This document shows positions 1 to 64,000 of a stretch of 64,000 nt of DNA, piece by piece; positions within the stretch are counted from its first letter, which is position 1; the number at the start of each line of letters is the position of its first letter. Below the pieces are notes generated by a model that did not search any database, was not told where the DNA came from, and worked only from the letters and a program-made list of their open reading frames with translations. Source of the stretch: Chitinophagales bacterium (lineage in GTDB: Bacteria > Bacteroidota > Bacteroidia > Chitinophagales > Chitinophagaceae); NCBI GenBank assembly GCA_017303335.1, contig JAFLBK010000001.1, positions 1,555,001 to 1,619,000 of the forward strand. Reading direction: 5' to 3'. The position numbers were made by a program, and so were the translations under genes.

Positions 1-2486
1 AGTTGCTGGCCCAGTTCATCGTGTATCTCACGCCCGATGCGTTTTCGTTCTTCTTCGCGGATATTGAGCAGGTGGGTGGTGAGCTGGCGGAGTTTCTGCG
101 ACGATTCTTCCATTTCCTTTTCGGCCAGTTTACGATCGGTGATATCGGTGGTGGTGCCCACATAGCCCACGATGGCCCCGTCCGCATCCCGTTCCGGAAT
201 GGCCTGGCCGATCACCCAGGCTGTGCTGCCGTTGGGGCGTACAAAACGGTATTCGGATACGGATACCTGCTGGTGGCGGGTCGCTTCTTCCCAGTTCCTG
301 CGTAACATGTCGCGGTCATCGGGATGTACCGCTTCGAACCAGCCGTTGCCCATGGCTTTTTCGTACGTGATGCCGGATATCTGGCACCAGCGTGGATTCA
401 CGTAGGTGGTAGAACCGGCCGCGTCGGTATGGAAGATACCTACCGGTGATACTTCGGCCAGTGTGTGGTAACGCCGTTCGCTTTCCACGATTCCCTGTTC
501 CGCTTTCCGGCGCATTTCTTCTTTTTCGAAAACCTCCAGTGCAAAAGCCACATCGCCCGTAGCTTCTTCCAGCAGGGCGATCTCGGAGTCGTCGAAGAAA
601 TTTTTTACCGGGGCATAGAATGAAAAGGCGCCGACCACCTTGCCGGATTTAATGATCGGCAATGACATCGAAGAACGATAACCCCGGCTCAGGGCGGCGT
701 CTTTCCAGGGATCCATCGCGGGATCAGCCTCAATGTCGTTGCAGATATAGTATTGGCCATTCCGTATGGCCTGGCCGGTAGGCCCATGGCCTTCGGGTAT
801 ATCCTTGATGGAGATGGGTTTGATCTCACTCAGGTATTTGTTTTCTTCCCCGGCGTATACAACCGGAACAACGCTTTCAGTCGCTTCATCCACCAGCCCG
901 ATCCAGGCCAGGCTGAACTTACCCAGTTCCACCGCGATGCGGCAGGCTTCCTTGAAAAGTGTTTCCTGGTTGGTGGCCCGAACGATCATCTGGTTCACCT
1001 GGCTGATGAAGAAGTAGAGCCGGTTCGCTTTTAATATCTTTTCTTCGGCTTTTTTCCGCAACGAAATATCCCGGATGAAGGCGGAGAAGGAAACCGAACC
1101 ATTGTACCGTACCGGTATGATGGTAAGTTCGATCGGGAATTCGGCGCCCGAGCGATTGACGGCGCTGATCTCAATGATCTTGTTTAGAACCGGCCCCTTA
1201 CCGGTTTGCCGGTAAAGCTCCATGCCTTTTTGGTGCATTTCGCGGTATTGCGGTGGAATGATGGTGTCGGTGAGGGACTTGCCGGTAATTTCTTCTGCGC
1301 TCCAGCCAAAGGTTTGTTCAGCCTGCGGATTCCAGAAAGTGATGAGCCCGGCTTCGTCGATGCTGATGATGGCATCCAGCGCCGAATTCATGATCAGTCT
1401 TGTTTTTTCCTCGCTGGTCTTCAATTGCTGTTCGGCTCTTTTCTTTTCCGAGATGTTCCGGAAAAACACCGATACGCCATCGGGCGAGGGGTAGATATAA
1501 TTTTCGAACCAAAGGTCCTGTTCGGTATGATGTGTTTCCAGGTATGTGTACTGCTGGGTTTCCATTGCCTGCAGCAATGCCGTATAGGAGGGCCGTTGTT
1601 TCGCATCCGGGAATTCAGTCCAGATGTTTTTCCCGACCAGGTCGGCTGGCCGGCGGTTGAATATTTCACCGGCTTTCTTGTTCACGTAGGTGAAATTCCA
1701 GTTCTGGTCGAACGAAACAAAAGAGTCGGTGATGCGTTCGAAGGTTTGCTCCAGAACATTTTTTGATTCGGCCAGTTCGTGTGTTCTTTTCTCCACCCTC
1801 TCTTCCAATTCTTCATTCATGTGTGCAAGCCGGATGGCGGTTTTTTTGCGTTCGGCAAAATCGGAACGTAACTTCTGGATAAAGAAACCCGCCAGTGCCA
1901 GGATCGCGATAACCGTAATGGCCAGGATGTAATTGAGGCGGGCGGTCCTTTCTTCGTTGATTTCTTTCCGTTTTGCCAGCAACAGGCTTTCCACGTTGCG
2001 GATACTGTCGATCACACGGCGCACATCGGCAGAAAGCTCCCGGCCCTTGCCCGTACGCACGGTATCGATGGCAGCATCCGCTCCGGTGCTATGGTATACG
2101 TCGATTGTTTTATCGGAGTAGTCAATTCGTTGAGCGATGTGAAAGGAAAGGGTATCCAGCAGGTTTTGCTGGTCGTCATTGCCTGCCGTAAGTGACCGGA
2201 GGGTCGCAAGCTCCTGTTCGGCGGCTTTTTTGGATGTTGCAAGATGTTCGAGGAAAAGTTTTTCGCCGGTAAGCGTAAAGCCCCGGGAAGCGGATTCGTT
2301 GTCTTTGATGGCAAGCAGCAATCGCTCTGTGTGGATGAGTACCTGTTCGGTGTGATCAACCATCCGGGCTGCCTGGTTCACCTGCCTCGATTCCGAGATG
2401 GATATAAAAAGCACGGCCGTTATGGAGAGTAACAGTAAGGCGATGACAGCCACAAAGATCTTGTCGGTCGACAACAGCAGTCTCAT
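1..2486 (-). CDS. CHASE3/PAS/GAF sensor histidine kinase, 5' part
   Basis: Open to the left edge; the ATG is at 2486 and 828 codons are visible. Order seen: membrane segment at about residues 9-29, a periplasmic CHASE3-like helical domain at about 35-175, a second membrane segment at about 184-202, a coiled-coil linker, two PAS domains (about 240-480), a GAF domain (about 500-650, with the ATNQETLF and GPTGQAI stretches), a third PAS/PAC (about 675-795), then the start of a HisKA_3 dimerisation helix (REEERKRIGREIHDELGQQ) carrying the phosphoacceptor His. This places it in the NarX/UhpB-like kinase class, which normally signals to a LuxR-type regulator. The ATPase domain lies beyond the window. 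The signal is unknown. No partner regulator is visible here. Confidence 0.9.
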   Translation of the reverse strand, partial: MRLLLSTDKIFVAVIALLLLSITAVLFISISESRQVNQAARMVDHTEQVLIHTERLLLAIKDNESASRGFTLTGEKLFLEHLATSKKAAEQELATLRSLTAGNDDQQNLLDTLSFHIAQRIDYSDKTIDVYHSTGADAAIDTVRTGKGRELSADVRRVIDSIRNVESLLLAKRKEINEERTARLNYILAITVIAILALAGFFIQKLRSDFAERKKTAIRLAHMNEELEERVEKRTHELAESKNVLEQTFERITDSFVSFDQNWNFTYVNKKAGEIFNRRPADLVGKNIWTEFPDAKQRPSYTALLQAMETQQYTYLETHHTEQDLWFENYIYPSPDGVSVFFRNISEKKRAEQQLKTSEEKTRLIMNSALDAIISIDEAGLITFWNPQAEQTFGWSAEEITGKSLTDTIIPPQYREMHQKGMELYRQTGKGPVLNKIIEISAVNRSGAEFPIELTIIPVRYNGSVSFSAFIRDISLRKKAEEKILKANRLYFFISQVNQMIVRATNQETLFKEACRIAVELGKFSLAWIGLVDEATESVVPVVYAGEENKYLSEIKPISIKDIPEGHGPTGQAIRNGQYYICNDIEADPAMDPWKDAALSRGYRSSMSLPIIKSGKVVGAFSFYAPVKNFFDDSEIALLEEATGDVAFALEVFEKEEMRRKAEQGIVESERRYHTLAEVSPVGIFHTDAAGSTTYVNPRWCQISGITYEKAMGNGWFEAVHPDDRDMLRRNWEEATRHQQVSVSEYRFVRPNGSTAWVIGQAIPERDADGAIVGYVGTTTDITDRKLAEKEMEESSQKLRQLTTHLLNIREEERKRIGREIHDELGQQ

Positions 2487-2636
2487 AAATTACCTGATAA
2501 TGCAATCCAATGAGTAAATCAAATGGGTAAGCCCACCAAGCAGTTTTTCTGATGCACTGAACCGGTATTCCAAGATACACACAAAAAACGGCTAAGTCAA
2601 TAGTCTGACCCCGCTTTATGTCCGAACAATAAAAAC

Positions 2637-2668
2637 AAAAACGGCCCCGCTTTCAGGGAGGCCGTTTT
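2637..2668 (-). terminator. Intrinsic terminator after the OPT transporter
   Basis: Stem AAAACGGCC/GGCCGTTTT. On the minus strand it is followed by a T-rich run, 20 nt past the stop of the transporter gene. It separates that gene from the kinase. Confidence 0.8.
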
Positions 2669-2688
2669 GTTGAAGTGATTCGTTGTAT

Positions 2689-4686
2689 TCAGACTTTTTT
2701 CTTGCTCATGGCAACGCGGTAAAGGGTGAAGCCCATCGCGGCAAAGCAGATCACACCGAATACCTGGTAGCCCGCGGCGCCCAGGCCATTCGATACCTGG
2801 TGTTCGAGGCTGATGCTTTCCAGTCCTTTTTCAAAAGGTACTTTCAGTATGGCGTACAATACGCCCGCCAGGGCGCCCCCTGCCACGAGCCCGGTAGCGA
2901 ACAGGTTTCCTTTGCGCAGGTCTTCTTCTTCATCTTTTTCCCCTTTATACCGTTTGTCTACCACGCCACGAATAAATCCGCCGATGAAGATCGGAAGCGT
3001 TGTGGAAAGAGGCAGGTAAGAGCCTACGGCGAAACTCAGGGCTTTGATGCCGCAGAGTTCCATGAATATGGCGATGAATACGCCAACGAGCACAAAGTTC
3101 CAGTCGAGGTTATGTCCCATGATTCCTTTGATCAGCGTGGCCATCAGGGTTGCCTGCGGGGCCGCGTATTCTTCCCCGATGGCATGTTGAATACCCTGGG
3201 CGGCCAGTTTGGAAGTAGGTGTATCCATGTATTTAATGGTAAAGCCCACAACGATGGCAGAAACGATGGCCCCTACAAACAAAGCGAGTTGCTGGTAACG
3301 CGGCGTAGCTCCTACGATGTATCCCGTCTTCAGGTCCTGCGAGGTGGCGCCTGCATTGGCGGCCGCCACGCAGATCATGCCACCCACAACAAGGGCCATG
3401 GGTTCATAGGCTTTGCCGCTCCAGCCCACGCCCAGGAAAACCAGGCAGGTGGCCATAATGGTAGCGATCGTCATACCCGAGATGGGGTTGTTGGAAGATC
3501 CGATCAATCCCACGATCCGGGAAGAAACGGTTACGAAGAAAGCGCCGAAGATCACGATGAGCACACCAAGCAGCAGTTTGCTTACAATGCCCTGTCCGGG
3601 TATCATCGGCAGTATGGCCACGATGGCAACCAGGGCGAGGCTGCCGTATAATACCCATTTTATGTTCAGGTCTTTTTCGGTACGGGCCACGGAAGCGTCG
3701 CCGCCGGCGTTTTTAACGCCGCCGATACTTTCTTTGAACGAAGAGATGATGGTAGGTATGGTTTTGATCAGGGTGATAAAACCACCTGCCGCCACCGCAC
3801 CGGCGCCGATCTGGCGGATATAGGCACGATAGATCGCCTCCGAAGGGTTGGCGAAAGTATGGGTGGCCGCATCCCATCCGAATTTGGCCGGCTTCAAACC
3901 GAGTTTATTGATCTGGTCGAAAATTACATCAGCCGGCACCAGGGATGCCAGTAAAGGTATCAGCACAAAGGCGCTCATCACACCACCGGCTACCAGGATG
4001 CCCGAGATACGCGGACCGATGATATAGCCCACACCCATATACTCGGGTGTGATCTCGCCATGCACCCGGGCAGCGGGGAATGCCTTGTGATACATTTTGG
4101 TGGCGTACTCGGGTACTTCAGCGATCACGTGAAATATCTTTTGCAGGATGGCATAGGCCAGGGCGAAACCCATTCCGAGGAAGGCGGTCTTTGCCAGGTC
4201 GCCTCCTTTTTCACCGGCCTTCAACACCGAGGCGCAGGCGGTTCCTTCCGGGTAAGGAAGCGTGCCGTGTTCTTTTACGATCAGTGAGCGACGAAGGGGT
4301 ACCATCATCAGGGTGCCCAGCATACCGCCGAACATGGCAATGATCATGATGGTGATATAATTGAAATAATCGGCGCTGGTGGGGTCCGACAGGAACAGGA
4401 AACCGGGCAGTGTGAATACAACACCGGCGGCGATGCTTTCACCCGCGCTGCCGGTGGTTTGAATGATGTTGTTCTCGAGAATGGTGGTTTTGAAGAGTTT
4501 GCGTCCAAGTGAAATGGCGATCACGGCAATGGGAATGGAGGCGGAAACGGTAAGGCCGGCTTTGAGAGCCAGGTATACGGTGGCCATTCCGAAGATGACA
4601 CCGAAGAAGGCGCCAAGCAGCACCGATTTGAGGGTGAACTCCTTGACCTTCATGTCGGCCGGGATAAAAGGTTGAAAGTTGGACAT
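2689..4686 (-). CDS. OPT family oligopeptide transporter
   Basis: 665 residues with about 14-16 hydrophobic segments. The N-terminal [17 protein letters not shown] stretch, the [12 protein letters not shown] motif and the repeated glycine-rich helices are typical of the bacterial oligopeptide transporter (OPT/YSL) superfamily, which imports short peptides or metal chelates through the inner membrane. The length is normal for bacterial members. It lies downstream of a POT peptide symporter but is separated from it by a hairpin terminator, so the two may be expressed separately. Both suggest a peptide-scavenging lifestyle. Substrate specificity cannot be read from the sequence. Confidence 0.93.
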
Positions 4687-4718
4687 AGCGGTTGTTTTGG
4701 AACAGGAAGATAAATAAA

Positions 4719-4744
4719 AAGGCGATACCCGCAGGTACCGCCTT
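4719..4744 (-). terminator. Intrinsic terminator after the POT transporter
   Basis: 11-bp stem AAGGCGATACC/GGTACCGCCTT (one G-T pair) with a 4-nt loop. On the minus strand it is followed by TTTTATTTA. It lies between the two peptide transporter genes. Confidence 0.75.
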
Positions 4745-4765
4745 CAAATATTTGCACAAAGCGGA

Positions 4766-6415
4766 TCAGGCCGATCCGGTCTTATCTTTTACAATCTGAT
4801 CGAGCGATTTCACTTTTGAGAAGATAAGCAGGCCACCCAGGATTGCCGCTACGGTGATGATGCCAAAGAATATTCGCTTGTCGGGCATCTGGTCCCAGAA
4901 ACTGGCCATCACACCGGCTACTTTACCACCCAGGGAAGTGGAGAGGAACCAGCCGCCCATCATCAGGGCTGTTAAACGGGGTGGCGAAAGTTTCGATACA
5001 AACGATAACCCGATCGGGCTCAGGCAAACCTCGCTGACGGTAAACACACCGTAGGTGAGGAAGAGCCAGATCGGACTTGCCTTATGTGTGTAGATACTTG
5101 GCACCGACATGACCGCCAGCACCATCACCAGGGCGCTGAGGCCCGAGATGATCAATGCCCAGGCGAACTTATTTGCCGTACTTACCGGTCTTTTGCGCCG
5201 GGCCATCCAGGCAAAAAAGGCGATCAGGATCGGCGTGAACGCCACGATAAAGAACGGGTTGATCGATTGGAACAATTCGGTATTACCCACCTTGGCCACA
5301 CCGCCGGGAGGCCATTTATCTTTCGGCATGTTGGCAAAGTAGGGATCGGGCCCCATGGTTTTGATCGCGTGACCCGAATCATCGGTTACCACCCGCATGT
5401 AGCTGTCGAGGCTGTCGGTTTGTTGCGGCGCCGTTTCTAATTTCTGCAAGGCATACACGGCGTCGGAAGGAGCTTCCATGAATTCGGGGATCGACCGGTC
5501 GGTATGCGATTCGGCCCAGATGGTAAGCCCGGTTGAATTCTGGTTGTAGATCGTCCAGAAGATCACCGATACGGCAAATATGAATAATAGGGCGCCAATG
5601 CCTTTCTTGTCCTGCCCGGTTTCTTTTCTCCATAGATTAATATAAAAGGCAATAACCGGTACACAGGCAAAGATGAATGCGTCGGCAGAATCGCTTCCAA
5701 AGATGTTGCCGGGTATGATCCAGCCGATGGCTGCAAATACAAGCATCGGAAGAAATACGGTGCCGAATATCTTGGAAGTGGGGGTATCGCCAGGTTGCAT
5801 GGGCTTCTTTACATCGTACTGCTTGATATGCTTCAGGCTGAGGGCAAGGGTGATCAGTCCAATGATCAACCCGATACCTGCCGCGGAAAAAGCGGCCTGC
5901 CAGCTGATCCGGTTACGAAGAATGGCGGCTACGAAATTGCAGAAGAAGGCGCCGATGTTGATGCCCATGTAAAAGATATTATAGGCGTTGTCTTTCAGCG
6001 GCTGCAGGTCTTCCCGGTTGTACATGTTACCCAGTAAGGTGGATATGTTGGGCTTGAAGAATCCGTTGCCGATGATGATCAGGCCCATGGCGATATAGGC
6101 GGTGTATTCGCCCGGCAGGGCGATGGTAAGGTAGCCGGCGGCCATGAGTGAACCACCAATAAAGATCGACTTGATATACCCCAGGTAGCGGTCGGCCAGT
6201 AACCCGCCGATGAACGGGGTAAGGTATACCAACGCGATAAAGGTACCTACCACATCGGCGCCCAGGGCACGGGGCAATCCCTTCCCGGTGCTGTTGGTCA
6301 GAAAAAGGAAAAGGATACCTACCATCAGGTAGTACCCGAAGCGCTCCCACATCTCGGTAAAAAACAAAACATAGAGCCCCCTTGGGTGTTTGCCGATCTT
6401 TGCTTGATCACTCAT
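4766..6415 (-). CDS. POT/PTR2 family peptide MFS transporter
   Basis: 549 residues with about 12-14 membrane segments. The proton-coupling ExxER motif is present at residues 21-25 (E-M-W-E-R) in the first helix, followed by GNGFFKPN-type PTR2 signatures. It is a proton-driven di/tripeptide symporter of the inner membrane. A longer periplasmic insert (about 310-380) lies between helices, as is common in Bacteroidota members. It is the first gene of a minus-strand pair with the OPT transporter. The 210-nt gap to purD must hold divergent promoters, but I found no clean consensus there. Confidence 0.94.
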   Translation of the reverse strand: MSDQAKIGKHPRGLYVLFFTEMWERFGYYLMVGILFLFLTNSTGKGLPRALGADVVGTFIALVYLTPFIGGLLADRYLGYIKSIFIGGSLMAAGYLTIALPGEYTAYIAMGLIIIGNGFFKPNISTLLGNMYNREDLQPLKDNAYNIFYMGINIGAFFCNFVAAILRNRISWQAAFSAAGIGLIIGLITLALSLKHIKQYDVKKPMQPGDTPTSKIFGTVFLPMLVFAAIGWIIPGNIFGSDSADAFIFACVPVIAFYINLWRKETGQDKKGIGALLFIFAVSVIFWTIYNQNSTGLTIWAESHTDRSIPEFMEAPSDAVYALQKLETAPQQTDSLDSYMRVVTDDSGHAIKTMGPDPYFANMPKDKWPPGGVAKVGNTELFQSINPFFIVAFTPILIAFFAWMARRKRPVSTANKFAWALIISGLSALVMVLAVMSVPSIYTHKASPIWLFLTYGVFTVSEVCLSPIGLSFVSKLSPPRLTALMMGGWFLSTSLGGKVAGVMASFWDQMPDKRIFFGIITVAAILGGLLIFSKVKSLDQIVKDKTGSA

Positions 6416-6625
6416 AAATAAATGTTTTTAAAATGCTTGTTAGTTGGTTTCCTGCCCAAAATAGGGAAATTATGTTTCAAACGGCGAATTGGCCGGTGCT
6501 ATTTTGATGAATGAAGCGGGTGTTTCGCCGCTTCTCAACCGCCGTTCGGAAAATATATTAGCGAATTACAAAGCAGAATTCTAAATTGCGAACCGTTCAA
6601 GCTTATCCAAAAATTTCACTCGCCC

Positions 6626-7918
6626 ATGAATATTCTTCTGATCGGCTCCGGCGGCCGTGAACATGCACTTGCATGGAAACTGAAACAAAGTTCACTATGC
6701 GATAGCCTGTTCATTGCTCCCGGTAATGCGGGTACGGCTCTCTGCGGAACCAACCTGCCTGTGGGCATTACCGATTTTGAGGCGCTGGCAAAAGCCTGTA
6801 AGGAACACCGGATCGATATGGTACTGGTAGGGCCCGAGGAACCCCTGGTAAAAGGGGTGACGGATTTTCTTACGGGCGTACCCGGACTGGAAAATCTCAA
6901 GGTGATCGGACCTTCCAAAAACGCTTCGCAACTCGAGGGCAGCAAGGCTTTCGCCAAAGAATTCATGACCCGCCATGGGATACCTACCGCCGCCTACGCG
7001 GAATTCAACGCCGATAACTACCTCGAAGGGGTCAATTATATCAAATCCCACAAACTGCCGATCGTGCTCAAAGCGGATGGACTTGCCGCCGGTAAGGGTG
7101 TGCTGATCTGCCAGCACCCGATCGAGGCCATGTCGGAATTCGACCTCATGCTGCACCGGGCCAAATTCGGCGAAGCCGGAAAGAAAGTGGTCATCGAGGA
7201 ATTCCTTCATGGTATCGAACTGAGTGTGTTTGTGCTTACCGACGGCGAAGACTATGTGCTGCTTCCGGAGGCCAAGGATTACAAACGGGTGGGTGTTGGC
7301 GATACCGGCCTTAATACCGGGGGTATGGGCGCCGTTAGTCCGCTCCCCTTTGCCGACGAGGCTTTCATTCAAAAAGTACGGTCGAGGGTCATCGAACCCA
7401 CCATTGCCGGACTGAAAAAGGACCAGCTCGACTACAAGGGCTTTATTTTCTTCGGATTGATGAATGATAACGGCGACCCCAAAGTCATCGAATACAACTG
7501 CCGCATGGGCGATCCCGAGACCGAAGTGGTTATTCCCCGGGTAAAGAACGACCTGGTGGAATTGCTGCTGGCTACATCGGGTAAAAAGCTGAAAACGGTG
7601 AAACTGGAGATCGACGAGCGGGCCGCGGCCACCGTGGTGGCTGTCAGTGGCGGCTATCCCGGCGATTACCAGAAGGGCAAGGTCATCAGCGGGCTGGAAG
7701 AAAACCTGCTCGATGATACCATGGTTTTCCTGGCCGGGGCGAAGCATGAAGGCGACCAGGTGGTGACCAATGGCGGACGTGTTTTTACGGTTACATCCTT
7801 TGGTACAAACATCGACGAAGCCGTCGAACAATCCAACTACGTGATGGAACAACTCTTTTTTGAAGACATGTATTTCCGTTCCGACATCGGCTACGAATTC
7901 CGAAGTGAAACGAATTGA
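6626..7918 (+). CDS. purD: Phosphoribosylamine-glycine ligase
   Basis: 430 residues, the usual GARS length. It joins glycine to 5-phosphoribosylamine with ATP in the second step of purine synthesis. The N-terminal GSGGREHALAW motif (about 8-18), the ATP-grasp region (LKADGLAAGKGV, about 147-158) and the signature YNCRMGDPETE are all intact. It stands alone; purA is 44 kb away in the same window. No RBS of note: Bacteroidota often lack a Shine-Dalgarno sequence. Confidence 0.97.
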   Translation: MNILLIGSGGREHALAWKLKQSSLCDSLFIAPGNAGTALCGTNLPVGITDFEALAKACKEHRIDMVLVGPEEPLVKGVTDFLTGVPGLENLKVIGPSKNASQLEGSKAFAKEFMTRHGIPTAAYAEFNADNYLEGVNYIKSHKLPIVLKADGLAAGKGVLICQHPIEAMSEFDLMLHRAKFGEAGKKVVIEEFLHGIELSVFVLTDGEDYVLLPEAKDYKRVGVGDTGLNTGGMGAVSPLPFADEAFIQKVRSRVIEPTIAGLKKDQLDYKGFIFFGLMNDNGDPKVIEYNCRMGDPETEVVIPRVKNDLVELLLATSGKKLKTVKLEIDERAAATVVAVSGGYPGDYQKGKVISGLEENLLDDTMVFLAGAKHEGDQVVTNGGRVFTVTSFGTNIDEAVEQSNYVMEQLFFEDMYFRSDIGYEFRSETN

Positions 7919-8014
7919 TGCGTGTCTTTCCCAACATGCGATTTTACAGGCCTTCGCAGGATCATCTGCTATTCACAACTTTCTTGTAAATGTTGAAAAA
8001 TACAGGGTTTCCAA

Positions 8015-8045
8015 TTGTTATTTCAAATATTTTCCACCAACTTTG
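8015..8045 (+). promoter_or_regulatory. Probable mreB promoter
   Basis: TTG (8015-8017), 20 nt, then CAACTTTG (8038-8045), one mismatch from the Bacteroidota -7 element TAnnTTTG, 37 nt before the mreB ATG. It would drive the whole rod-shape cluster. Confidence 0.5.
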
Positions 8046-8082
8046 CCTGCATTGATTAAAATCCTTTTTCACACAATTCCAT

Positions 8083-9108
8083 ATGGGCCTTTTCAACTTC
8101 TTCACCCAGGAGATCGCCATTGACCTGGGAACAGCCAATACCCTGATCATCCACAACGACGAGATTGTGGTGAATGAACCATCGATCGTAGCGCTCGATC
8201 GCAACAATCCCAAAAATATTTTAGCCGTGGGCAAGAAAGCGTTGATGATGCACGAAAAAACCCACGAAAGCATACGCACCGTTCGCCCGCTGAAAGACGG
8301 TGTGATCGCCGATTTCAACGCGGCCGAACTGATGATCCGGGAGATGATCAAACTGATCTATCCCAAAAAGCCTTTGTTTGCCCCCAGCTGGCGTATGATG
8401 ATCTGCATACCGAGCAGCATTACCGAAGTGGAAAAACGTGCGGTACGCGACAGCGCCGAACAGGCCGGAGCCAAAGAAGTGTATCTTATTCATGAACCCA
8501 TGGCCGCCGCACTCGGTATCGGTATCGATGTGGAGGAGCCGGTTGGTAATATGATCATCGACATCGGTGGTGGTACTACCGGTATTACTGTTATTGCTCT
8601 TGCCGGTATCGTGTGCGATCAGAGTATCCGTATCGCCGGCGATGAATTCACGGCCGATATCATGGAAGCCCTGCGCCGTTACCACAGTTTGCTGATCGGT
8701 GAACGCACCGCCGAACAGATCAAGATCCAGGTAGGCGCCGCGATGAAAGACCTCGACAATCCGCCGGATGATATTCCGGTAAACGGCCGCGACCTCGTAA
8801 CGGGTATCCCCAAGCAGGTAATGGTGAGCTACCAGGAAGTAGCCGAAGCGCTCGACAAGAGTATCTTTAAGATCGAAGAAGCGATCCTCAAAGCGCTGGA
8901 AACAACGCCGCCCGAACTGGCTTCCGATATCTATCGCCGGGGGTTGTACATCACCGGTGGGGGCGCCTTGCTTCGCGGGCTCGACAAACGCCTGAACGCG
9001 AAGATCAAGTTGCCGGTACACGTGGCCGACGACCCGCTGAAGAGCGTGGTACGCGGAACCGGTATTGCGCTGAAGCATTACGACCGGTATCCGTTCGTGA
9101 TGCGCTAA
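8083..9108 (+). CDS. mreB: Rod shape-determining protein MreB
   Basis: 341 residues of the actin/Hsp70 ATPase fold. Phosphate-1 motif IDLGTANTLI (13-22) and phosphate-2 motif DIGGGTTGITV (about 164) are intact, and an adenosine motif TGGGALL lies near the C-terminus. It forms membrane-bound filaments that direct lateral wall synthesis. It is the first gene of a canonical mreB-mreC-mreD-mrdA-rodA cluster. The ATG and N-terminal amphipathic MGLFNFF helix fit the family. Confidence 0.97.
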   Translation: MGLFNFFTQEIAIDLGTANTLIIHNDEIVVNEPSIVALDRNNPKNILAVGKKALMMHEKTHESIRTVRPLKDGVIADFNAAELMIREMIKLIYPKKPLFAPSWRMMICIPSSITEVEKRAVRDSAEQAGAKEVYLIHEPMAAALGIGIDVEEPVGNMIIDIGGGTTGITVIALAGIVCDQSIRIAGDEFTADIMEALRRYHSLLIGERTAEQIKIQVGAAMKDLDNPPDDIPVNGRDLVTGIPKQVMVSYQEVAEALDKSIFKIEEAILKALETTPPELASDIYRRGLYITGGGALLRGLDKRLNAKIKLPVHVADDPLKSVVRGTGIALKHYDRYPFVMR

Positions 9109-9115
9109 GATTTTA

Positions 9116-9214
9116 TTTTGAATGTTGAATGCTGTATTATAAATGTATCGCCGGAGTTTTATCGGAACAAAAACTAAGGACATTATTCAACATTTAAAAT
9201 CCAACATTTAAAAT
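9116..9214. repeat. Word-like intergenic repeat between mreB and mreC
   Basis: CAACATTTAAAAT occurs twice with a 14-nt period (9188-9200 and 9202-9214). An inverted relative, TGAATGTTGAATG, lies at about 9119-9131. It sits inside an operon gap. See the finding on dispersed intergenic words. Confidence 0.6.
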
Positions 9215-9226
9215 ATTCTTTCTCCG

Positions 9227-10084
9227 GTGCGTAACATCTTTCTTTTCATCCGCCGATATTTTAACCTGATCCTCTTTCTTTTCCTGCAGGTGATAAGCAT
9301 TTACCTCATCGTTCATTACAGCCGCTACCACAACGCCATGTTCAGCAATGTTACAGGTCAGCTTACGGGGAAAGTGAACGAACAGTTCAGCCGGGTGGAA
9401 TATTATTTCCAGTTAAAGCGCACCAACGATTCGCTGGTAAAGGCGAACGCGAAACTCTACAATAAACTCAAGGCCGATTTCAACCTCCCCGATACGGCGG
9501 TGAATATGCTGGTCGATTCACTGAAGATCGATTCGCTGGAAGCGCACCGGCGTTACGTATACTACCCCGCGAAAGTGGTATACAATTCCGTATCCGCCCA
9601 GAACAACTTCATCGTTCTGAGCCGCGGCTCGAACCAGAACATACGAACAGGTATGGGTGTGATCGATCCCAATACAGGAGTGGTGGGTGTGGTGACCGAT
9701 GTGAGCGCTGATTATTCGGTGGTGATGAGTTTGCTGCATAAAGACAGCCGGCTTAACGGCAAATTATTCAAGACCGGCGAAACCGGAACGATCAACTGGG
9801 ATGGAAAAACGCCGAACATGCTTTCGCTGAAGGATATCCCCAAGGGTGCTAAAGTAGCCAAAGGCGATACCATCATCTCCAGCGGCTTCAGTACCAGCAT
9901 ACCCAAGGGGATGATGGTGGGTATCGTGGAAGAAGCGGTGCCCGATAAAAGCAGCAGCAACTACCTGATCCGCTTTCGTTCGGCCGCCAACTTTTACAAC
10001 CTGGAATATGTGTACGTGATCGAAAACCGGCAGGCCAACGATATCAAAGCCATTTTAGATAACGTAAAAAAGAAGGATCTGTAG
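9227..10084 (+). CDS. mreC: Rod shape-determining protein MreC
   Basis: 285 residues. One N-terminal membrane helix (about 8-28), a short coiled coil (about 45-85), then the periplasmic beta domains with the family's SRGSNQNIRTGMGVI region. MreC scaffolds the elongasome in the periplasm and activates PBP2. The start is GTG at 9227, giving RNIFLFIRRYF before the helix. mreD starts 5 nt after its stop. The sequence is normal in length for Bacteroidota. Confidence 0.93.
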   Translation: MRNIFLFIRRYFNLILFLFLQVISIYLIVHYSRYHNAMFSNVTGQLTGKVNEQFSRVEYYFQLKRTNDSLVKANAKLYNKLKADFNLPDTAVNMLVDSLKIDSLEAHRRYVYYPAKVVYNSVSAQNNFIVLSRGSNQNIRTGMGVIDPNTGVVGVVTDVSADYSVVMSLLHKDSRLNGKLFKTGETGTINWDGKTPNMLSLKDIPKGAKVAKGDTIISSGFSTSIPKGMMVGIVEEAVPDKSSSNYLIRFRSAANFYNLEYVYVIENRQANDIKAILDNVKKKDL

Positions 10085-10089
10085 AACGG

Positions 10090-10623
10090 ATGAGCACCCT
10101 GGTAAAAAATATAGTACGTTTCGCCCTCTTTATCCTGGTACAGGTTTTTGTGCTGGATAAAATTCACCTGCACCAGCTGGTGACACCCTATATATATTAC
10201 CTGTTCATCCTGTGGATGCCTTTCCGGATGAAACGCAGCTGGCAGATGATCGTGGCCTTTGCGCTCGGTTTTACCCTCGACAGTTTCCGTCATCACCCCG
10301 GCTTTCACACGGCGGCCTGTGTGCTCATCGCCTACATCCGCCCTTTCCTCGTTAACCTGCTGATACCGCAGGAAGGCGCCGATACCAACTACGAAGAACC
10401 CTCGTTCAAAAGCATGGGCGGTTTTCTTCCCTACTTCATTTTTACGGGGGTGCTTACGCTGATTCATCATGGCTGGCTGTTCCTGCTGGAAGCCTGGCAG
10501 TTCGGGAATATCTGGTATTTTATCACGAAGACCCTGCTGTCTACCGCGATCAGCTTACTGTTGATACTGATCACCGAACTGATCTTCGCCCGGAAGCAGT
10601 CCTTCCGGACCAATACCGCGTAA
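10090..10623 (+). CDS. mreD: Rod shape-determining protein MreD
   Basis: 177 residues with about 5 membrane helices and no soluble domain. It is assigned to MreD by fold, by the conserved PFRMKRSWQM loop region and by position directly after mreC. It is an inner-membrane elongasome partner of MreC. Sequence conservation in this family is low, so context carries much of the weight. Confidence 0.88.
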   Translation: MSTLVKNIVRFALFILVQVFVLDKIHLHQLVTPYIYYLFILWMPFRMKRSWQMIVAFALGFTLDSFRHHPGFHTAACVLIAYIRPFLVNLLIPQEGADTNYEEPSFKSMGGFLPYFIFTGVLTLIHHGWLFLLEAWQFGNIWYFITKTLLSTAISLLLILITELIFARKQSFRTNTA

Positions 10624-10660
10624 GACAATAACGGAACAAAAAAAATAAACATAAACAGAA

Positions 10661-12796
10661 GTGCCCGTATTCAATCAGTCGAGAAAGAATGTAATCATGC
10701 TGGTGTTCATCGGCATGTTCGTGGTCATCCTGCTGCAACTGATGAACCTGCAGTTATTCTCTCCCAATTACCGTATCCAGGCCGAAGACCAGGGAACATT
10801 CCGCAAAGTGATCTATCCCGATCGCGGCATTGTATTCGACCGAACCGGGAAAGCGATCCTGCAAAACACCGTGATCTATGACCTGATGGTGATACCCGGT
10901 AAGATCAAGGGTACCGACACCGCCACACTCTGCAGCATCCTCGGCATCGACACGGCCGAATTTCACAAACGCATCATCACGGCCATCATCAAGAATAAAA
11001 GTTACCGGGCTTCCATCTTTGAACCTTTGCTCACCAATGAGCGCATGGCCAAACTCAACGAGATCATGTATAAACTGGCGCCGGGTTATTACCTGCAGGA
11101 ACGTTCTGTCCGGGATTATCCCTTCGACGCCGGTGGCAATATCTTCGGTTACCTCGGCGAGGTGGATTCAAATGTGCTGAAGAACCCGCAATACCAGGGA
11201 TACGTGATGGGTGATTATATCGGTAAGGCCGGGCTCGAACGTACCTATGAAAAAGTACTGATGGGCCAGCGGGGTATCGAATTCTGGAAGCGGGATAAAT
11301 TCAACCGGCTCACCGACCGCCTCGAGAACGGAAAGTTTGATACCGCGGCGGTTGCCGGCCAGAACATGTATACTTCCATCGATATCGAACTGCAGGCGCT
11401 GGGAGAGAAGCTGATGGAAAATAAACTCGGCTCCATCGTGGCCGTTGACCCCAAAACCGGCGGCATCCTCTGCATGGTGAGCAGTCCTACCTACAAACCC
11501 AAACTGTTAACGGGCGCCGAACGAAAAAAACATTTCGCCGAACTGCTGCTGAGCCCGGCGAGGCCCCTCTTCAACCGCTCGGTAAGCGCTACCTATTCGC
11601 CGGGTTCAACGTTCAAAACCCTGCAGGCGCTGGTTGGACTGCACGAGGGCGTGATCACCACCGATTTCCGGGTTTCCTGCGGCGGCGCCTTCTATGGTTG
11701 CGGCGGCGGCAAGCCCATGCGTTGCCTGGATGTGGGTACGTTCGATCTGCGTAACGCGATACGCATGTCGGATAATACCTACTTCGCCACGGTCATGCAG
11801 CGGGTGATCAATAACCCGGTATACCCGAGCCAGGACAGCAGCCTGTCTAAATGGGACCAGTATATGTATGCCTTCGGCCTCGGGCATAAATTAGGCATCG
11901 ATGTGCCTTCCGAAAAACCCGGATTGATTCCTACACCGGCCTTGTACGACAAGATGCATGGAAAAGGACGATGGAATTATTGCACCTACCGTTCGGTAAG
12001 CATCGGGCAGGGCGAAGTGGATGTTACCCCCATACAGGTAGCCAATGAAATGGCCTACATTGCCAACAAAGGCTGGTACCGGATTCCCCACCTGGTGGAT
12101 TCCATTGAAGGCGGCGATACCTTTGGCATGCTCGAAAAGTTCAAGGAAAAACACAGCGCTGTAGATATTCCCGACAGCGTTTTTGAAGTGGTGCACGATG
12201 GCATGCAGGCCGTGGTCGACGGTGGTACGGGCGCCGGTGCCCGGGTAAGCGGCATTCGTATCTGCGGTAAAACCGGTACCGTGGAAAACTATTTCCGGGG
12301 CGTTAAACAACCGAACCACGCTTTTTTCTGCGGTTTTGCACCCAGGGATAATCCTAAGATCGCCATCATGTGCGTGGTGGAAAACAGCGGCCGGTTCGGC
12401 GGTACATACGCGGCGCCGATCGTGGGCCTGATGATCGAAAAATACCTGAACGATACAATTGCCGCCAACCGGCAGGCCGTGGTGGAAAAGTTTGCCAACA
12501 TGAACCTGATCCCATCGCGTATCTATACAGAAATGAAAACACTGGATTCGATGCTGCACGCCAAAGACTCGGCGTACCTGCTTGCCAAAGGATATATCCG
12601 GCTGATCAAGGATACGATGGATGTGGATGCGTCGGATGAAGAGGAAGCGTTGGACCAGATCAAAATCGACAAGGAAGGAATAAAAAAAGGGAAGCCGGTT
12701 AAGGATAGCGGCGACAGGAAGTTTACGATCAAAACCGAAGCGATCCTGCCCGATCAGAAGAAAAAAACCGAATTGAAAGACAGCTTAAATAATTAA
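10661..12796 (+). CDS. mrdA: Penicillin-binding protein 2 (elongasome transpeptidase)
   Basis: 711 residues. Membrane helix at 11-31, a PBP dimer domain at about 40-220, then the transpeptidase domain: SxxK at 316-319 (S-T-F-K), SDN at 370-372 and KTG at 537-539, all intact. It cross-links lateral peptidoglycan together with RodA. The GTG start at 10661 places the membrane helix properly. The C-terminus carries an extra charged, lysine- and aspartate-rich tail of about 90 residues (about 620-711) beyond the catalytic domain, longer than in E. coli PBP2 (633 residues); it may be a cytophagal extension of unknown role. Confidence 0.96.
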   Translation: MPVFNQSRKNVIMLVFIGMFVVILLQLMNLQLFSPNYRIQAEDQGTFRKVIYPDRGIVFDRTGKAILQNTVIYDLMVIPGKIKGTDTATLCSILGIDTAEFHKRIITAIIKNKSYRASIFEPLLTNERMAKLNEIMYKLAPGYYLQERSVRDYPFDAGGNIFGYLGEVDSNVLKNPQYQGYVMGDYIGKAGLERTYEKVLMGQRGIEFWKRDKFNRLTDRLENGKFDTAAVAGQNMYTSIDIELQALGEKLMENKLGSIVAVDPKTGGILCMVSSPTYKPKLLTGAERKKHFAELLLSPARPLFNRSVSATYSPGSTFKTLQALVGLHEGVITTDFRVSCGGAFYGCGGGKPMRCLDVGTFDLRNAIRMSDNTYFATVMQRVINNPVYPSQDSSLSKWDQYMYAFGLGHKLGIDVPSEKPGLIPTPALYDKMHGKGRWNYCTYRSVSIGQGEVDVTPIQVANEMAYIANKGWYRIPHLVDSIEGGDTFGMLEKFKEKHSAVDIPDSVFEVVHDGMQAVVDGGTGAGARVSGIRICGKTGTVENYFRGVKQPNHAFFCGFAPRDNPKIAIMCVVENSGRFGGTYAAPIVGLMIEKYLNDTIAANRQAVVEKFANMNLIPSRIYTEMKTLDSMLHAKDSAYLLAKGYIRLIKDTMDVDASDEEEALDQIKIDKEGIKKGKPVKDSGDRKFTIKTEAILPDQKKKTELKDSLNN

Positions 12797-12832
12797 ACTC
12801 CGGCTCCCTCTCCTCAGGGAGAGCGGCCGGGA

Positions 12833-14191
12833 ATGCGGTATATGTACCAGAAAAATCCGGCAATATCAAAAGGCATCGATTGGGTGATGGTGTGGTTGTA
12901 CGCCATACTGGTTTGCATCGGCATTCTTTGTATTTTCTCGGTCGAATTCCGGAGCAGCGACAACCTTACACAAACCTTCCTGGGTTTTAAAAAGAACTAC
13001 AGCAAACAACTCTATTTCTTCGCTGCCTGTTCGGTGCTTGCCATTTTTATCCTGCTTACAGATAGTAAGCTCTTTACCGCCATGGCCAACCTCTCGTACC
13101 TGGTGGGGATCCTGCTTATCATCGCCACGTTTGTAGTGGGTAAGGAGATCAAGGGCTCCCGAAGCTGGATACCCCTTGGTTTTATGAACCTGCAGCCGGT
13201 GGAGCTTTGCAAGATATTCACGGCGCTGGCGCTGTCGAAATACCTTTCGCAGCAGGAAACCGATTTCCGAAGGCCCAAGTCACAACTCATTGCGGCGGCT
13301 ATCGCGTTTACACCGGCCATGTTCTCCCTGCTCCAGGGCGAAACTGGCCTGGCGCTGGTGTATTTTTCCTTTCTCATAGCCATGTACCGCGAAGGGCTGC
13401 CCCCCGGCTACCTCATTGCCGGCGCTTCCCTGGCGGTATTGCTGGTGGCAACACTCTTATTAAAACCTATTCACCTCGTCATTGCCTTTTCCGCAATTGC
13501 CGGAGGGATTATCTTTTTCTCCTGGCGCCGGATCCGGCGAAACTATGCCCTGCTGGTATTCGTTCTGCTTGGCTGGGCTTTCTGCGTTGGCTTTGTGCAA
13601 TTCGCCGTTCCCTTTATTTTCAAACATGTGCTCAAGGGTTACCAGGCCGACCGGATCTTCAGCATGGTGGGTAAATCGAATCCCTATGCCGATGAGAAAA
13701 CCGTTCAATTGAACCAGGTGGATGAAAAAGCGAAGAAGAAAAAGGAAGAAGCGCAGGATTACAACGTAAAGCAATCCAAGATCGCCATCGGGTCGGGCGG
13801 CTTTGCCGGAAAAGGCTTTCTGAAAGGAACACAGACCCAGGGAGATTTTGTACCCGAACAGCATACCGACTTCATCTTTACATCCGTCGGCGAGAACTTC
13901 GGATTCTGGGGCACATCCATCCTCATGCTGCTCTATCTTTTCCTGTTGCTCCGGATCGTGCGTATTGCCGAGCGGCAGCGAAGCACCTTCAGCCGGGTTT
14001 ACGCCTATTCGGTGGCCGGCATCATCTTCTTCCACGTGTCGGTGAATATCTGCGTAACCATCGGCCTGGCGCCGGTGATCGGTATCACCCTGCCCCTGAT
14101 GAGTTACGGCGGATCTTCCCTGCTCACCTTTACGATCCTGCTTTTTATCCTGATCAAACTTGACGCAGACCGGCAGATGGTGCTGCGATAA
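12833..14191 (+). CDS. rodA: Rod shape-determining SEDS glycosyltransferase RodA
   Basis: 452 residues, about 80 longer than E. coli RodA. About ten membrane helices; the QLNQVDEK...FVPEQHTDFIFT region carries the SEDS catalytic loop, and the C-terminal GITLPLMSYGGSSLL signature is intact. RodA polymerises lipid II and pairs with PBP2. The extra length is partly a lysine/glutamate-rich loop (KAKKKKEEAQDY, about residue 302) inside the large extracytoplasmic loop. It starts 36 nt after mrdA, and a second in-frame ATG lies 9 nt in. Confidence 0.96.
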   Translation: MRYMYQKNPAISKGIDWVMVWLYAILVCIGILCIFSVEFRSSDNLTQTFLGFKKNYSKQLYFFAACSVLAIFILLTDSKLFTAMANLSYLVGILLIIATFVVGKEIKGSRSWIPLGFMNLQPVELCKIFTALALSKYLSQQETDFRRPKSQLIAAAIAFTPAMFSLLQGETGLALVYFSFLIAMYREGLPPGYLIAGASLAVLLVATLLLKPIHLVIAFSAIAGGIIFFSWRRIRRNYALLVFVLLGWAFCVGFVQFAVPFIFKHVLKGYQADRIFSMVGKSNPYADEKTVQLNQVDEKAKKKKEEAQDYNVKQSKIAIGSGGFAGKGFLKGTQTQGDFVPEQHTDFIFTSVGENFGFWGTSILMLLYLFLLLRIVRIAERQRSTFSRVYAYSVAGIIFFHVSVNICVTIGLAPVIGITLPLMSYGGSSLLTFTILLFILIKLDADRQMVLR

Positions 14192-14242
14192 AAGCGGGCA
14201 ATGCGTTTCAGCGATTAAGCTGTTAAGGGTTAATTTTGCCGG

Positions 14243-14986
14243 ATGAAGATCATTCCACTCAGTGAAGGCGCATTTACCATCGACGGCACCAAAAAATTCA
14301 TCCCCTTCGATACGGAGAAAGACGACCTGCAGCAACGGCCCGTTGGCAGCCTGCTGGTGGAGATCCAGCCTTTTGCCGTGATCACATCCAACGATGTGAT
14401 CGTGATCGATACCGGGCTGGGGTTTTCGATGCCCGATGGCACGTTACAGATTCACCAAAACCTGCTCAGCCATGGCATCGGTCCGCTGGAAGTAACCAAG
14501 GTGTTGCTGAGTCACCTGCATAAGGATCATGCCGGCGGTATTTACAAGCACGACGGGGTGCTGAAGCAAAAATTCCTGAGTTTTCCCAACGCGGTATACT
14601 ATGTACAAAAAACCGAACTGGATTTCGCCCTGAAGAAAGGCGCTCCTTCTTTCGACGTGGAGGATTTCGACGGGCTGCAGGATTCCGACCAGGTCGTGTT
14701 GCTGGAGGGGGATGGAACCATCGATGGGTATATTCGTCACCACATCACGGGGGCTCATTCTCCGCATCACCAGGTATTCTGGATCGAGGAAGACGGGGAG
14801 CGTGTGTTTTTTGGTGGCGATGTGGCCCCGCAACTGCAACAAATGAAAAGCCGCTTCGTGGCCAAATACGATTACGATGGAAAGAAATGCATGGAACTGC
14901 GGCAGCAATGGTGGAAGCAGGGTCAGCAGGAAAAATGGACCTTCCTGTTCTACCACGACATCAAATCACCTGTTGTACGATTCTGA
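14243..14986 (+). CDS. Metallo-beta-lactamase-fold hydrolase
   Basis: 247 residues. The zinc-binding HxHxDH motif is at 91-96 (H-L-H-K-D-H). GAHSPHHQ (about 170) and the FFGGDV aspartate (about 195) supply further ligands, and a late His is in FYHDIKS. It is a cytosolic MBL-fold hydrolase of unknown substrate (lactonase, glyoxalase II-like or RNase-like activities all occur in this fold). A TAATTTTG at 14231-14238 would give an almost leaderless transcript. It stands between rodA and a terminator, so it is not clearly part of the rod cluster. Confidence 0.85.
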   Translation: MKIIPLSEGAFTIDGTKKFIPFDTEKDDLQQRPVGSLLVEIQPFAVITSNDVIVIDTGLGFSMPDGTLQIHQNLLSHGIGPLEVTKVLLSHLHKDHAGGIYKHDGVLKQKFLSFPNAVYYVQKTELDFALKKGAPSFDVEDFDGLQDSDQVVLLEGDGTIDGYIRHHITGAHSPHHQVFWIEEDGERVFFGGDVAPQLQQMKSRFVAKYDYDGKKCMELRQQWWKQGQQEKWTFLFYHDIKSPVVRF

Positions 14987-14987
14987 A

Positions 14988-15010
14988 ACCGGGTACGCCC
15001 GGTCTTTTTT
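14988..15010 (+). terminator. Intrinsic terminator after the MBL-fold gene
   Basis: Stem ACCGGG/CCCGGT, 4-nt loop, then CTTTTTT, directly after the stop codon. Confidence 0.75.
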
Positions 15011-15066
15011 GATGAGCGGGTATGCCGGGCTTTATCATAAGTCATACTTTTCCGGAAATCAACGGC

Positions 15067-15606
15067 ATGAAAAAATTAATGATCATACTGGCTGTACTGT
15101 TTTCAGCTGTCCGGCTCAGCGCCACAACCCGCCATACCGATAGTATTCCCGCCAACCCGAAAGATGTGGAATCGGTGGAAGCGATCATCGGCGCTTTGTA
15201 CCATGTCATTTCGGGGCCTGCCGGGGAAGCCCGCAATTGGGATCGCATGCGCACCCTGTTCATCCCGGAGGCTAAGATGATGGCCACGGGTAAGCGGCCC
15301 GATGGCAGCATGGCCCGGCGTGTGATGACGGTGGAAGATTACATCAAAACATCGGGACCCTTCCTAGAGAAGAATGGTTTTTTTGAGCGGGAGATCGGTC
15401 GAACGGAAGATCGTTTCGGGAGCGTGGTGCATGTATTCAGCACCTATGATTCGAAGAAGACCCTGCAGGATGAGAAGCCGTTCATGCGGGGCATCAACAG
15501 CATACAGCTCTGGTATGATGGAACCCGCTGGTGGATCGTTTCGGTATTCTGGCAGGCCGAATCACCCGATGTGCCGATCCCGGAGAAATACCTGAAAAAA
15601 CAATAG
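15067..15606 (+). CDS. Secreted NTF2/SnoaL-like protein
   Basis: 179 residues from ATG 15067, which gives a clean signal peptide (MKKLMIILAVLFSAVRLSA). An upstream in-frame ATG at 15022 would spoil it. The mature part has the alpha+beta pattern of NTF2-like folds: an N-terminal helix with NWDRMRTLFIP, and a central EDYIKTSGPFLEKNGFFERE region followed by strands ending in GTRWWIVSVFWQAE. Members of this superfamily bind small hydrophobic ligands or act as enzymes; no catalytic residue can be named here. It is exported to the periplasm. It stands alone between two terminators. Confidence 0.75.
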   Translation: MKKLMIILAVLFSAVRLSATTRHTDSIPANPKDVESVEAIIGALYHVISGPAGEARNWDRMRTLFIPEAKMMATGKRPDGSMARRVMTVEDYIKTSGPFLEKNGFFEREIGRTEDRFGSVVHVFSTYDSKKTLQDEKPFMRGINSIQLWYDGTRWWIVSVFWQAESPDVPIPEKYLKKQ

Positions 15607-15610
15607 CAAT

Positions 15611-15644
15611 AAAAAAGCTGCCCGGTTGGAGCAGCTTTTTTTTA
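15611..15644. terminator. Bidirectional terminator between convergent genes
   Basis: Stem AAAAAAGCTGC/GCAGCTTTTTT with a 9-nt loop and flanking A and T runs. It serves the plus-strand secreted protein and the minus-strand atp operon. Confidence 0.9.
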
Positions 15645-15659
15645 TACGAAGATCATGAA

Positions 15660-16226
15660 TCAACGGATCCGGTGGAGGTAATCGTTGTTCATGAATTGTT
15701 TCTGAATGTCTTTCAGGTCGCGTTGGATGCTGGCATCCACCAGTACGCCGCCGGTTTCCAGTACGAAGCCGCCGATCAGTTCATCCTTGATGCGGGTTTC
15801 CACTTCAAAGCTTTGCCCGGGTTGGGCGGCCGCTTTTACATTGGCCATGATCGTGTTCTTCATTTCATCCGAGATGGGCGTTGCGGTGGTGATCTTCACC
15901 CGGTGGATGTTGCGCAGTGCGTTGAACTGGTCCACGTAAGTAGCGGCGATCTCCGGCAGGTTGTTCTCGCGGGCCTTGAGCACGAGCAGTTTGATGAAAG
16001 CGCCTGTGATATTGCTGATGCGTCCCTGGGTAATGGAAGCAAGAATTTTTTCCTTGGTAGAGGGTTTTACGATCGGACTGCGCAGGAGGTTTACAAAATC
16101 AGGATTGCTTTTGCAGATGCCCAGAATCCATTTCATGTCGGCGCATACGGCGTCTACCTGGTTCTGTTCGGTGGCCAGGTCGAGTAAGCTCTTGGCGTAG
16201 CGTCCTGCTAAACGTGGATTGTTCAT
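15660..16226 (-). CDS. atpH: F-type ATP synthase delta subunit
   Basis: 188 residues from the ATG at 16226 (NNPRLAGRYAKSLLDLA), which matches the family start; an upstream ATG at 16286 would add a repeat-derived leader. Delta is the stator piece linking F1 to the b subunits. The C-terminal FEVETRIKDELIGGFVLETGG motif is typical. It is the last gene of atpB-E-F-H; atpA does not follow, as it would in most bacteria. Confidence 0.93.
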   Translation of the reverse strand: MNNPRLAGRYAKSLLDLATEQNQVDAVCADMKWILGICKSNPDFVNLLRSPIVKPSTKEKILASITQGRISNITGAFIKLLVLKARENNLPEIAATYVDQFNALRNIHRVKITTATPISDEMKNTIMANVKAAAQPGQSFEVETRIKDELIGGFVLETGGVLVDASIQRDLKDIQKQFMNNDYLHRIR

Positions 16227-16233
16227 TTTCTCA

Positions 16234-16265
16234 ATTTGGTGATTTGAGGATTTGGTGATTTGAAG
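16234..16265. repeat. 16-bp tandem repeat between atpF and atpH
   Basis: Two adjacent copies of ATTTGGTGATTTGA(G/A)G (16234-16249, 16250-16265). An inverted relative, CAAATCTTCAAATC, lies at about 16300-16313. It fills the operon gap. Confidence 0.75.
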
Positions 16266-16311
16266 ATCGGGTCTGGCCATCGGCACATCACCGCGTATTC
16301 AAATCTTCAAA

Positions 16312-16806
16312 TCAATTCAGTTTTACTTCGGCAGCCAGTGTCTTGATGTAATTCTCCTGTTCTGCTTTGTTGCTCAGTTCTTTCCTCAGTACTTTTTCAC
16401 TTACTTCCAGTACGAGGCTTCCCACCTGGTTCTTGATCTCGGTAAGGGCGGCCATTTTCTGGTTGTTGATGGAAGCCTGGGCGTCGGCCATGATCTTGGC
16501 AGCCTGCGATTTTGCTTCTTCACGGGCGTCGTTGATCATTTTGTCGCGGGTTTCCTTAGCTTCTTTGAGCATGGAAGCCCTTTCTTCCCGGGCTTTTGCC
16601 AGGATGGCTTCGTTGTCGTTCTTCATCTGGGCCATTTCCAGTTTGATCTTCTCGGCGGTGGCCAGGGAGTCGGCAATGGTTTGTTCACGTTGCTTCAGTC
16701 CGTTGATGATGGCGGGCCAGGCGAATTTCTTCAGCAGGAAGAAAACAACCAGGAAGGCTAACAGTGTCCAGATAAGAAGGCCAAAGGCCGGGTTCAGTAA
16801 TTCCAT
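16312..16806 (-). CDS. atpF: F-type ATP synthase subunit b
   Basis: 164 residues: one N-terminal membrane helix (about 5-25, LLIWTLLAFLVVFFLLKKFAWP) followed by a long charged helix rich in Lys, Glu and Ala, which forms the peripheral stalk. The length is normal. It lies 153 nt downstream of atpE, and the gap holds repeats and a hairpin. Confidence 0.95.
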   Translation of the reverse strand: MELLNPAFGLLIWTLLAFLVVFFLLKKFAWPAIINGLKQREQTIADSLATAEKIKLEMAQMKNDNEAILAKAREERASMLKEAKETRDKMINDAREEAKSQAAKIMADAQASINNQKMAALTEIKNQVGSLVLEVSEKVLRKELSNKAEQENYIKTLAAEVKLN

Positions 16807-16851
16807 GATGCGGTAGTATTAAAGTTCGTTTGTTATGTTGTTGTTTGTTCC

Positions 16852-16897
16852 TCGACTACGCTCGGAACCGCACAGGTCGCAGGTCGACTTCGCTCCC
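16852..16897. repeat. Pair of TCGACTwCGCTC repeats in the atpE-atpF gap
   Basis: TCGACTACGCTCGG at 16852-16865 and GTCGACTTCGCTCCC at 16883-16897. These are two related short repeats of the TCGACTTCGCTC kind that recur in intergenic DNA of many Bacteroidota (from memory, not searched). Confidence 0.55.
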
Positions 16898-16910
16898 TGC
16901 TGGTTAAAAT

Positions 16911-16943
16911 ACTGCATCCGCGGCCCTGTGCGTTGGATGCAGT
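16911..16943 (-). promoter_or_regulatory. Hairpin between atpE and atpF
   Basis: 9-bp stem ACTGCATCC/GGATGCAGT with a 15-nt loop. On the minus strand only a short ATTTT follows, so it is a weak terminator at best. It could partly terminate transcription or protect the 3' end of atpE mRNA, helping the high c-subunit dose. Confidence 0.45.
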
Positions 16944-16959
16944 AAAAACGTGGCAATGA

Positions 16960-18401
<1,442 letters not shown>

Positions 18402-18421
18402 ACAGTTCCCAAATTTTGGCG

Positions 18422-18429
18422 CAAAGATA
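18422..18429 (-). promoter_or_regulatory. Probable atpB -7 element
   Basis: TATCTTTG on the minus strand, a full match to TAnnTTTG, 21 nt before the atpB ATG. No TTTG is found at the usual distance upstream. Confidence 0.4.
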
Positions 18430-18480
18430 GGGTTGGAGGGGTGAAATATGAAATCGGGAGGCAAAAATGTGGCGATTATT

Positions 18481-18636
18481 TGATGTGCTAATTAGCTGAT
18501 TATCCGATTCATCAATTTCTGCAGCAGGTATACAAGAAGTGTCAACTATTTGAAAGCGGGAGCTTCGGTTAGGTCAGAAACCAAACCCATTGATTACTAC
18601 ATCGCTACATCAAATAATCAGCAAATCAGCACATCA
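18481..18636. repeat. 22-bp inverted repeat between atpB and the ABC exporter
   Basis: The arms lie at 18481-18502 (TGATGTGCTAATTAGCTGAT...) and 18615-18636 and match with 2 mismatches in 22. The right arm covers the stop codon of the ABC exporter gene. The 110-nt centre shows no gene. Similar words recur at 35763-35841. Confidence 0.75.
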
Positions 18637-20442
18637 ATCAATCAGGATAACCTGCTTTTCGAACTGCATCTTGTGTAATTGGTAGTAAAACCCTTGTTTT
18701 TCAATGAGTTCCTCGTGGGTGCCCATTTCTTTGATCTGGCCTTTGTCGAGTACCATGATCTGATTGGCCTTGCGGATGGTCGACAGGCGGTGGGCGATCA
18801 CGATCGAGGTGCGGTTAGCGATCAGCTTGTCGATGGCCTGCTGGATCAGGGCCTCGCTTTCCGTATCCACCGAGGAAGTGGCTTCGTCGAGTATGAGGAT
18901 GGCCGGGTCGTAGAGAAGGGCCCGTACGAAAGACAGCAGTTGCCGCTGGCCCAGGGATAGCGTAGCTCCCCGTTCCATCACTTTATACTCATAATTGCCG
19001 GGCAGCTGCATGATGAAATCGTGGATGCCGATGAGCCGGGCGGCGCTGATCACATCCTCTTTCCGGATGGCCGGGTTGCGCAGGGTTACATTGTCGGCCA
19101 CCGTTCCGCTGAACAGGAACACATCCTGCAACACCACGGCGATCTTCGAGCGGAGCGCATCCAGGTGGTATGCTTCAATGGGGGTGTCGTCGATACGGAT
19201 CTGTCCTTTATTGACCTGGTACAACCTGTTCAGCAAACTGATGATGGATGTTTTGCCGCTGCCGGTATGCCCTACGATGGCTAAGGTTTGCCCGGCCTCC
19301 AGTGTAAAAGACACTTCTTTCAATACATACTGATCTTCGTTGTAGGCAAACCAAACCTTGTCGAACTCCACCTTTCCTTTCATGCCATCGGCTTCTTTAT
19401 CGCCTTCGTTGATGGCGCTGTCTTCATTATCGAGCACTTTGAATACCCGTTCGCTGGCGATCATGCCCATCTGCAATACGTTGAATTTATCGGCGATCAC
19501 CCGAAGCGGACGGAACAGCAGGTTCAGGCAGAGGATAAAGGCCGTGATCACGCCTCCTACTTTTTCGGCCTGCCCGGGGTTCAACGCGTCTTTCGCGGCC
19601 CACCAGACCAGGAGCCCGATTGACAGCGCCATCACCAGTTCCACCACGGGAAAGAATACCGAGTAGGCAAAGATGGCCTTGATGTTGGCATTGCGGTGTT
19701 CCTTATTGATGTTGTTGAATTTGCCGAACTCCCTTTTTTCGGAGGCAAAGGCCTGCACGATGGCCATGCCGGTGATGTGTTCCTGTACAAAAGCATTGAG
19801 GCTGGCAACCGCGTTGCGTACCCGGATGAAGGATTTGTTCACGCTTTCTTTAAAGAAATAGGTTGCCAGGATGAGGAAGGGAAAAGGCGCCAGGCATACC
19901 AATGTCAGTTTCCAGCTTACGCTGAACATGTAAGCGAGAACGGAGATGATCGAAAGCAGGTCGGCGATGATCGGAATGAGTCCGTCGCTGAAAATATCGT
20001 TGATGGATTCGATGTCGTTGATGGTTCGGGTGGTAAGGGTGCCGATGGGTGTTTTATCGTACTGCCGCAGGTTCAGGTGCAGTATCTTGTTGTAGGTGCT
20101 TACCCGTATATCCTTCACCACGTTTTGTCCGAGTGAGGCGGTGAGGAAGGTAAAGAAGAAACGGAACAGGGTTTCCAGCAGCAGCAGGGCAAGCTGGATG
20201 ATGGTGATCTCGATGATGAAACCGCCCGGGCCGGTGATGAAATGAGCGGCTGTATTTCCTTTGATGCCGTCGTTGATGGTAAGCTGGATCAGCCAGGGGC
20301 GTATCGGGGAGATGATCGCCAATATGATGGCCAGCAGGAGTGAGGTATAGAATTTACGCTTATAAGGCGCCGCGAAACGAAATACCCGGCGGAGCAACGA
20401 GAAGTCGAATATCTTTTTTTTGGCTTGCTGCGGATCGCTCAT
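18634..20442 (-). CDS. ABC transporter, fused permease and ATPase
   Basis: 602 residues. Six-helix exporter membrane domain (about 20-320), then the nucleotide-binding domain: Walker A GHTGSGKTS, signature LSLGQRQ, Walker B AILILDEATSSVD and an H-loop His (IVIAHRLST). It belongs to the MsbA/LmrA-like homodimeric or heterodimeric exporter class and moves lipids or drugs out through the inner membrane; the substrate is not readable. A TACATTTG element at 20447-20454 sits 5 nt before the ATG, so the transcript may be nearly leaderless. It lies 43 nt after the secreted caspase-like gene and may share its transcript. Confidence 0.93.
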   Translation of the reverse strand: MSDPQQAKKKIFDFSLLRRVFRFAAPYKRKFYTSLLLAIILAIISPIRPWLIQLTINDGIKGNTAAHFITGPGGFIIEITIIQLALLLLETLFRFFFTFLTASLGQNVVKDIRVSTYNKILHLNLRQYDKTPIGTLTTRTINDIESINDIFSDGLIPIIADLLSIISVLAYMFSVSWKLTLVCLAPFPFLILATYFFKESVNKSFIRVRNAVASLNAFVQEHITGMAIVQAFASEKREFGKFNNINKEHRNANIKAIFAYSVFFPVVELVMALSIGLLVWWAAKDALNPGQAEKVGGVITAFILCLNLLFRPLRVIADKFNVLQMGMIASERVFKVLDNEDSAINEGDKEADGMKGKVEFDKVWFAYNEDQYVLKEVSFTLEAGQTLAIVGHTGSGKTSIISLLNRLYQVNKGQIRIDDTPIEAYHLDALRSKIAVVLQDVFLFSGTVADNVTLRNPAIRKEDVISAARLIGIHDFIMQLPGNYEYKVMERGATLSLGQRQLLSFVRALLYDPAILILDEATSSVDTESEALIQQAIDKLIANRTSIVIAHRLSTIRKANQIMVLDKGQIKEMGTHEELIEKQGFYYQLHKMQFEKQVILID

Positions 20443-20485
20443 TGTGCAAATGTAAAAAGGAAAGCAGTCAGGAAACTGCCATTGG

Positions 20486-22702
20486 TCATTCTTCCTGGAT
20501 CATGTTATTATATCCCTTCAGGAAGATGGCGCCCAGGTTCTTGTACGGGGGGATATAATCTTCCCAGCTTTCCCGCACCGCCCTGCTGGGGTCGTTGGCA
20601 AAAAGACGGGTGAGCGAGGCCCACATGGTTTTCCAGACCAGTTTATTCCCCGATTCGAAGGTTTGATTCAGGTAATTGAGGATGGGCCGGTTGATGTCGC
20701 CGGTCCCGATCTCTTTGGTAGAAATGATGTGGGCGTCGGGATTCACGTCGATGATGTCGTTCAGGTTCTTGTACCCGCCGCAGGAACCCAGCACCACGAT
20801 GCGTGCATTGCCCGCCATGCGTTTGATGGTACGGGGCAGCCAGTAACTGTGTCCGCGGTGCACCACAACGGATGGCAGCATGTTGTTCTCGGCCAGGTAA
20901 TTATTCAGGTGTACCTGGGCGCTGTCGTCGAGGTTGGCGTCGTTGTCGAGCGGGCGGTTGGCGAATACCCACACATTGCCCTTGCGGGAGCGGATCTCGT
21001 ACCATTCCTTGCCCGGGCTGATGATCCATTCTTTCGGCGAGAAGGAACTGATGAAGGCGGGGAAGAATTTCTTCCCGTCGTCGTCGCCATACCAGTATAC
21101 CTGTTGTACGATGCGGCCGCTGTCGTCGCGGATGTCTTTGTTCTCGATTTCATAGATGGAAGGTATACCCAGTACGCTGGTGAGGTCGATCTTATTGGTG
21201 CTGTCGGCCGAAAGGAAGATGGATTTTAATAAACTGTAGATCGTTTTTCCCCGGCTGTTGTTGTTCTGCAGGGCTTTCTTCTCGTTCTCGATCACATAGC
21301 CGAGGATGGTGCTTTGCAATACCAGGTCGTTGATGCTGCTGTATGAGTCGGCCACATCCACGGCGTCTTCCAGGTTCCCGGTATTATCGAGGTTGGCGAT
21401 GAAGCCCCGCATCAGCGTTTCGGACGATTGCTTGGGCATGAATTTCAGGAAGGTGTCCAGCTTGTTGTAATTGGCGGCCATCTTGATGAACTTCTTGAAG
21501 AAATCGAAATGCACGCTCAGCAGCAGGGAATCGGTGCGGGGTTCGGCCCCCAGCCGCTGCAGCATCCGGAAGAAACTGTGTTTGTAGCTGGAGGTATAGA
21601 TCTCGCTTTCGCTCATCACCATCATGAAATAAATATCCACCGCAGAGAGTGAATCGATCGACCGCATGCGCTGGTTGATATTGCTGAGGTCGTGCAGGGT
21701 ATTGATGGGGGTAACAAAATGCTGGATGGCCTTGGTGCGGAGTACTTCGCGGAGGCCATTCGGACCGAACAGGGCGATCGGCGTGTCTTTGGCGGGCGAT
21801 ACCATCCGTTTGAAATATTCGATCTCGGTTTGCACCAGCAGTTTGAAATAGCCCACGCTGTCGTAACCGGTTTCCCCGTCGCCTACATATTTTTTGATGC
21901 TCTCAACGGTCTTGCGACCCTTGAGCAGGTCGTCGAGAAAGGGGAAGTAGAAAAGGGCATTGGGTGTCTTGCTCAGCTCCACCACCGCTACCACGAGTGG
22001 GTTTTTATTCCGGTGAACCAGCATGCCGAGTTTGGATTCGGCGGCCTGCGCTACCGAGTAGATCGATGTCGGGTTGAATTTGCAACTGATCACGATCAGG
22101 GAGTCGGCAAAAGGTTCATTGATATAGGGTTCGATGGTCTGGAGAATCTTGTCGGGATGGATGACACAGAATTTCTGGTAGAGGATCTTCTTGCTGTCGG
22201 CGTAACCTTTGTTCTCGGAAAAAATCTCCGCGTTGATGCGGCCCAGGGCATAGGGCACTTCCTGGATAAACGGCGCCATGCTCTGGCTGTCGATATTGGC
22301 CTGCATGATCTTCTCGAAATTTTCCAGCAACATGGGGGCGTAGGCCGGGTTGAGTTCCTTGTTGCGCACACCGTGGCGATAACCCCGTACGAGGCTTTCG
22401 ATATAACTCAGGTAGCGTATCTTCTGGTTATTGCTGATGAGCTTTTCGTTCAACTCCACCTTATCCTGCAGTTCGTTCACCTTCCGCAGCATCACGTCGG
22501 CGATGATCTGGTTGATGTCCACGGCATGGGTGGCCCGGATCTGGCCGTCGGCTTTGCCGTCGATCTTATCCAGTTGCAGTTGCTCTTCATTGATCCGGTC
22601 GTGAAATAATTGCCGTTGCAGGGGCACTTTTACCGTATCAACGGCAGCCCGGGCGGATACAGACAGGAAAAGCAGGATGAACAATAGCAGGTTTATTCTC
22701 AT
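20486..22702 (-). CDS. Secreted 738-residue protein, putative clan CD (caspase/CHAT-like) peptidase
   Basis: Signal peptide at residues 1-19 (MRINLLLFILLFLSVSARA). The middle (about 60-550) is mostly helical with no family I recognise. Near the C-terminus, a hydrophobic strand leads to HRGH (His615, His618), and 26 residues later the strand ARIVVLGSC ends in Cys641 followed by GG. A His-Gly block followed by a hydrophobic strand ending in Cys is the catalytic layout of clan CD cysteine peptidases (gingipain, separase, CHAT, caspase). This is inferred from motif spacing alone. It would act in the periplasm or at the cell surface. A divergent two-component system lies upstream, and the ABC exporter is downstream in the same direction. 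Confidence 0.55.
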   Translation of the reverse strand: MRINLLLFILLFLSVSARAAVDTVKVPLQRQLFHDRINEEQLQLDKIDGKADGQIRATHAVDINQIIADVMLRKVNELQDKVELNEKLISNNQKIRYLSYIESLVRGYRHGVRNKELNPAYAPMLLENFEKIMQANIDSQSMAPFIQEVPYALGRINAEIFSENKGYADSKKILYQKFCVIHPDKILQTIEPYINEPFADSLIVISCKFNPTSIYSVAQAAESKLGMLVHRNKNPLVVAVVELSKTPNALFYFPFLDDLLKGRKTVESIKKYVGDGETGYDSVGYFKLLVQTEIEYFKRMVSPAKDTPIALFGPNGLREVLRTKAIQHFVTPINTLHDLSNINQRMRSIDSLSAVDIYFMMVMSESEIYTSSYKHSFFRMLQRLGAEPRTDSLLLSVHFDFFKKFIKMAANYNKLDTFLKFMPKQSSETLMRGFIANLDNTGNLEDAVDVADSYSSINDLVLQSTILGYVIENEKKALQNNNSRGKTIYSLLKSIFLSADSTNKIDLTSVLGIPSIYEIENKDIRDDSGRIVQQVYWYGDDDGKKFFPAFISSFSPKEWIISPGKEWYEIRSRKGNVWVFANRPLDNDANLDDSAQVHLNNYLAENNMLPSVVVHRGHSYWLPRTIKRMAGNARIVVLGSCGGYKNLNDIIDVNPDAHIISTKEIGTGDINRPILNYLNQTFESGNKLVWKTMWASLTRLFANDPSRAVRESWEDYIPPYKNLGAIFLKGYNNMIQEE

Positions 22703-22794
22703 AGACGATGCTGCAAAGATGCTAAAAATAGGCGAGGGGCTGCATATATGGCCTCCGATGCTTTGAAAATTCTTGTTAATCAGCCCGGTTTACT

Positions 22795-22860
22795 TAACAA
22801 TTTGATAATACCTCTTCCGATCCCTTTGTTCATGCCAATAAAGGCTAAAGACTATTTTTG
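22795..22860 (+). promoter_or_regulatory. Response regulator promoter with a two-copy TAA(C/T) repeat
   Basis: TAAC at 22795 and TAAT at 22806 are 11 nt apart. TATTTTTG (22853-22860), a full -7 match, lies 8 nt before the ATG. With only two copies, 47 nt above the -7 element, this is weaker than the other sites. If real, it would mean autoregulation. Confidence 0.4.
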
Positions 22861-22868
22861 CACCCGAT

Positions 22869-23552
22869 ATGAGTACGTCCAATACCGTAAAGAAAATATT
22901 GATTGCCGATGACGAACCGGATATCCTCGAGATCATTCAGTACAACCTGAAGAACGAAGGGTATGAAGTAGCGGCCGCGAAGAATGGCAACGATGCCCTG
23001 GAGCTCGCCAAACGTTTCAATCCCGACCTGATCATACTGGATATCATGATGCCCGGCAAAACCGGCATCGAAGTGTGCAACCTGCTGCGCATGCAACCGG
23101 CTTTCAGCAAAACACTCATCATTTTTCTTACCGCCCTGAGCGACGAAACCACGGAGATCAAGGGACTGGAAACCGGCGCTGATGATTACCTCACCAAGCC
23201 GATCAGTCCGAAAGTGCTGGTGAGTAAGGTGAATTCGCTGTTCCGCCGTATCACGAAAGAAGATACCGGCCTGCTGCAGATCGGCGACCTGAAGATCGAC
23301 CGCGAAAAGTACATGGTCAATTACCAGGGGAACGACATTACGCTTGCCCGGAAAGAATTCGAGTTGCTGGCGCTGCTGGCAGGCAAGCCCGGGAAAGTAT
23401 TCCTCCGCAACGAGATCCTCAACCAGGTATGGGGCACCGAAGTGATCGTGGGCGACCGTACCATCGACGTGCATATCCGCAAGATCCGCCAGAAACTGAA
23501 TCTCGACTGTATCACTACCGTGAAAGGAGTTGGTTATAAATTCGAGATGTGA
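22869..23552 (+). CDS. OmpR/PhoB-family response regulator
   Basis: 227 residues. Receiver domain at 8-125, with acidic pocket D14/D15, phosphoacceptor D58 (LIILDIMMPG) and K110. Winged-helix DNA-binding domain at about 135-227, ending VKGVGYKFEM, as in PhoB. It is paired with the kinase 90 nt downstream. OmpR-family regulators bind direct repeats with a period near 10-11 nt, and repeats of that period occur upstream of several nearby phosphate-related genes. I infer a PhoB-like role from this context; the sequence class alone would not prove it. Confidence 0.9.
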   Translation: MSTSNTVKKILIADDEPDILEIIQYNLKNEGYEVAAAKNGNDALELAKRFNPDLIILDIMMPGKTGIEVCNLLRMQPAFSKTLIIFLTALSDETTEIKGLETGADDYLTKPISPKVLVSKVNSLFRRITKEDTGLLQIGDLKIDREKYMVNYQGNDITLARKEFELLALLAGKPGKVFLRNEILNQVWGTEVIVGDRTIDVHIRKIRQKLNLDCITTVKGVGYKFEM

Positions 23553-23563
23553 GTTCGTTAATT

Positions 23564-23586
23564 GTTCATGGTTCATAGTTCATAGT
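23564..23586. repeat. GTTCATrGTTCATAG repeat between regulator and kinase
   Basis: Three tandem GTTCAT-type words in the 90-nt operon gap (GTTCATG, GTTCATAG, TTCATAG). This is a word-like repeat of the kind common in Bacteroidota intergenic DNA. Confidence 0.5.
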
Positions 23587-23642
23587 TTTTTACTTTCGCA
23601 ACAGTCGGGCCATGCGCAATGTGCCACGATCAATGAACCAGG

Positions 23643-24692
23643 ATGCTTTCCAAGAAAAATATCTCCCCGCAACAATTATCCGCGTTAACGGCGCTGGCTC
23701 TGTCCATCCCCATCGCGGTGGGCATCTATGTATTTAAACCCGTCTGGTGGATCGCGTTGATTTCATTCGGGGTGATCTTCCTCGGTTCATTCGGCCTCAT
23801 CCTCTATACCGTTCAAACCTTCATCTACCGGAAGATCAAACTCATCTATAAGTTCATCTACCAGACCAAGGCAAGCAGGAAAGAAGAATTTTACTATAAG
23901 AATATCCTCCCGCAAAAAGGTATTGATGAAGTGCGGGCCGACGTAGAAGCCTGGGCCGAACAACGGAAGGCCGAGATTGAAATGCTGCAGCAGAATGAAG
24001 CCTACCGCAAAGAGTTCCTGCAGAACCTCAGCCATGAATTGAAGACGCCCATCTTTGCGATACAGGGTTATGTAGATACCCTGCTCGGCGGGGCGCTTGA
24101 GAACACGGAGGTGAACCGGAAATTCCTTCAAAGCACTTCCCGCAACATCGACCGGCTGGTGAACCTGGTGGACGACCTTGATGCCATCTCCAAGCTTGAG
24201 AGCGGCGAACAGTTGCTGCTCATGGATAGTTTTGTGGTACAGGACCTCCTGCGGGAAGTATACGATTCGCTTTCCATCAAGGCAGACGAAAAAGACATCC
24301 GTTGTATTATTAAAAAAGGCTGCGAAGCCCCGCTGCATGTATATGCCGATAAGGAAAAGATCCGCCAGGTATTCATCAACCTGGTCGATAACGCGATCAA
24401 ATACGGGAAACAGCATGGCACCATTGAAGCCAGCTTTTACAAAGTAGACGGCGCCCGGGTATTGATCGAGATCAGCGACGACGGATCCGGCATTGCCGAA
24501 GACCACCTGCCCCGCATTTTCGAACGGTTTTACCGTACCGACCTCGCCCGCAGCCGCAAAGTAGGCGGCAGTGGCCTGGGACTGGCCATCTGCAAACACA
24601 TCATCGAAGCGCATGGTCAAACGATTCATGTGCGCAGCACCATCGATGTAGGCAGTACGTTTGGATTTACCTTACAGAGCCGGAAAGAATAA
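23643..24692 (+). CDS. PhoR-like membrane sensor histidine kinase
   Basis: 349 residues. Two membrane helices (about 13-30 and 35-60) joined by only a few residues, so there is no real periplasmic sensor domain, as in PhoR. A coiled linker follows, then the H-box with His131 (FLQNLSHELKTP) and the ATPase domain: N-box NLVDNAIKYGK, G1 DDGSGI, F-box RIFERFYR and G2 GGSGLGLAI. No PAS domain is evident. The lack of a ligand-binding ectodomain suggests sensing through another membrane protein, as PhoR does through the phosphate transporter and PhoU. Confidence 0.9.
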   Translation: MLSKKNISPQQLSALTALALSIPIAVGIYVFKPVWWIALISFGVIFLGSFGLILYTVQTFIYRKIKLIYKFIYQTKASRKEEFYYKNILPQKGIDEVRADVEAWAEQRKAEIEMLQQNEAYRKEFLQNLSHELKTPIFAIQGYVDTLLGGALENTEVNRKFLQSTSRNIDRLVNLVDDLDAISKLESGEQLLLMDSFVVQDLLREVYDSLSIKADEKDIRCIIKKGCEAPLHVYADKEKIRQVFINLVDNAIKYGKQHGTIEASFYKVDGARVLIEISDDGSGIAEDHLPRIFERFYRTDLARSRKVGGSGLGLAICKHIIEAHGQTIHVRSTIDVGSTFGFTLQSRKE

Positions 24693-24733
24693 TCTTTTTT
24701 GAATCCGGCGAATGCCGGGGTGGTTCGGATACT

Positions 24734-24766
24734 TAACGGATACTTAATGCAAAGCTAACATTGGAG
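24734..24766 (+). promoter_or_regulatory. Putative Pho-box-like operator, three 11-nt repeats
   Basis: TAAC (24734), TAAT (24745) and TAAC (24756) at an exact 11-nt period. It stands between the two-component system and the lipid-remodelling operon, on the coding strand. A poor -7-like TTTCTTTA starts 25 nt after the last repeat, the same distance as in front of the TonB receptor. Confidence 0.6.
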
Positions 24767-24812
24767 TAAGACAGGCGTTGTTTCTTTACGAACACCAATC
24801 ACCGATCCTGTC

Positions 24813-24914
24813 ATGAAAAAAATCCCCTTGTTCCTGCTCGACCTGCTGGTACAGGCATACCTGTTGAGGCTTTTCTTCGTTGATCCTTCTTCCCGTTTGC
24901 ACAATATTCATTGA
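24813..24914 (+). CDS. 33-codon hydrophobic small ORF coupled to the metallophosphoesterase
   Basis: ATG 24813 to TGA 24912-24914. The peptide begins MKKIPLFLLDLLVQAYLL and ends DPSSRLHNIH: one basic, hydrophobic N-terminal helix and a short polar tail. Its stop overlaps the next ATG as TGATG, the same coupling seen between the next two genes. It could be a membrane microprotein or a leader peptide that delivers ribosomes to the downstream start. It may also be chance; I know no homologue. Confidence 0.4.
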   Translation: MKKIPLFLLDLLVQAYLLRLFFVDPSSRLHNIH

Positions 24915-25768
24915 TGAAGGAGACTAAAAAAAGGAAGGTGGACATACTGGTTCTCTCCGACGTACACCTGGGTACTTATGGTTGTCATGCCAAAGAACTA
25001 TTGCTTTACCTGAAAACGATCAAGCCTAAGACCGTCGTGCTTAACGGCGACATCATTGATATCTGGCAGTTCAGCAAACGATATTGGCCCAAGAGCCACA
25101 TGAAAGTGGTGAAACAACTGATGACCTGGCTGAGCAAGGGAGTGAAGATCTATTACATCACCGGCAATCACGATGAAATGCTGCGCAGGTTCGCCGGTTT
25201 TAAAATGGGTTCCCTGCGCATCGTGAACAAACTGGTTCTTGATCTTGATGAGCAGAACAAAGCCTGGTTCTTTCACGGCGACGTGTTCGATGTAACCATG
25301 CAGCACAGTAAATGGCTGGCAAAACTGGGCGCCGTGGGCTACGATCTGCTTATACTGATCAACCGGATCGCCAATTTCATTTCTGAACGGATCTTTAAAA
25401 GAGGAAAACTATCGCTTTCTAAAAAGATAAAGAATGGCGTGAAGACCGCCGTGAAGTTTATCAACAATTTCGAACAGACAGCCGCCGACATCGGTATCAG
25501 CAACGGTTACCAGTATGTTGTGTGCGGGCATATACATCAGCCCGAAATGCGGGCGATCAGTAATACACATGGATCGATCCTGTACCTGAACAGCGGCGAC
25601 TGGATCGAGAATCTTACGGCGCTTGAATACAACGATGGCAATTGGCGGATCTACCGCTTCGATGAAGTGGAAATGCTCGACATGAGCGTGAATGACCATG
25701 AGGAGGAATACAACAACAACCAGCTGTTCGAAAACCTGGTGGAAGAATTCAACCTGATGAAACAGTGA
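24914..25768 (+). CDS. PlcP/LpxH2-like calcineurin-fold metallophosphoesterase
   Basis: 284 residues from ATG 24914 (a TTG lies one codon upstream). The two-metal phosphoesterase motifs are complete: D16-x-H18 (LSDVHLGTYGC), GD-x-x-D (45-49), GNHDE (84-88), a HGD motif near 125 and GHIHQPEM near 208, then LNSGDWIENLTAL. The text matches the family annotated as UDP-2,3-diacylglucosamine diphosphatase-like. That family includes PlcP of alphaproteobacteria, which strips head groups from phospholipids to give diacylglycerol under phosphate starvation (SDVHLGTxGC and GDWVExxTAL are features I remember in PlcP). It is translationally coupled to a glycosyltransferase. A lipid A role (LpxH-like) remains the alternative. 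Confidence 0.85.
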   Translation: MKETKKRKVDILVLSDVHLGTYGCHAKELLLYLKTIKPKTVVLNGDIIDIWQFSKRYWPKSHMKVVKQLMTWLSKGVKIYYITGNHDEMLRRFAGFKMGSLRIVNKLVLDLDEQNKAWFFHGDVFDVTMQHSKWLAKLGAVGYDLLILINRIANFISERIFKRGKLSLSKKIKNGVKTAVKFINNFEQTAADIGISNGYQYVVCGHIHQPEMRAISNTHGSILYLNSGDWIENLTALEYNDGNWRIYRFDEVEMLDMSVNDHEEEYNNNQLFENLVEEFNLMKQ

Positions 25769-26856
25769 TGAAGATACTTTATGCTATACAGGGAACCGGT
25801 AATGGCCACCTCAGCCGGGCCCGGGATATCATACCCATCCTGCAAAAGAAAGGGGAATTGGATATCCTCGTAAGCGGCATACAGGCCGATGTGGACCTGC
25901 CGTACCCGGTCAAGTATCGTTTCAAAGGGCTCAGTTTTATTTTTGGAAAGAAGGGGGGTGTCGACCTGCTCAAGACCTACCAGAAAAGCAATCTCAAACA
26001 ATTGTACAAAGAGATCACAAGCCTGCCGGTGGAAGACTATGATCTCGTCATCAACGACTTTGAACCCGTGAGCGCCTGGGCCTGCCGGATGAAGAAAAAA
26101 CAATGTATCGGTCTGAGTCACCAGGCTGCTGTCATCAATAAAAAATCACCGAAGCCAACAAAAAAGGACCCCGTCGGCAAGGCCGTGCTGAATCATTATG
26201 CGCCGGTAAGCAAAGCGTATGGTTTTCATTTCGGCATGTACGATAAGGAGATATTTACCCCGGTTATCCGCAGCCAGGTTCGCCTGGCCAATGCCCGCAA
26301 GGAGGGGCATTATACCGTGTACCTTCCTGCATACAGCGACGAACGTATCCTGAAAGTACTGGGTGAGCTAAAAGATATCCAATGGGAAGTATTCAGTAAA
26401 CATACCAGGAAGGAGTATAAAAAAGGGAATGTGCATATTCGCCCCGTGCATAACGATGCATTCATTGATAGCTTCATCCGCTGTACGGGAATACTCTGCG
26501 GAGCCGGATTTGAAACACCGGCCGAAGCCCTGTTTATGAAAAAGAAATTGATGGTGATACCCATGAAAGGCCAGTACGAACAGCAATGCAACGCGGACGC
26601 CCTGGCGGATATGGGTGTGCCCGTTCTGAAAAGCCTGAAGCGAAAGCACCTCGAAAAGATAAAAACCTGGGCAAATGAAAAGCAATTGATTCTTGTGAAT
26701 TATCCCAACAACACCGAACGCATCCTGGATATGATCATCCGCAAACATGCCGGTGAGCAACAAAAGGAAACTCCGGAAACGACACCGGGTATTTATACGC
26801 TGAAGAAACTGAAAGAAAAGAGCCTGGGTAAAATCATGAATCAAACCGGTATATGA
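25768..26856 (+). CDS. GT28-like glycosyltransferase, MJ1255/VC2487 type
   Basis: 362 residues from ATG 25768, which overlaps the previous stop (TGATG). The N-terminal GTGNGHLSRA loop (9-18) is the GT-B/GT28 nucleotide-sugar fold start, as in MurG and MGDG synthases. A late ILCGAGFETPAEALFMKKKLMVIP block is the donor-binding region. The C-terminal 60 residues are basic. It probably transfers a sugar from a UDP-sugar to a lipid acceptor at the inner membrane. Directly after a PlcP-like enzyme, diacylglycerol is the natural candidate acceptor. This is inferred from context. Confidence 0.8.
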   Translation: MKILYAIQGTGNGHLSRARDIIPILQKKGELDILVSGIQADVDLPYPVKYRFKGLSFIFGKKGGVDLLKTYQKSNLKQLYKEITSLPVEDYDLVINDFEPVSAWACRMKKKQCIGLSHQAAVINKKSPKPTKKDPVGKAVLNHYAPVSKAYGFHFGMYDKEIFTPVIRSQVRLANARKEGHYTVYLPAYSDERILKVLGELKDIQWEVFSKHTRKEYKKGNVHIRPVHNDAFIDSFIRCTGILCGAGFETPAEALFMKKKLMVIPMKGQYEQQCNADALADMGVPVLKSLKRKHLEKIKTWANEKQLILVNYPNNTERILDMIIRKHAGEQQKETPETTPGIYTLKKLKEKSLGKIMNQTGI

Positions 26857-28247
26857 GCATGTTGTTCAGCAGGGATGATTTTGGCGATGCCTTCCGCTGG
26901 GGCGTTTCCACGGCGGCTTACCAGGTGGAAGGAGCACACGATGCCGATGGAAAAGGGCCTTCCATTTGGGATGATTTCGTAAAGCGGCGCCGGAAAATCC
27001 GCAATGGCGATCACGGGAACCAGGCCTGTAATCACTACCACCGATACACCGAAGACCTGGCGCTGATCTACAACCTTCATATTCCCAACTACCGCTTTTC
27101 CATTTCCTGGAGCCGGTTGCTGCCGCAGGGAATCGGTGCGGTCAATTACAAAGGCGTCAATTTCTACAACCACCTGATCGATTTTTGTCTCGAACTGGGC
27201 ATCGAACCCTGGATCACCCTTTACCACTGGGATCTCCCGCTGGCCCTGCAGAAAAAAGGCGGGTGGACGAACCGGGATATTATTCACTGGTTCAGCTATT
27301 ACGTGGATTGCTGTATCAAGCATTTTGGCGACCGGGTGAAATACTGGATGGTGCTCAACGAACCCATGGTATTCACCGGGGCCGGGCATTTCCTGGGCGT
27401 GCACGCCCCGGGCAAAAGGGGATTGAGCAGTTTTCTTTCTGCAGCACACCACGCAGCCCTGTGCCAGGCCGAAGGCGGCCGGGTCATACGCTCACTTCGC
27501 AGTGATTGTAAGATCGGAACAACCTTTTCCTATTCGCATATTGAGCCTTATCGTCATTATGCCGAGAAAGATAATGTGGCAGCCGCCCGTGCCGATGCCT
27601 TGCTCAACCGTATGTTCCTGGAGCCCCTGCTGGGGATGGGTTACCCCACGCAAACACTAAAGGTGCTGGAGCGCATCGAGCGGTTCATGTACCCACACGA
27701 TGAAAAGAAACTTGCCTTTGAGATGGATTTTATCGGGCTGCAGAACTATACCCGGGAATTAGCAACCTATGCACCGCTGGTTCCTTTCGCAAAAGCGAAG
27801 CTGGTTAATGCCCGCAAAAGAAATGTAGCATATACCCAGATGGGTTGGGAAGTGTACCCTCCGGCGATCTATGAAGCGCTGAAGCGGGTGGATGCCTACG
27901 CGGGGGTCAAGGAAATCATCATCACCGAAAACGGAGCTGCATTCCAGGATGTACCCGATCAGGGTGTGGTTGATGATCCTAAGCGGGTTCGGTTCCTGCA
28001 AGACCATATAGCCCAGGTGCTGCTGGCCAGGCGGGAAGGGGTTAAGGTAAATGGCTATTTCGTGTGGACGCTGCTCGACAATTTTGAATGGGCCGAAGGA
28101 TATTATCCAAAATTCGGACTGGTGCATGTTGATTTTGCGACACAACGACGAGTGGTCAAGAATTCCGGTTACTGGTACCGCGACTTTTTAGGAAATGCGC
28201 CTGTTTCTGCCCAGGGAGACGATCCGGGTATGATCCGGAGTTATTGA
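26853..28247 (+). CDS. GH1 family beta-glycosidase
   Basis: 464 residues, full GH1 length. The acid/base Glu170 is in VLNEP and the nucleophile Glu359 in ITENG. The N-terminal FRWGVSTAAYQVEGA signature and the C-terminal WTLLDNFEWAEGY substrate-binding loop are present. There is no signal peptide, so it is cytosolic. The start overlaps the glycosyltransferase stop (ATGA). A retaining beta-glucosidase coupled to a glycosyltransferase is unusual. It may trim or transglycosylate glycolipids, as the plant GH1 enzyme SFR2 does with galactolipids, or simply hydrolyse disaccharides. Confidence 0.93.
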   Translation: MSMLFSRDDFGDAFRWGVSTAAYQVEGAHDADGKGPSIWDDFVKRRRKIRNGDHGNQACNHYHRYTEDLALIYNLHIPNYRFSISWSRLLPQGIGAVNYKGVNFYNHLIDFCLELGIEPWITLYHWDLPLALQKKGGWTNRDIIHWFSYYVDCCIKHFGDRVKYWMVLNEPMVFTGAGHFLGVHAPGKRGLSSFLSAAHHAALCQAEGGRVIRSLRSDCKIGTTFSYSHIEPYRHYAEKDNVAAARADALLNRMFLEPLLGMGYPTQTLKVLERIERFMYPHDEKKLAFEMDFIGLQNYTRELATYAPLVPFAKAKLVNARKRNVAYTQMGWEVYPPAIYEALKRVDAYAGVKEIIITENGAAFQDVPDQGVVDDPKRVRFLQDHIAQVLLARREGVKVNGYFVWTLLDNFEWAEGYYPKFGLVHVDFATQRRVVKNSGYWYRDFLGNAPVSAQGDDPGMIRSY

Positions 28248-28343
28248 TATAATAATCAGGTAACGACCTGTTGATCCTGCCATAAAACAGGGTAAATAGA
28301 TTTACCGTGCAGTTTTCAATTTACATTGGGAAGTAAAGAAGAA

Positions 28344-28368
28344 AGGCCCCGTCTCGAAAACGGGGCCT
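28344..28368. terminator. Terminator between convergent genes
   Basis: 9-bp stem AGGCCCCGT/ACGGGGCCT with a 7-nt loop. The flanks are only moderately T-rich on either strand. It ends the lipid operon, and possibly the facing gene too. Confidence 0.7.
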
Positions 28369-28420
28369 CTCTCTATTCGTTATAGGGTTGATCAGTATTG
28401 CCGGTTAGCGGGATGCACAG

Positions 28421-28939
28421 CTACGGTAGCAGCAGGTCGGGTTGCTTCATCATGCCCTGGGCCGAAGAAGCGCTGTGTGGCTGCAAGGCATACCAGCAAA
28501 GCACCAGCAGCAGGCTGGCAAAGCGGCCGTTGAGCAGCAGCGATTTTGTTTTACCCAACCGTTGGGTGATGGAATGGAAACTGCAGGTGAGCAGGTTGCG
28601 CTGCATGGATTCATCAAAGAGGGTAAGTTCGCCGTTCTCGTCCTGGTTGTATACGAAAACGTATTTCCTGCCATCCATTTCCACAACGCCCTTACCCGAC
28701 CCGGGCTTCAGTTCTTCCACCTTGCCCATGCGGATGCCGTATTCGTTGCGGATGAGTTTCTTGCGGGAGAAAATGCCTTTATCCTCGAAGGAAAAGATCC
28801 GTTTGCCCAGCCGGCTTACCATGCGGGCAAAACGGGTGCGGCCGCTGAAGGAGATGTTGGCGAGCCGTTCATCGGCCTCCCAGAGTTCAAATGTTTCGTT
28901 CAAAGACCCATTGTTTACGCTAACCCATTTCATAAACAT
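28421..28939 (-). CDS. Hypothetical beta-rich protein with C-terminal hydrophobic helix
   Basis: 172 residues; start ATG 28939 or 28933. I do not recognise it. It shows many short beta strands (GSLNETFELWEADERLANISF, read as alternating; KYVFVYNQDENGELTLFD), which resembles the LURP/Tubby or scramblase-like barrel pattern, then a hydrophobic segment (FASLLLVLCWYAL, about 143-155). No signal peptide. A three-copy TAAC repeat lies 84-109 nt upstream, in opposite orientation, so it may belong to the same regulon. The link is weak. Confidence 0.65.
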   Translation of the reverse strand: MFMKWVSVNNGSLNETFELWEADERLANISFSGRTRFARMVSRLGKRIFSFEDKGIFSRKKLIRNEYGIRMGKVEELKPGSGKGVVEMDGRKYVFVYNQDENGELTLFDESMQRNLLTCSFHSITQRLGKTKSLLLNGRFASLLLVLCWYALQPHSASSAQGMMKQPDLLLP

Positions 28940-29022
28940 ATCGGTTTGGTTGACTGTGAAAATAATTTCTTCTTTTGGGAGATACAGCCCTGTGGACGAG
29001 AATGTGGCTTAAATGTGCATAG

Positions 29023-29055
29023 TAACAATTTGGTAACAGTAAGGTAACATAAACG
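29023..29055 (+). promoter_or_regulatory. Three-copy 11-nt TAAC repeat in a 341-nt gap (28940-29280)
   Basis: TAAC at 29023, 29034 and 29045, all perfect, exact 11-nt period, on the plus strand. The next plus-strand gene is 6 kb away, so the only candidate target is the divergent minus-strand gene starting at 28939. The rest of the gap holds two hairpins for the lipoprotein gene and no coding sequence that I can support. Confidence 0.5.
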
Positions 29056-29071
29056 GCTAAGGGTAAAAAAG

Positions 29072-29095
29072 ACCGGCCCTAAGAATAGGGCCGGT
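29072..29095 (-). terminator. Second terminator after the lipoprotein gene
   Basis: Stem ACCGGCCCT/AGGGCCGGT, 6-nt loop. On the minus strand it is followed by CTTTTTTAC. Confidence 0.75.
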
Positions 29096-29224
29096 TCAAG
29101 CATGAGAAACTTGCTATTTGCTTAAGAAGTTTGAAACGACTGCAACGCTGTGATTGCAAGGCAATTTCCGGAATCTCTTTTACGCCAGCGTTATGCGAAT
29201 ATTACCGGATTGTTATAAATGAAA

Positions 29225-29246
29225 ATCCCGGCACTAGTGCCGGGAT
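29225..29246 (-). terminator. Perfect palindrome serving as first terminator
   Basis: 22-nt perfect palindrome centred on CTAG (arms ATCCCGGCA). On the minus strand it is followed by a TTTTCATTT tract, 35 nt after the stop of the lipoprotein gene. Confidence 0.7.
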
Positions 29247-29280
29247 CTTGTCAGGGGGTAAGGATCAATATAGAATGCGA

Positions 29281-30741
29281 TTAATTGAATTTGGTCCAGC
29301 CTTTCCACCAGGTTGATAAGGCGCCGGCCGGGGCAATGCCGCCACGGAAAGTGGCCGACTGATCAAAGAATGTATCACCGGCGAATTTGGCATCGGTGAA
29401 ACTGCCCCCGGTCAATATTTTCTGGTTGCCATTCGATCCGGCGAAGGGCGTTGGGTCCGGGGCTGAATAATTATAAGGTTGGATCAGTTTGGCATCCGAT
29501 ACATTGGTCAGCAGATCGTTGTTATAATACGAACCGGTGAACCAGCTTGTCAACGTCGCGTCGGATGTGATCGTAGCGCCCGGTGTACCGCTGAATTTCA
29601 GGTTCACGGTATTGCCGGCCAGGGTTACGTTGCGCAGGCGAAGGCTGCTGTCTTCAATGTTCAGGGCGGTGGAGGTTCCGGTTGTGGCGTCGATGAGGAT
29701 ACCCTGCGGCCAGCCCATGATGATGGAGTTGAAGATCGAGATGGCGGAGTTCCGGCGGATCTGCGCACCGGCACGGAACAGGGTATTGCCTGCATTGTTC
29801 AACGTTGCACGCGGGCCAATGGCGGTGATGTTACTGAAGATGGCGGTCGTTTTAGGAGTAGCGGTTGTACCGGTGGCGTTGTTGTCGCTTTCGAATGCCT
29901 CAGACGTAGAGATGTCGGCGATCAGGGAGTCGCGGATGATAAGTCCGAACTGCACTTTTCCTTTGTATCCGTTATCAGTATCAAAATCGTCGTCCTGCGT
30001 TTTCCAGGCGATCAGGTATTTACAATTCACGCTGCCACCGAACCATTCGTAGGCGTCATCTTTCGCGTAGGTTACCTGGATGTGATCGATGGTGGTTCCG
30101 CTGCCCACACAGGCGAGGGTCAGGCTGTTCACTTCTTTATCGGGCTGGAAGGCATAACCCGCGTACTCGATCCGTACATATTGCAATACACCCGAATTGT
30201 CATTGTCGATGGGTGTTGGCGCAGTTGCATCGCCGGAACCGGCCAGGCCATCGCCGAACGCGTTGTCGATACCGCCTTCTACCTGGAACAGGCCGGGTGT
30301 ACCGTTATAGCTTAAATTATATCCTGCCTTACCGCAGATCACGATGCCACCCCAATCGCCCGACTGTGGGTTGGGAGAAAGCGACGTGAATACGATCGGT
30401 TCATTGGCCGTTCCCTGCGCCATGATCTTTGAACCACGGGTGATCACCAGGGCGGCCACATCGGTTCCGCTGTACGAGCCCTTGATCACGGTTCCCGGTT
30501 CGATGGTCATGGTATGGTTTCCCACCATGTACACCAGCCCTTTCAGGATGTAGGTATTGGTTTTGCGCAAAACAGTATCGGCATTGATACGTCCCTGGAG
30601 GGTGATGGTTTGACCCGTGGTGCTGCCACCGCCGCCGCCATTGACTACCACTACCTGGATCTCACCGTCGGTTTCGATTTTTCGGCAACTGGTGGTTACC
30701 AAACCGGTAAGAACTGCCGTGTAGAAGAGAAACTTTTTCAT
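29281..30741 (-). CDS. Beta-helix lipoprotein partner of the TonB receptor
   Basis: 486 residues. Lipoprotein signal peptide ending in Cys19 (LVTTSC), a glycine-rich linker, then a right-handed parallel beta-helix-like domain with regular short strands (MTIEPGTVIKGSY, ALVITRGSKIMAQGTANEPIVFTS, and later NSLTLACVGSGTTIDHIQVTYAKDDAYEWFGG as scattered strands). It is probably surface-exposed on the outer membrane. It starts 32 nt after the TonB receptor, so the two form one operon, like a SusCD pair but with a different lipoprotein fold. No catalytic residues can be named. Given the regulatory site and neighbours, a role in capturing phosphate or organophosphate is plausible but inferred. Confidence 0.8.
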   Translation of the reverse strand: MKKFLFYTAVLTGLVTTSCRKIETDGEIQVVVVNGGGGGSTTGQTITLQGRINADTVLRKTNTYILKGLVYMVGNHTMTIEPGTVIKGSYSGTDVAALVITRGSKIMAQGTANEPIVFTSLSPNPQSGDWGGIVICGKAGYNLSYNGTPGLFQVEGGIDNAFGDGLAGSGDATAPTPIDNDNSGVLQYVRIEYAGYAFQPDKEVNSLTLACVGSGTTIDHIQVTYAKDDAYEWFGGSVNCKYLIAWKTQDDDFDTDNGYKGKVQFGLIIRDSLIADISTSEAFESDNNATGTTATPKTTAIFSNITAIGPRATLNNAGNTLFRAGAQIRRNSAISIFNSIIMGWPQGILIDATTGTSTALNIEDSSLRLRNVTLAGNTVNLKFSGTPGATITSDATLTSWFTGSYYNNDLLTNVSDAKLIQPYNYSAPDPTPFAGSNGNQKILTGGSFTDAKFAGDTFFDQSATFRGGIAPAGALSTWWKGWTKFN

Positions 30742-30773
30742 TTGTATTCGCTTTTAGGTTTTTAGTATTGTTA

Positions 30774-33548
30774 TTATAAAGAATAGTTGAAGGTGATGCT
30801 GAACGTAGTGCCGTAGGTACGTGTGAACCGGAAGGCATCGGTATTCTTCTGGAAACTCAGTTTATCGTTCGTGTTTTGATAGAAGTATTGTTTTTTGTTG
30901 ATGATGTCGGAAATGTTCAGCCGGAATTCTCCTTTTTTCTTCAGCACTTTTTTCGCCAGTTGCAGGTCGAGAACCGGGCGGGGCGCTTCATATATATCGG
31001 GAGCGCCGCCAACGATATCGCCCACGAGGTAGATGCGCTGACCGATCTGGTTGAAAAGCAGGGTGACATTCAAACCATATTTCTCCAGGTCGTACAGGAT
31101 ACCGAGATTAAGGATATAGGGCGATTGACCCTGCAGGGAGCGGTTCACATCCAGTTGCTCGTCTTTCACACGACTGTAGATATAAGCGGCATTGGCCTGG
31201 AAGGTGAAGTTCTTCATACCGGGGATGAAGTCGAGTTTTTTTCTTGTCTCTACCTCCACACCAAAAGAGTTCGCTTTTTTGGCGTTGGCGTAATTCAATG
31301 TGCTGGCGCCGCCACCGAGCCCGTTGAACAGTTGCTCGATCGGGTTATTGAAATGTTTGTAGAAGATACCCGCATTGATCACTTCGCCGGCACGGGGATA
31401 GATCTCATAGCGGAAATCGAGATTGGTTACCTTGGTGCGTTTCAGCAACGGATTTCCCTGCACCGAAGCATTGAGCTCAAAATCGTAAAGGTTGAGGGAA
31501 GACAATTCCCGCAGTTCGGGCCGTATCACGGTTTGCGAAGCCGATACCCGAAGATTGGTTTTGGGATTCAGTTTATAGGTGGCGTTCAGGCCGGGAAGAA
31601 AATCGGTGATGCTGGAATAAGAATGACGCGGATCCCATTTCTTCACGCTTCCCACCAGTTGATCATAATTCTCTACCCGCAGTCCCCATACCACCCGCAG
31701 TTTATTGCCGAACTGGTTGTCGAACTGGAGGAAGCCTGCATTCAGGATCGTGTTGGCGAGGTAGCGGAAATTATTTCCCTTGATGGCGTCGAAAGCGAAT
31801 TTGTCGTCGGTGCCGTTGCCGAAATTTTCAGCAACGAATACCTGGTCGGCCGGTAAAAGGCGGAGGCCGGGATTGTCTTTGGGCAGGTAATTGGCGAAGA
31901 GCTGCGCATCGTACAAGCGGTCTTTGATCTGCAGCATGTAACCGCCCTTGATGGTTTGGTTCTGGCCCAGCCAGCGCAGATTGTACGAGAGGTCGCCCCC
32001 GGCGGTATAGATATAATCGCTCAGGTTCTGGTAGATACGGCTTCCGCTCTGCTGCGAAAGCGTATTGGATATCAGCAGGCGGAAAGGATCCTGCGTATTG
32101 CTTGTTCTTGTATATAATATACGGCGCTGGTCGGGAACATATCCGTCGAGGATATTGAAAGCGCCATACCATTTGAATTTAAGGGGTTTGCTGATGCTGT
32201 GTTCGCCCATCAGCTGGCCGGTGAAAAAGGTATTTTCCTTAAATGCGAATTCATTGCCCCGCATCTGCTCAGCCCGGGAATAGTCGTCTCCGTTTCGCTG
32301 CGTTGTATTATTATGCGCATTCACATTTACGATCGCCTTGGCGGAGATCTTATTCTTCGGGTTCAGCTGCAGGGTAACGCTGCCGAGGGCGCCTGCCATG
32401 ATATCCTGCTGGTAACGGGTATCGTTGTATTCCGAGATGATGCTGACCGCGTTGGTCGAAGGGTCTATGGCGTTGGAGCGGTTCAGCAATACCAGGCGGC
32501 GGTTCGATTTGCTGTAGTTGATGCCGAAGATGCCGCCCAGGTTCTTACCGAACAATTTCGTGGTGAAACCTCCGTTGGCCTGGAACGAGATGTTTACAGG
32601 AGCGGATGATGCGGATGGCGACCATACGTTGCGCATCTGTTTTCCAATGGCTGTTTTCTCGGCAGGCGACAGCAGATCGAATTCCGCTTTGCGGGTATAA
32701 TCGGCCGGCAGCTTTCTTGTGCCGTCGTCGATACCGAGCCAGTCCAGTTTTCCTCCCTGTGCGTCTTTGTAAAATTTATGTCCGGCAGTTTGTGTGTTGA
32801 ATCCGCTTCCGATCTGTATGCTGAAGAAGTTCTTCGCCGGAATGTCTTTGGTGTTTACCTGGATCAGGCCCCCGGCCCATTCGCCGGGATATTCGGGAAC
32901 AAAGGCTTTGTTGATGATCAGGTTATCGATCATGGAAGAGGGGATCAGGTCGAATGAAAATGTTTTGCGATCGGGTTCGGTACTGGTGAGCAGGATGCCG
33001 TTGATCATGGCCTGGTTGTACCGGTCGGCCAGTCCGCGGATCACGATGAACTTTCCTTCCTGGATGCTGGCGCCGGGTGTGCGTTTCAGCACTTCGCCGG
33101 TATTCTTGTCCGGGCTGCGCCGTATGGCTTCGGCGGATATCACGGAAGCAACCGTATTGGTGGTGCGCTGGAAACTGATCAGGGCATTCACCGTTTCCTT
33201 CTTGGCCGATGTGGAACGAACCACCACCTCTTCGCCGGTTGTTGCTTTTACATCCAGGGTAATATCGATGTGGGCGATACCATCGGAACCGGTTTCCACC
33301 TCCGAGATTTCTTTGCCCTGGTAGCTGGCAGAACTGATCACGAGTGTATATTTCTTACCAGGTTCCACACTCAATACAAAGCGGCCATCGGTACCCGTAG
33401 AGATGCCTTTGCCGGTTTCCTTAATTACAACCGATACACCGGCGATGGGGTTGCCCGTTTTGGAGTCGGTGATCTTACCGTCGATCTTTCCTTTTTGAGC
33501 CAGTAGGGTGAAGGGGAATAAAAAAGCAGCTACAAGTAACCATTTCAT
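30774..33548 (-). CDS. TonB-dependent outer-membrane receptor
   Basis: 924 residues. Signal peptide (about 1-17), a carboxypeptidase-regulatory-like beta sandwich (about 20-105, KIDGKITDSKTGNPIAGVSV), a plug domain (about 110-235, with TPGASIQEGKFIVIRGLADRY as plug motif elements) and a 22-strand barrel to the C-terminus. It imports a substrate through the outer membrane using TonB energy. It has a four-copy 11-nt TAAC repeat upstream and lies next to a phosphate porin, DUF47 and PiT. I therefore suggest phosphate, polyphosphate or organophosphate as substrate, without direct evidence. Confidence 0.92.
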   Translation of the reverse strand: MKWLLVAAFLFPFTLLAQKGKIDGKITDSKTGNPIAGVSVVIKETGKGISTGTDGRFVLSVEPGKKYTLVISSASYQGKEISEVETGSDGIAHIDITLDVKATTGEEVVVRSTSAKKETVNALISFQRTTNTVASVISAEAIRRSPDKNTGEVLKRTPGASIQEGKFIVIRGLADRYNQAMINGILLTSTEPDRKTFSFDLIPSSMIDNLIINKAFVPEYPGEWAGGLIQVNTKDIPAKNFFSIQIGSGFNTQTAGHKFYKDAQGGKLDWLGIDDGTRKLPADYTRKAEFDLLSPAEKTAIGKQMRNVWSPSASSAPVNISFQANGGFTTKLFGKNLGGIFGINYSKSNRRLVLLNRSNAIDPSTNAVSIISEYNDTRYQQDIMAGALGSVTLQLNPKNKISAKAIVNVNAHNNTTQRNGDDYSRAEQMRGNEFAFKENTFFTGQLMGEHSISKPLKFKWYGAFNILDGYVPDQRRILYTRTSNTQDPFRLLISNTLSQQSGSRIYQNLSDYIYTAGGDLSYNLRWLGQNQTIKGGYMLQIKDRLYDAQLFANYLPKDNPGLRLLPADQVFVAENFGNGTDDKFAFDAIKGNNFRYLANTILNAGFLQFDNQFGNKLRVVWGLRVENYDQLVGSVKKWDPRHSYSSITDFLPGLNATYKLNPKTNLRVSASQTVIRPELRELSSLNLYDFELNASVQGNPLLKRTKVTNLDFRYEIYPRAGEVINAGIFYKHFNNPIEQLFNGLGGGASTLNYANAKKANSFGVEVETRKKLDFIPGMKNFTFQANAAYIYSRVKDEQLDVNRSLQGQSPYILNLGILYDLEKYGLNVTLLFNQIGQRIYLVGDIVGGAPDIYEAPRPVLDLQLAKKVLKKKGEFRLNISDIINKKQYFYQNTNDKLSFQKNTDAFRFTRTYGTTFSITFNYSL

Positions 33549-33576
33549 GCGGTGAATATTTACCGCAAAAGGACGA

Positions 33577-33642
33577 CAAGCGTATTACGTCAAAGTGAAT
33601 GGAAGGTTAGGTAATTGTTACTGCTGCGTTACGGCAATGTTA
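33577..33642 (-). promoter_or_regulatory. Putative Pho-box-like operator and promoter of the TonB receptor
   Basis: On the minus strand, four perfect TAAC words start at 33642, 33631, 33620 and 33609, an exact 11-nt period. A -7-like TACGCTTG (33577-33584) begins 25 nt after the last repeat, and the receptor ATG follows 29 nt later. This layout is that of an activator bound over the -33 region. It is the strongest copy of the motif in the window. Confidence 0.7.
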
Positions 33643-33654
33643 TGAAACCTGTAA

Positions 33655-34962
33655 TCAGAAACGGAACTGCAGGCGGCAGGTGAACACATTGTCTTTTACA
33701 TCGGCCGTGTACCCGGTAAGCTGTGTTTTTTCATTCCATACCCGGGCATAGTACAGTACCAGTTTGATGTTCTCGCTGATGTAATAGAGATATCCGACGC
33801 CGAGCGTGTTATAGCGGATATTGGCAGCCGAGAAATTGGAACCGGGTGCGCCGATCTCGTTTCCTTTCACCTTGTTGTTGGGATCGTACCAGTCGAATTT
33901 AACGAGCAGCTGGTGTTGCGTACTGAACAGGTGTTGCAGGAAATAAAAGTAAGCGCCCGTGAAATGCCGTTGATGAAAACCGTCGGAGCCCGTCAGTAAG
34001 GCGGTCGGTGTTTCAGGGTTATTGGCGGTCGCTGTTTGTATGCCGGTGATGAATTCGCCCCGCAGTTCGGTAAAGCGGTTGTGCCCGTTGCTGAATTTGA
34101 TCTGCAGATCGGCCCCGTAGTAATGGCGGGGAGAGGTGGTGCCGGTATTGGTGGCCGATGAATCGACCCGCATCTTTTTAATACCGTTTTCTGTTCCGGT
34201 CGTATAAATGAATTTGGTATTGTTCTGCAGGGCTCCGTGCAGGATGGAAGCGCCGGCAGACAGCTGTATGGATTTGGTAAGATGCAAAGGCTTCAGTGCG
34301 ATGCGGCCGATGAAGTCCTTGCTGTTGTCGAAATCGCCGCTGGCATTGATGCCCTGGCCATTGAAAACACCGAAATCAACTCTCAGGTATTTGAGCGGAT
34401 GCTTGTTCTGGCGTACATCGAAGCTGACCATGGCTCCCAGGTCGCGTTCGCTTTTCATGTGAATTTGGCTCATGCGGCCACGCTCCGGGCTTTCCCGGTC
34501 GCTGCTGCTCAGGTTCACCTCGTAGCCGAAGGGCCGGGCGAACATGCCGGTGGTAAAAGAAAAGAGTTTGAATTTATTTTCGAATATCCGGCCCCATACA
34601 TCACGCACGGTAAATCCGCGTTCGTTGGCGTCGAACTGGAATACGATCTGAACGCCGGGTTTTGTTTCCTTACCGAAGTGCACGTAATCGATGCGTACCC
34701 GGCTGCGGCGTAGCATAAAACGATTGCTTACCTGGGAGGCGAAGTCGCCCCCTTCGAAATTCTTTGCGCCTTTTGCCGAAGCTACCTGGAACTGGGGCTG
34801 GATGTAACCACCGATGCGAAGGTGATCGAATTTTTTGTAGACTGCCAGCAATCCGCGGCCGGTTTCTTTGGTGGTATCAACCATGTCCATGAGGAACTGG
34901 GCCTGCAGCCACTGTGAAAATAACAGCGCTGCTGCCAGCAAAGGCAGTGTTTTCTTAAGCAT
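33655..34962 (-). CDS. Phosphate-selective porin O/P family protein
   Basis: 435 residues from ATG 34962, which gives a normal signal peptide (MLKKTLPLLAAALLFSQWLQA); an upstream ATG at 34992 would not. The mature protein is a chain of amphipathic strands ending in a C-terminal Phe (TCRLQFRF). It matches the OprO/OprP porin family (GGYIQPQFQ start, RRSRVRIDYVHFG, GMFARPFGYE). OprP of Pseudomonas is an anion channel induced by phosphate starvation. It has its own three-repeat upstream site and lies divergent to DUF47-PiT. Confidence 0.88.
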   Translation of the reverse strand: MLKKTLPLLAAALLFSQWLQAQFLMDMVDTTKETGRGLLAVYKKFDHLRIGGYIQPQFQVASAKGAKNFEGGDFASQVSNRFMLRRSRVRIDYVHFGKETKPGVQIVFQFDANERGFTVRDVWGRIFENKFKLFSFTTGMFARPFGYEVNLSSSDRESPERGRMSQIHMKSERDLGAMVSFDVRQNKHPLKYLRVDFGVFNGQGINASGDFDNSKDFIGRIALKPLHLTKSIQLSAGASILHGALQNNTKFIYTTGTENGIKKMRVDSSATNTGTTSPRHYYGADLQIKFSNGHNRFTELRGEFITGIQTATANNPETPTALLTGSDGFHQRHFTGAYFYFLQHLFSTQHQLLVKFDWYDPNNKVKGNEIGAPGSNFSAANIRYNTLGVGYLYYISENIKLVLYYARVWNEKTQLTGYTADVKDNVFTCRLQFRF

Positions 34963-34978
34963 TTGGCAAATTTCGCCG

Positions 34979-35024
34979 CAAAGGAATAACAAATTAATAT
35001 TACCCCTGTGTTAAGAAATCATTA
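34979..35024 (-). promoter_or_regulatory. Putative Pho-box-like operator of the porin
   Basis: On the minus strand TAAT (from 35024), TAAC (from 35013) and TAAT (from 35002) at an exact 11-nt period, then TTCCTTTG (34979-34986), one mismatch from the -7 consensus. It may also serve the divergent DUF47 gene. Confidence 0.6.
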
Positions 35025-35093
35025 CCAATCCCATGGCCTGCTGTATTATCTTGCGAAAACCCAACCTTTGCAGCACTAAAAAATGAAATCAAT

Positions 35094-35744
35094 ATGGCAG
35101 GCTTAAATTCGATCCTGAAGATATTCTTACCCAAGGACCGCGTGTTCTTTCAGTTGTTTGAAAATGTGGCCGATGTACTGGTGAAGATGGGCGAAAAACT
35201 GAAAGAGGTGGTTAACGAACCCGATTTCGACGAGCGGGCAAAGCTCATCAAGGAGATCGAGGACATGGAGCACGTGAATGACGATTACACCCACCAGATC
35301 TTCACCGAGCTGGGAAAAAACTTCATCACACCCTTCGACCGGGAGGATATCCACTACCTGGCTTCGGCGCTCGACGATATCGCCGACTATATCCAGGCTT
35401 CTGCCAAAAAAATCAATTTCTACCGGGTCAACCCCAACGATACCGGTATTCATAAGCTCACCGATGTGATCGCACAGGGTTGTGTAGCGGTACGTAACGC
35501 GGTAGGCGAACTGCGCAACATGAAGAATATGCGCCTGATCACCGATGCGCTGGTGACCATCAACAGCATCGAAAACCAGGGCGACGATATCTTCGATATG
35601 AGCATTGAAAAACTGTTTGCCGAAGAACCGGATGCCAAAGAGGTGATCAAAAAAAGGGAGATCTACCAGGTGATGGAGATCGTGACCGATAAATGCGAAG
35701 ACGCGGCGAACGTGATCGAGAGTATCATTGTGAAATACGCTTAA
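35094..35744 (+). CDS. DUF47 family PhoU-like phosphate transport regulator
   Basis: 216 residues, almost wholly helical, with the DUF47 features FFQLFENVADVLVKMGEKL, the acidic EIEDMEHVNDDYTHQIF and TPFDREDIHYLASALDDI. Related to PhoU: a cytosolic helical bundle with clustered acidic residues that can bind metals and that acts on PiT transporters. It sits 105 nt before a PiT gene, the usual DUF47-pit pairing. AACCTTTG before the ATG may be its -7 element. Confidence 0.92.
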   Translation: MAGLNSILKIFLPKDRVFFQLFENVADVLVKMGEKLKEVVNEPDFDERAKLIKEIEDMEHVNDDYTHQIFTELGKNFITPFDREDIHYLASALDDIADYIQASAKKINFYRVNPNDTGIHKLTDVIAQGCVAVRNAVGELRNMKNMRLITDALVTINSIENQGDDIFDMSIEKLFAEEPDAKEVIKKREIYQVMEIVTDKCEDAANVIESIIVKYA

Positions 35745-35762
35745 AACCAATTAGCTAATCAA

Positions 35763-35841
35763 CCCATGTGCGGATAGGTTCGAAATAAACCAGGTTTCAG
35801 CCAAAGTTCAGGAAATGGCACATCCGCACATCAGCACATCG
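35763..35841. repeat. Inverted intergenic words between DUF47 and PiT
   Basis: ATGTGCGGAT (35766-35775) and its exact inverse ATCCGCACAT (35822-35831), followed by CAGCACATC. It shares words with the inverted repeat at 18481-18636. Confidence 0.6.
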
Positions 35842-35849
35842 CAGAAATT

Positions 35850-37523
35850 ATGACCTTACTCGTAGTAATTATCATACTGGCCCTGATATTCGATTATATC
35901 AACGGATTCCACGACGCGGCCAACTCCATCGCAACGGTTGTTTCCACCAAGGTGCTCACGCCTTTCCAGGCGGTGATCTGGGCAGCGGTATTCAACTTCG
36001 TGGCTTATTTTATCTTCCAGGATCACGCCGTGGCCAATACCATCGGTAAAACGGTTCAGCAAAACTTTATTACCCTGCCGGTGATCCTGGCGGGGCTCAT
36101 CGCCGCCATTACCTGGAACCTGATCACCTGGTGGTACGGCATTCCGTCCTCCTCTTCGCATACCCTGATCGGAGGTTTGATGGGAGCGGGTATCACCCAT
36201 GCATACCTTACCAAGGGAGCTACGCCTATCGGCGATATCCTGGTGCTGGAGAACATCATCGGTGTGGTGATCTTTATCTTTCTGTCGCCCCTGATCGGTA
36301 TGGTGATTTCCATGTTTATCACGCTGGTAACCATGAATCAGAATACCTGGTTGCGTATCGGTATCATCCTGCTTGCCACTGCCGGCACTTTTTTCCTGTT
36401 CAATTATTTTGAGCAGAATAAAATAGCCAAGAATGTAGAGAAGTTCTATAAGATCGATAAATACGAAAAAGAGGTAGCGAAAAACCCAGGCGATGAGGAA
36501 GCCCGGAAAAAACTGGAAAAGGCAAAGGCTGCTTTCGATAAAGTGAAACCCCTTTTTGCCAGCTATGATAAAGTGGGAGCCAAAAAAATCGCGGCACAGA
36601 TCAATGAACTGGGCTTGCTGAAAAGCATTGGCGCCAGTAAGTGCAAGGATGCCGTTTCAAAATACCTGGGTATTGATTCATTGAAACGCCGGGCTGCGCT
36701 CGACAGTACCTTCAAACCCGAATACGAGGAGGCGAATGCGGCTTTCGAAAAAGTGAAAGACCTTACAGCCGGGTATGCATCGGTGGGACCGGCCGTGGCT
36801 GATACCATTGCCTCGGCGCTTCAGCTGACTCCGGCCCAAACGATAAAATTCCGTAAAGCGATCAGCAAGGTGAATGCGGAAAAAGATCTTACAAAGGAAA
36901 TTGAGAAGGCCGACAATTCCATCATCATGTGGTGCATGATCGGTGTGATTGCCATTTTTATTCTTTCGTATATCTGGGTGGAGAAGATCAAAAATCCCAA
37001 TGCGTATAAGATCGCCAATATGTTCAAGCGTTTGCAATTGCTTACCAGCGCTGCGTTCAGTGTGGGGCATGGCGGTAACGATGCGCAAAAAGTAATGGGT
37101 GTGATCGGGGCTGCGTTTGTAGCGTATAACTCCAATAAATATCCCGATGTGGGTTCGGCGCTTAAAGACCTTGGCTGGGTACCGCTGGCCTGTTATACCG
37201 CCATCGGCCTGGGAACAATGAGTGGTGGCTGGAAGATTGTAAAGACCATGGGCACCAAAATCACCAAAGTTACACCGCTGGAAGGCGTAGCGGCTGAAAC
37301 AGCCGGCGCCCTGACCTTGTTCATGACCGAGCAATTGGGCAAGCCTGTTAGTACCACGCATACCATCACGGGAGCTATCATTGGCGTAGGGGCAACCAAA
37401 CGATTAAGCGCTGTGCGCTGGGGAGTTACCGTAAACCTCTTGTGGGCATGGATACTTACCATACCGGTAAGCGCTTTGCTGGCAGCCCTGGTGTATTACA
37501 TCGTATCGCTCTTTGGCGGTTAA
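35850..37523 (+). CDS. PiT family inorganic phosphate transporter with soluble insert
   Basis: 557 residues. The two PiT half-repeats are intact: FDYINGFHDAANSIATVV near the N-terminus and VGHGGNDAQKVMGVIGA after the middle. It is a low-affinity phosphate (metal-phosphate) symporter of the inner membrane. Between the halves, residues about 188-356 form a charged, helical, non-membrane insert that seems internally duplicated (AKAAFDKVKPLFASYDKVG and ANAAFEKVKDLTAGYASVG). It is likely cotranscribed with DUF47 upstream. A terminator follows. Confidence 0.94.
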   Translation: MTLLVVIIILALIFDYINGFHDAANSIATVVSTKVLTPFQAVIWAAVFNFVAYFIFQDHAVANTIGKTVQQNFITLPVILAGLIAAITWNLITWWYGIPSSSSHTLIGGLMGAGITHAYLTKGATPIGDILVLENIIGVVIFIFLSPLIGMVISMFITLVTMNQNTWLRIGIILLATAGTFFLFNYFEQNKIAKNVEKFYKIDKYEKEVAKNPGDEEARKKLEKAKAAFDKVKPLFASYDKVGAKKIAAQINELGLLKSIGASKCKDAVSKYLGIDSLKRRAALDSTFKPEYEEANAAFEKVKDLTAGYASVGPAVADTIASALQLTPAQTIKFRKAISKVNAEKDLTKEIEKADNSIIMWCMIGVIAIFILSYIWVEKIKNPNAYKIANMFKRLQLLTSAAFSVGHGGNDAQKVMGVIGAAFVAYNSNKYPDVGSALKDLGWVPLACYTAIGLGTMSGGWKIVKTMGTKITKVTPLEGVAAETAGALTLFMTEQLGKPVSTTHTITGAIIGVGATKRLSAVRWGVTVNLLWAWILTIPVSALLAALVYYIVSLFGG

Positions 37524-37552
37524 GTTGTGTAACGTACAATTTGTGTAAATAG

Positions 37553-37580
37553 AACCGCTCAATTTTTGGCGGTTTTTTTG
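37553..37580 (+). terminator. Terminator after the PiT gene
   Basis: Stem AACCGC/GCGGTT, 10-nt loop, followed by TTTTTTG. It lies 30 nt after the stop. Confidence 0.7.
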
Positions 37581-37593
37581 TTTTCTTTGCATC

Positions 37594-38649
37594 ATGAAAA
37601 AAATACTGGTTACCGGCGGCTGCGGATATATTGGGGCTCACACCATTGTAGACCTGATCGAAAACGGCTATGAAGTAATCTCCGCGGATAATAATTCCCG
37701 GAGCAGCGAACGCATTCTTGAATCAGTGGAGAAGATCACCGGTAAGAAAGTAAAAAATTACAAAGTAGACCTGTGCAGTTACGATGATACTTTCGCGATC
37801 TTCCAGGAAAATACCGACCTGAGCGGCATCATTCATTTCGCCGCGTATAAGTCAGTTGGCGAATCCGTGGAAAAACCCTTGCTGTATTACGAGAACAATC
37901 TCAATTCCCTGATCAACATATTGAAGTGCGCCGAGGAATTTGCGGTGGATAATTTTGTTTTCTCGTCGTCCTGCACGGTATATGGCAACCCGGATGCGAT
38001 TCCGGTAACCGAGCAAACACCTACAAAGCCGGCAGAATCGCCCTATGGCGCCACCAAGCAGATGGGTGAGCAGATCGTTCGGGATGCGGTATACAATCAC
38101 AAGGGCAAAGCCATACTTCTTCGGTACTTCAACCCGGTTGGCGCCCATCCTTCCGCCCTGTTGGGTGAATTGCCGATTGGCAAACCACAAAACCTGGTGC
38201 CCGCCATCACACAAACGGCTATTGGCAAGTTACCCCAGATGCTGGTTCATGGCAACGACTACCCGACCCGGGACGGAAGTTGTGTGCGTGACTATATACA
38301 TGTGTGCGACATCGCTCATGCGCATACGCTTGCATTCGACTACCTGTTGCAGGAAAAGAATCAGCAAAACTGCGAGGTGTTTAACCTGGGAACCGGTAAC
38401 GGGTATACGGTTCTGGAACTGATTAATGAATTTGAAAAAGCGAGCGGTGTAACACTCAATTACCGGGTAGGAGCCCGCCGGCCCGGAGATGTCGTTGCTA
38501 TTTATGCCAATAACGACAGGGCCCGGCAACTGCTGGGATGGGATCCTAAATACAATCTTCACGAAATGATGGCTACTGCCTGGAAATGGGAGTTGCGCCT
38601 GAAGGAAGATGAGAATATTTTCAATACTCCTAATGCGGGACTGAATTGA
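37594..38649 (+). CDS. galE: UDP-glucose 4-epimerase
   Basis: 351 residues of the extended short-chain dehydrogenase fold. NAD-binding GGCGYIGAH (8-16), the catalytic Ser in SSSCTVYG and the YxxxK pair in SPYGATKQMG are present. It interconverts UDP-glucose and UDP-galactose (or the N-acetyl forms), feeding surface polysaccharide or glycolipid synthesis. A single gene in its own unit. In this setting it could supply the sugar donor of the nearby lipid glycosyltransferase, though nothing proves it. Confidence 0.94.
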   Translation: MKKILVTGGCGYIGAHTIVDLIENGYEVISADNNSRSSERILESVEKITGKKVKNYKVDLCSYDDTFAIFQENTDLSGIIHFAAYKSVGESVEKPLLYYENNLNSLINILKCAEEFAVDNFVFSSSCTVYGNPDAIPVTEQTPTKPAESPYGATKQMGEQIVRDAVYNHKGKAILLRYFNPVGAHPSALLGELPIGKPQNLVPAITQTAIGKLPQMLVHGNDYPTRDGSCVRDYIHVCDIAHAHTLAFDYLLQEKNQQNCEVFNLGTGNGYTVLELINEFEKASGVTLNYRVGARRPGDVVAIYANNDRARQLLGWDPKYNLHEMMATAWKWELRLKEDENIFNTPNAGLN

Positions 38650-38725
38650 TCCCGCCTGCCTTTATCCTCTTCCCCACACGATTTGTTACTCGTTTAACAG
38701 AATGTGAGCAACTTTTTCCAACGCA

Positions 38726-38757
38726 TTTGATGCCCTGAAAATCTTTCTTTTACTTTG
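38726..38757 (+). promoter_or_regulatory. Probable promoter of the transketolase subunit
   Basis: TTTG (38726-38729), exactly 20 nt, then TTACTTTG (38750-38757), one mismatch from TAnnTTTG. It lies 28 nt before the ATG. Confidence 0.6.
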
Positions 38758-38785
38758 CGGCAATTCAAAATAAAATACCTTGAAT

Positions 38786-39739
38786 ATGCTCAATACTATC
38801 CAGGTTACTGGCAATAAGGACACCCGCAGCGGTTTTGGTGATGGCATCCTGGAAGCCGCCAGGAAGAACCCCCATATTGTAGCCCTTACAGCTGATCTGG
38901 CGGGATCTTTAAAGCTAAATGGATTTATAAAAGAATTTCCCGATCGGTTTATTCAATGTGGTATTGCGGAGGCGAATATGATGGGTGTTGCGGCCGGGCT
39001 GACCATTGGCGGGAAAATCCCATATACTACAACATTTGCTAACTTTTCTACAGGCAGGGTATACGACCAAATCAGGCAAAGCATTGCGTACAGCGGCAAA
39101 AATGTAAAAATATGTGCTTCGCATGCCGGACTTACATTGGGCGAAGACGGAGCAACGCACCAGATACTGGAAGATATCGGGTTGATGAAGATGCTTCCCG
39201 GAATGACTGTCATTGTACCCGCGGATTATAACCAGACAAAGGCCGCTACGATGGCCATTGCCGACTATGAAGGCCCCGTCTATTTGCGCTTTGGACGCCC
39301 GGTTTGGCCCATTTTTACGAATGAGGCGGATTTTGTTATAGGTAAAGCCCAGCGATTCAGCGAAGGCGCGGATGTGTCTGTTTTTGCATGTGGCCACCTT
39401 GTCTGGAAAGCCATCGAAGCCGCGAAGATACTGGCTGAAAAAGGCATCAGCGTTGATCTGTTCAATATACATACAATAAAACCGCTCGATGAAGAGGCTG
39501 TTATCAACTCTCTGCGTAAAACAAAATGCGCCGTCACAGCCGAGGAACACAATATCATTGGGGGCTTGGGGGATAGTATCGCCCAGGCAGCCGCCAAAAA
39601 CTGCCCGGTTCCAATTGAATATGTTGGTACCAATGATACGTTTGGAGAAAGCGGTAAACCAAATGAACTTCTGACCAAATATGGGTTAGATACCGGAAAT
39701 ATTGTAGCTGCAGCGGAGAAAGCGATCTCCCGTAAATGA
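38786..39739 (+). CDS. Transketolase C-terminal subunit
   Basis: 317 residues from ATG 38786 (a TTG lies two codons upstream). It covers the pyrimidine-binding and C-terminal domains of a thiamine diphosphate transketolase (IVALTADLAGSLKL, CGIAEANMMGVAAG, SHAGLTLGEDGATHQ, YLRFGRP). The cofactor-binding N-terminal half is not in this protein and not adjacent. Split transketolases normally have both subunits side by side, so the partner must lie outside the window, or this is a stand-alone paralogue. Role: pentose phosphate carbon shuffling. Confidence 0.9.
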   Translation: MLNTIQVTGNKDTRSGFGDGILEAARKNPHIVALTADLAGSLKLNGFIKEFPDRFIQCGIAEANMMGVAAGLTIGGKIPYTTTFANFSTGRVYDQIRQSIAYSGKNVKICASHAGLTLGEDGATHQILEDIGLMKMLPGMTVIVPADYNQTKAATMAIADYEGPVYLRFGRPVWPIFTNEADFVIGKAQRFSEGADVSVFACGHLVWKAIEAAKILAEKGISVDLFNIHTIKPLDEEAVINSLRKTKCAVTAEEHNIIGGLGDSIAQAAAKNCPVPIEYVGTNDTFGESGKPNELLTKYGLDTGNIVAAAEKAISRK

Positions 39740-39762
39740 GCCATTTAAACTTTCTTAACAAA

Positions 39763-39787
39763 AACCAATCTTAGGGTTGGTTTTTTT
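39763..39787 (+). terminator. Terminator after the transketolase subunit
   Basis: Stem AACCAA/TTGGTT with an 8-nt loop and a run of seven T. Confidence 0.75.
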
Positions 39788-39810
39788 ATTTTTACCACTG
39801 CTCAGCCATT

Positions 39811-40362
39811 ATGAAAGAACTAACCGATGACAAAGAACTGCTCATGCAGTTCCGTGACCCTGCTACCAAAGAGCGCAGTTTCACCCTTATTATCAAAAAA
39901 TACCAGGAACGGCTTTATTGGCACATACGACGTATGGTCGTTTCGCATGAAGATGCCAATGATGTATTGCAAAATATGTTTATTAAAGTATGGAAGGCGC
40001 TCGATAATTTCCGGGAAGACAGCCAGTTGTATACCTGGCTTTATCGGATTGCCACCAATGAAAGCCTTACTTTCCTTGAACAACAGAAAAAACGGGCGGC
40101 CCGTTCGCTGAGCGATGTTGAGAATGGATTGAGTAATCAGCTAAAGGCGGATAAGCACTTTGACGCCAATAAATTAGAATGGAAACTTCAGGTAGCTATT
40201 CAACAATTGCCTGAAAAGCAGCGCATTGTTTTTAACCTAAGATATTTTGATGAAATGCCATATGAAAAAATGAGCAGGATTTTGGAAACAAGTGAGGGTG
40301 CACTTAAAGCGAGTTATCATCATGCCGTGAAGAAAATTGAGCACTTTATACTGAATAGTTAA
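39811..40362 (+). CDS. ECF RNA polymerase sigma factor
   Basis: 183 residues. Sigma region 2 (about 25-95; DANDVLQNMFIKVWKAL and FREDSQLYTWLYRIATNESL) and region 4 (about 130-180; LPEKQRIVFNLRYFDEMPYEKMSRIL with the helix-turn-helix) are complete. Region 1 and most of region 3 are absent, as expected for the extracytoplasmic-function class. It is followed in the same direction by a membrane protein with GYFD repeats and a periplasmic protein. The three look like a self-contained stress-response module. Base composition is more AT-rich here than in the neighbouring genes. Confidence 0.93.
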   Translation: MKELTDDKELLMQFRDPATKERSFTLIIKKYQERLYWHIRRMVVSHEDANDVLQNMFIKVWKALDNFREDSQLYTWLYRIATNESLTFLEQQKKRAARSLSDVENGLSNQLKADKHFDANKLEWKLQVAIQQLPEKQRIVFNLRYFDEMPYEKMSRILETSEGALKASYHHAVKKIEHFILNS

Positions 40363-40386
40363 ACTTTTGTCAATCAAAAAAGTCTG

Positions 40387-41136
40387 ATGGACCGGATGGA
40401 AAATAGCAATAACATATTACAGGAAATACAGGAGATAAGTCCGCTAATTGCCGCAATAGAAAAAAGGAATGTATTTACGGTTCCGGATGGATATTTTGAC
40501 TGGGTGAGTGAGAATGTTTTTTCAGCAATTAAGTATGATGATGCGGTTGTTTTCAATAACCAGTCTGGCCATATTCCCCAGGGATATTTTGATGGTTTGG
40601 CTGAATCAATCATGACCCGGATCAAGACAGTAGGGAATGAATCCGCGGGAGATGAGTTACGTATTTTATCTCCTATGCTCTACAGTGTACAGAATGAGAA
40701 TGTATTTACGGTTCCGGATGGGTATTTTGATACTTTCCATGATGTAATTCTTGACAAGGTCAAACCTCGCCCGGCTAAACTTGTATCATTCAAGCGCAAA
40801 ACATCTGTCGTTATCAAATATTCAGTAGCAGCGGCTTTTACCGGCGTTATGGCCTTGGGTGTGTTCCGGTTTACGGAAACAAGAGGGAAAACCAATCAGT
40901 TACCAGATTACGTAATCGACGGCCTCAAGATTAAGGATGTAGACCAAGAACTTTCAAAACTATCCGACGACGCCATCATCCAATACCTGGAAGCCAGTGG
41001 CAGTGATGTAAAAACAGCGTTGGTGGTAAATAGTGTTGATGAAAATAACCTGCCTTCAGAAGAGGACTACCTTTTTGATGAGCAAGCGCTGGACAAATAC
41101 CTGAACAGTATTAATATTAGTGAAACCAAAAATTAG
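40387..41136 (+). CDS. Putative anti-sigma factor with triplicated GYFD motif
   Basis: 249 residues. The cytosolic N-terminal part carries three copies of a motif ending in GYFD: PDGYFD at 33-38, PQGYFD at 64-69 and PDGYFD at 110-115, each followed by an amphipathic helix. A single membrane helix (about 141-161) and a periplasmic C-terminal part follow. In Bacteroidota, a VPxGYF motif before a helix is common in proteins encoded directly after ECF sigma factors. I infer that it holds the sigma factor at the membrane. A second ATG lies three codons in. Confidence 0.7.
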   Translation: MDRMENSNNILQEIQEISPLIAAIEKRNVFTVPDGYFDWVSENVFSAIKYDDAVVFNNQSGHIPQGYFDGLAESIMTRIKTVGNESAGDELRILSPMLYSVQNENVFTVPDGYFDTFHDVILDKVKPRPAKLVSFKRKTSVVIKYSVAAAFTGVMALGVFRFTETRGKTNQLPDYVIDGLKIKDVDQELSKLSDDAIIQYLEASGSDVKTALVVNSVDENNLPSEEDYLFDEQALDKYLNSINISETKN

Positions 41137-41138
41137 AA

Positions 41139-41549
41139 ATGGACATGAAAAAATATTTACTAACAATACTGATTGCCTTAGGTGCTATTTCCTTTGGGAA
41201 TGCGCAGGATGGTGGTGAAGATCAAAAGGTAAAGGATGTAAAGGCATTGTATGTTGCTTATGTGACGAAGCAACTGGATCTGACTCCTGAGGAAGCTCAA
41301 AAATTCTGGCCTTTGCATACGCAATTCGAAAACGACTTGAAAACGGTAAAGAAAGACCTTCCGGAATTGCAAAAGCAACAAGCCTACCTGGACGTCAAAA
41401 AGAAATACCAGGATAATTTTGTTCGGGTGCTCGGAGCCAATCGTTGTGACCGTTTTTTCAGGATCGATGGAGAATTCAAACGCAAGCTCATCGAGATACG
41501 TAATCAACGACAGCAAAATCAGCGTCAGCGTTTCAGAAGGATACAATAA
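41139..41549 (+). CDS. Small periplasmic LTPEEA-type helical protein
   Basis: 136 residues (or 134 from ATG 41145, which gives the cleaner signal peptide MKKYLLTILIALGAISFGNA). The mature part is helical and charged, with LDLTPEEAQKFWPLHTQFE and a basic, glutamine- and arginine-rich tail. It resembles the CpxP/Spy-like and heavy-metal-sensor group of periplasmic proteins that often follow ECF sigma/anti-sigma pairs. It starts 2 nt after the upstream stop. A role as stress sensor or chaperone is inferred. Confidence 0.7.
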   Translation: MDMKKYLLTILIALGAISFGNAQDGGEDQKVKDVKALYVAYVTKQLDLTPEEAQKFWPLHTQFENDLKTVKKDLPELQKQQAYLDVKKKYQDNFVRVLGANRCDRFFRIDGEFKRKLIEIRNQRQQNQRQRFRRIQ

Positions 41550-41570
41550 TGTAGTTGAACTGGGCGTATA

Positions 41571-41607
41571 AAAAAAACTCACGGAATTTCCCGTGAGTTT
41601 TTTTTAT
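41571..41607. terminator. Strong bidirectional terminator
   Basis: Stem AAACTCACGG/CCGTGAGTTT with a 6-nt loop and long flanking A and T runs, between convergent genes. Confidence 0.9.
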
Positions 41608-41621
41608 AAGGCTCCTGAAAT

Positions 41622-44600
41622 TTAGTGATGAACAATGATCTGTTTTGCGTATTGCTTGCCTTCTACAGACATCTTGTATATATATGTGCCTGCGGGCAGC
41701 TTGTCTGTATTCACTGTCAATTGGTAGATTCCAGCCTCCTGACGAGTATTTAGCAGTATGCGTAAGCGTTTGCCAGAAAGATCGAATAAAGCCATCTCTA
41801 CCTGGCTGTTCTTTGCCAATTGATACTTGATGGTAGCTGATGCATCAGCCGGATTCGGGTAGGCTGTGTGCAATTGTGTTTTCAGATCCCCCAAAATAAC
41901 CAGCCTGGTTTCACTGTATCTGAAACGACCGTCATAATCAACTTGTTTGAGTCGGTAAAGAAACTTCTTACCGCCGGTAGGAGCATCGATATATGTATAG
42001 CTGTGCTGATCCGAGGATGTGCCATTTCCCGAGAGGAAACCAACTTTTTCAAAATGCAAAGCTGCATTATTATCACTGTAAATACTTCGTTCGATTTCAA
42101 AACCCTTGTTATTGCTTTCAGAAGCTGTTTTCCACTCCAGCGTTACTTTTCCTTCCGGCTTTTCATAGGCCTTAAATGACAGGTAATTTACAGGAAGCGC
42201 TCCCAATACACTGATCTCCCACATACCTTTTCCATGCGTACCAATCCGCAGTTTTCCACCTGAAGTTATGGCCATTCCGAACACGGCAACTGCTGGCAGG
42301 CCGGTGCCGGCAGGAAACCAGGAGGTACCGCCGTTAACGGATCCATACACACCAATGTCGGTGCCTGCAAAAAGCTGATTTGAATTCAGGGGGTTGACGA
42401 CAAACGAATTAACGGGTATATTCGGCAGTCCGGTAGATACTGCAGTCCATGTTGGTGGAGAAGCATTGAGGTTTGTTGTTTTCCAAACGCTGCTCACGCC
42501 AAAGGAAGAGAGTGTTACATATGCTGTTGTCTGGCTATTCGGATCTACTACAGTACGGGCAACAGCCACGTTTGGAATCGCGTTGGATGGATCAAGGTCG
42601 TTTAGTGTGGCTGATCCGCTACTGGTACCATATACGGCTCCATTATTCAGGCCAACGATCCGCACATTGTCATTTTGCGGGGAGATGCCGATTGCACTGA
42701 TGGCAACACCGGATACGATCGGATTCTGACTTGCTGCTGTATGGGTTAAACCTGCATCTGCCGAACGGTAAAGCCGGTCAGAGCCATAGTAAATGGTGTT
42801 AGGATTGCCGGGCCCCCGTTCAAGCGGGGCATAAAAATTTACGGTGCCGCTGCATGTGATACCATTCGTTGTTACACCCGCACTTTGACACCCCCTGAAT
42901 GCCCAGAGACCGTCGGAAGCGGTTGCCGTAGAAGCTACGGTGCCATATCCCATCAGGTTTGAAGCATTGAAATAAGTATGATACATCCGCACATTGGTAT
43001 TGTCAGGGGCATTCTGATCGATCTGCGCATAACCCCCGTCACCGAAATCAGCCCTTGTCCATGTGCCGGCCGGCTGATAAAAATTAGTACCGTTATCCTG
43101 TGTACCGCCGATGGAAAAGTTCGGATCAGTAGGATGTACAGCTATACTCATGAATTGTGTGGCCAGAAATTGCGCATTGTGCATGGGGGTCCAGGTAACC
43201 CCGCTGTTGGTCGATTTATAAATTCCACCATCCGTTCCTAACCAGACCTGTGTGGCATCTGATGGCGCTACTGTGAATACATGCGTATCAGCATGTACGC
43301 CACCGCTGTTGTCGGTAAAACTTACGCCGGCATTTGTCGATTTGCCTGCTATCAGGTTCGGACTTCCGCCCACATAAATCGTATTGGCATTTGTAGGGTC
43401 CACGGCTATGGCGATATCATAAAAGCATTGGGCGGTACAAAAGTTATTGTCGATCTGTTGTACCCAGGTAGCACCTCCATCCGTGGAGCGGTAAACCCTT
43501 CCTCCTCCAAAGCCAGTTCCTGCATAAACAGTAGCGTTCGGACCAGCCGTATGGTGTATCGCGAATTCTGCGGTAAGATCACTTGTGGTGGTGCCCGTAA
43601 ATGTCAGTACATTGGTAAATGTTGGGGTGGCTGCCAGGGCATTGGTTGAACGATAGATACCACCACCGTTTGCCACGAGGTTTGCAATCATAATGTTGGG
43701 GTCCAGCGGATCAATGACAATATCCCGTACACTGAAATTATTATTGGGCGAAGGAAGTACGCCAATCTGCGTGAACGTGGGGTTGGCCGATGTGGCATTG
43801 GTGGATCGGTAAACACCACGGTTACCCGCAACAATCGCCGCAGAAACAATACCACCTACCCCCGAAGTGGTTGCTACAAAAAGGGTCGCAGGATCTGTAG
43901 GATGTACTATGATTTTAGAAACTGAGCGGCCGGTAAAAACATCTGCGGCACCTGCATCTTTATTAAAGGGGCCACTCATGTTGGCGGTGGTGCTGGCATT
44001 GTCAATCCGGTAAATACCTACACCAAAATAGCTGTCGCTCGAAAAGTTCGGCTCACCTGTACCAATGTAGATCGTTTCCGGTTGTGAAGGAGCGATCGCG
44101 ATGGAACCTACGGCCAGGCTTTGTGCATTATCCATGATGGCCGTCCAGCTTGTTCCTCCGTTTGTTGTCCGGTATACCCCTCCCTGGGCTGTTCCGGCAT
44201 AGACTATATTGGGGTTTGTGGGGTGGATTGCGATGGCAGTCACCCTACCAGAGACGGATGCGGTAGGACTTGTTTGGCCGTTGGGGATCGGAGCCGGCCC
44301 GATCGAGGACCAGGCAGCGCTGATCAGGTTGCTTTCGTAGGGTTGCAGCCCCGATAACATCCGCATTCGTTGATCTTCCATTTGGCGTATGGCCAGGCCC
44401 CGGAGGTGCGGATCAAAAGGTTTGGTGGTATCTATGCCTCGTTTCATTCCAATTGCTTCCGAGCGGCGGCGCATAAAATCCTCCTTGTCTGTCCTGTACC
44501 TGGCAAAATCGGGTAAATCCGGATCAGCCTGGCCAATAGCGTTAAGCGTGCAAACACTTGTCAGAAATAGCAGGAACAGGCGAATGATAAATCTGCTTGT

Positions 44601-44624
44601 TGTTTTGGGAGAAAGAATCTTCAT
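41622..44624 (-). CDS. T9SS-exported BNR/sortilin-like repeat protein
   Basis: 1000 residues. Signal peptide (about 9-31), then a long beta-propeller region (about 100-800) of BNR/Vps10-type repeats with VYAGT.GGVYRTTNGGTSW-like blocks. A linker domain follows (ALPVNYLSFKAYEKPEGKVTLEWKT as strands), then a type A T9SS sorting domain at about 920-1000 (AYPNPADASATIKY and LPAGTYIYKM). It is secreted and probably anchored to the cell surface. The ligand is unknown; such propellers often bind glycans or proteins. A terminator follows. Confidence 0.9.
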   Translation of the reverse strand: MKILSPKTTSRFIIRLFLLFLTSVCTLNAIGQADPDLPDFARYRTDKEDFMRRRSEAIGMKRGIDTTKPFDPHLRGLAIRQMEDQRMRMLSGLQPYESNLISAAWSSIGPAPIPNGQTSPTASVSGRVTAIAIHPTNPNIVYAGTAQGGVYRTTNGGTSWTAIMDNAQSLAVGSIAIAPSQPETIYIGTGEPNFSSDSYFGVGIYRIDNASTTANMSGPFNKDAGAADVFTGRSVSKIIVHPTDPATLFVATTSGVGGIVSAAIVAGNRGVYRSTNATSANPTFTQIGVLPSPNNNFSVRDIVIDPLDPNIMIANLVANGGGIYRSTNALAATPTFTNVLTFTGTTTSDLTAEFAIHHTAGPNATVYAGTGFGGGRVYRSTDGGATWVQQIDNNFCTAQCFYDIAIAVDPTNANTIYVGGSPNLIAGKSTNAGVSFTDNSGGVHADTHVFTVAPSDATQVWLGTDGGIYKSTNSGVTWTPMHNAQFLATQFMSIAVHPTDPNFSIGGTQDNGTNFYQPAGTWTRADFGDGGYAQIDQNAPDNTNVRMYHTYFNASNLMGYGTVASTATASDGLWAFRGCQSAGVTTNGITCSGTVNFYAPLERGPGNPNTIYYGSDRLYRSADAGLTHTAASQNPIVSGVAISAIGISPQNDNVRIVGLNNGAVYGTSSGSATLNDLDPSNAIPNVAVARTVVDPNSQTTAYVTLSSFGVSSVWKTTNLNASPPTWTAVSTGLPNIPVNSFVVNPLNSNQLFAGTDIGVYGSVNGGTSWFPAGTGLPAVAVFGMAITSGGKLRIGTHGKGMWEISVLGALPVNYLSFKAYEKPEGKVTLEWKTASESNNKGFEIERSIYSDNNAALHFEKVGFLSGNGTSSDQHSYTYIDAPTGGKKFLYRLKQVDYDGRFRYSETRLVILGDLKTQLHTAYPNPADASATIKYQLAKNSQVEMALFDLSGKRLRILLNTRQEAGIYQLTVNTDKLPAGTYIYKMSVEGKQYAKQIIVHH

Positions 44625-44938
44625 GGATCGAGTATTTGAGTATGGATGAGCGAAAAGACCCGACGAATTTAAGTCTTTATGTAATGATCTTTCTAACTCA
44701 CATCCCTTCTTTTCCTAACATTTAGTCCATAAACGGTACATTTTCGATCCAGGGATATCCCCAAGCCCGGATTTTGCGAAGGCAGGCATCAATGTCCTGT
44801 TCCTCTGTGAACACTTTGTGACCCCTAAGGGGAGTAGTTTTCAATTTCCTGACCCTATTTTTTGCCTTTCCGGCCCTGTTCCCCTACCTTTGCAGCCGAT
44901 TAAAAAAGGCCTTTCAAAAACTTTTCAATTCGATAATT
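44625..44938 (+). promoter_or_regulatory. Intergenic region with canonical atpA promoter
   Basis: TTTG (44861-44864), exactly 20 nt, then TACCTTTG (44885-44892): a full match to the Bacteroidota housekeeping promoter, 46 nt before the atpA ATG. Upstream, a small CCCCTAAGGGG palindrome lies at 44822-44832. The rest, which serves the divergent T9SS gene, shows no recognisable feature. Confidence 0.8.
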
Positions 44939-46519
44939 ATGGTAGAAATTAAGCCAGATGAGATTTCAGCGATACTTCGCCAGCAACTCAGCAATTTCAA
45001 TGCGGGGGCGAGCCTGGAGGAAGTAGGAACCGTTTTGCAGGTGGGTGATGGTATCGCCCGTGTATACGGTCTCAATAATGTTCGCTCCGGTGAACTGGTG
45101 GAATTTGACAACGGCGTTCGGGCGATTGCGCTGAACCTGGAAGAAGATAACGTGGGTGTGGTACTGATGGGCGACAGCAGCGAAATCAAAGAGGGAGACA
45201 AAGTAAAACGTACCGGCCAGATCGCCTCTATCAAGGTAGGGGAAGGAATGAGCGGACGAGTTATCAATACCCTGGGCGAACCGATCGACGGAAAAGGCCC
45301 GATCAAGGGCGAACTCTACGAGATGCCCCTCGAACGTAAAGCGCCCGGCGTTATCTTCCGCGAACCGGTGAAGGAACCGCTTCAAACCGGTATCAAGGCG
45401 ATTGATGCCATGATCCCCATCGGCCGTGGTCAGCGGGAGTTGATCATCGGCGACCGCCAGACCGGTAAAACGGCCATCGCGGTGGATACCATTATCAACC
45501 AAAAGGAATTCTATGCTGCCGGCAAGCCGGTATATTGCATATACGTAGCTATCGGGCAAAAAGCCTCTACCATCGCGGGTATCATGAAAACCCTCGAAGA
45601 GAACGGCGCCATGCCTTATACAACCATCGTTGCCGCTTCCGCTTCGGATCCGGCTCCGCTCCAGTTCTACGCTCCGTTTGCCGGTGCGGCGATTGGTGAG
45701 TATTTCCGTGATACCGGCCGTCCGGCACTGATCATTTACGATGATCTTTCCAAGCAAGCCGTAGCGTATCGTGAGGTATCCCTGCTGCTCAGAAGGCCGC
45801 CCGGACGTGAAGCCTATCCCGGTGACGTATTCTATCTCCACAGCCGCCTGCTCGAAAGGGCCGCGAAAGTGGTTTCCAAGGATGAGATCGCCAAACAAAT
45901 GAACGACCTTCCGGATTCGATCAAACACCTGGTGAAAGGCGGTGGGTCGCTGACTGCCCTCCCGATCATCGAAACACAGGCTGGTGACGTATCTGCCTAT
46001 ATCCCTACAAACGTGATCTCCATCACTGATGGACAGATCTTCCTGGAAGGTAACCTGTTCAACGCTGGTATCAGGCCCGCGATCAACGTAGGTATCTCCG
46101 TAAGCCGTGTGGGTGGTAATGCCCAGATCAAATCGATGAAGAAAGTAGCCGGTACGCTGAAACTCGACCAGGCGCTCTATCGTGAGCTGGAAGCATTCTC
46201 CAAATTCGGCGGCGACCTGGATGCCGCTACCAAGAATGTGATCGATAAAGGCGCCCGCAACGTGGAAGTACTGAAACAGGCTCAATACACTCCCTTTGCA
46301 GTAGAAAAACAAGTAGCCATCATCTACCTGGGTACCCAGGGATTGCTGAAAGATGTAGCTGTAAGGAATGTAAAAGCGTTCGAAGAACACTTCCTGATGG
46401 AAATGGAAAACAAGCTTCCCGAAATACTGGCTGAGTTCAAGAAGGGCAACCTTCCTGAAGAAGGTCTTAAGAAGATGACAGACCTGGCCGCTGGCCTCGT
46501 CGCTCAGTATAAAGCATAA
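44939..46519 (+). CDS. atpA: F-type ATP synthase alpha subunit
   Basis: 526 residues. Walker [10 protein letters not shown] (about 173-181), the catalytic-interface Arg region and the signature [14 protein letters not shown] are present. Alpha is the non-catalytic nucleotide subunit of the F1 hexamer. Unusually it is neither followed by atpG nor next to atpH: the membrane-sector genes are 26 kb away on the other strand, and the next gene here is a zinc metallopeptidase. It has its own strong promoter and terminator. Confidence 0.97.
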
Positions 46520-46537
46520 ATGCTTCAAACTTTAAAT

Positions 46538-46566
46538 AAAAGCCTCCCCAACCGGGAGGCTTTTTT
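46538..46566 (+). terminator. Terminator after atpA
   Basis: Stem AAAAGCCTCCC/GGGAGGCTTTT, 5-nt loop, six T. It ends the atpA transcript, so atpG cannot be cotranscribed from here. The following 260 nt to 46827 hold only a small TGGGAGG/CCTCCCA hairpin (46729-46750) and no gene that I can support. Confidence 0.85.
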
Positions 46567-46827
46567 GTGGTTACGGATTCCGGAGATATGATTTCAGAAA
46601 CGATACGCATTGCTCTGATGAAATGGGATATAAACCCACGAATGGGTACTGGTTGCTACCTGGTTCCCTGGCGCCCGGTTGCCACATGAAGGTTCTTTAC
46701 TCGCTGATTTACTGCCATTCTTGATTTGTGGGAGGTGCTAATTCCTCCCATTGGGGTTGCTTTTGCCGAAATGGCATAAAAAACCGGCTGGCTTGTGGTT
46801 TGTGACGAAGGCTGAAAATTTTGGAAA

Positions 46828-47523
46828 ATGACAATTGGAATTATCGCCGTTTCGCTTGTTTTCATGGTTCTTGGTATGATCGTTCAGTACCGGCTGAAAA
46901 GTAAATTCGCCCAGTACAGCCAGGTGCCTACCAGCAGCGGCATGAGCGGAAAAGAAGTAGCGGAGAAGATGCTACGCGACAACGGGATCTATGATGTTCA
47001 GATCACGTCGGCCGACGGTTTCTTATCCGATCACTACAATCCGCTGAATAAAACAGTCAATCTTAGTCCCGATGTATACGAAGGCAGAACGGTATCCGCC
47101 GCGGCCGTTGCGGCACACGAATGCGGTCATGCTGTGCAACACGCTACTTCGTATTCCATGCTGATGCTTCGCAGCCGCCTGGTACCAATGGTACAGGTCA
47201 GCAGCACGCTTTCGCAATGGGTGATCATCGCCGGCCTGGGTATGTTTGGTTTTGGCGGGGGCAATACCACGGTGCTGCTGATCGGCATTATCCTCTTTGC
47301 GGTGTCTACCCTGTTCTCCGTGATCACCCTGCCGGTAGAGTTTGACGCTTCAGCCCGTGCCCTGAAATGGCTCGATACGGCTCGTATCACCAACAACAAC
47401 GAACACGAGCAGGCAAAGGACGCGTTGAAATGGGCGGCTCTTACTTATGTGGTGGCTGCACTCGCTTCCATTGCCATGCTGGTTCAGTATATCCTCATCT
47501 ACATGGGGCGCAGCCGCGACTAA
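46828..47523 (+). CDS. Membrane zinc metallopeptidase, YugP type
   Basis: 231 residues. N-terminal membrane helix (about 3-20), the zinc-binding HECGH at 97-101 (AAHECGHAVQHA) and two further hydrophobic segments (about 130-160 and 205-225). It matches the YugP-like neutral zinc metallopeptidase family (PF04298) in length and motif. Its substrates are unknown; it may take part in membrane protein quality control, which would fit the clpP-clpX genes next to it. Confidence 0.9.
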   Translation: MTIGIIAVSLVFMVLGMIVQYRLKSKFAQYSQVPTSSGMSGKEVAEKMLRDNGIYDVQITSADGFLSDHYNPLNKTVNLSPDVYEGRTVSAAAVAAHECGHAVQHATSYSMLMLRSRLVPMVQVSSTLSQWVIIAGLGMFGFGGGNTTVLLIGIILFAVSTLFSVITLPVEFDASARALKWLDTARITNNNEHEQAKDALKWAALTYVVAALASIAMLVQYILIYMGRSRD

Positions 47524-47533
47524 GCCCAAAACT

Positions 47534-47565
47534 TATTTTTGCCCAATCACAATCGACTATATTTG
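47534..47565 (+). promoter_or_regulatory. Probable clpP promoter elements
   Basis: TATTTTTG (47534-47541) and TATATTTG (47558-47565), both full -7 matches, before the clpP ATG at 47601. They may be two start sites. Confidence 0.45.
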
Positions 47566-47600
47566 TGAATAGTATCAATCAATAAAGCAAGCGTTCTACT

Positions 47601-48299
47601 ATGAATTTTGGAAAAGAATTTGAAAAATACGCGGTGAAGCACCGGGGAATCAGCAGTAATATGCTCGATGGGTACATCAAACACAATGTAACCAACCTTA
47701 CGCCCAACATCATTGAGGAAAGACCGATGAACATAGCCGTAATGGATGTGTACAGCCGCCTGATGATGGACCGGATCATCTTCCTGGGCTACCCTGTTAC
47801 CGATGAGGTGGCCAATATTGTTACCGCCCAGTTGTTATTCCTTGAAAGCACGGATCGCAACCGCGATATCCAGATGTACATCAATTGCCCTGGTGGCGGT
47901 GTATATGCCGGGCTCGGTATGTACGATACCATGCAGTTCATTACGCCCGATATCGCCACCATCTGTACCGGTATGGCGGCCAGCATGGGCGCCGTGCTGA
48001 TGTGCGCCGGGGCCAAGGGTAAACGTACGGCACTTAAACACGGCCGTATCATGATGCACCAGCCAAGCGCAGGCGCGGGCGGACAAGCCAGTGACATCGA
48101 GATCACCGTCAATGAAGTGAAGAAAATCAAACATGAGTTATACGAGATCATCGCCTACCATACCGGGCAGACCAGTGAAAAAGTGGCCGCCGACTGCGAC
48201 CGGGATAATTGGATGACAGCCCTGGAAGCGAAAGAATACGGATTGATCGATGAGGTATTGCTCGTGAACCAGCGGAAAATAAAAAAAGACCAGAAATAA
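47601..48299 (+). CDS. clpP: ATP-dependent Clp protease proteolytic subunit (first copy)
   Basis: 232 residues. The catalytic triad is complete: Ser128 (GMAASMG), His153 (MMHQP) and Asp202 (RDNW). The N-terminus is about 25 residues longer than E. coli mature ClpP. It forms the tetradecameric peptidase chamber that works with ClpX. A second clpP follows 10 nt later, so the organism may build a mixed ClpP1P2 complex. Confidence 0.94.
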
Positions 48300-48309
48300 A
48301 AACGAATAT

Positions 48310-48933
48310 ATGAACCTGTACAAGCATAACGGAATACGCTTCGACGAAGAAGACAAGCCAGAGGTACAACCCGAGAACCCGATGGAGAAAATGATGAGCA
48401 GCTGGCAATTTGATAAAAAATTCATCGAACAACGCAAGGTTTTCCTGTGGGGAGTGGTGGATGATAAAAGCGCCCGCGACATCACCAACAGGCTGATGTA
48501 CCTCGAAGCGCTGGATCCGGGAAAGGAAATCACCTTTTATATCAACAGCCCGGGTGGCGTAGTTACCAGCGGCATGGTCATCTACGATACGATGCAGATG
48601 ATCAGTTCCCCGGTTAGCACGGTATGTATGGGTATGGCCGCCAGTATGGGAAGCATACTCCTCAGCGGAGGTAAAAAGGGCAAGCGCTTCATTTTCCCCA
48701 GCGGGGAGGTAATGATCCACCAGCCCAGTGGTGGCGGACAAGGCACCAGCGCCGACCTCGAGATCATGGCTGAACAGATCCGGAAGATCAAACTCCTGGG
48801 GGCGGAGATACTGGCAAAAAACTGCGGGCAAACCGTCGAAAAAATACTGAAAGACTTCGATCGCGACTACTGGATGGATGCCCGGGAATCGGTGGCCTAT
48901 GGTATCGTGGATGGAATTCTGGAAAAAATCTGA
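48310..48933 (+). CDS. clpP: ATP-dependent Clp protease proteolytic subunit (second copy)
   Basis: 207 residues with triad Ser112 (MAASMGS), His137 (MIHQP) and Asp186 (DRDYW), so it looks active. It is clearly divergent from the first copy in its N-terminal 45 residues, which carry an acidic stretch ([14 protein letters not shown]) in place of the usual axial loops. A terminator separates it from clpX. Confidence 0.93.
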
Positions 48934-48957
48934 GGGCAATATCATTAATCTATATGT

Positions 48958-48987
48958 AAAAGCCTCTTGTTGAGGCTTTTGTTTTTT
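48958..48987 (+). terminator. Terminator after the clpP pair
   Basis: Stem AAAAGCCTC/GAGGCTTTT, 5-nt loop, then GTTTTTT. Confidence 0.85.
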
Positions 48988-49049
48988 CGATCAGTAAGCA
49001 ACTTTCTGAAATTCAGGCTTGTCTTACTATGGCATTTGCCCGCTTTTAT

Positions 49050-49057
49050 TAATTTTG
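49050..49057 (+). promoter_or_regulatory. Probable clpX -7 element
   Basis: TAATTTTG, a full match, 31 nt before the clpX ATG. Confidence 0.45.
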
Positions 49058-49088
49058 TGAATTACTGCTGAACAGCTAAAAACCCTAT

Positions 49089-50330
49089 ATGGCAAAACAA
49101 CAAACCCTTCATTGCTCTTTCTGCGGTCGCAGCCGCGATGAAGTAAAGATCCTCATCGCCGGGCAAGATGGCCATATCTGCGAAAACTGCGTAGAGCATG
49201 CCGTGGAGATCATAGAACAGGAGCTGGGCAGCACCACGGATAACAAACACTTCAGCACACAGGGACATAAACTCAGCGTAAGGAAACCCATCGAGATCAA
49301 AAAATTCCTCGACGAATACGTGATTGGCCAAGAAGACGCGAAGAAGATACTGTCGGTAGCCGTATACAATCACTACAAACGCCTGAATCAGAAACAGGAC
49401 AGTGATATTGAAATTGAAAAGAGCAATATCATCATGGTGGGCGAAACCGGCACCGGTAAAACCCTCCTCGCCAAAACGATCGCCCGGATGCTCAATGTTC
49501 CCTTTGCGATCGTGGATGCCACCGTGTTTACCGAAGCCGGTTATGTGGGGGAAGACGTGGAGAGCATGCTCAGCCGCCTGCTGCAGGCATGCAATTACGA
49601 TGTTGCCGCTGCGGAAAAAGGCATTGTATTCATCGATGAGATCGACAAGATCGCCCGTAAGAGCGATAACCCTTCCATTACCCGCGATGTAAGCGGTGAA
49701 GGCGTTCAGCAGGGTTTGCTGAAGCTGCTGGAAGGAACCGAAGTGCTTGTTCCGCCGCAGGGTGGCCGCAAACACCCGGAACAAAAACTGATCAAAATAA
49801 ACACGCAGAATATTCTCTTTATCTGTGGCGGAGCCTTCGATGGTGTCGATAAGATCATAGCCCGCCGGGTAAACACCAATGCCATCGGTTTCAATGTAAA
49901 CAAGGAATTACAGGAATACCAGCACGATAACCTGCTGCATTTTGTCAATGCCGTAGACCTGAAGCATTTCGGCCTTATCCCCGAACTGCTGGGCCGCCTG
50001 CCGGTGGTTACCTACCTGAACCCGCTGGATGCGGTAACGCTCCGGAATATTCTTACGGAACCCAAAAACTCGCTCATCAAACAATTCACCCGCCTTTTTG
50101 AAATCGAGGGCATCGAATTGAAATTTGAGCCGGTAGTGCTGGATTTCATGGTGGAAAAGGCGCTCGAATACAAACTCGGGGCCCGTGGACTGCGCAGTAT
50201 CTGCGAAAGCATACTTACCGATGCCATGTATGAACTTCCTTCCCAGAAAGTAAAACTGTTTGAAGTAACCCTCGAGTACGCTCAGCGTAAGTTCAGCAAC
50301 AGCAAACTGAGCATGCTGAAAGTAGCGTAA
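49089..50330 (+). CDS. clpX: ATP-dependent Clp protease ATP-binding subunit ClpX
   Basis: 413 residues. Zinc-binding C4 domain (C9, C12, C31, C34), then the AAA+ module with Walker [12 protein letters not shown] (about 119-129), Walker [12 protein letters not shown] and the arginine finger region (LLGRLPVV). It unfolds tagged proteins and feeds them to ClpP. It lies 156 nt after the clpP pair and has its own promoter element. Confidence 0.97.
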
Positions 50331-50377
50331 TAGTTCGTACCAGCTTTACTCCCGTAAAAAGCATGCTTCCGGCTGTT

Positions 50378-50411
50378 GTACAAATGGCCGCCGGGGTTTG
50401 TACCGCTTTTC
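50378..50411 (+). terminator. Possible terminator after clpX
   Basis: Stem GTACAAA/TTTGTAC (50378-50384/50397-50403) with a GC-rich inner part, followed by CGCTTTTCT. The T-run is imperfect. Confidence 0.4.
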
Positions 50412-50516
50412 TCCCCAATTTTCAAACAAGCAGCCCACATTTTAGGCAGTTGTATCATTTCAGGTTATTTTTACGCCGTTTAAAAACCATCCGCTAAAAT
50501 CAAATAAAACCAACCA

Positions 50517-51779
50517 ATGGTAGATGTTATCCTGGGTATGCAGTGGGGTGATGAGGGCAAGGGAAAGATCGTAGATTATTTCGCGAAAAATTATGATGTA
50601 ATAGCCCGTTTCCAGGGCGGCCCGAATGCAGGGCACACACTCTATGTGGATGGGAAAAAAGTAGTACTGCACCAGATACCCAGCGGTATCTTTCACGAAT
50701 CCAAGACCAACCTGATCGGCAATGGTGTGGTGCTGGATGCCGTTACCCTGAAAAAGGAATGCGGTCATGTAGCAGAGATGGGGGTCGACTTCCGGAAGAA
50801 TCTCTTCATCAGCGAACGCACGCACCTGATCCTGCCTACACACCGTGCCCTGGATAAGGCCAGCGAACTCTCCAAAGGCAACCAGAAGATCGGCAGCACC
50901 CTGAAAGGAATCGGGCCGGCGTATATGGATAAAACGGGCCGCAACGGTTTGCGGGTAGGCAACCTGCTCGATAAAAGTTTTACAACAGAATACATCAAAC
51001 TCCGCCTCAAGCATCAACGGCTGCTCGATAGCTTCAATTTCCAGGAAGACATCAGCGCCTGGGAGGAAGAATTTTTTGAGGCCATCGATTTCCTGCGTGG
51101 TTTTAATATCGTGAATGGCGAATACTTCATCAATGAACGGATACAGAAAGGCCAGCGGGTGCTGGCTGAAGGAGCGCAGGGCAGCATGCTGGACGTCGAT
51201 TTCGGAACCTTCCCCTTTGTAACAAGCAGCAATACCATTTCGGCCGGTGTCTGTACCGGATTGGGAATCGCTCCCCAAAAAATCCGTGAGGTATTTGGCG
51301 TATCCAAAGCGTATTGCACCCGGGTGGGCAGCGGACCGTTCCCGACGGAATTGAATGATGAAACGGGCGAATTGATCCGTAAAACCGGCAACGAGTTCGG
51401 AAGCACCACAGGACGCCCCCGCCGCTGCGGCTGGATCGACCTGGTAGCCTTGCAGTTCGCCTGCATGGTAAATGGTGTAACCCAGATTATTATGACAAAA
51501 GCCGATATACTGGATAACCTGGCCGAACTGAATGTGTGTAACGGCTACAGGATAAACGGGGAGGAGAAGAATTTTGTGCCCTTCCAGATGAACAAAGTGG
51601 ATATCGAGCCGGTGTACAAAACGTTTAAAGGCTGGATGAAGGATATCTCCGAAATAACCGAATACGACAACCTGCCCGCTGAAATGAAATCCTATATACA
51701 ATACCTGAACAGCTACCTGGGCGTTCCCGTGAAATACATCAGTAACGGCCCCGGCAGAGACCAATTATTGCATGCATAA
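50517..51779 (+). CDS. purA: Adenylosuccinate synthetase
   Basis: 420 residues, normal length. The N-terminal GMQWGDEGKGKIVDYF P-loop (about 7-22), FQGGPNAGHT, and the later GVCTGLGI and TTGRPRRCGWID blocks are all present. It makes adenylosuccinate from IMP and aspartate with GTP. It stands alone as a single cistron before an acidic protein gene. Confidence 0.97.
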   Translation: MVDVILGMQWGDEGKGKIVDYFAKNYDVIARFQGGPNAGHTLYVDGKKVVLHQIPSGIFHESKTNLIGNGVVLDAVTLKKECGHVAEMGVDFRKNLFISERTHLILPTHRALDKASELSKGNQKIGSTLKGIGPAYMDKTGRNGLRVGNLLDKSFTTEYIKLRLKHQRLLDSFNFQEDISAWEEEFFEAIDFLRGFNIVNGEYFINERIQKGQRVLAEGAQGSMLDVDFGTFPFVTSSNTISAGVCTGLGIAPQKIREVFGVSKAYCTRVGSGPFPTELNDETGELIRKTGNEFGSTTGRPRRCGWIDLVALQFACMVNGVTQIIMTKADILDNLAELNVCNGYRINGEEKNFVPFQMNKVDIEPVYKTFKGWMKDISEITEYDNLPAEMKSYIQYLNSYLGVPVKYISNGPGRDQLLHA

Positions 51780-51796
51780 AGAAAAAAAGTTTCAAA

Positions 51797-51804
51797 TATT
51801 TTTG
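51797..51804 (+). promoter_or_regulatory. Probable -7 element of the acidic protein gene
   Basis: TATTTTTG, a full match, 48 nt before the ATG. Confidence 0.4.
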
Positions 51805-51852
51805 GCTATTTAAAAAACCCGTTGAAATTTTACAGCATAACCCTTATGAATT

Positions 51853-52284
51853 ATGGTTCTGATATCTGACAACGCAAAACTGACTACAGCAAAAGCGCCT
51901 GCCAGCGCTGCGGTTAAAGCTGCCAAGAAAGCATCCAAGCCTAAGAAAAAAGAGGAGGAGGATGATGATGATGATTTTGATGAAGAAGAAGAGAAAAAAC
52001 CGGCAAAGAAATCGGCTACCCGCAAAGGTGGGGACGATGACGACGATGACGATGACGAGGAGGATGAAGACGTAGCGGATGATTGGGATACACCTGAAGA
52101 AGATGATGACTGGGATCCTGACTTTGACGAATTTGATGTTCCGAAGTCGAAAGGTAAAAAGGCAACAGGAGGTAAAAAATCTGCCGGCGGCGACGACGAC
52201 GACTTCAAAATGGACGACGATTTCAAAGACCTGGGTTTTGATGACCTCGATGGAGGTGATTTCGACGACGAGGACGATTTCTAA
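51853..52284 (+). CDS. Acidic low-complexity protein
   Basis: 143 residues. The N-terminal 36 are Ala/Lys-rich (ASAAVKAAKKASKPKKK), like a histone H1 or HU tail. The rest is dominated by Asp and Glu runs broken by Lys/Ala patches and aromatic repeats (DDWDTPEEDDDWDPDFDEF, and a FKDLGFDDLDGGDF tail). No fold can be predicted; it is probably disordered. The coding DNA is a GAT/GAC/GAG repeat and could slip in replication. It has its own promoter element upstream and a strong hairpin downstream. Function unknown: a nucleoid- or RNA-polymerase-associated acidic protein is one guess. Confidence 0.75.
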   Translation: MVLISDNAKLTTAKAPASAAVKAAKKASKPKKKEEEDDDDDFDEEEEKKPAKKSATRKGGDDDDDDDDEEDEDVADDWDTPEEDDDWDPDFDEFDVPKSKGKKATGGKKSAGGDDDDFKMDDDFKDLGFDDLDGGDFDDEDDF

Positions 52285-52301
52285 ACAGGAAAATAAATCC
52301 T

Positions 52302-53591
52302 GTGAAGCACAGCATATCTTTTCCCGTTACCGATTTTCAAACCTGTAAGATAAAAATGCTGAACTGGGTAAACCGGTTCAGCATTTTTTGTTTTCTCGAT
52401 AACCGGCAATACGATTTCTCTGAACCGGCTTTTGAATGCCTGCTGGCCGCCGGGGCGGTAAAAATGCTTGCTGCCGATGCCGGTACCGCCTTCGACCAGC
52501 TCAGGCAATTTTATGAGGCGAATGAAGGTGAATGGCTCTTTGGCCATTTGGGTTACGACCTGAAAAATGAAACCGAGGCGCTGCAATCCAGGCATCCCGA
52601 CCGATTGGGTTTCCGGGATCTCGCCTTTTTCATTCCCGAATACGTGATCAGGCTGGAAGAAGAAAAAATAAGTCTTTACGGCCAGGGAAACCTGGAAGAT
52701 ATTTACCGGCAGATCGACGAATCGCCGGCAACCCTGTCAGAAACAAATGATGCGGCATTGCCTGTTATCCATCACCGGATCAGCGAGCATGATTACCTGG
52801 CAGCCGTATCAGCCCTGCGCCAGCATATATTACGCGGCGATTGTTACGAGATCAATTTCTGCCAGGAGTTTTATGCAGAAGATGGCCGGATTGATCCCTT
52901 GATCGTCTTCGATAAACTGGCGGCCATTTCACCCAATCCTTTCTCCGCGTACTATCGTTTCAATGATCAGTATTGTGTGTGTGCAAGCCCGGAAAGGTAC
53001 CTGCAAAAAAAGGGTAACAGGATATGTTCGCAACCCATCAAAGGAACTTCCCGGCGGCAATTGGCCGACGCTATTGCCGATGATACAGCAAAGCGGTACC
53101 TGGCGGAAAGCGCCAAAGAAAAAAGCGAGAACGTTATGGTGGTAGACCTTGTGCGTAACGACCTCAGCCGTGTTTGCCGGCCGGGCTCGGTTACGGTTGA
53201 TGAACTGTTCGGCATCTACAGTTTTCCCCAGGTACACCAGATGATCAGTACGGTCAGTGGCGAACTTGCCGAAGGATACGACTGGATCGATTGTATAAAA
53301 GCCACGTTCCCGATGGGATCCATGACCGGTGCGCCCAAGAAAAAAGTGATGGAGCTGATCGACAGCTATGAGCAGAGCCGGCGCGGACTTTTTTCCGGCT
53401 CGATCGGTTATGTGAATCCTTCCGGCGATTTTGACTTCAACGTGGTCATACGGAGTTTATTCTACAATGCGGCAACCCGCTATCTTTCTTTTCAAACCGG
53501 CGGCGGTATCACCTACAACAGCAAGCCGGAAGATGAGTATGCGGAAAGTCTGCTCAAGGGGGAGGCGATGATGCAGATACTGAGTACGTAA
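52302..53591 (+). CDS. pabB: Aminodeoxychorismate/anthranilate synthase component I
   Basis: 429 residues from GTG 52302. The chorismate-binding domain (about 160-425) has the family blocks GDCYEINFCQEF, SPERYL, QPIKGTSRR, VMVVDLVRNDLSR and FPMGSMTGAPKKKVMELI. It makes 4-amino-4-deoxychorismate for folate together with a glutaminase not seen nearby. I prefer the GTG over the ATG at 52356 because the first residues (KHSISFPVTDF...KMLNWVNRF) follow the N-terminal pattern I remember in Bacteroidota PabB. A terminator-like hairpin lies inside codons 17-30. Confidence 0.88.
   Translation: MKHSISFPVTDFQTCKIKMLNWVNRFSIFCFLDNRQYDFSEPAFECLLAAGAVKMLAADAGTAFDQLRQFYEANEGEWLFGHLGYDLKNETEALQSRHPDRLGFRDLAFFIPEYVIRLEEEKISLYGQGNLEDIYRQIDESPATLSETNDAALPVIHHRISEHDYLAAVSALRQHILRGDCYEINFCQEFYAEDGRIDPLIVFDKLAAISPNPFSAYYRFNDQYCVCASPERYLQKKGNRICSQPIKGTSRRQLADAIADDTAKRYLAESAKEKSENVMVVDLVRNDLSRVCRPGSVTVDELFGIYSFPQVHQMISTVSGELAEGYDWIDCIKATFPMGSMTGAPKKKVMELIDSYEQSRRGLFSGSIGYVNPSGDFDFNVVIRSLFYNAATRYLSFQTGGGITYNSKPEDEYAESLLKGEAMMQILST
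52352..52389 (+). terminator. Terminator-like hairpin inside the 5' end of pabB
   Basis: 16-bp stem AAAAATGCTGAACTGG/CCGGTTCAGCATTTTT (one G-T pair), loop GTAAA, then TGTTTTC. It lies 68 nt after the stop of the acidic protein gene and overlaps the first codons of pabB. Confidence 0.8.
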
Positions 53592-53592
53592 A

Positions 53593-54765
53593 TCAGCTTT
53601 TTTTCTTCTTCGGATTTTTGGGAGCAGGGTAAATAACCTGCTGATTCGCAGGCGGGGCCGGGTTATCGCCTAATAGCAGTTGAACACATTCGTTCAGTAT
53701 GCTGTACTTGTTTGCCAGGAATACCTGCATTTTATCAACGGGCAGGCGCAGGTCGTAATTCCCATTGACCGACATCATATTATCAAAGTCTGGATTATAC
53801 CGGTTGAATTGTGTAATGTCCATCGACAGGTTTTTGGCAATGACCAGTGAATTGTATTTGCCGGAAATAGCCTGCGTGCTGGTATTGGCAAGTTCTTCTT
53901 CAGTAAGCGATGGTTTTTTATCGTATGGATTTGCGCCGATACCTGTACCACCAGCCAGGTTTGGGGTGGTGGTGATTCCTCCGGACCCTTCCATCACATA
54001 GTGGGTGGCGATGAATTTTTTTACGTGGTTACGGCTTTCGGTAGGCAGGTAGTATTGCAGCGACCAAAAATTCCGGCTCCCGCTTTTTTTGATGGCGGAA
54101 AAAACCCGACCGGGTCCGCCATTATAGGCGGCGATCACCAGCAACCAGTCGTGCAGTTGTCCGTAAAGCGTCAGTAGGTATCGTGCGGCGGCGTGCGTGC
54201 TTTTATAATAATCCCGGCGTTCATCAAAAAACCCATTTACGACCAGTCCGTAATCGCGGGCGGTGTAGGGCATGAACTGCCAGGGGCCACCGGCGCCCTT
54301 CCAGCTGGTTGCGCCCGTACTCAGGTTGCTTTCGATAACAGCGAGGTATTTTAATTCCCGGGGTAATCCGTATTGCGAGAGAATATTATCGATGAGGTTA
54401 AAATAGGGTTGTCCCCAGCCTTTCATCTGGATCAGGTGATTGCTGTGCGCTTTCAGGTAGTCCTGCATATAACTTTCCGCATTCGGGTTTACCTGGACCG
54501 AGTAGGGCAGGGCCGGATTGTAATTATACTGGGCGAATAAGTTCTTGAATCCGTATTTGGTAACCTGGCTGAAGTACTGCACCTTCTCTTTCTGTGGCGG
54601 CATTTTCGTTTTAAGTACTTCCGATATAATAGAATCTTCCACCACCGAATTGGTGATGCTGGTATCGGCTTCCTTTTGTTGCAGAAGCATGCCTATGTTG
54701 AGGCAACCTGCTTTAGCAGTGAGCAGGAATACCTGGGTGAGCGCTATCGCAACCAGTTTCTTCAT
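53593..54765 (-). CDS. MltD-like lytic transglycosylase
   Basis: 390 residues. Signal peptide (about 1-20), then an SLT domain with catalytic Glu145 (AVIESNLSTGATSWKGAGGPWQFMP as the ES...GxxGxxQ layout) and an AAYNGGPGRV motif. A LysM-like segment lies near 310-375 (YNSLVIAKNLSMDITQFNRYNP as a short alpha-beta unit). It cleaves peptidoglycan in the periplasm. Its start overlaps the gatA stop by 4 nt (ATGA), and its stop is only 1 nt from the convergent pabB stop, so there is no room for a terminator between them. Confidence 0.9.
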   Translation of the reverse strand: MKKLVAIALTQVFLLTAKAGCLNIGMLLQQKEADTSITNSVVEDSIISEVLKTKMPPQKEKVQYFSQVTKYGFKNLFAQYNYNPALPYSVQVNPNAESYMQDYLKAHSNHLIQMKGWGQPYFNLIDNILSQYGLPRELKYLAVIESNLSTGATSWKGAGGPWQFMPYTARDYGLVVNGFFDERRDYYKSTHAAARYLLTLYGQLHDWLLVIAAYNGGPGRVFSAIKKSGSRNFWSLQYYLPTESRNHVKKFIATHYVMEGSGGITTTPNLAGGTGIGANPYDKKPSLTEEELANTSTQAISGKYNSLVIAKNLSMDITQFNRYNPDFDNMMSVNGNYDLRLPVDKMQVFLANKYSILNECVQLLLGDNPAPPANQQVIYPAPKNPKKKKS

Positions 54766-56216
54766 ACTGTTTCGGGCTCTGCCATTTGATATTCATTCAA
54801 CAGGTAACGGGAAAGCTCCAGCAAAGTTAGTTCATCCGCCTTTTTCGTCATCACCTGCAGGCCGAAGGGCATACCGTTGCTGTGTTTGAACAAAGGAATG
54901 GAAATGCCCGGAATACCGGTGAGATTGGCAAAAACTGTAAAGATATCGGCCAGGTACATGGCTATGGGGTCTTCGTTCTTTTCGCCGATCCGGAAAGCGG
55001 TAGAAGGGCTGGTGGGCATGATAAGTGCATCGTAATCAGAGAAGATTGTATTCGTCTTCTCTACCAGGAGGCGTCTTACCTGTTGGGCTTTGCTGAAGTA
55101 AGCATCATAGTAGCCGCTGCTCAGTACGAATGTGCCCAGCATGATACGGCGTTGCACCTCTTTCCCAAACCCCTCGCTACGGGTTTTCTTATAGAAATCG
55201 TTCAGGTCCTGTATGTCGTTTTTGGTTTGATACCCATACCGTATACCATCATACCGGCTGAGGTTGCTGCTGGCTTCCGCGGTTGTTAAAACATAATAAG
55301 TTGGTACCACATACTCGAGCAGGTTGAAATCGACTTCTTCGATCAGGTGACCCTTGTTTTTAAGTAAATCAATGAGCGCAAATACCTGCTCCCGGATCCC
55401 GTTGTCGAGTGATGGATGCTGAAGGGCTTCTTTAAAGTAGGCAATTCTGTACCGGCGGATGGGTATTGCCTTATTTGTGAATACAGGGTTTTCATCATTG
55501 AGGGCGGTGCTGTCGTATTCGTCGGCACCACTCAATACCTCCAGTAATAGGGCGATATCGTTGGTATTATTTCCAAAGATCCCGATCTGGTCGAATGAAG
55601 AGGCATAGGCAATCAGCCCGTACCGGGATATTCGCCCGTAGGAGGGTTTTAGCCCGATGATGCCACAAAAATCGGCCGGTTGACGTACCGAGCCCCCGGT
55701 ATCGCTTCCGAGGCTTGCCATACAGCATCCCGCCTGCACCGCTACGGCGCTTCCACCGGATGAGCCGCCCGGAACCCGGGTGGTATCCAGTGCATTCAGA
55801 ACGTTGCCATAAGCAGAGTTTTCATTGGAACTGCCCATGGCGAATTCATCGCAATTGCAGGTACCAATGATTATCGCTTCTTCATCCAGCAGGCGCTGTA
55901 CAGCGGTGGCATTGTAAAGGCTTTTAAAGCCCTCCAGTATTTTAGAGGCTGCCGTCACCCGGTGATCCTTGTAGCAGATCACATCCTTGAGCGCTATCAC
56001 AACACCGTGCAATTTTTTGGGGGTATGTCCGAGGCTACGCAACCGGTCAAGCTCCTGGGCTCTCTGAAGGGCTTCTTCAGCATAAACTTCAGTGAAAGCA
56101 TTCAGGTGCCGGTTTGCGTCGATTCTGGCCAGGTAATGATTCACAGCCTCTGTGCAACTGGTATGGTTGTTTTGGAGGTCGGACTGATACTTGGCTATGG
56201 TGCTAAACGAAAACAT
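54762..56216 (-). CDS. gatA: Glutamyl-tRNA(Gln) amidotransferase subunit A
   Basis: 484 residues from ATG 56216, the usual GatA length; an ATG at 56252 would add 12 residues. The amidase Ser-cisSer-Lys triad is present: Lys in VIALKDV, then GSSGGSAVAV and GSDTGGSVRQP. It supplies ammonia for making Gln-tRNA(Gln) from Glu-tRNA(Gln). gatB and gatC are not adjacent, so the genes are dispersed. Translationally coupled to the transglycosylase downstream. Confidence 0.94.
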   Translation of the reverse strand: MFSFSTIAKYQSDLQNNHTSCTEAVNHYLARIDANRHLNAFTEVYAEEALQRAQELDRLRSLGHTPKKLHGVVIALKDVICYKDHRVTAASKILEGFKSLYNATAVQRLLDEEAIIIGTCNCDEFAMGSSNENSAYGNVLNALDTTRVPGGSSGGSAVAVQAGCCMASLGSDTGGSVRQPADFCGIIGLKPSYGRISRYGLIAYASSFDQIGIFGNNTNDIALLLEVLSGADEYDSTALNDENPVFTNKAIPIRRYRIAYFKEALQHPSLDNGIREQVFALIDLLKNKGHLIEEVDFNLLEYVVPTYYVLTTAEASSNLSRYDGIRYGYQTKNDIQDLNDFYKKTRSEGFGKEVQRRIMLGTFVLSSGYYDAYFSKAQQVRRLLVEKTNTIFSDYDALIMPTSPSTAFRIGEKNEDPIAMYLADIFTVFANLTGIPGISIPLFKHSNGMPFGLQVMTKKADELTLLELSRYLLNEYQMAEPETV

Positions 56217-56240
56217 GATATGCGTAGCGGCATAAAAAAC

Positions 56241-56276
56241 CGGCTGAAGCATTCCCCCAGGGGTTCGCTTCAGCCG
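56241..56276 (-). terminator. Terminator after tatA
   Basis: 10-bp stem CGGCTGAAGC/GCTTCAGCCG with a 16-nt loop. On the minus strand it is followed by GTTTTTTATG. It lies 24 nt after the tatA stop and just before gatA. Confidence 0.8.
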
Positions 56277-56299
56277 TAATAAGGTTATTTCTTTTTGTA

Positions 56300-56515
56300 T
56301 TACTTGTTATCTTTTTCCCGCATTCCTTCCTCGATCTCGCTCTTCACATTATTTTTGGCATCGTTGAACTCACGCATGCCGCGGCCGATTCCCCGCATCA
56401 GCTCTGGTATCTTCTTACCACCGAAAAGCAGTAATACTACCACAATGATGAGGATCCACTCACTGCCTCCCGGCATAGACAACATAAATATGTTGTTTAA
56501 GATTGATAATGTCAT
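56300..56515 (-). CDS. tatA: Sec-independent translocase protein TatA/TatE
   Basis: 71 residues. A short N-terminal region, one membrane helix (about 18-36, [19 protein letters not shown]), the FGGKKIPEL hinge and an amphipathic helix ([14 protein letters not shown]), then a charged tail. It forms the pore of twin-arginine export. tatC is not adjacent. Confidence 0.94.
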
Positions 56516-56532
56516 AGTATCGGTTTAGGCAG

Positions 56533-56540
56533 CAAAGATA
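56533..56540 (-). promoter_or_regulatory. Probable tatA -7 element
   Basis: TATCTTTG on the minus strand, a full match, 18 nt before the tatA ATG. Confidence 0.5.
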
Positions 56541-56617
56541 AATCAAATAATCACTTGCCCTGCAATTAAATACGTCAAAGTTAACCGGTGATTAACCTGG
56601 AACGGGCATAAAGATAA

Positions 56618-56746
56618 TTAGCGAATATAGGTTCTGCCGCAGCGGGCTTTTCCGTTGGCAGCCTGTTCGGGAGAGATACCCCTCATACAGGAAAACAATA
56701 AAGTAATGGCAGATACTGCAACGAGTGCAAGAACAATCCTTCTCAT
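56618..56746 (-). CDS. Small 42-residue lipoprotein
   Basis: ATG 56746, stop TAA at 56618. The protein starts MRRIVLALVAVSAITLLFSC with a lipobox (LFSC, Cys20); the mature part is MRGISPEQAANGKARCGRTYIR with the initial Cys before it. Many Bacteroidota encode tiny lipoproteins with a TPxxAAN-GK-KCGR ending, and this fits that pattern as I remember it. The pattern, lipobox and sound start argue for a real gene. It may bind metal through the second Cys; the function is unknown. It lies between tatA and rplS. Confidence 0.65.
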   Translation of the reverse strand: MRRIVLALVAVSAITLLFSCMRGISPEQAANGKARCGRTYIR

Positions 56747-56873
56747 GTGGTTTACGGTTTAAAATTTAAAATGAACGTTTCAGATTAACCTTGAGGTAGA
56801 AGTCTTTTCGAAGGATTGAATTTTGATCAAACATAATAACTATAATCCCATTTTCATAATTTTTTTAAGAAAA

Positions 56874-56898
56874 AAGGGAAAATCATTGATTTTCCCTT
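56874..56898 (-). terminator. Terminator after rplS
   Basis: 11-bp perfect stem AAGGGAAAATC/GATTTTCCCTT, loop ATT, flanked by A and T runs on both sides. Confidence 0.85.
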
Positions 56899-56920
56899 AA
56901 AAAATATATGCAATTGACGA

Positions 56921-57289
56921 TTAATTTTTAGCAACTGCCATCCTTTTCTCACGGATGCGTGCACTTTTACCGCTTCTGTCGCGGAGGTAGAACAACTTGG
57001 AGCGTTTTACCTTACCCACTTTGTGAAGTACCACACTCTCGATATTCGGAGAATAGAGGGGGAATAAACGTTCAACACCTACACCGTCGCTGATTTTACG
57101 AACTGTAAATGAAGCAGTTGCGCCTGTTCCCTGGCGTTTGATAACATCGCCTTTGAAACTTTGAATACGCTCTTTATTACCTTCTATGATCTTATAATTA
57201 ACGGTTACGTTATCACCGGCTTTGAAGGAGGGAAGTGCCGCCTTAGCCTTGGTGCCTAATTGCTCGTGAACAAAACTTACTGCGTTCAT
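56921..57289 (-). CDS. rplS: 50S ribosomal protein L19
   Basis: 122 residues. The family start FKAGDNVTVNYKIIEGNKERIQ and the FTVRKISDGVGVERLFPLYSP block are intact, with a basic C-terminus. It sits at the interface of the two ribosomal subunits. It is a single gene here, without the usual rimM/trmD neighbours. Confidence 0.97.
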   Translation of the reverse strand: MNAVSFVHEQLGTKAKAALPSFKAGDNVTVNYKIIEGNKERIQSFKGDVIKRQGTGATASFTVRKISDGVGVERLFPLYSPNIESVVLHKVGKVKRSKLFYLRDRSGKSARIREKRMAVAKN

Positions 57290-57311
57290 AATCTTTAATT
57301 TTAACGGACGG

Positions 57312-57319
57312 CAAAGGTA
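57312..57319 (-). promoter_or_regulatory. Probable rplS -7 element
   Basis: TACCTTTG on the minus strand, identical to the atpA element, 22 nt before the ATG. Confidence 0.55.
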
Positions 57320-57360
57320 GGGGTAAATACTGAATATTGGCTACGTAAAGCCGAATATTT

Positions 57361-58926
57361 TTACCTCGCTACGTTCACAGACCTTTTTTCGCGGATTACA
57401 GTAACTTTTATCTGGCCGGGGAAGGTCATTTCCGTCTGGATCTTCTGAGCGATCTCGAAACTGAGCTTGTCGCTGTCGCTGTCGGTTACCTTATCGGCTT
57501 CCACGATCACCCTCAATTCCCTGCCGGCTTGTATCGCATAGGCTTTTTCCACGCCATTATATGCCATGGCCAGGTTTTCCAGGTCTTTGATCCGCTGAAT
57601 GTATTGCTGCATGATCTCACGCCTTGCCCCGGGTCTGGCGCCGCTGATGGCGTCGCAGGCCTGGATAATAGGCGAGATAACGTATTGCATTTCAATCTCG
57701 TCGTGGTGTGCCCCGATGGCGTTTACCACGGCCGGGTTTTCCCCGTATTTTTCGGCAAGCTTAGCTCCCAACAGGGCATGGCTCAGTTCGGTTTCTTCAT
57801 CGGGTACTTTACCGATATCATGCAGCAGACCGGCCCTTTTTGCCAGCTTGGGGTTCAAGCCCAGCTCAGAGGCCATGATGGCGCAGAGGTTGGCCGTTTC
57901 GCGGCTATGCATCAGGAGGTTTTGACCATACGATGAGCGGAAGCGCATCCGGCCAACCATCCGGATCAACTCTTTATGCAACCCATGAACGCCCAGTTCC
58001 ATGGCAGTACGTTCACCGATCTCCATGACCTGGTCCTCGATCTGTTTCTTGGTTTTTTCAACCACTTCCTCGATCCGGGCTGGGTGAATACGGCCATCGG
58101 CGACAAGGCGTTGCAAGGAAAGGCGTGCGATTTCCCGGCGAAGCGGATCGAACGATGAAAGTACGATGGCTTCCGGGGTATCATCCACAATGAGGTCGAC
58201 CCCCGTAGCCGCTTCAATGGCCCGGATATTTCGCCCTTCGCGGCCGATGATGGAACCCTTGATCTCGTCGCTTTCGAGGTTGAAAACCGTAATGGCGTTT
58301 TCAATGGCCTGTTCTGCGGCAGTGCGTTGTATGGTTTGGATGACGATCTTGCGTGCTTCTTTATTGGCCTTGAGTTTGGCTTCTTCGATGATCTCCTGTT
58401 GCAGGGCTACCGCCTTGGTCTGGGCCTCCTGTTTGAGGCTTTCAATAAGTTGGGCTTTGGCGTCTTCGGCAGACAGGCCGGCTACTTTTTCCAGGCGGCG
58501 GATATGCTCTTCCTGGTGTTTTTCCAGTTCGGTGCGCTTGATGTTGACGATTTCGATCTGGCGGTTGAGGTTCTCTTTAATGGCTTCGTTGTCCTTGATC
58601 TGTTTTTCGAGATTCTGGTCTTTTTGATTCAGGGATTGTTCCTTCTGTTTGATGCGGTTCTCCGACTCGGAAATTTTCTGATTCCGTTGCATCACTTCGC
58701 GGTCGTGATCGGCTTTGAGCTGAACGAATTTTTCTTTGGCCTCCAGCAGTTTTTCCTTTTTCAGGGTTTCGGCCTTCACCTGGCCATCGGCAATGATCTT
58801 CTGTGCCTGCTGCTCTGCTTCTTCAATTCTTTTTTGTGTGTTCTTGGCGAATACCAGTTTACCCAGTATTAAGCCCAAAATGAGTGCGGCTACGCCAATG
58901 ATAACGTATATTATTATCGGTTCCAT
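57361..58926 (-). CDS. rny: Ribonuclease Y
   Basis: 521 residues. N-terminal membrane helix (about 4-24), a long coiled coil (about 30-200), a KH domain ([22 protein letters not shown], about 222-245) and an HD domain with catalytic LLHDIGK (about 355) and GAHHDE. It starts mRNA decay at the membrane. Length and order are as in B. subtilis RNase Y. It is the only RNA-decay nuclease in the window. Confidence 0.97.
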
Positions 58927-59085
58927 TGAATGTTTCTGTTTTAAAACGGTTCAAAATCATATAATTACTCTCCTTCGCCCGGGAATATCCGGAATACCAG
59001 TGAGTTGTTTAGCCTACGAAGATACGTAAATTGTTTGTAGAATAGGAGCCCCCAAGGGGAATTATGGGCAGGTTTGGGTAACGGC

Positions 59086-59367
59086 TTACTTTACTTTATC
59101 CAGTTGTCGCTCAATTTTTTGCAGGGTTTCCATGAATTCCCGCTCCAGGGAGGCATCGTTGCCCGTTTTGGATTGGGTGGCATACCAGATAAGCACCATG
59201 GCGATATAATCCTGCATGTCTTTGCCGGCGAACTGGGTTTTGAAGTCGATGATCTTTTCGTTGATCGTTTTAAGGGTCCGGCGGATGGCTTCCTCATCGG
59301 CGGGTTCGGCCTTGATGCGGTAACTCCGGTCGCCGATCACAATGTTTATGGGAATAAGTTCTGCCAT
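59086..59367 (-). CDS. zapA: Cell division protein ZapA
   Basis: 93 residues. N-terminal strand-rich part (LIPINIVIGDRSYRIKAEP), then a long helix for coiled-coil pairing (about 50-93). It bundles FtsZ filaments at the division site. It starts 3 nt after a coiled-coil gene, which itself follows pheT closely. Confidence 0.9.
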   Translation of the reverse strand: MAELIPINIVIGDRSYRIKAEPADEEAIRRTLKTINEKIIDFKTQFAGKDMQDYIAMVLIWYATQSKTGNDASLEREFMETLQKIERQLDKVK

Positions 59368-59370
59368 GCT

Positions 59371-59658
59371 TTATTCACTTAGGATGCCAATACATTTATC
59401 GATATCGCGTAGATAGTGGTTGATGGTTTTCTCAAACTCTTTTTTATCCGCTTCATTCATATTCCCGGCGGCGGCTTTCAGTATACCTACCTGTTGCCTG
59501 AGCGTTTCCACCTGCTGGGCGCTGGTCTCTTTTGCCTTTTTCAGTTCTTCGATCAAAGCGCTCTGGCGCAGGTTGTCCTTCTGCAACTGCTGGTAGTCTT
59601 TGAGTACCTGCTGCAGCTTGTCGTTTACCCGCCTGATATGTTGCTCGAGTTCACCCAT
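59371..59658 (-). CDS. Coiled-coil protein upstream of zapA
   Basis: 95 residues, a single long coiled coil (heptads across about 5-70, rich in Gln, Leu and Lys) with a short helical tail ending DIDKCIGILSE. There is no enzyme motif and no signal. It lies between pheT (5 nt) and zapA (3 nt), so it is part of one transcript. Its size and place suggest a ZapB-like division partner, but this is inferred. Confidence 0.8.
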   Translation of the reverse strand: MGELEQHIRRVNDKLQQVLKDYQQLQKDNLRQSALIEELKKAKETSAQQVETLRQQVGILKAAAGNMNEADKKEFEKTINHYLRDIDKCIGILSE

Positions 59659-59663
59659 GCCAC

Positions 59664-62114
59664 TTACTTGCGTATTTCCGCATTCAGTTCTTTTTCAAAT
59701 GTAGTGATGATACGGTTCATCATGGCGTCGATCTCTTTGTCGGTAAGGGTCTTCTCCTCATCGAGGAAGGTAAAACTCACTGCCATCGATTTCTTGTCGG
59801 CGCCCAGTTTTTCGCTTTCAAATATATCGAACAAACTGATCGATCTTAGTTTCTTGACCCCAGCCAAACGGGTGGCGTTTTCCACCGATTCGTAGGGAAG
59901 CGATTTATTCACCACGATGGCCAGGTCGCGGTTAACCGATGGGAACCTGGGTACTTCCCGGTATTCGATCCGGTTCTTGCTGTTGATCTTCACCAGTTTA
60001 TCCCAATACAGGTCGGCGTAAAACACCGGCTGCCTGATATCGAAACCTGCCAGTTTATTGGCATCCACCAGGCCTATAACGGCTATGGGTTCTTTGTTAA
60101 TAACAGCCTGCAGCCCTTGCGACAGATCGGGGTTTTGCAGGACTGTATATCCTTCCGCTTTCAATCCCAGCATGGCCAGCACTTTTTCAAAAACCGCTTT
60201 CAGGTAATAAAAATCCGATTTTACCGACTTGCCTTTCCAGCTATCTTCCGTTGCATTGCCGGTGATATAAATTGCCAGGTGATTGCTTTCGGTATACTTG
60301 CCAGTTTCGGGAGTCGCATAGGTTTTGCCAAATTCAAAAAACTTCAAACCGTTATTCCTGCGGTTGAGGTTATAGGCAATGGATTGCAAACCCGTTTCGA
60401 GCATCGATGGCCGCATGCTATTCAGTTCTTCGCTCAGGTTGTTGATCATCTTCACGGTTTGCTGCAACACCGCGTCGTTGTAAAAAGCGCTGTTGCTGAT
60501 CGAATTCGTGAATATCTCCCGGAAGCCTGCGCCGGCCAGGTAATTGGATACTTTTTCGGCATAGGCAACAGGTTGCGCCAGTGTTTCAGTTGCGGGTGCG
60601 ATCGTGATCATGGATGGTATCTCTACATTGTCGAGGCCGTCAATGCGCATGATCTCTTCCACGATGTCGGCCGGCAGACTGATATCGGGTTTGCTGTACG
60701 GAACCGCGAAGCGCATTTCATCGACTCCTTCCTTGCACAATTCAAATCCCAGGCTGCTCAGTATATCCTTAACGGTATCGGGGTGATAATTTTTCCCGCT
60801 CAGTTTTTTCAGGTAATGAAATTTCAGCGCCACTTCGGTCCTGGGTTTGGGCGCCGGGTAAATATCCACCACATCGCTGGCGATCTCGCCTCCGGCGATC
60901 TCTTTGATGAGCATGGCTGCCCGTTTCAGTACGTTAACGCAATTGCTGATATCTACTCCTTTTTCAAAACGGGCGGCGGCATCGGTTCGCAAACCATGGT
61001 TAAGGGATGTCTTGCGGATGTCAACCGGGTTGAACCAGGCGCTTTCCAGAAATATGTTCCTGGTTGTTGCAGTCACGCCGCTGCGGAGTCCGCCATACAC
61101 GCCACCGATGCACATGGGTTCTTCTTCGCCATTGCAGATCATCAGGTCGCCGGCATGCAGTTTCCGTTCTTTTTCATCCAGGGTGGTAAAGGGCGTTCCT
61201 TCCGGAAGATTTTTCACGATCACTTTTCTTCCCTTGATGGCATCGGCATCAAAAGCGTGCAGGGGTTGCCCGGTTTCGTGCAGGATGAAATTGGTGATGT
61301 CGACAATATTATTGATCGGACGAAGTCCGATGCTTTTCAGCCTGTCCTGCAGCCAGGCCGGACTTTCGCCAATGGTTACCCCCTCGATGCTTACGCCTGC
61401 ATACCGCTGGCACGCATCGCTGTTCTCCACCAGCACCTGCATCTGCATGCCCTGGTTATCTGGCTTGAAATTATTTTTGAACGGAGATACAACGGTTGTG
61501 TCCTTTTTGTCGTGGTGTGTAAGGTAGGCGCAAACATCCCTGGCAACACCGAGGTGGCTCATCGCGTCCATGCGATTGGGTGTAAGCCCGATCTCGATGA
61601 TATAATCTTCCTGCGGTTTGAAATAATCCGCCGCCGGCGTTCCGGGTTTTACGTCGTCCGGCAATATGATGATACCGGCATGACTTTCCCCGATACCGAT
61701 TTCATCTTCGGCGCAGATCATTCCCTGGCTTTCCACACCACGGATCTTCGCTTTCTTCATGGTGAGCGGTTCCCCATTTACCGGGTAAATGGTGGTGCCG
61801 ATGGTGGCCACCACTACCTTTTGTCCGACAGCTACATTGGGAGCCCCGCATACGATCTGCAGGTTTTCGGCAGCGCCTGTATTCACCGTGGTCAATTTGA
61901 GTTTATCCGCGTCGGGGTGTTTCTCGCAGGTGATCACTTCGCCGATCACCAATCCCTGTAAACCGCCCCGGATGGATTCGTATTTTTCAAGGCTCTCCAC
62001 TTCGAGTCCGATCGACGTAAGAATTCTGCTCAGCCGCTCCGGTTCGATCTTCACGGGCAGGCCTGCCTGTCCGGTAGGCAGGTAGTCGCAAAGCCAGTTA
62101 TAACTAATGGTCAT
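59664..62114 (-). CDS. pheT: Phenylalanine-tRNA ligase beta subunit
   Basis: 816 residues. It starts with the ISYNWLCDYLP motif, then the tRNA-binding OB-fold domain (IGEVITCEKHPDADKLKLTTV, about 55-75), B3/B4 editing, B5, the core domain and the C-terminal anticodon-binding FDX-ACB domain. It works with PheS, not seen here. Residues 14-20 (TGQAGLP) look inserted between the usual LP and VKIEPERL, and they are encoded by a GC-rich palindrome. The rest is normal. Confidence 0.96.
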   Translation of the reverse strand: MTISYNWLCDYLPTGQAGLPVKIEPERLSRILTSIGLEVESLEKYESIRGGLQGLVIGEVITCEKHPDADKLKLTTVNTGAAENLQIVCGAPNVAVGQKVVVATIGTTIYPVNGEPLTMKKAKIRGVESQGMICAEDEIGIGESHAGIIILPDDVKPGTPAADYFKPQEDYIIEIGLTPNRMDAMSHLGVARDVCAYLTHHDKKDTTVVSPFKNNFKPDNQGMQMQVLVENSDACQRYAGVSIEGVTIGESPAWLQDRLKSIGLRPINNIVDITNFILHETGQPLHAFDADAIKGRKVIVKNLPEGTPFTTLDEKERKLHAGDLMICNGEEEPMCIGGVYGGLRSGVTATTRNIFLESAWFNPVDIRKTSLNHGLRTDAAARFEKGVDISNCVNVLKRAAMLIKEIAGGEIASDVVDIYPAPKPRTEVALKFHYLKKLSGKNYHPDTVKDILSSLGFELCKEGVDEMRFAVPYSKPDISLPADIVEEIMRIDGLDNVEIPSMITIAPATETLAQPVAYAEKVSNYLAGAGFREIFTNSISNSAFYNDAVLQQTVKMINNLSEELNSMRPSMLETGLQSIAYNLNRRNNGLKFFEFGKTYATPETGKYTESNHLAIYITGNATEDSWKGKSVKSDFYYLKAVFEKVLAMLGLKAEGYTVLQNPDLSQGLQAVINKEPIAVIGLVDANKLAGFDIRQPVFYADLYWDKLVKINSKNRIEYREVPRFPSVNRDLAIVVNKSLPYESVENATRLAGVKKLRSISLFDIFESEKLGADKKSMAVSFTFLDEEKTLTDKEIDAMMNRIITTFEKELNAEIRK
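62062..62082. repeat. Palindromic element inside pheT
   Basis: CCTGCCT/AGGCAGG stem with a 7-nt centre, in frame near the start of pheT. See the finding. Confidence 0.6.
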
Positions 62115-62494
62115 CTGTTGATACTGATTGATTGTTGACGGACAAAGATAGTTGATTGCAGAGGAACTGTAATACGTAGGGATTCAAACTAACGAACCCT
62201 TCGTAAAAAAACAAACACGGTTTCAAAGCGCTGGGTGCAGAAAAAGAAATTTGGCCGCGATGCGATTGTGCATAAAAACGCCCTTCTGTTTCCTGTTCCT
62301 GCATTTTTGTTTGTTAGTTTTATGTGGATAAGGCCTTGATAAGCTACCTTTGCTGTGAACGGGAGGTGGAAAACACTTGCAAAACATTTTTCGTTGGGGT
62401 TGTGGATAAAAATGAAACCATCTTTAATCTCGGTTTGCAACTACCTTAGCCGCCCTGCATAGATTAACCCTAACCAGAACCAGTATTCAGGCAC
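62115..62494 (+). promoter_or_regulatory. 380-nt gap between pheT and dnaB, with dnaB -7 element
   Basis: TACCTTTG at 62345-62352 is a full -7 match on the plus strand, 142 nt before the dnaB ATG, so the leader would be long. No TTTG lies at the right distance. I see no gene, RNA or repeat in the rest of the gap. Confidence 0.4.
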
Positions 62495-64000
62495 ATGGAA
62501 CTTACAAATTTCAATAAGGATAAAAAATTACGCCGTAAAGCGCCCGTTGATCTGGGCACCATGGTTTTCGGCAAGGTACCGCCTCAGGCGAAGGAACTCG
62601 AAGAAGCTGTATTGGGCGCTATCATGCTCGAAAAAAGCGCTTTCGATACCGTGGTGGAGATATTGAAACCCGAATGCTTTTATGTAGACGCCAACCAGCG
62701 TATTTACCGGGCCATGCAGGGACTTGCGATCAAGAGCATGCCCATCGACCTGCTCACCGTGGTGGAAGAGTTGCGCATCCGTGAAGAACTGGACGGAGTG
62801 GGTGGGCCGTACTACATTACCAAACTCACCAACGCGGTGGTTTCTTCGGCCAACATCGAAGCGCATTCCCGCATCATTCTCCAGAAATTCATTCAGCGGG
62901 AACTCATCCGCATCAGCGGCGAGATCATCGGCGATGCCTATGAAGACAGTACCGATGTATTTGATATGCTCGACGACGCGGAAGGAAAACTCTTCGAGAT
63001 CACCAACAATCACCTGCGTAAGAATTTCGACAGCATCGATACGGTACTGGTGAAAACCATCCAGCGCATCGAAGACATGCGCAACCGCCAGGAAGATATT
63101 ACCGGTGTACCTACCGGTTTTCCTTCACTCGATAAACTCACGTATGGCTGGCAGCCTACCGACCTGATCATTCTCGCCGCCCGTCCTTCCGTGGGTAAAA
63201 CAGCCTTTGCCCTTAACCTGGCCCGGAGCGCCGCGATGGATCCCGTTAAACCCACCGCGGTCGGTTTCTTCAGCCTGGAGATGAGCAGCGGGCAATTGGT
63301 GCAGCGGATACTCAGCGCCGAAAGCGAGATCTGGCTCGAAAAGATAGCGCGGGGTAAGCTCGAGGAACACGAGATGAAGCAATTGTACAAACGGGGGATC
63401 GAGCGTTTATCCAAAGCGCCGATCTTCATCGATGATACCGCGGCCCTGAATATTTTCGAACTGCGGGCCAAATGCCGCCGGCTGAAGAATAAGCACAACG
63501 TTGGGTTGATCCTCATCGACTACCTGCAGCTGATGAGCGGAAGCGGCGACAACCGAAACAGCAACCGGGAACAGGAGATCAGCCGCATCTCCCGCGACCT
63601 GAAAGGCCTGGCCAAGGAACTGCAGGTGCCCATCATCGCTCTTTCGCAATTGAGCCGTGAGGTAGAGAAGCGGAAAGAAGGAGCCAAGATCCCGCAACTG
63701 AGCGATCTGCGTGAATCGGGCGCCATCGAACAGGATGCCGACCTGGTTATGTTCCTGTACCGGCCGGAATACTACGACATCACTGCCAATGAATTCGGCG
63801 AAAGCAATAAAGGCGAAACCTATGTGAAGATCGCCAAGCACCGGAACGGTAGCCTGGATACGGTTAAATTAAAAGCCCTGCTGCACATCCAGAAATTTGT
63901 GGAAGAAGAAGGCGGTGGCGATTTTGCGTCCGGCCTGCCGGGTGGAAGCTGGAAACCGGTCAAAACAGATGGCGGCGATGAAGGTGCACGGCTCTATATC
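62495..64000 (+). CDS. dnaB: Replicative DNA helicase, 3' end missing
   Basis: 502 codons from ATG 62495 to the window edge. N-terminal helical domain (about 30-130, PPQAKELEEAVLGAIML), linker, then the RecA-like ATPase with Walker A ARPSVGKTAFAL (about 228-239), the GFFSLEMSSGQL block, Walker B VGLILIDYLQLMSG and the arginine-finger region (VKIAKHRNGSLDTV). It unwinds DNA at the fork. The visible tail after the ATPase is glycine-rich. No intein is visible in the part present. Confidence 0.97.
   Translation, partial: MELTNFNKDKKLRRKAPVDLGTMVFGKVPPQAKELEEAVLGAIMLEKSAFDTVVEILKPECFYVDANQRIYRAMQGLAIKSMPIDLLTVVEELRIREELDGVGGPYYITKLTNAVVSSANIEAHSRIILQKFIQRELIRISGEIIGDAYEDSTDVFDMLDDAEGKLFEITNNHLRKNFDSIDTVLVKTIQRIEDMRNRQEDITGVPTGFPSLDKLTYGWQPTDLIILAARPSVGKTAFALNLARSAAMDPVKPTAVGFFSLEMSSGQLVQRILSAESEIWLEKIARGKLEEHEMKQLYKRGIERLSKAPIFIDDTAALNIFELRAKCRRLKNKHNVGLILIDYLQLMSGSGDNRNSNREQEISRISRDLKGLAKELQVPIIALSQLSREVEKRKEGAKIPQLSDLRESGAIEQDADLVMFLYRPEYYDITANEFGESNKGETYVKIAKHRNGSLDTVKLKALLHIQKFVEEEGGGDFASGLPGGSWKPVKTDGGDEGARLYI

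Follow-up and report, generated by a model that had tools for sequence, protein, structure and literature searches.

The gene at positions 20486 to 22702 on the minus strand of the window (the whole stretch of DNA analysed, 64,000 nucleotides) probably codes for a cysteine endopeptidase that is exported, most likely to the periplasm, and has a caspase-like domain as its catalytic part; its family is absent from Pfam and NCBIfam. The 738-residue open reading frame starts with ATG, its codons run over 20489-22702, and the stop follows. The first-pass annotation had placed the frame there without giving its strand, and its residue numbers are correct: H615-R616-G617-H618-S619 forms the histidine motif, G639-S640-C641-G642-G643 the cysteine motif, and the spacing from H615 to C641 is 26. 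The protein is organised as follows.

20486..22702, minus strand: coding sequence of the 738-residue exported protein with a helical part and a predicted caspase-like domain (open reading frame list and family homologues)
22643..22702, minus strand: Sec-type signal peptide, residues ~1-20 (sequence, hydropathy of homologues, low pLDDT at residues 18-22)
21170..22621, minus strand: all-helical N-terminal scaffold, residues 28-511 (AlphaFold blocks mostly with pLDDT >90; many invariant columns)
20489..21124, minus strand: predicted caspase-like alpha/beta domain, residues 527-738 (AlphaFold models and structure alignment)

The N-terminus (MRINLLLFILLFLSVSARA, followed by A) has the form of a typical Sec signal, with a KD value of 3.25 for the h-region, and a comparable hydrophobic N-terminal stretch is found by hydropathy in 137 of 161 homologues. 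Sequence and hydropathy reveal no transmembrane or further hydrophobic segment and no lipobox in the mature part. The simplest inference from these sequence features is that the protein is most likely periplasmic; the earlier description of it as secreted holds insofar as it carries an export signal, and is better worded as exported.

The candidate active-site residues lie in the C-terminal domain, all on the minus strand.

20858..20860, minus strand: His615, proposed catalytic histidine (invariant in 167/167; within strand 612-616)
20849..20851, minus strand: His618, second candidate histidine (163/167; lost in four long paralogues, three with Leu and one with Tyr)
20780..20782, minus strand: Cys641 of GSCGG, proposed nucleophile (invariant in 167/167; ends strand 635-641)
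21074..21085, minus strand: D540-x-D542-G543, following strand b1; may form a metal site or the substrate pocket (D540 and D542 in 167/167)
20714..20716, minus strand: Lys663, always Lys or Arg, after the strand that follows Cys641, candidate P1 contact

H615, R616, G617, S619, C641, G642, D540 and D542 are identical in all 167 distinct homologous domains, which come from all loci fetched and reach down to ~26-30% identity. The first-pass annotation had staked its reading on conservation of the His and the Cys, and both are invariant across this set. One subset of homologues was retrieved by the HRGHS pattern, and its HRGHS count is biased since that was the search pattern; the C641 count is unbiased, and so are the other sets, among them 44 sequences from a whole-protein search. 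In the alignment of these 44, some near 26-30% identity, His615, Arg616, Gly617, Ser619, Gly639, Ser640, Cys641 and Gly642 are identical throughout, and His618 is present in 43. As far as sequence can tell, the HRGH and Cys motifs are not chance. One family alignment contains 41 invariant columns. The remaining two cysteines, C178 and C207, are not invariant. The invariant DxDG resembles part of an EF-hand loop and could be a calcium site or a substrate pocket. A match of FYxDxDGK to the EF-hand was considered and rejected: loop position 1 is non-acidic, and only one homologue gives a score, a weak one, with the EF-hand model.

The AlphaFold2 model of the full protein, built with 77 relatives from the window and genome contigs, has a pLDDT of 89.8 and a pTM of 0.78, and residues 505-738 modelled alone reach 89.2 and 0.88. 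Residues 28-511 (~480 residues) are all helical in the model, which bears out the long helical N-terminal part described earlier. The C-terminal domain is composed of b(531-537), a helix, b(559-563), b(567-572), b(577-582), a helix, b(612-616) with H615, a helix, b(635-641) with C641, a helix, b(658-662) and further helices; both models give the element order b1-a1-b2-b3-b4-a2-b5(H615)-a3-b6(C641)-a-b7. By DSSP, H615 is within strand 612-616 and C641 closes strand 635-641, that is, they are at the ends of successive strands. A caspase-like sheet was what the first-pass annotation had expected here, and the predicted fold is compatible with one.

Structure alignment with VIA-align 2 places clan CD proteins in the top rows for the full and the domain models. 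SAVED-CHAT (8tl0) gives Z of 9.9 and 10.1 across the two models (3.2-3.4 A over 153-164 residues; the Z of 10.1 goes with 3.4 A over 164), and the C11 enzyme iotapain (6nag) gives 8.9-9.0 over 177-181 residues (the Z of 9.0 goes with 4.0 A over 177). Separase (9hms, Z 9.8, rmsd 9.7 A) and TPR-CHAT (7y85, Z 8.7) appear with the full model; the separase and DdvA rows have an rmsd near 10 A because the helices are also aligned. Small GTPases follow just behind the clan CD proteins, with Z up to 8.9 over ~137 residues. Nucleotidylyltransferases and gingipains are absent from the top rows, which excludes nothing. Foldseek searches of the PDB and of viral models returned no convincing match: the hits are weak, mostly G domains, with GTPases and other alpha/beta proteins first and poor TM-scores. 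The evidence for the clan CD fold is thus good and not decisive, as the GTPase Z scores are close behind and Foldseek alone leans to GTPases.

Clan CD enzymes have the caspase-haemoglobinase fold, whose central sheet is all parallel with the strand order 2-1-3-4. Consecutive strands of this sheet carry the His and the Cys at their C-terminal ends (PMC4357240), and this is the placement in the model. The dyad order of the clan, His first, is likewise that of the invariant H615 and C641, whose catalytic role is predicted. In the clan's motif, a Gly stands beside the catalytic His and Ala or Ser precedes the Cys; here Ser-Cys is present, and His-Arg-Gly-His takes the place of His-Gly. The clan CD layout first read from the sequence is partly supported: its dyad order and strand ends hold in the model, and the structural match to the clan (Z 9-10) is little above that of GTPases (up to 8.9).

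Sequence comparison connects the protein to no known family. Among the curated models of Pfam and NCBIfam none matches, including CHAT, C11, C13, C14, C25, C50 and C80, and searches of PDB sequences with the single protein and with profiles gave nothing above noise. Era, cellulase, DUF2170 and EF-hand matches were set aside as weak and confined to a single member each. Comparison of the family by hhalign with CHAT, C25, C14 and C11, with decoy and reversed controls, stayed at noise for all four. For CHAT (PF12770) there is no model match among 18 and 19 members and the hhalign probability is 1.5%; for clostripain C11 (PF03415) there is no model match and the probability is 0.4%, with a thin C11 profile of four sequences. 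Gingipain C25 (PF01364) and caspase/metacaspase C14 (PF00656) have no model match and hhalign results at noise, and separase C50 is no exception, no clan CD family being matched in Pfam. The hhalign alignments to CHAT and C14 land on the Cys strand, at noise and suggestive only. Neither the Peptidase_C25 model nor hhalign gives a gingipain match, and Pfam detects no T9SS tail domain, which upholds the earlier placement outside the gingipain family by sequence. Clan CD members need not share sequence similarity, as they are grouped by structure and dyad (PMC12445089, review); the profile negatives therefore neither support nor exclude the clan. They do rule out assigning the protein to any known family by sequence. 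In the literature collection searched, no paper dealt with caspase-like peptidases of Chitinophagaceae.

Homologues are present in 291 of 296 Chitinophagaceae genomes, mostly as a single copy, in 42 of 60 genomes in the whole-protein search of relatives, and in 138 of 299 genomes of the order. Named relatives include Ferruginibacter, Ginsengibacter, Agriterribacter, Flavitalea and other Chitinophagaceae. A survey of 395 genomes spanning the phylum finds the protein in no family but Chitinophagaceae, also with the C-terminal domain alone as query. The gene is core to Chitinophagaceae, and outside that family it is seen only in part of the order. Five family genomes that are 95-100% complete do not have it (G556, G628, G770, G794 and G866); the two of these with 2.3 Mb genomes share one genus, so a lineage-specific loss is possible. 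Several sister families of the order have three copies, two of them in tandem (~900-1,200 and ~700 residues), both with the His and the Cys; such long and short tandem copies are found at loci L033, L036, L037, L166-L168, L171 and L172. In four long paralogues (L171:10180-13188 on the minus strand, L272, L273 and L037:2462-5266), HRGLS or HRGYS replaces HRGHS. All four keep H615, C641, D540, D542 and the basic residue 663, and those whose context was read adjoin an HRGHS-bearing short copy. The long paralogues that lack H618 may be inactive partners, or else this histidine is dispensable.

Several known systems are comparable. The clostripain enzymes PmC11 and iotapain likewise come from Bacteroidota, are exported and share the strand numbering, His133 ending b5 and Cys179 ending b6 in PmC11 (PMC4357240); C11 enzymes align with Z of 8.2-9.0 over 177-190 residues. 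However, our protein has HxG rather than HG, Ser-Cys-Gly-Gly and no match to the Peptidase_C11 HMM, and its long helical scaffold is N-terminal, whereas the extra helices of PmC11 follow the last strands. In separase (MEROPS C50) a large helical part precedes a caspase-like domain at the C-terminus, as proposed here, and the human dyad H2003-C2029 has the same spacing of 26 (PMC9729208); yet separase is eukaryotic and intracellular, shows no sequence match, and has an rmsd of 9.7 A over the whole alignment. TPR-CHAT (Csx29) and SAVED-CHAT combine a helical or sensor part with a caspase-like CHAT domain and provide the best structural rows (Z 8.7 to 10.1), but they are cytoplasmic CRISPR effectors, whereas our protein is exported, belongs to the chromosomal core and has no HMM or hhalign match to CHAT. 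Gingipains (C25) are exported clan CD cysteine peptidases of Bacteroidota, from which it differs in lacking a Peptidase_C25 match and a detectable T9SS tail domain, the profile comparison being negative. The same genome also encodes a tandem pair of C25 peptidases, one C11 protein, five matches to C14 and one CHAT protein (C2:135729-142058, C1:1253441-1254544, C1:1246504-1247232, C4:288700-296723 and C6:21042-21878), and the 738-residue protein matches none of the models that those proteins match.

Two alternatives would take the C-terminal domain out of clan CD. It is quite improbable that the domain is G-domain-like, or another three-layer alpha/beta fold, with an unrelated role for the Cys. 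The GTPase VIA-align score and the predominance of GTPases among the Foldseek matches speak for such a fold, but the first strand is followed by GDDDGKK in place of a Walker A motif (GxxxxGK[S/T]), there is no NKxD, the protein is exported to where GTP is not expected, and the clan CD alignments extend over 164-190 residues in the domain model against ~137 for most GTPases. Given where the dyad lies, how much further the clan CD alignments extend, the missing Walker A and the export signal, we favour the caspase-like domain as clearly the more probable of the two. Class I nucleotidylyltransferases are characterised by HxGH and ISSTxxR motifs, and the HRGH could be read as the former: the strand-HxGH-helix geometry is right, and an ISTKxIG stretch resembles the latter. 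This reading is hardly credible, as the HxGH follows the fifth strand rather than the first, ISTK comes only ~45 residues later, H618 is not strictly kept, and export takes the protein away from ATP.

The other two alternatives retain the caspase-like fold. The domain may have it without being a protease, as a transpeptidase- or transamidase-type thiol enzyme or as a structural domain in signalling that uses its conserved residues for binding. We consider this unlikely: the departure of His-Arg-Gly-His from the His-Gly of the clan and a conservation that reaches far past the dyad would also fit a highly constrained binding role, but a His-Cys pair kept absolutely at successive strand ends in 167 sequences, including diverged tandem paralogues, is as expected for catalysis. 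Possible, though still well short of probable, is a variant of the peptidase explanation in which H618 rather than H615 is catalytic and the four Leu or Tyr long paralogues are inactive partners of active short copies. Gly precedes the catalytic His in clan CD (PMC12445089, review), which G617-H618 fits, and all four losses are in long copies, those checked adjoining an HRGHS short copy. Against this, the copies without H618 retain C641, both aspartates and the basic residue, and H615 is invariant with the His-Cys spacing of human separase.

The neighbouring genes are as follows.

22869..23552, plus strand: OmpR/PhoB-type response regulator, divergent neighbour (Pfam; divergent in 121/129 loci)
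23643..24692, plus strand: sensor histidine kinase whose two TM helices are adjacent, with hardly any periplasmic loop between them (Pfam, hydropathy)
18634..20442, minus strand: ABC exporter, same strand, 43 bp downstream (Pfam; arrangement kept in 105/129 loci)

The 129 are the testable family loci, in which the response regulator is usually followed by its histidine kinase and the atp operon often lies beyond the ABC exporter. The kinase is of the intramembrane-sensing type. An operon with the ABC exporter was considered in view of the shared strand and the 43 bp; a terminator-like hairpin at 20480-20463 intervenes and about a fifth of the loci have no ABC gene, so the exporter is not counted as a partner. 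In a genome of another family (G045) the best kinase orthologue, at 46% identity, again adjoins the homologous tandem pair, whereas five further genomes of the order have it elsewhere; the two-component link is thus old and not obligatory, and the neighbourhood could be conserved synteny. The near-universal divergent two-component system suggests that expression or signalling is tied to envelope state.

We propose the following mechanism for the peptidase with H615 and C641 as its dyad. Cys641 would act as the nucleophile that attacks the scissile carbonyl and His615 as the acid/base, as in the clan CD enzymes separase, CHAT and clostripain. D540 and D542, together with the basic residue 663, may form the walls of the substrate pocket and so determine P1 specificity. 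The ~480-residue helical part may do what its counterparts do in separase and TPR-CHAT: hold and gate the active site and recognise the substrate. The two dyad residues of TPR-CHAT stay separated until bound RNA has rearranged the linker and the active site, and in inactive separase they are about as far from each other (PMC9729208); the large helical scaffold suggests similar gating here. The likely role would be to cleave one envelope protein, or a small number of them, in a regulated way. A bolder version, which we regard as doubtful, is a new clan CD family core to Chitinophagaceae. Its members would be separase-like proteases of the periplasm, controlled allosterically through the helical scaffold, and would carry out proteolysis for the intramembrane-sensing two-component system encoded next to them; in sister families a long and a short tandem copy would work as a pair.

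If active, the protein would represent a new family in a clan of highly specific proteases that is small and well studied. Both its location in the envelope and its architecture would be unusual, the latter because a helical scaffold like that of separase and TPR-CHAT occurs in a protein that is nevertheless exported. The gene is a mostly single-copy core gene without annotated function in a large family of soil and water bacteria, and could lead to a pathway of regulated envelope proteolysis.
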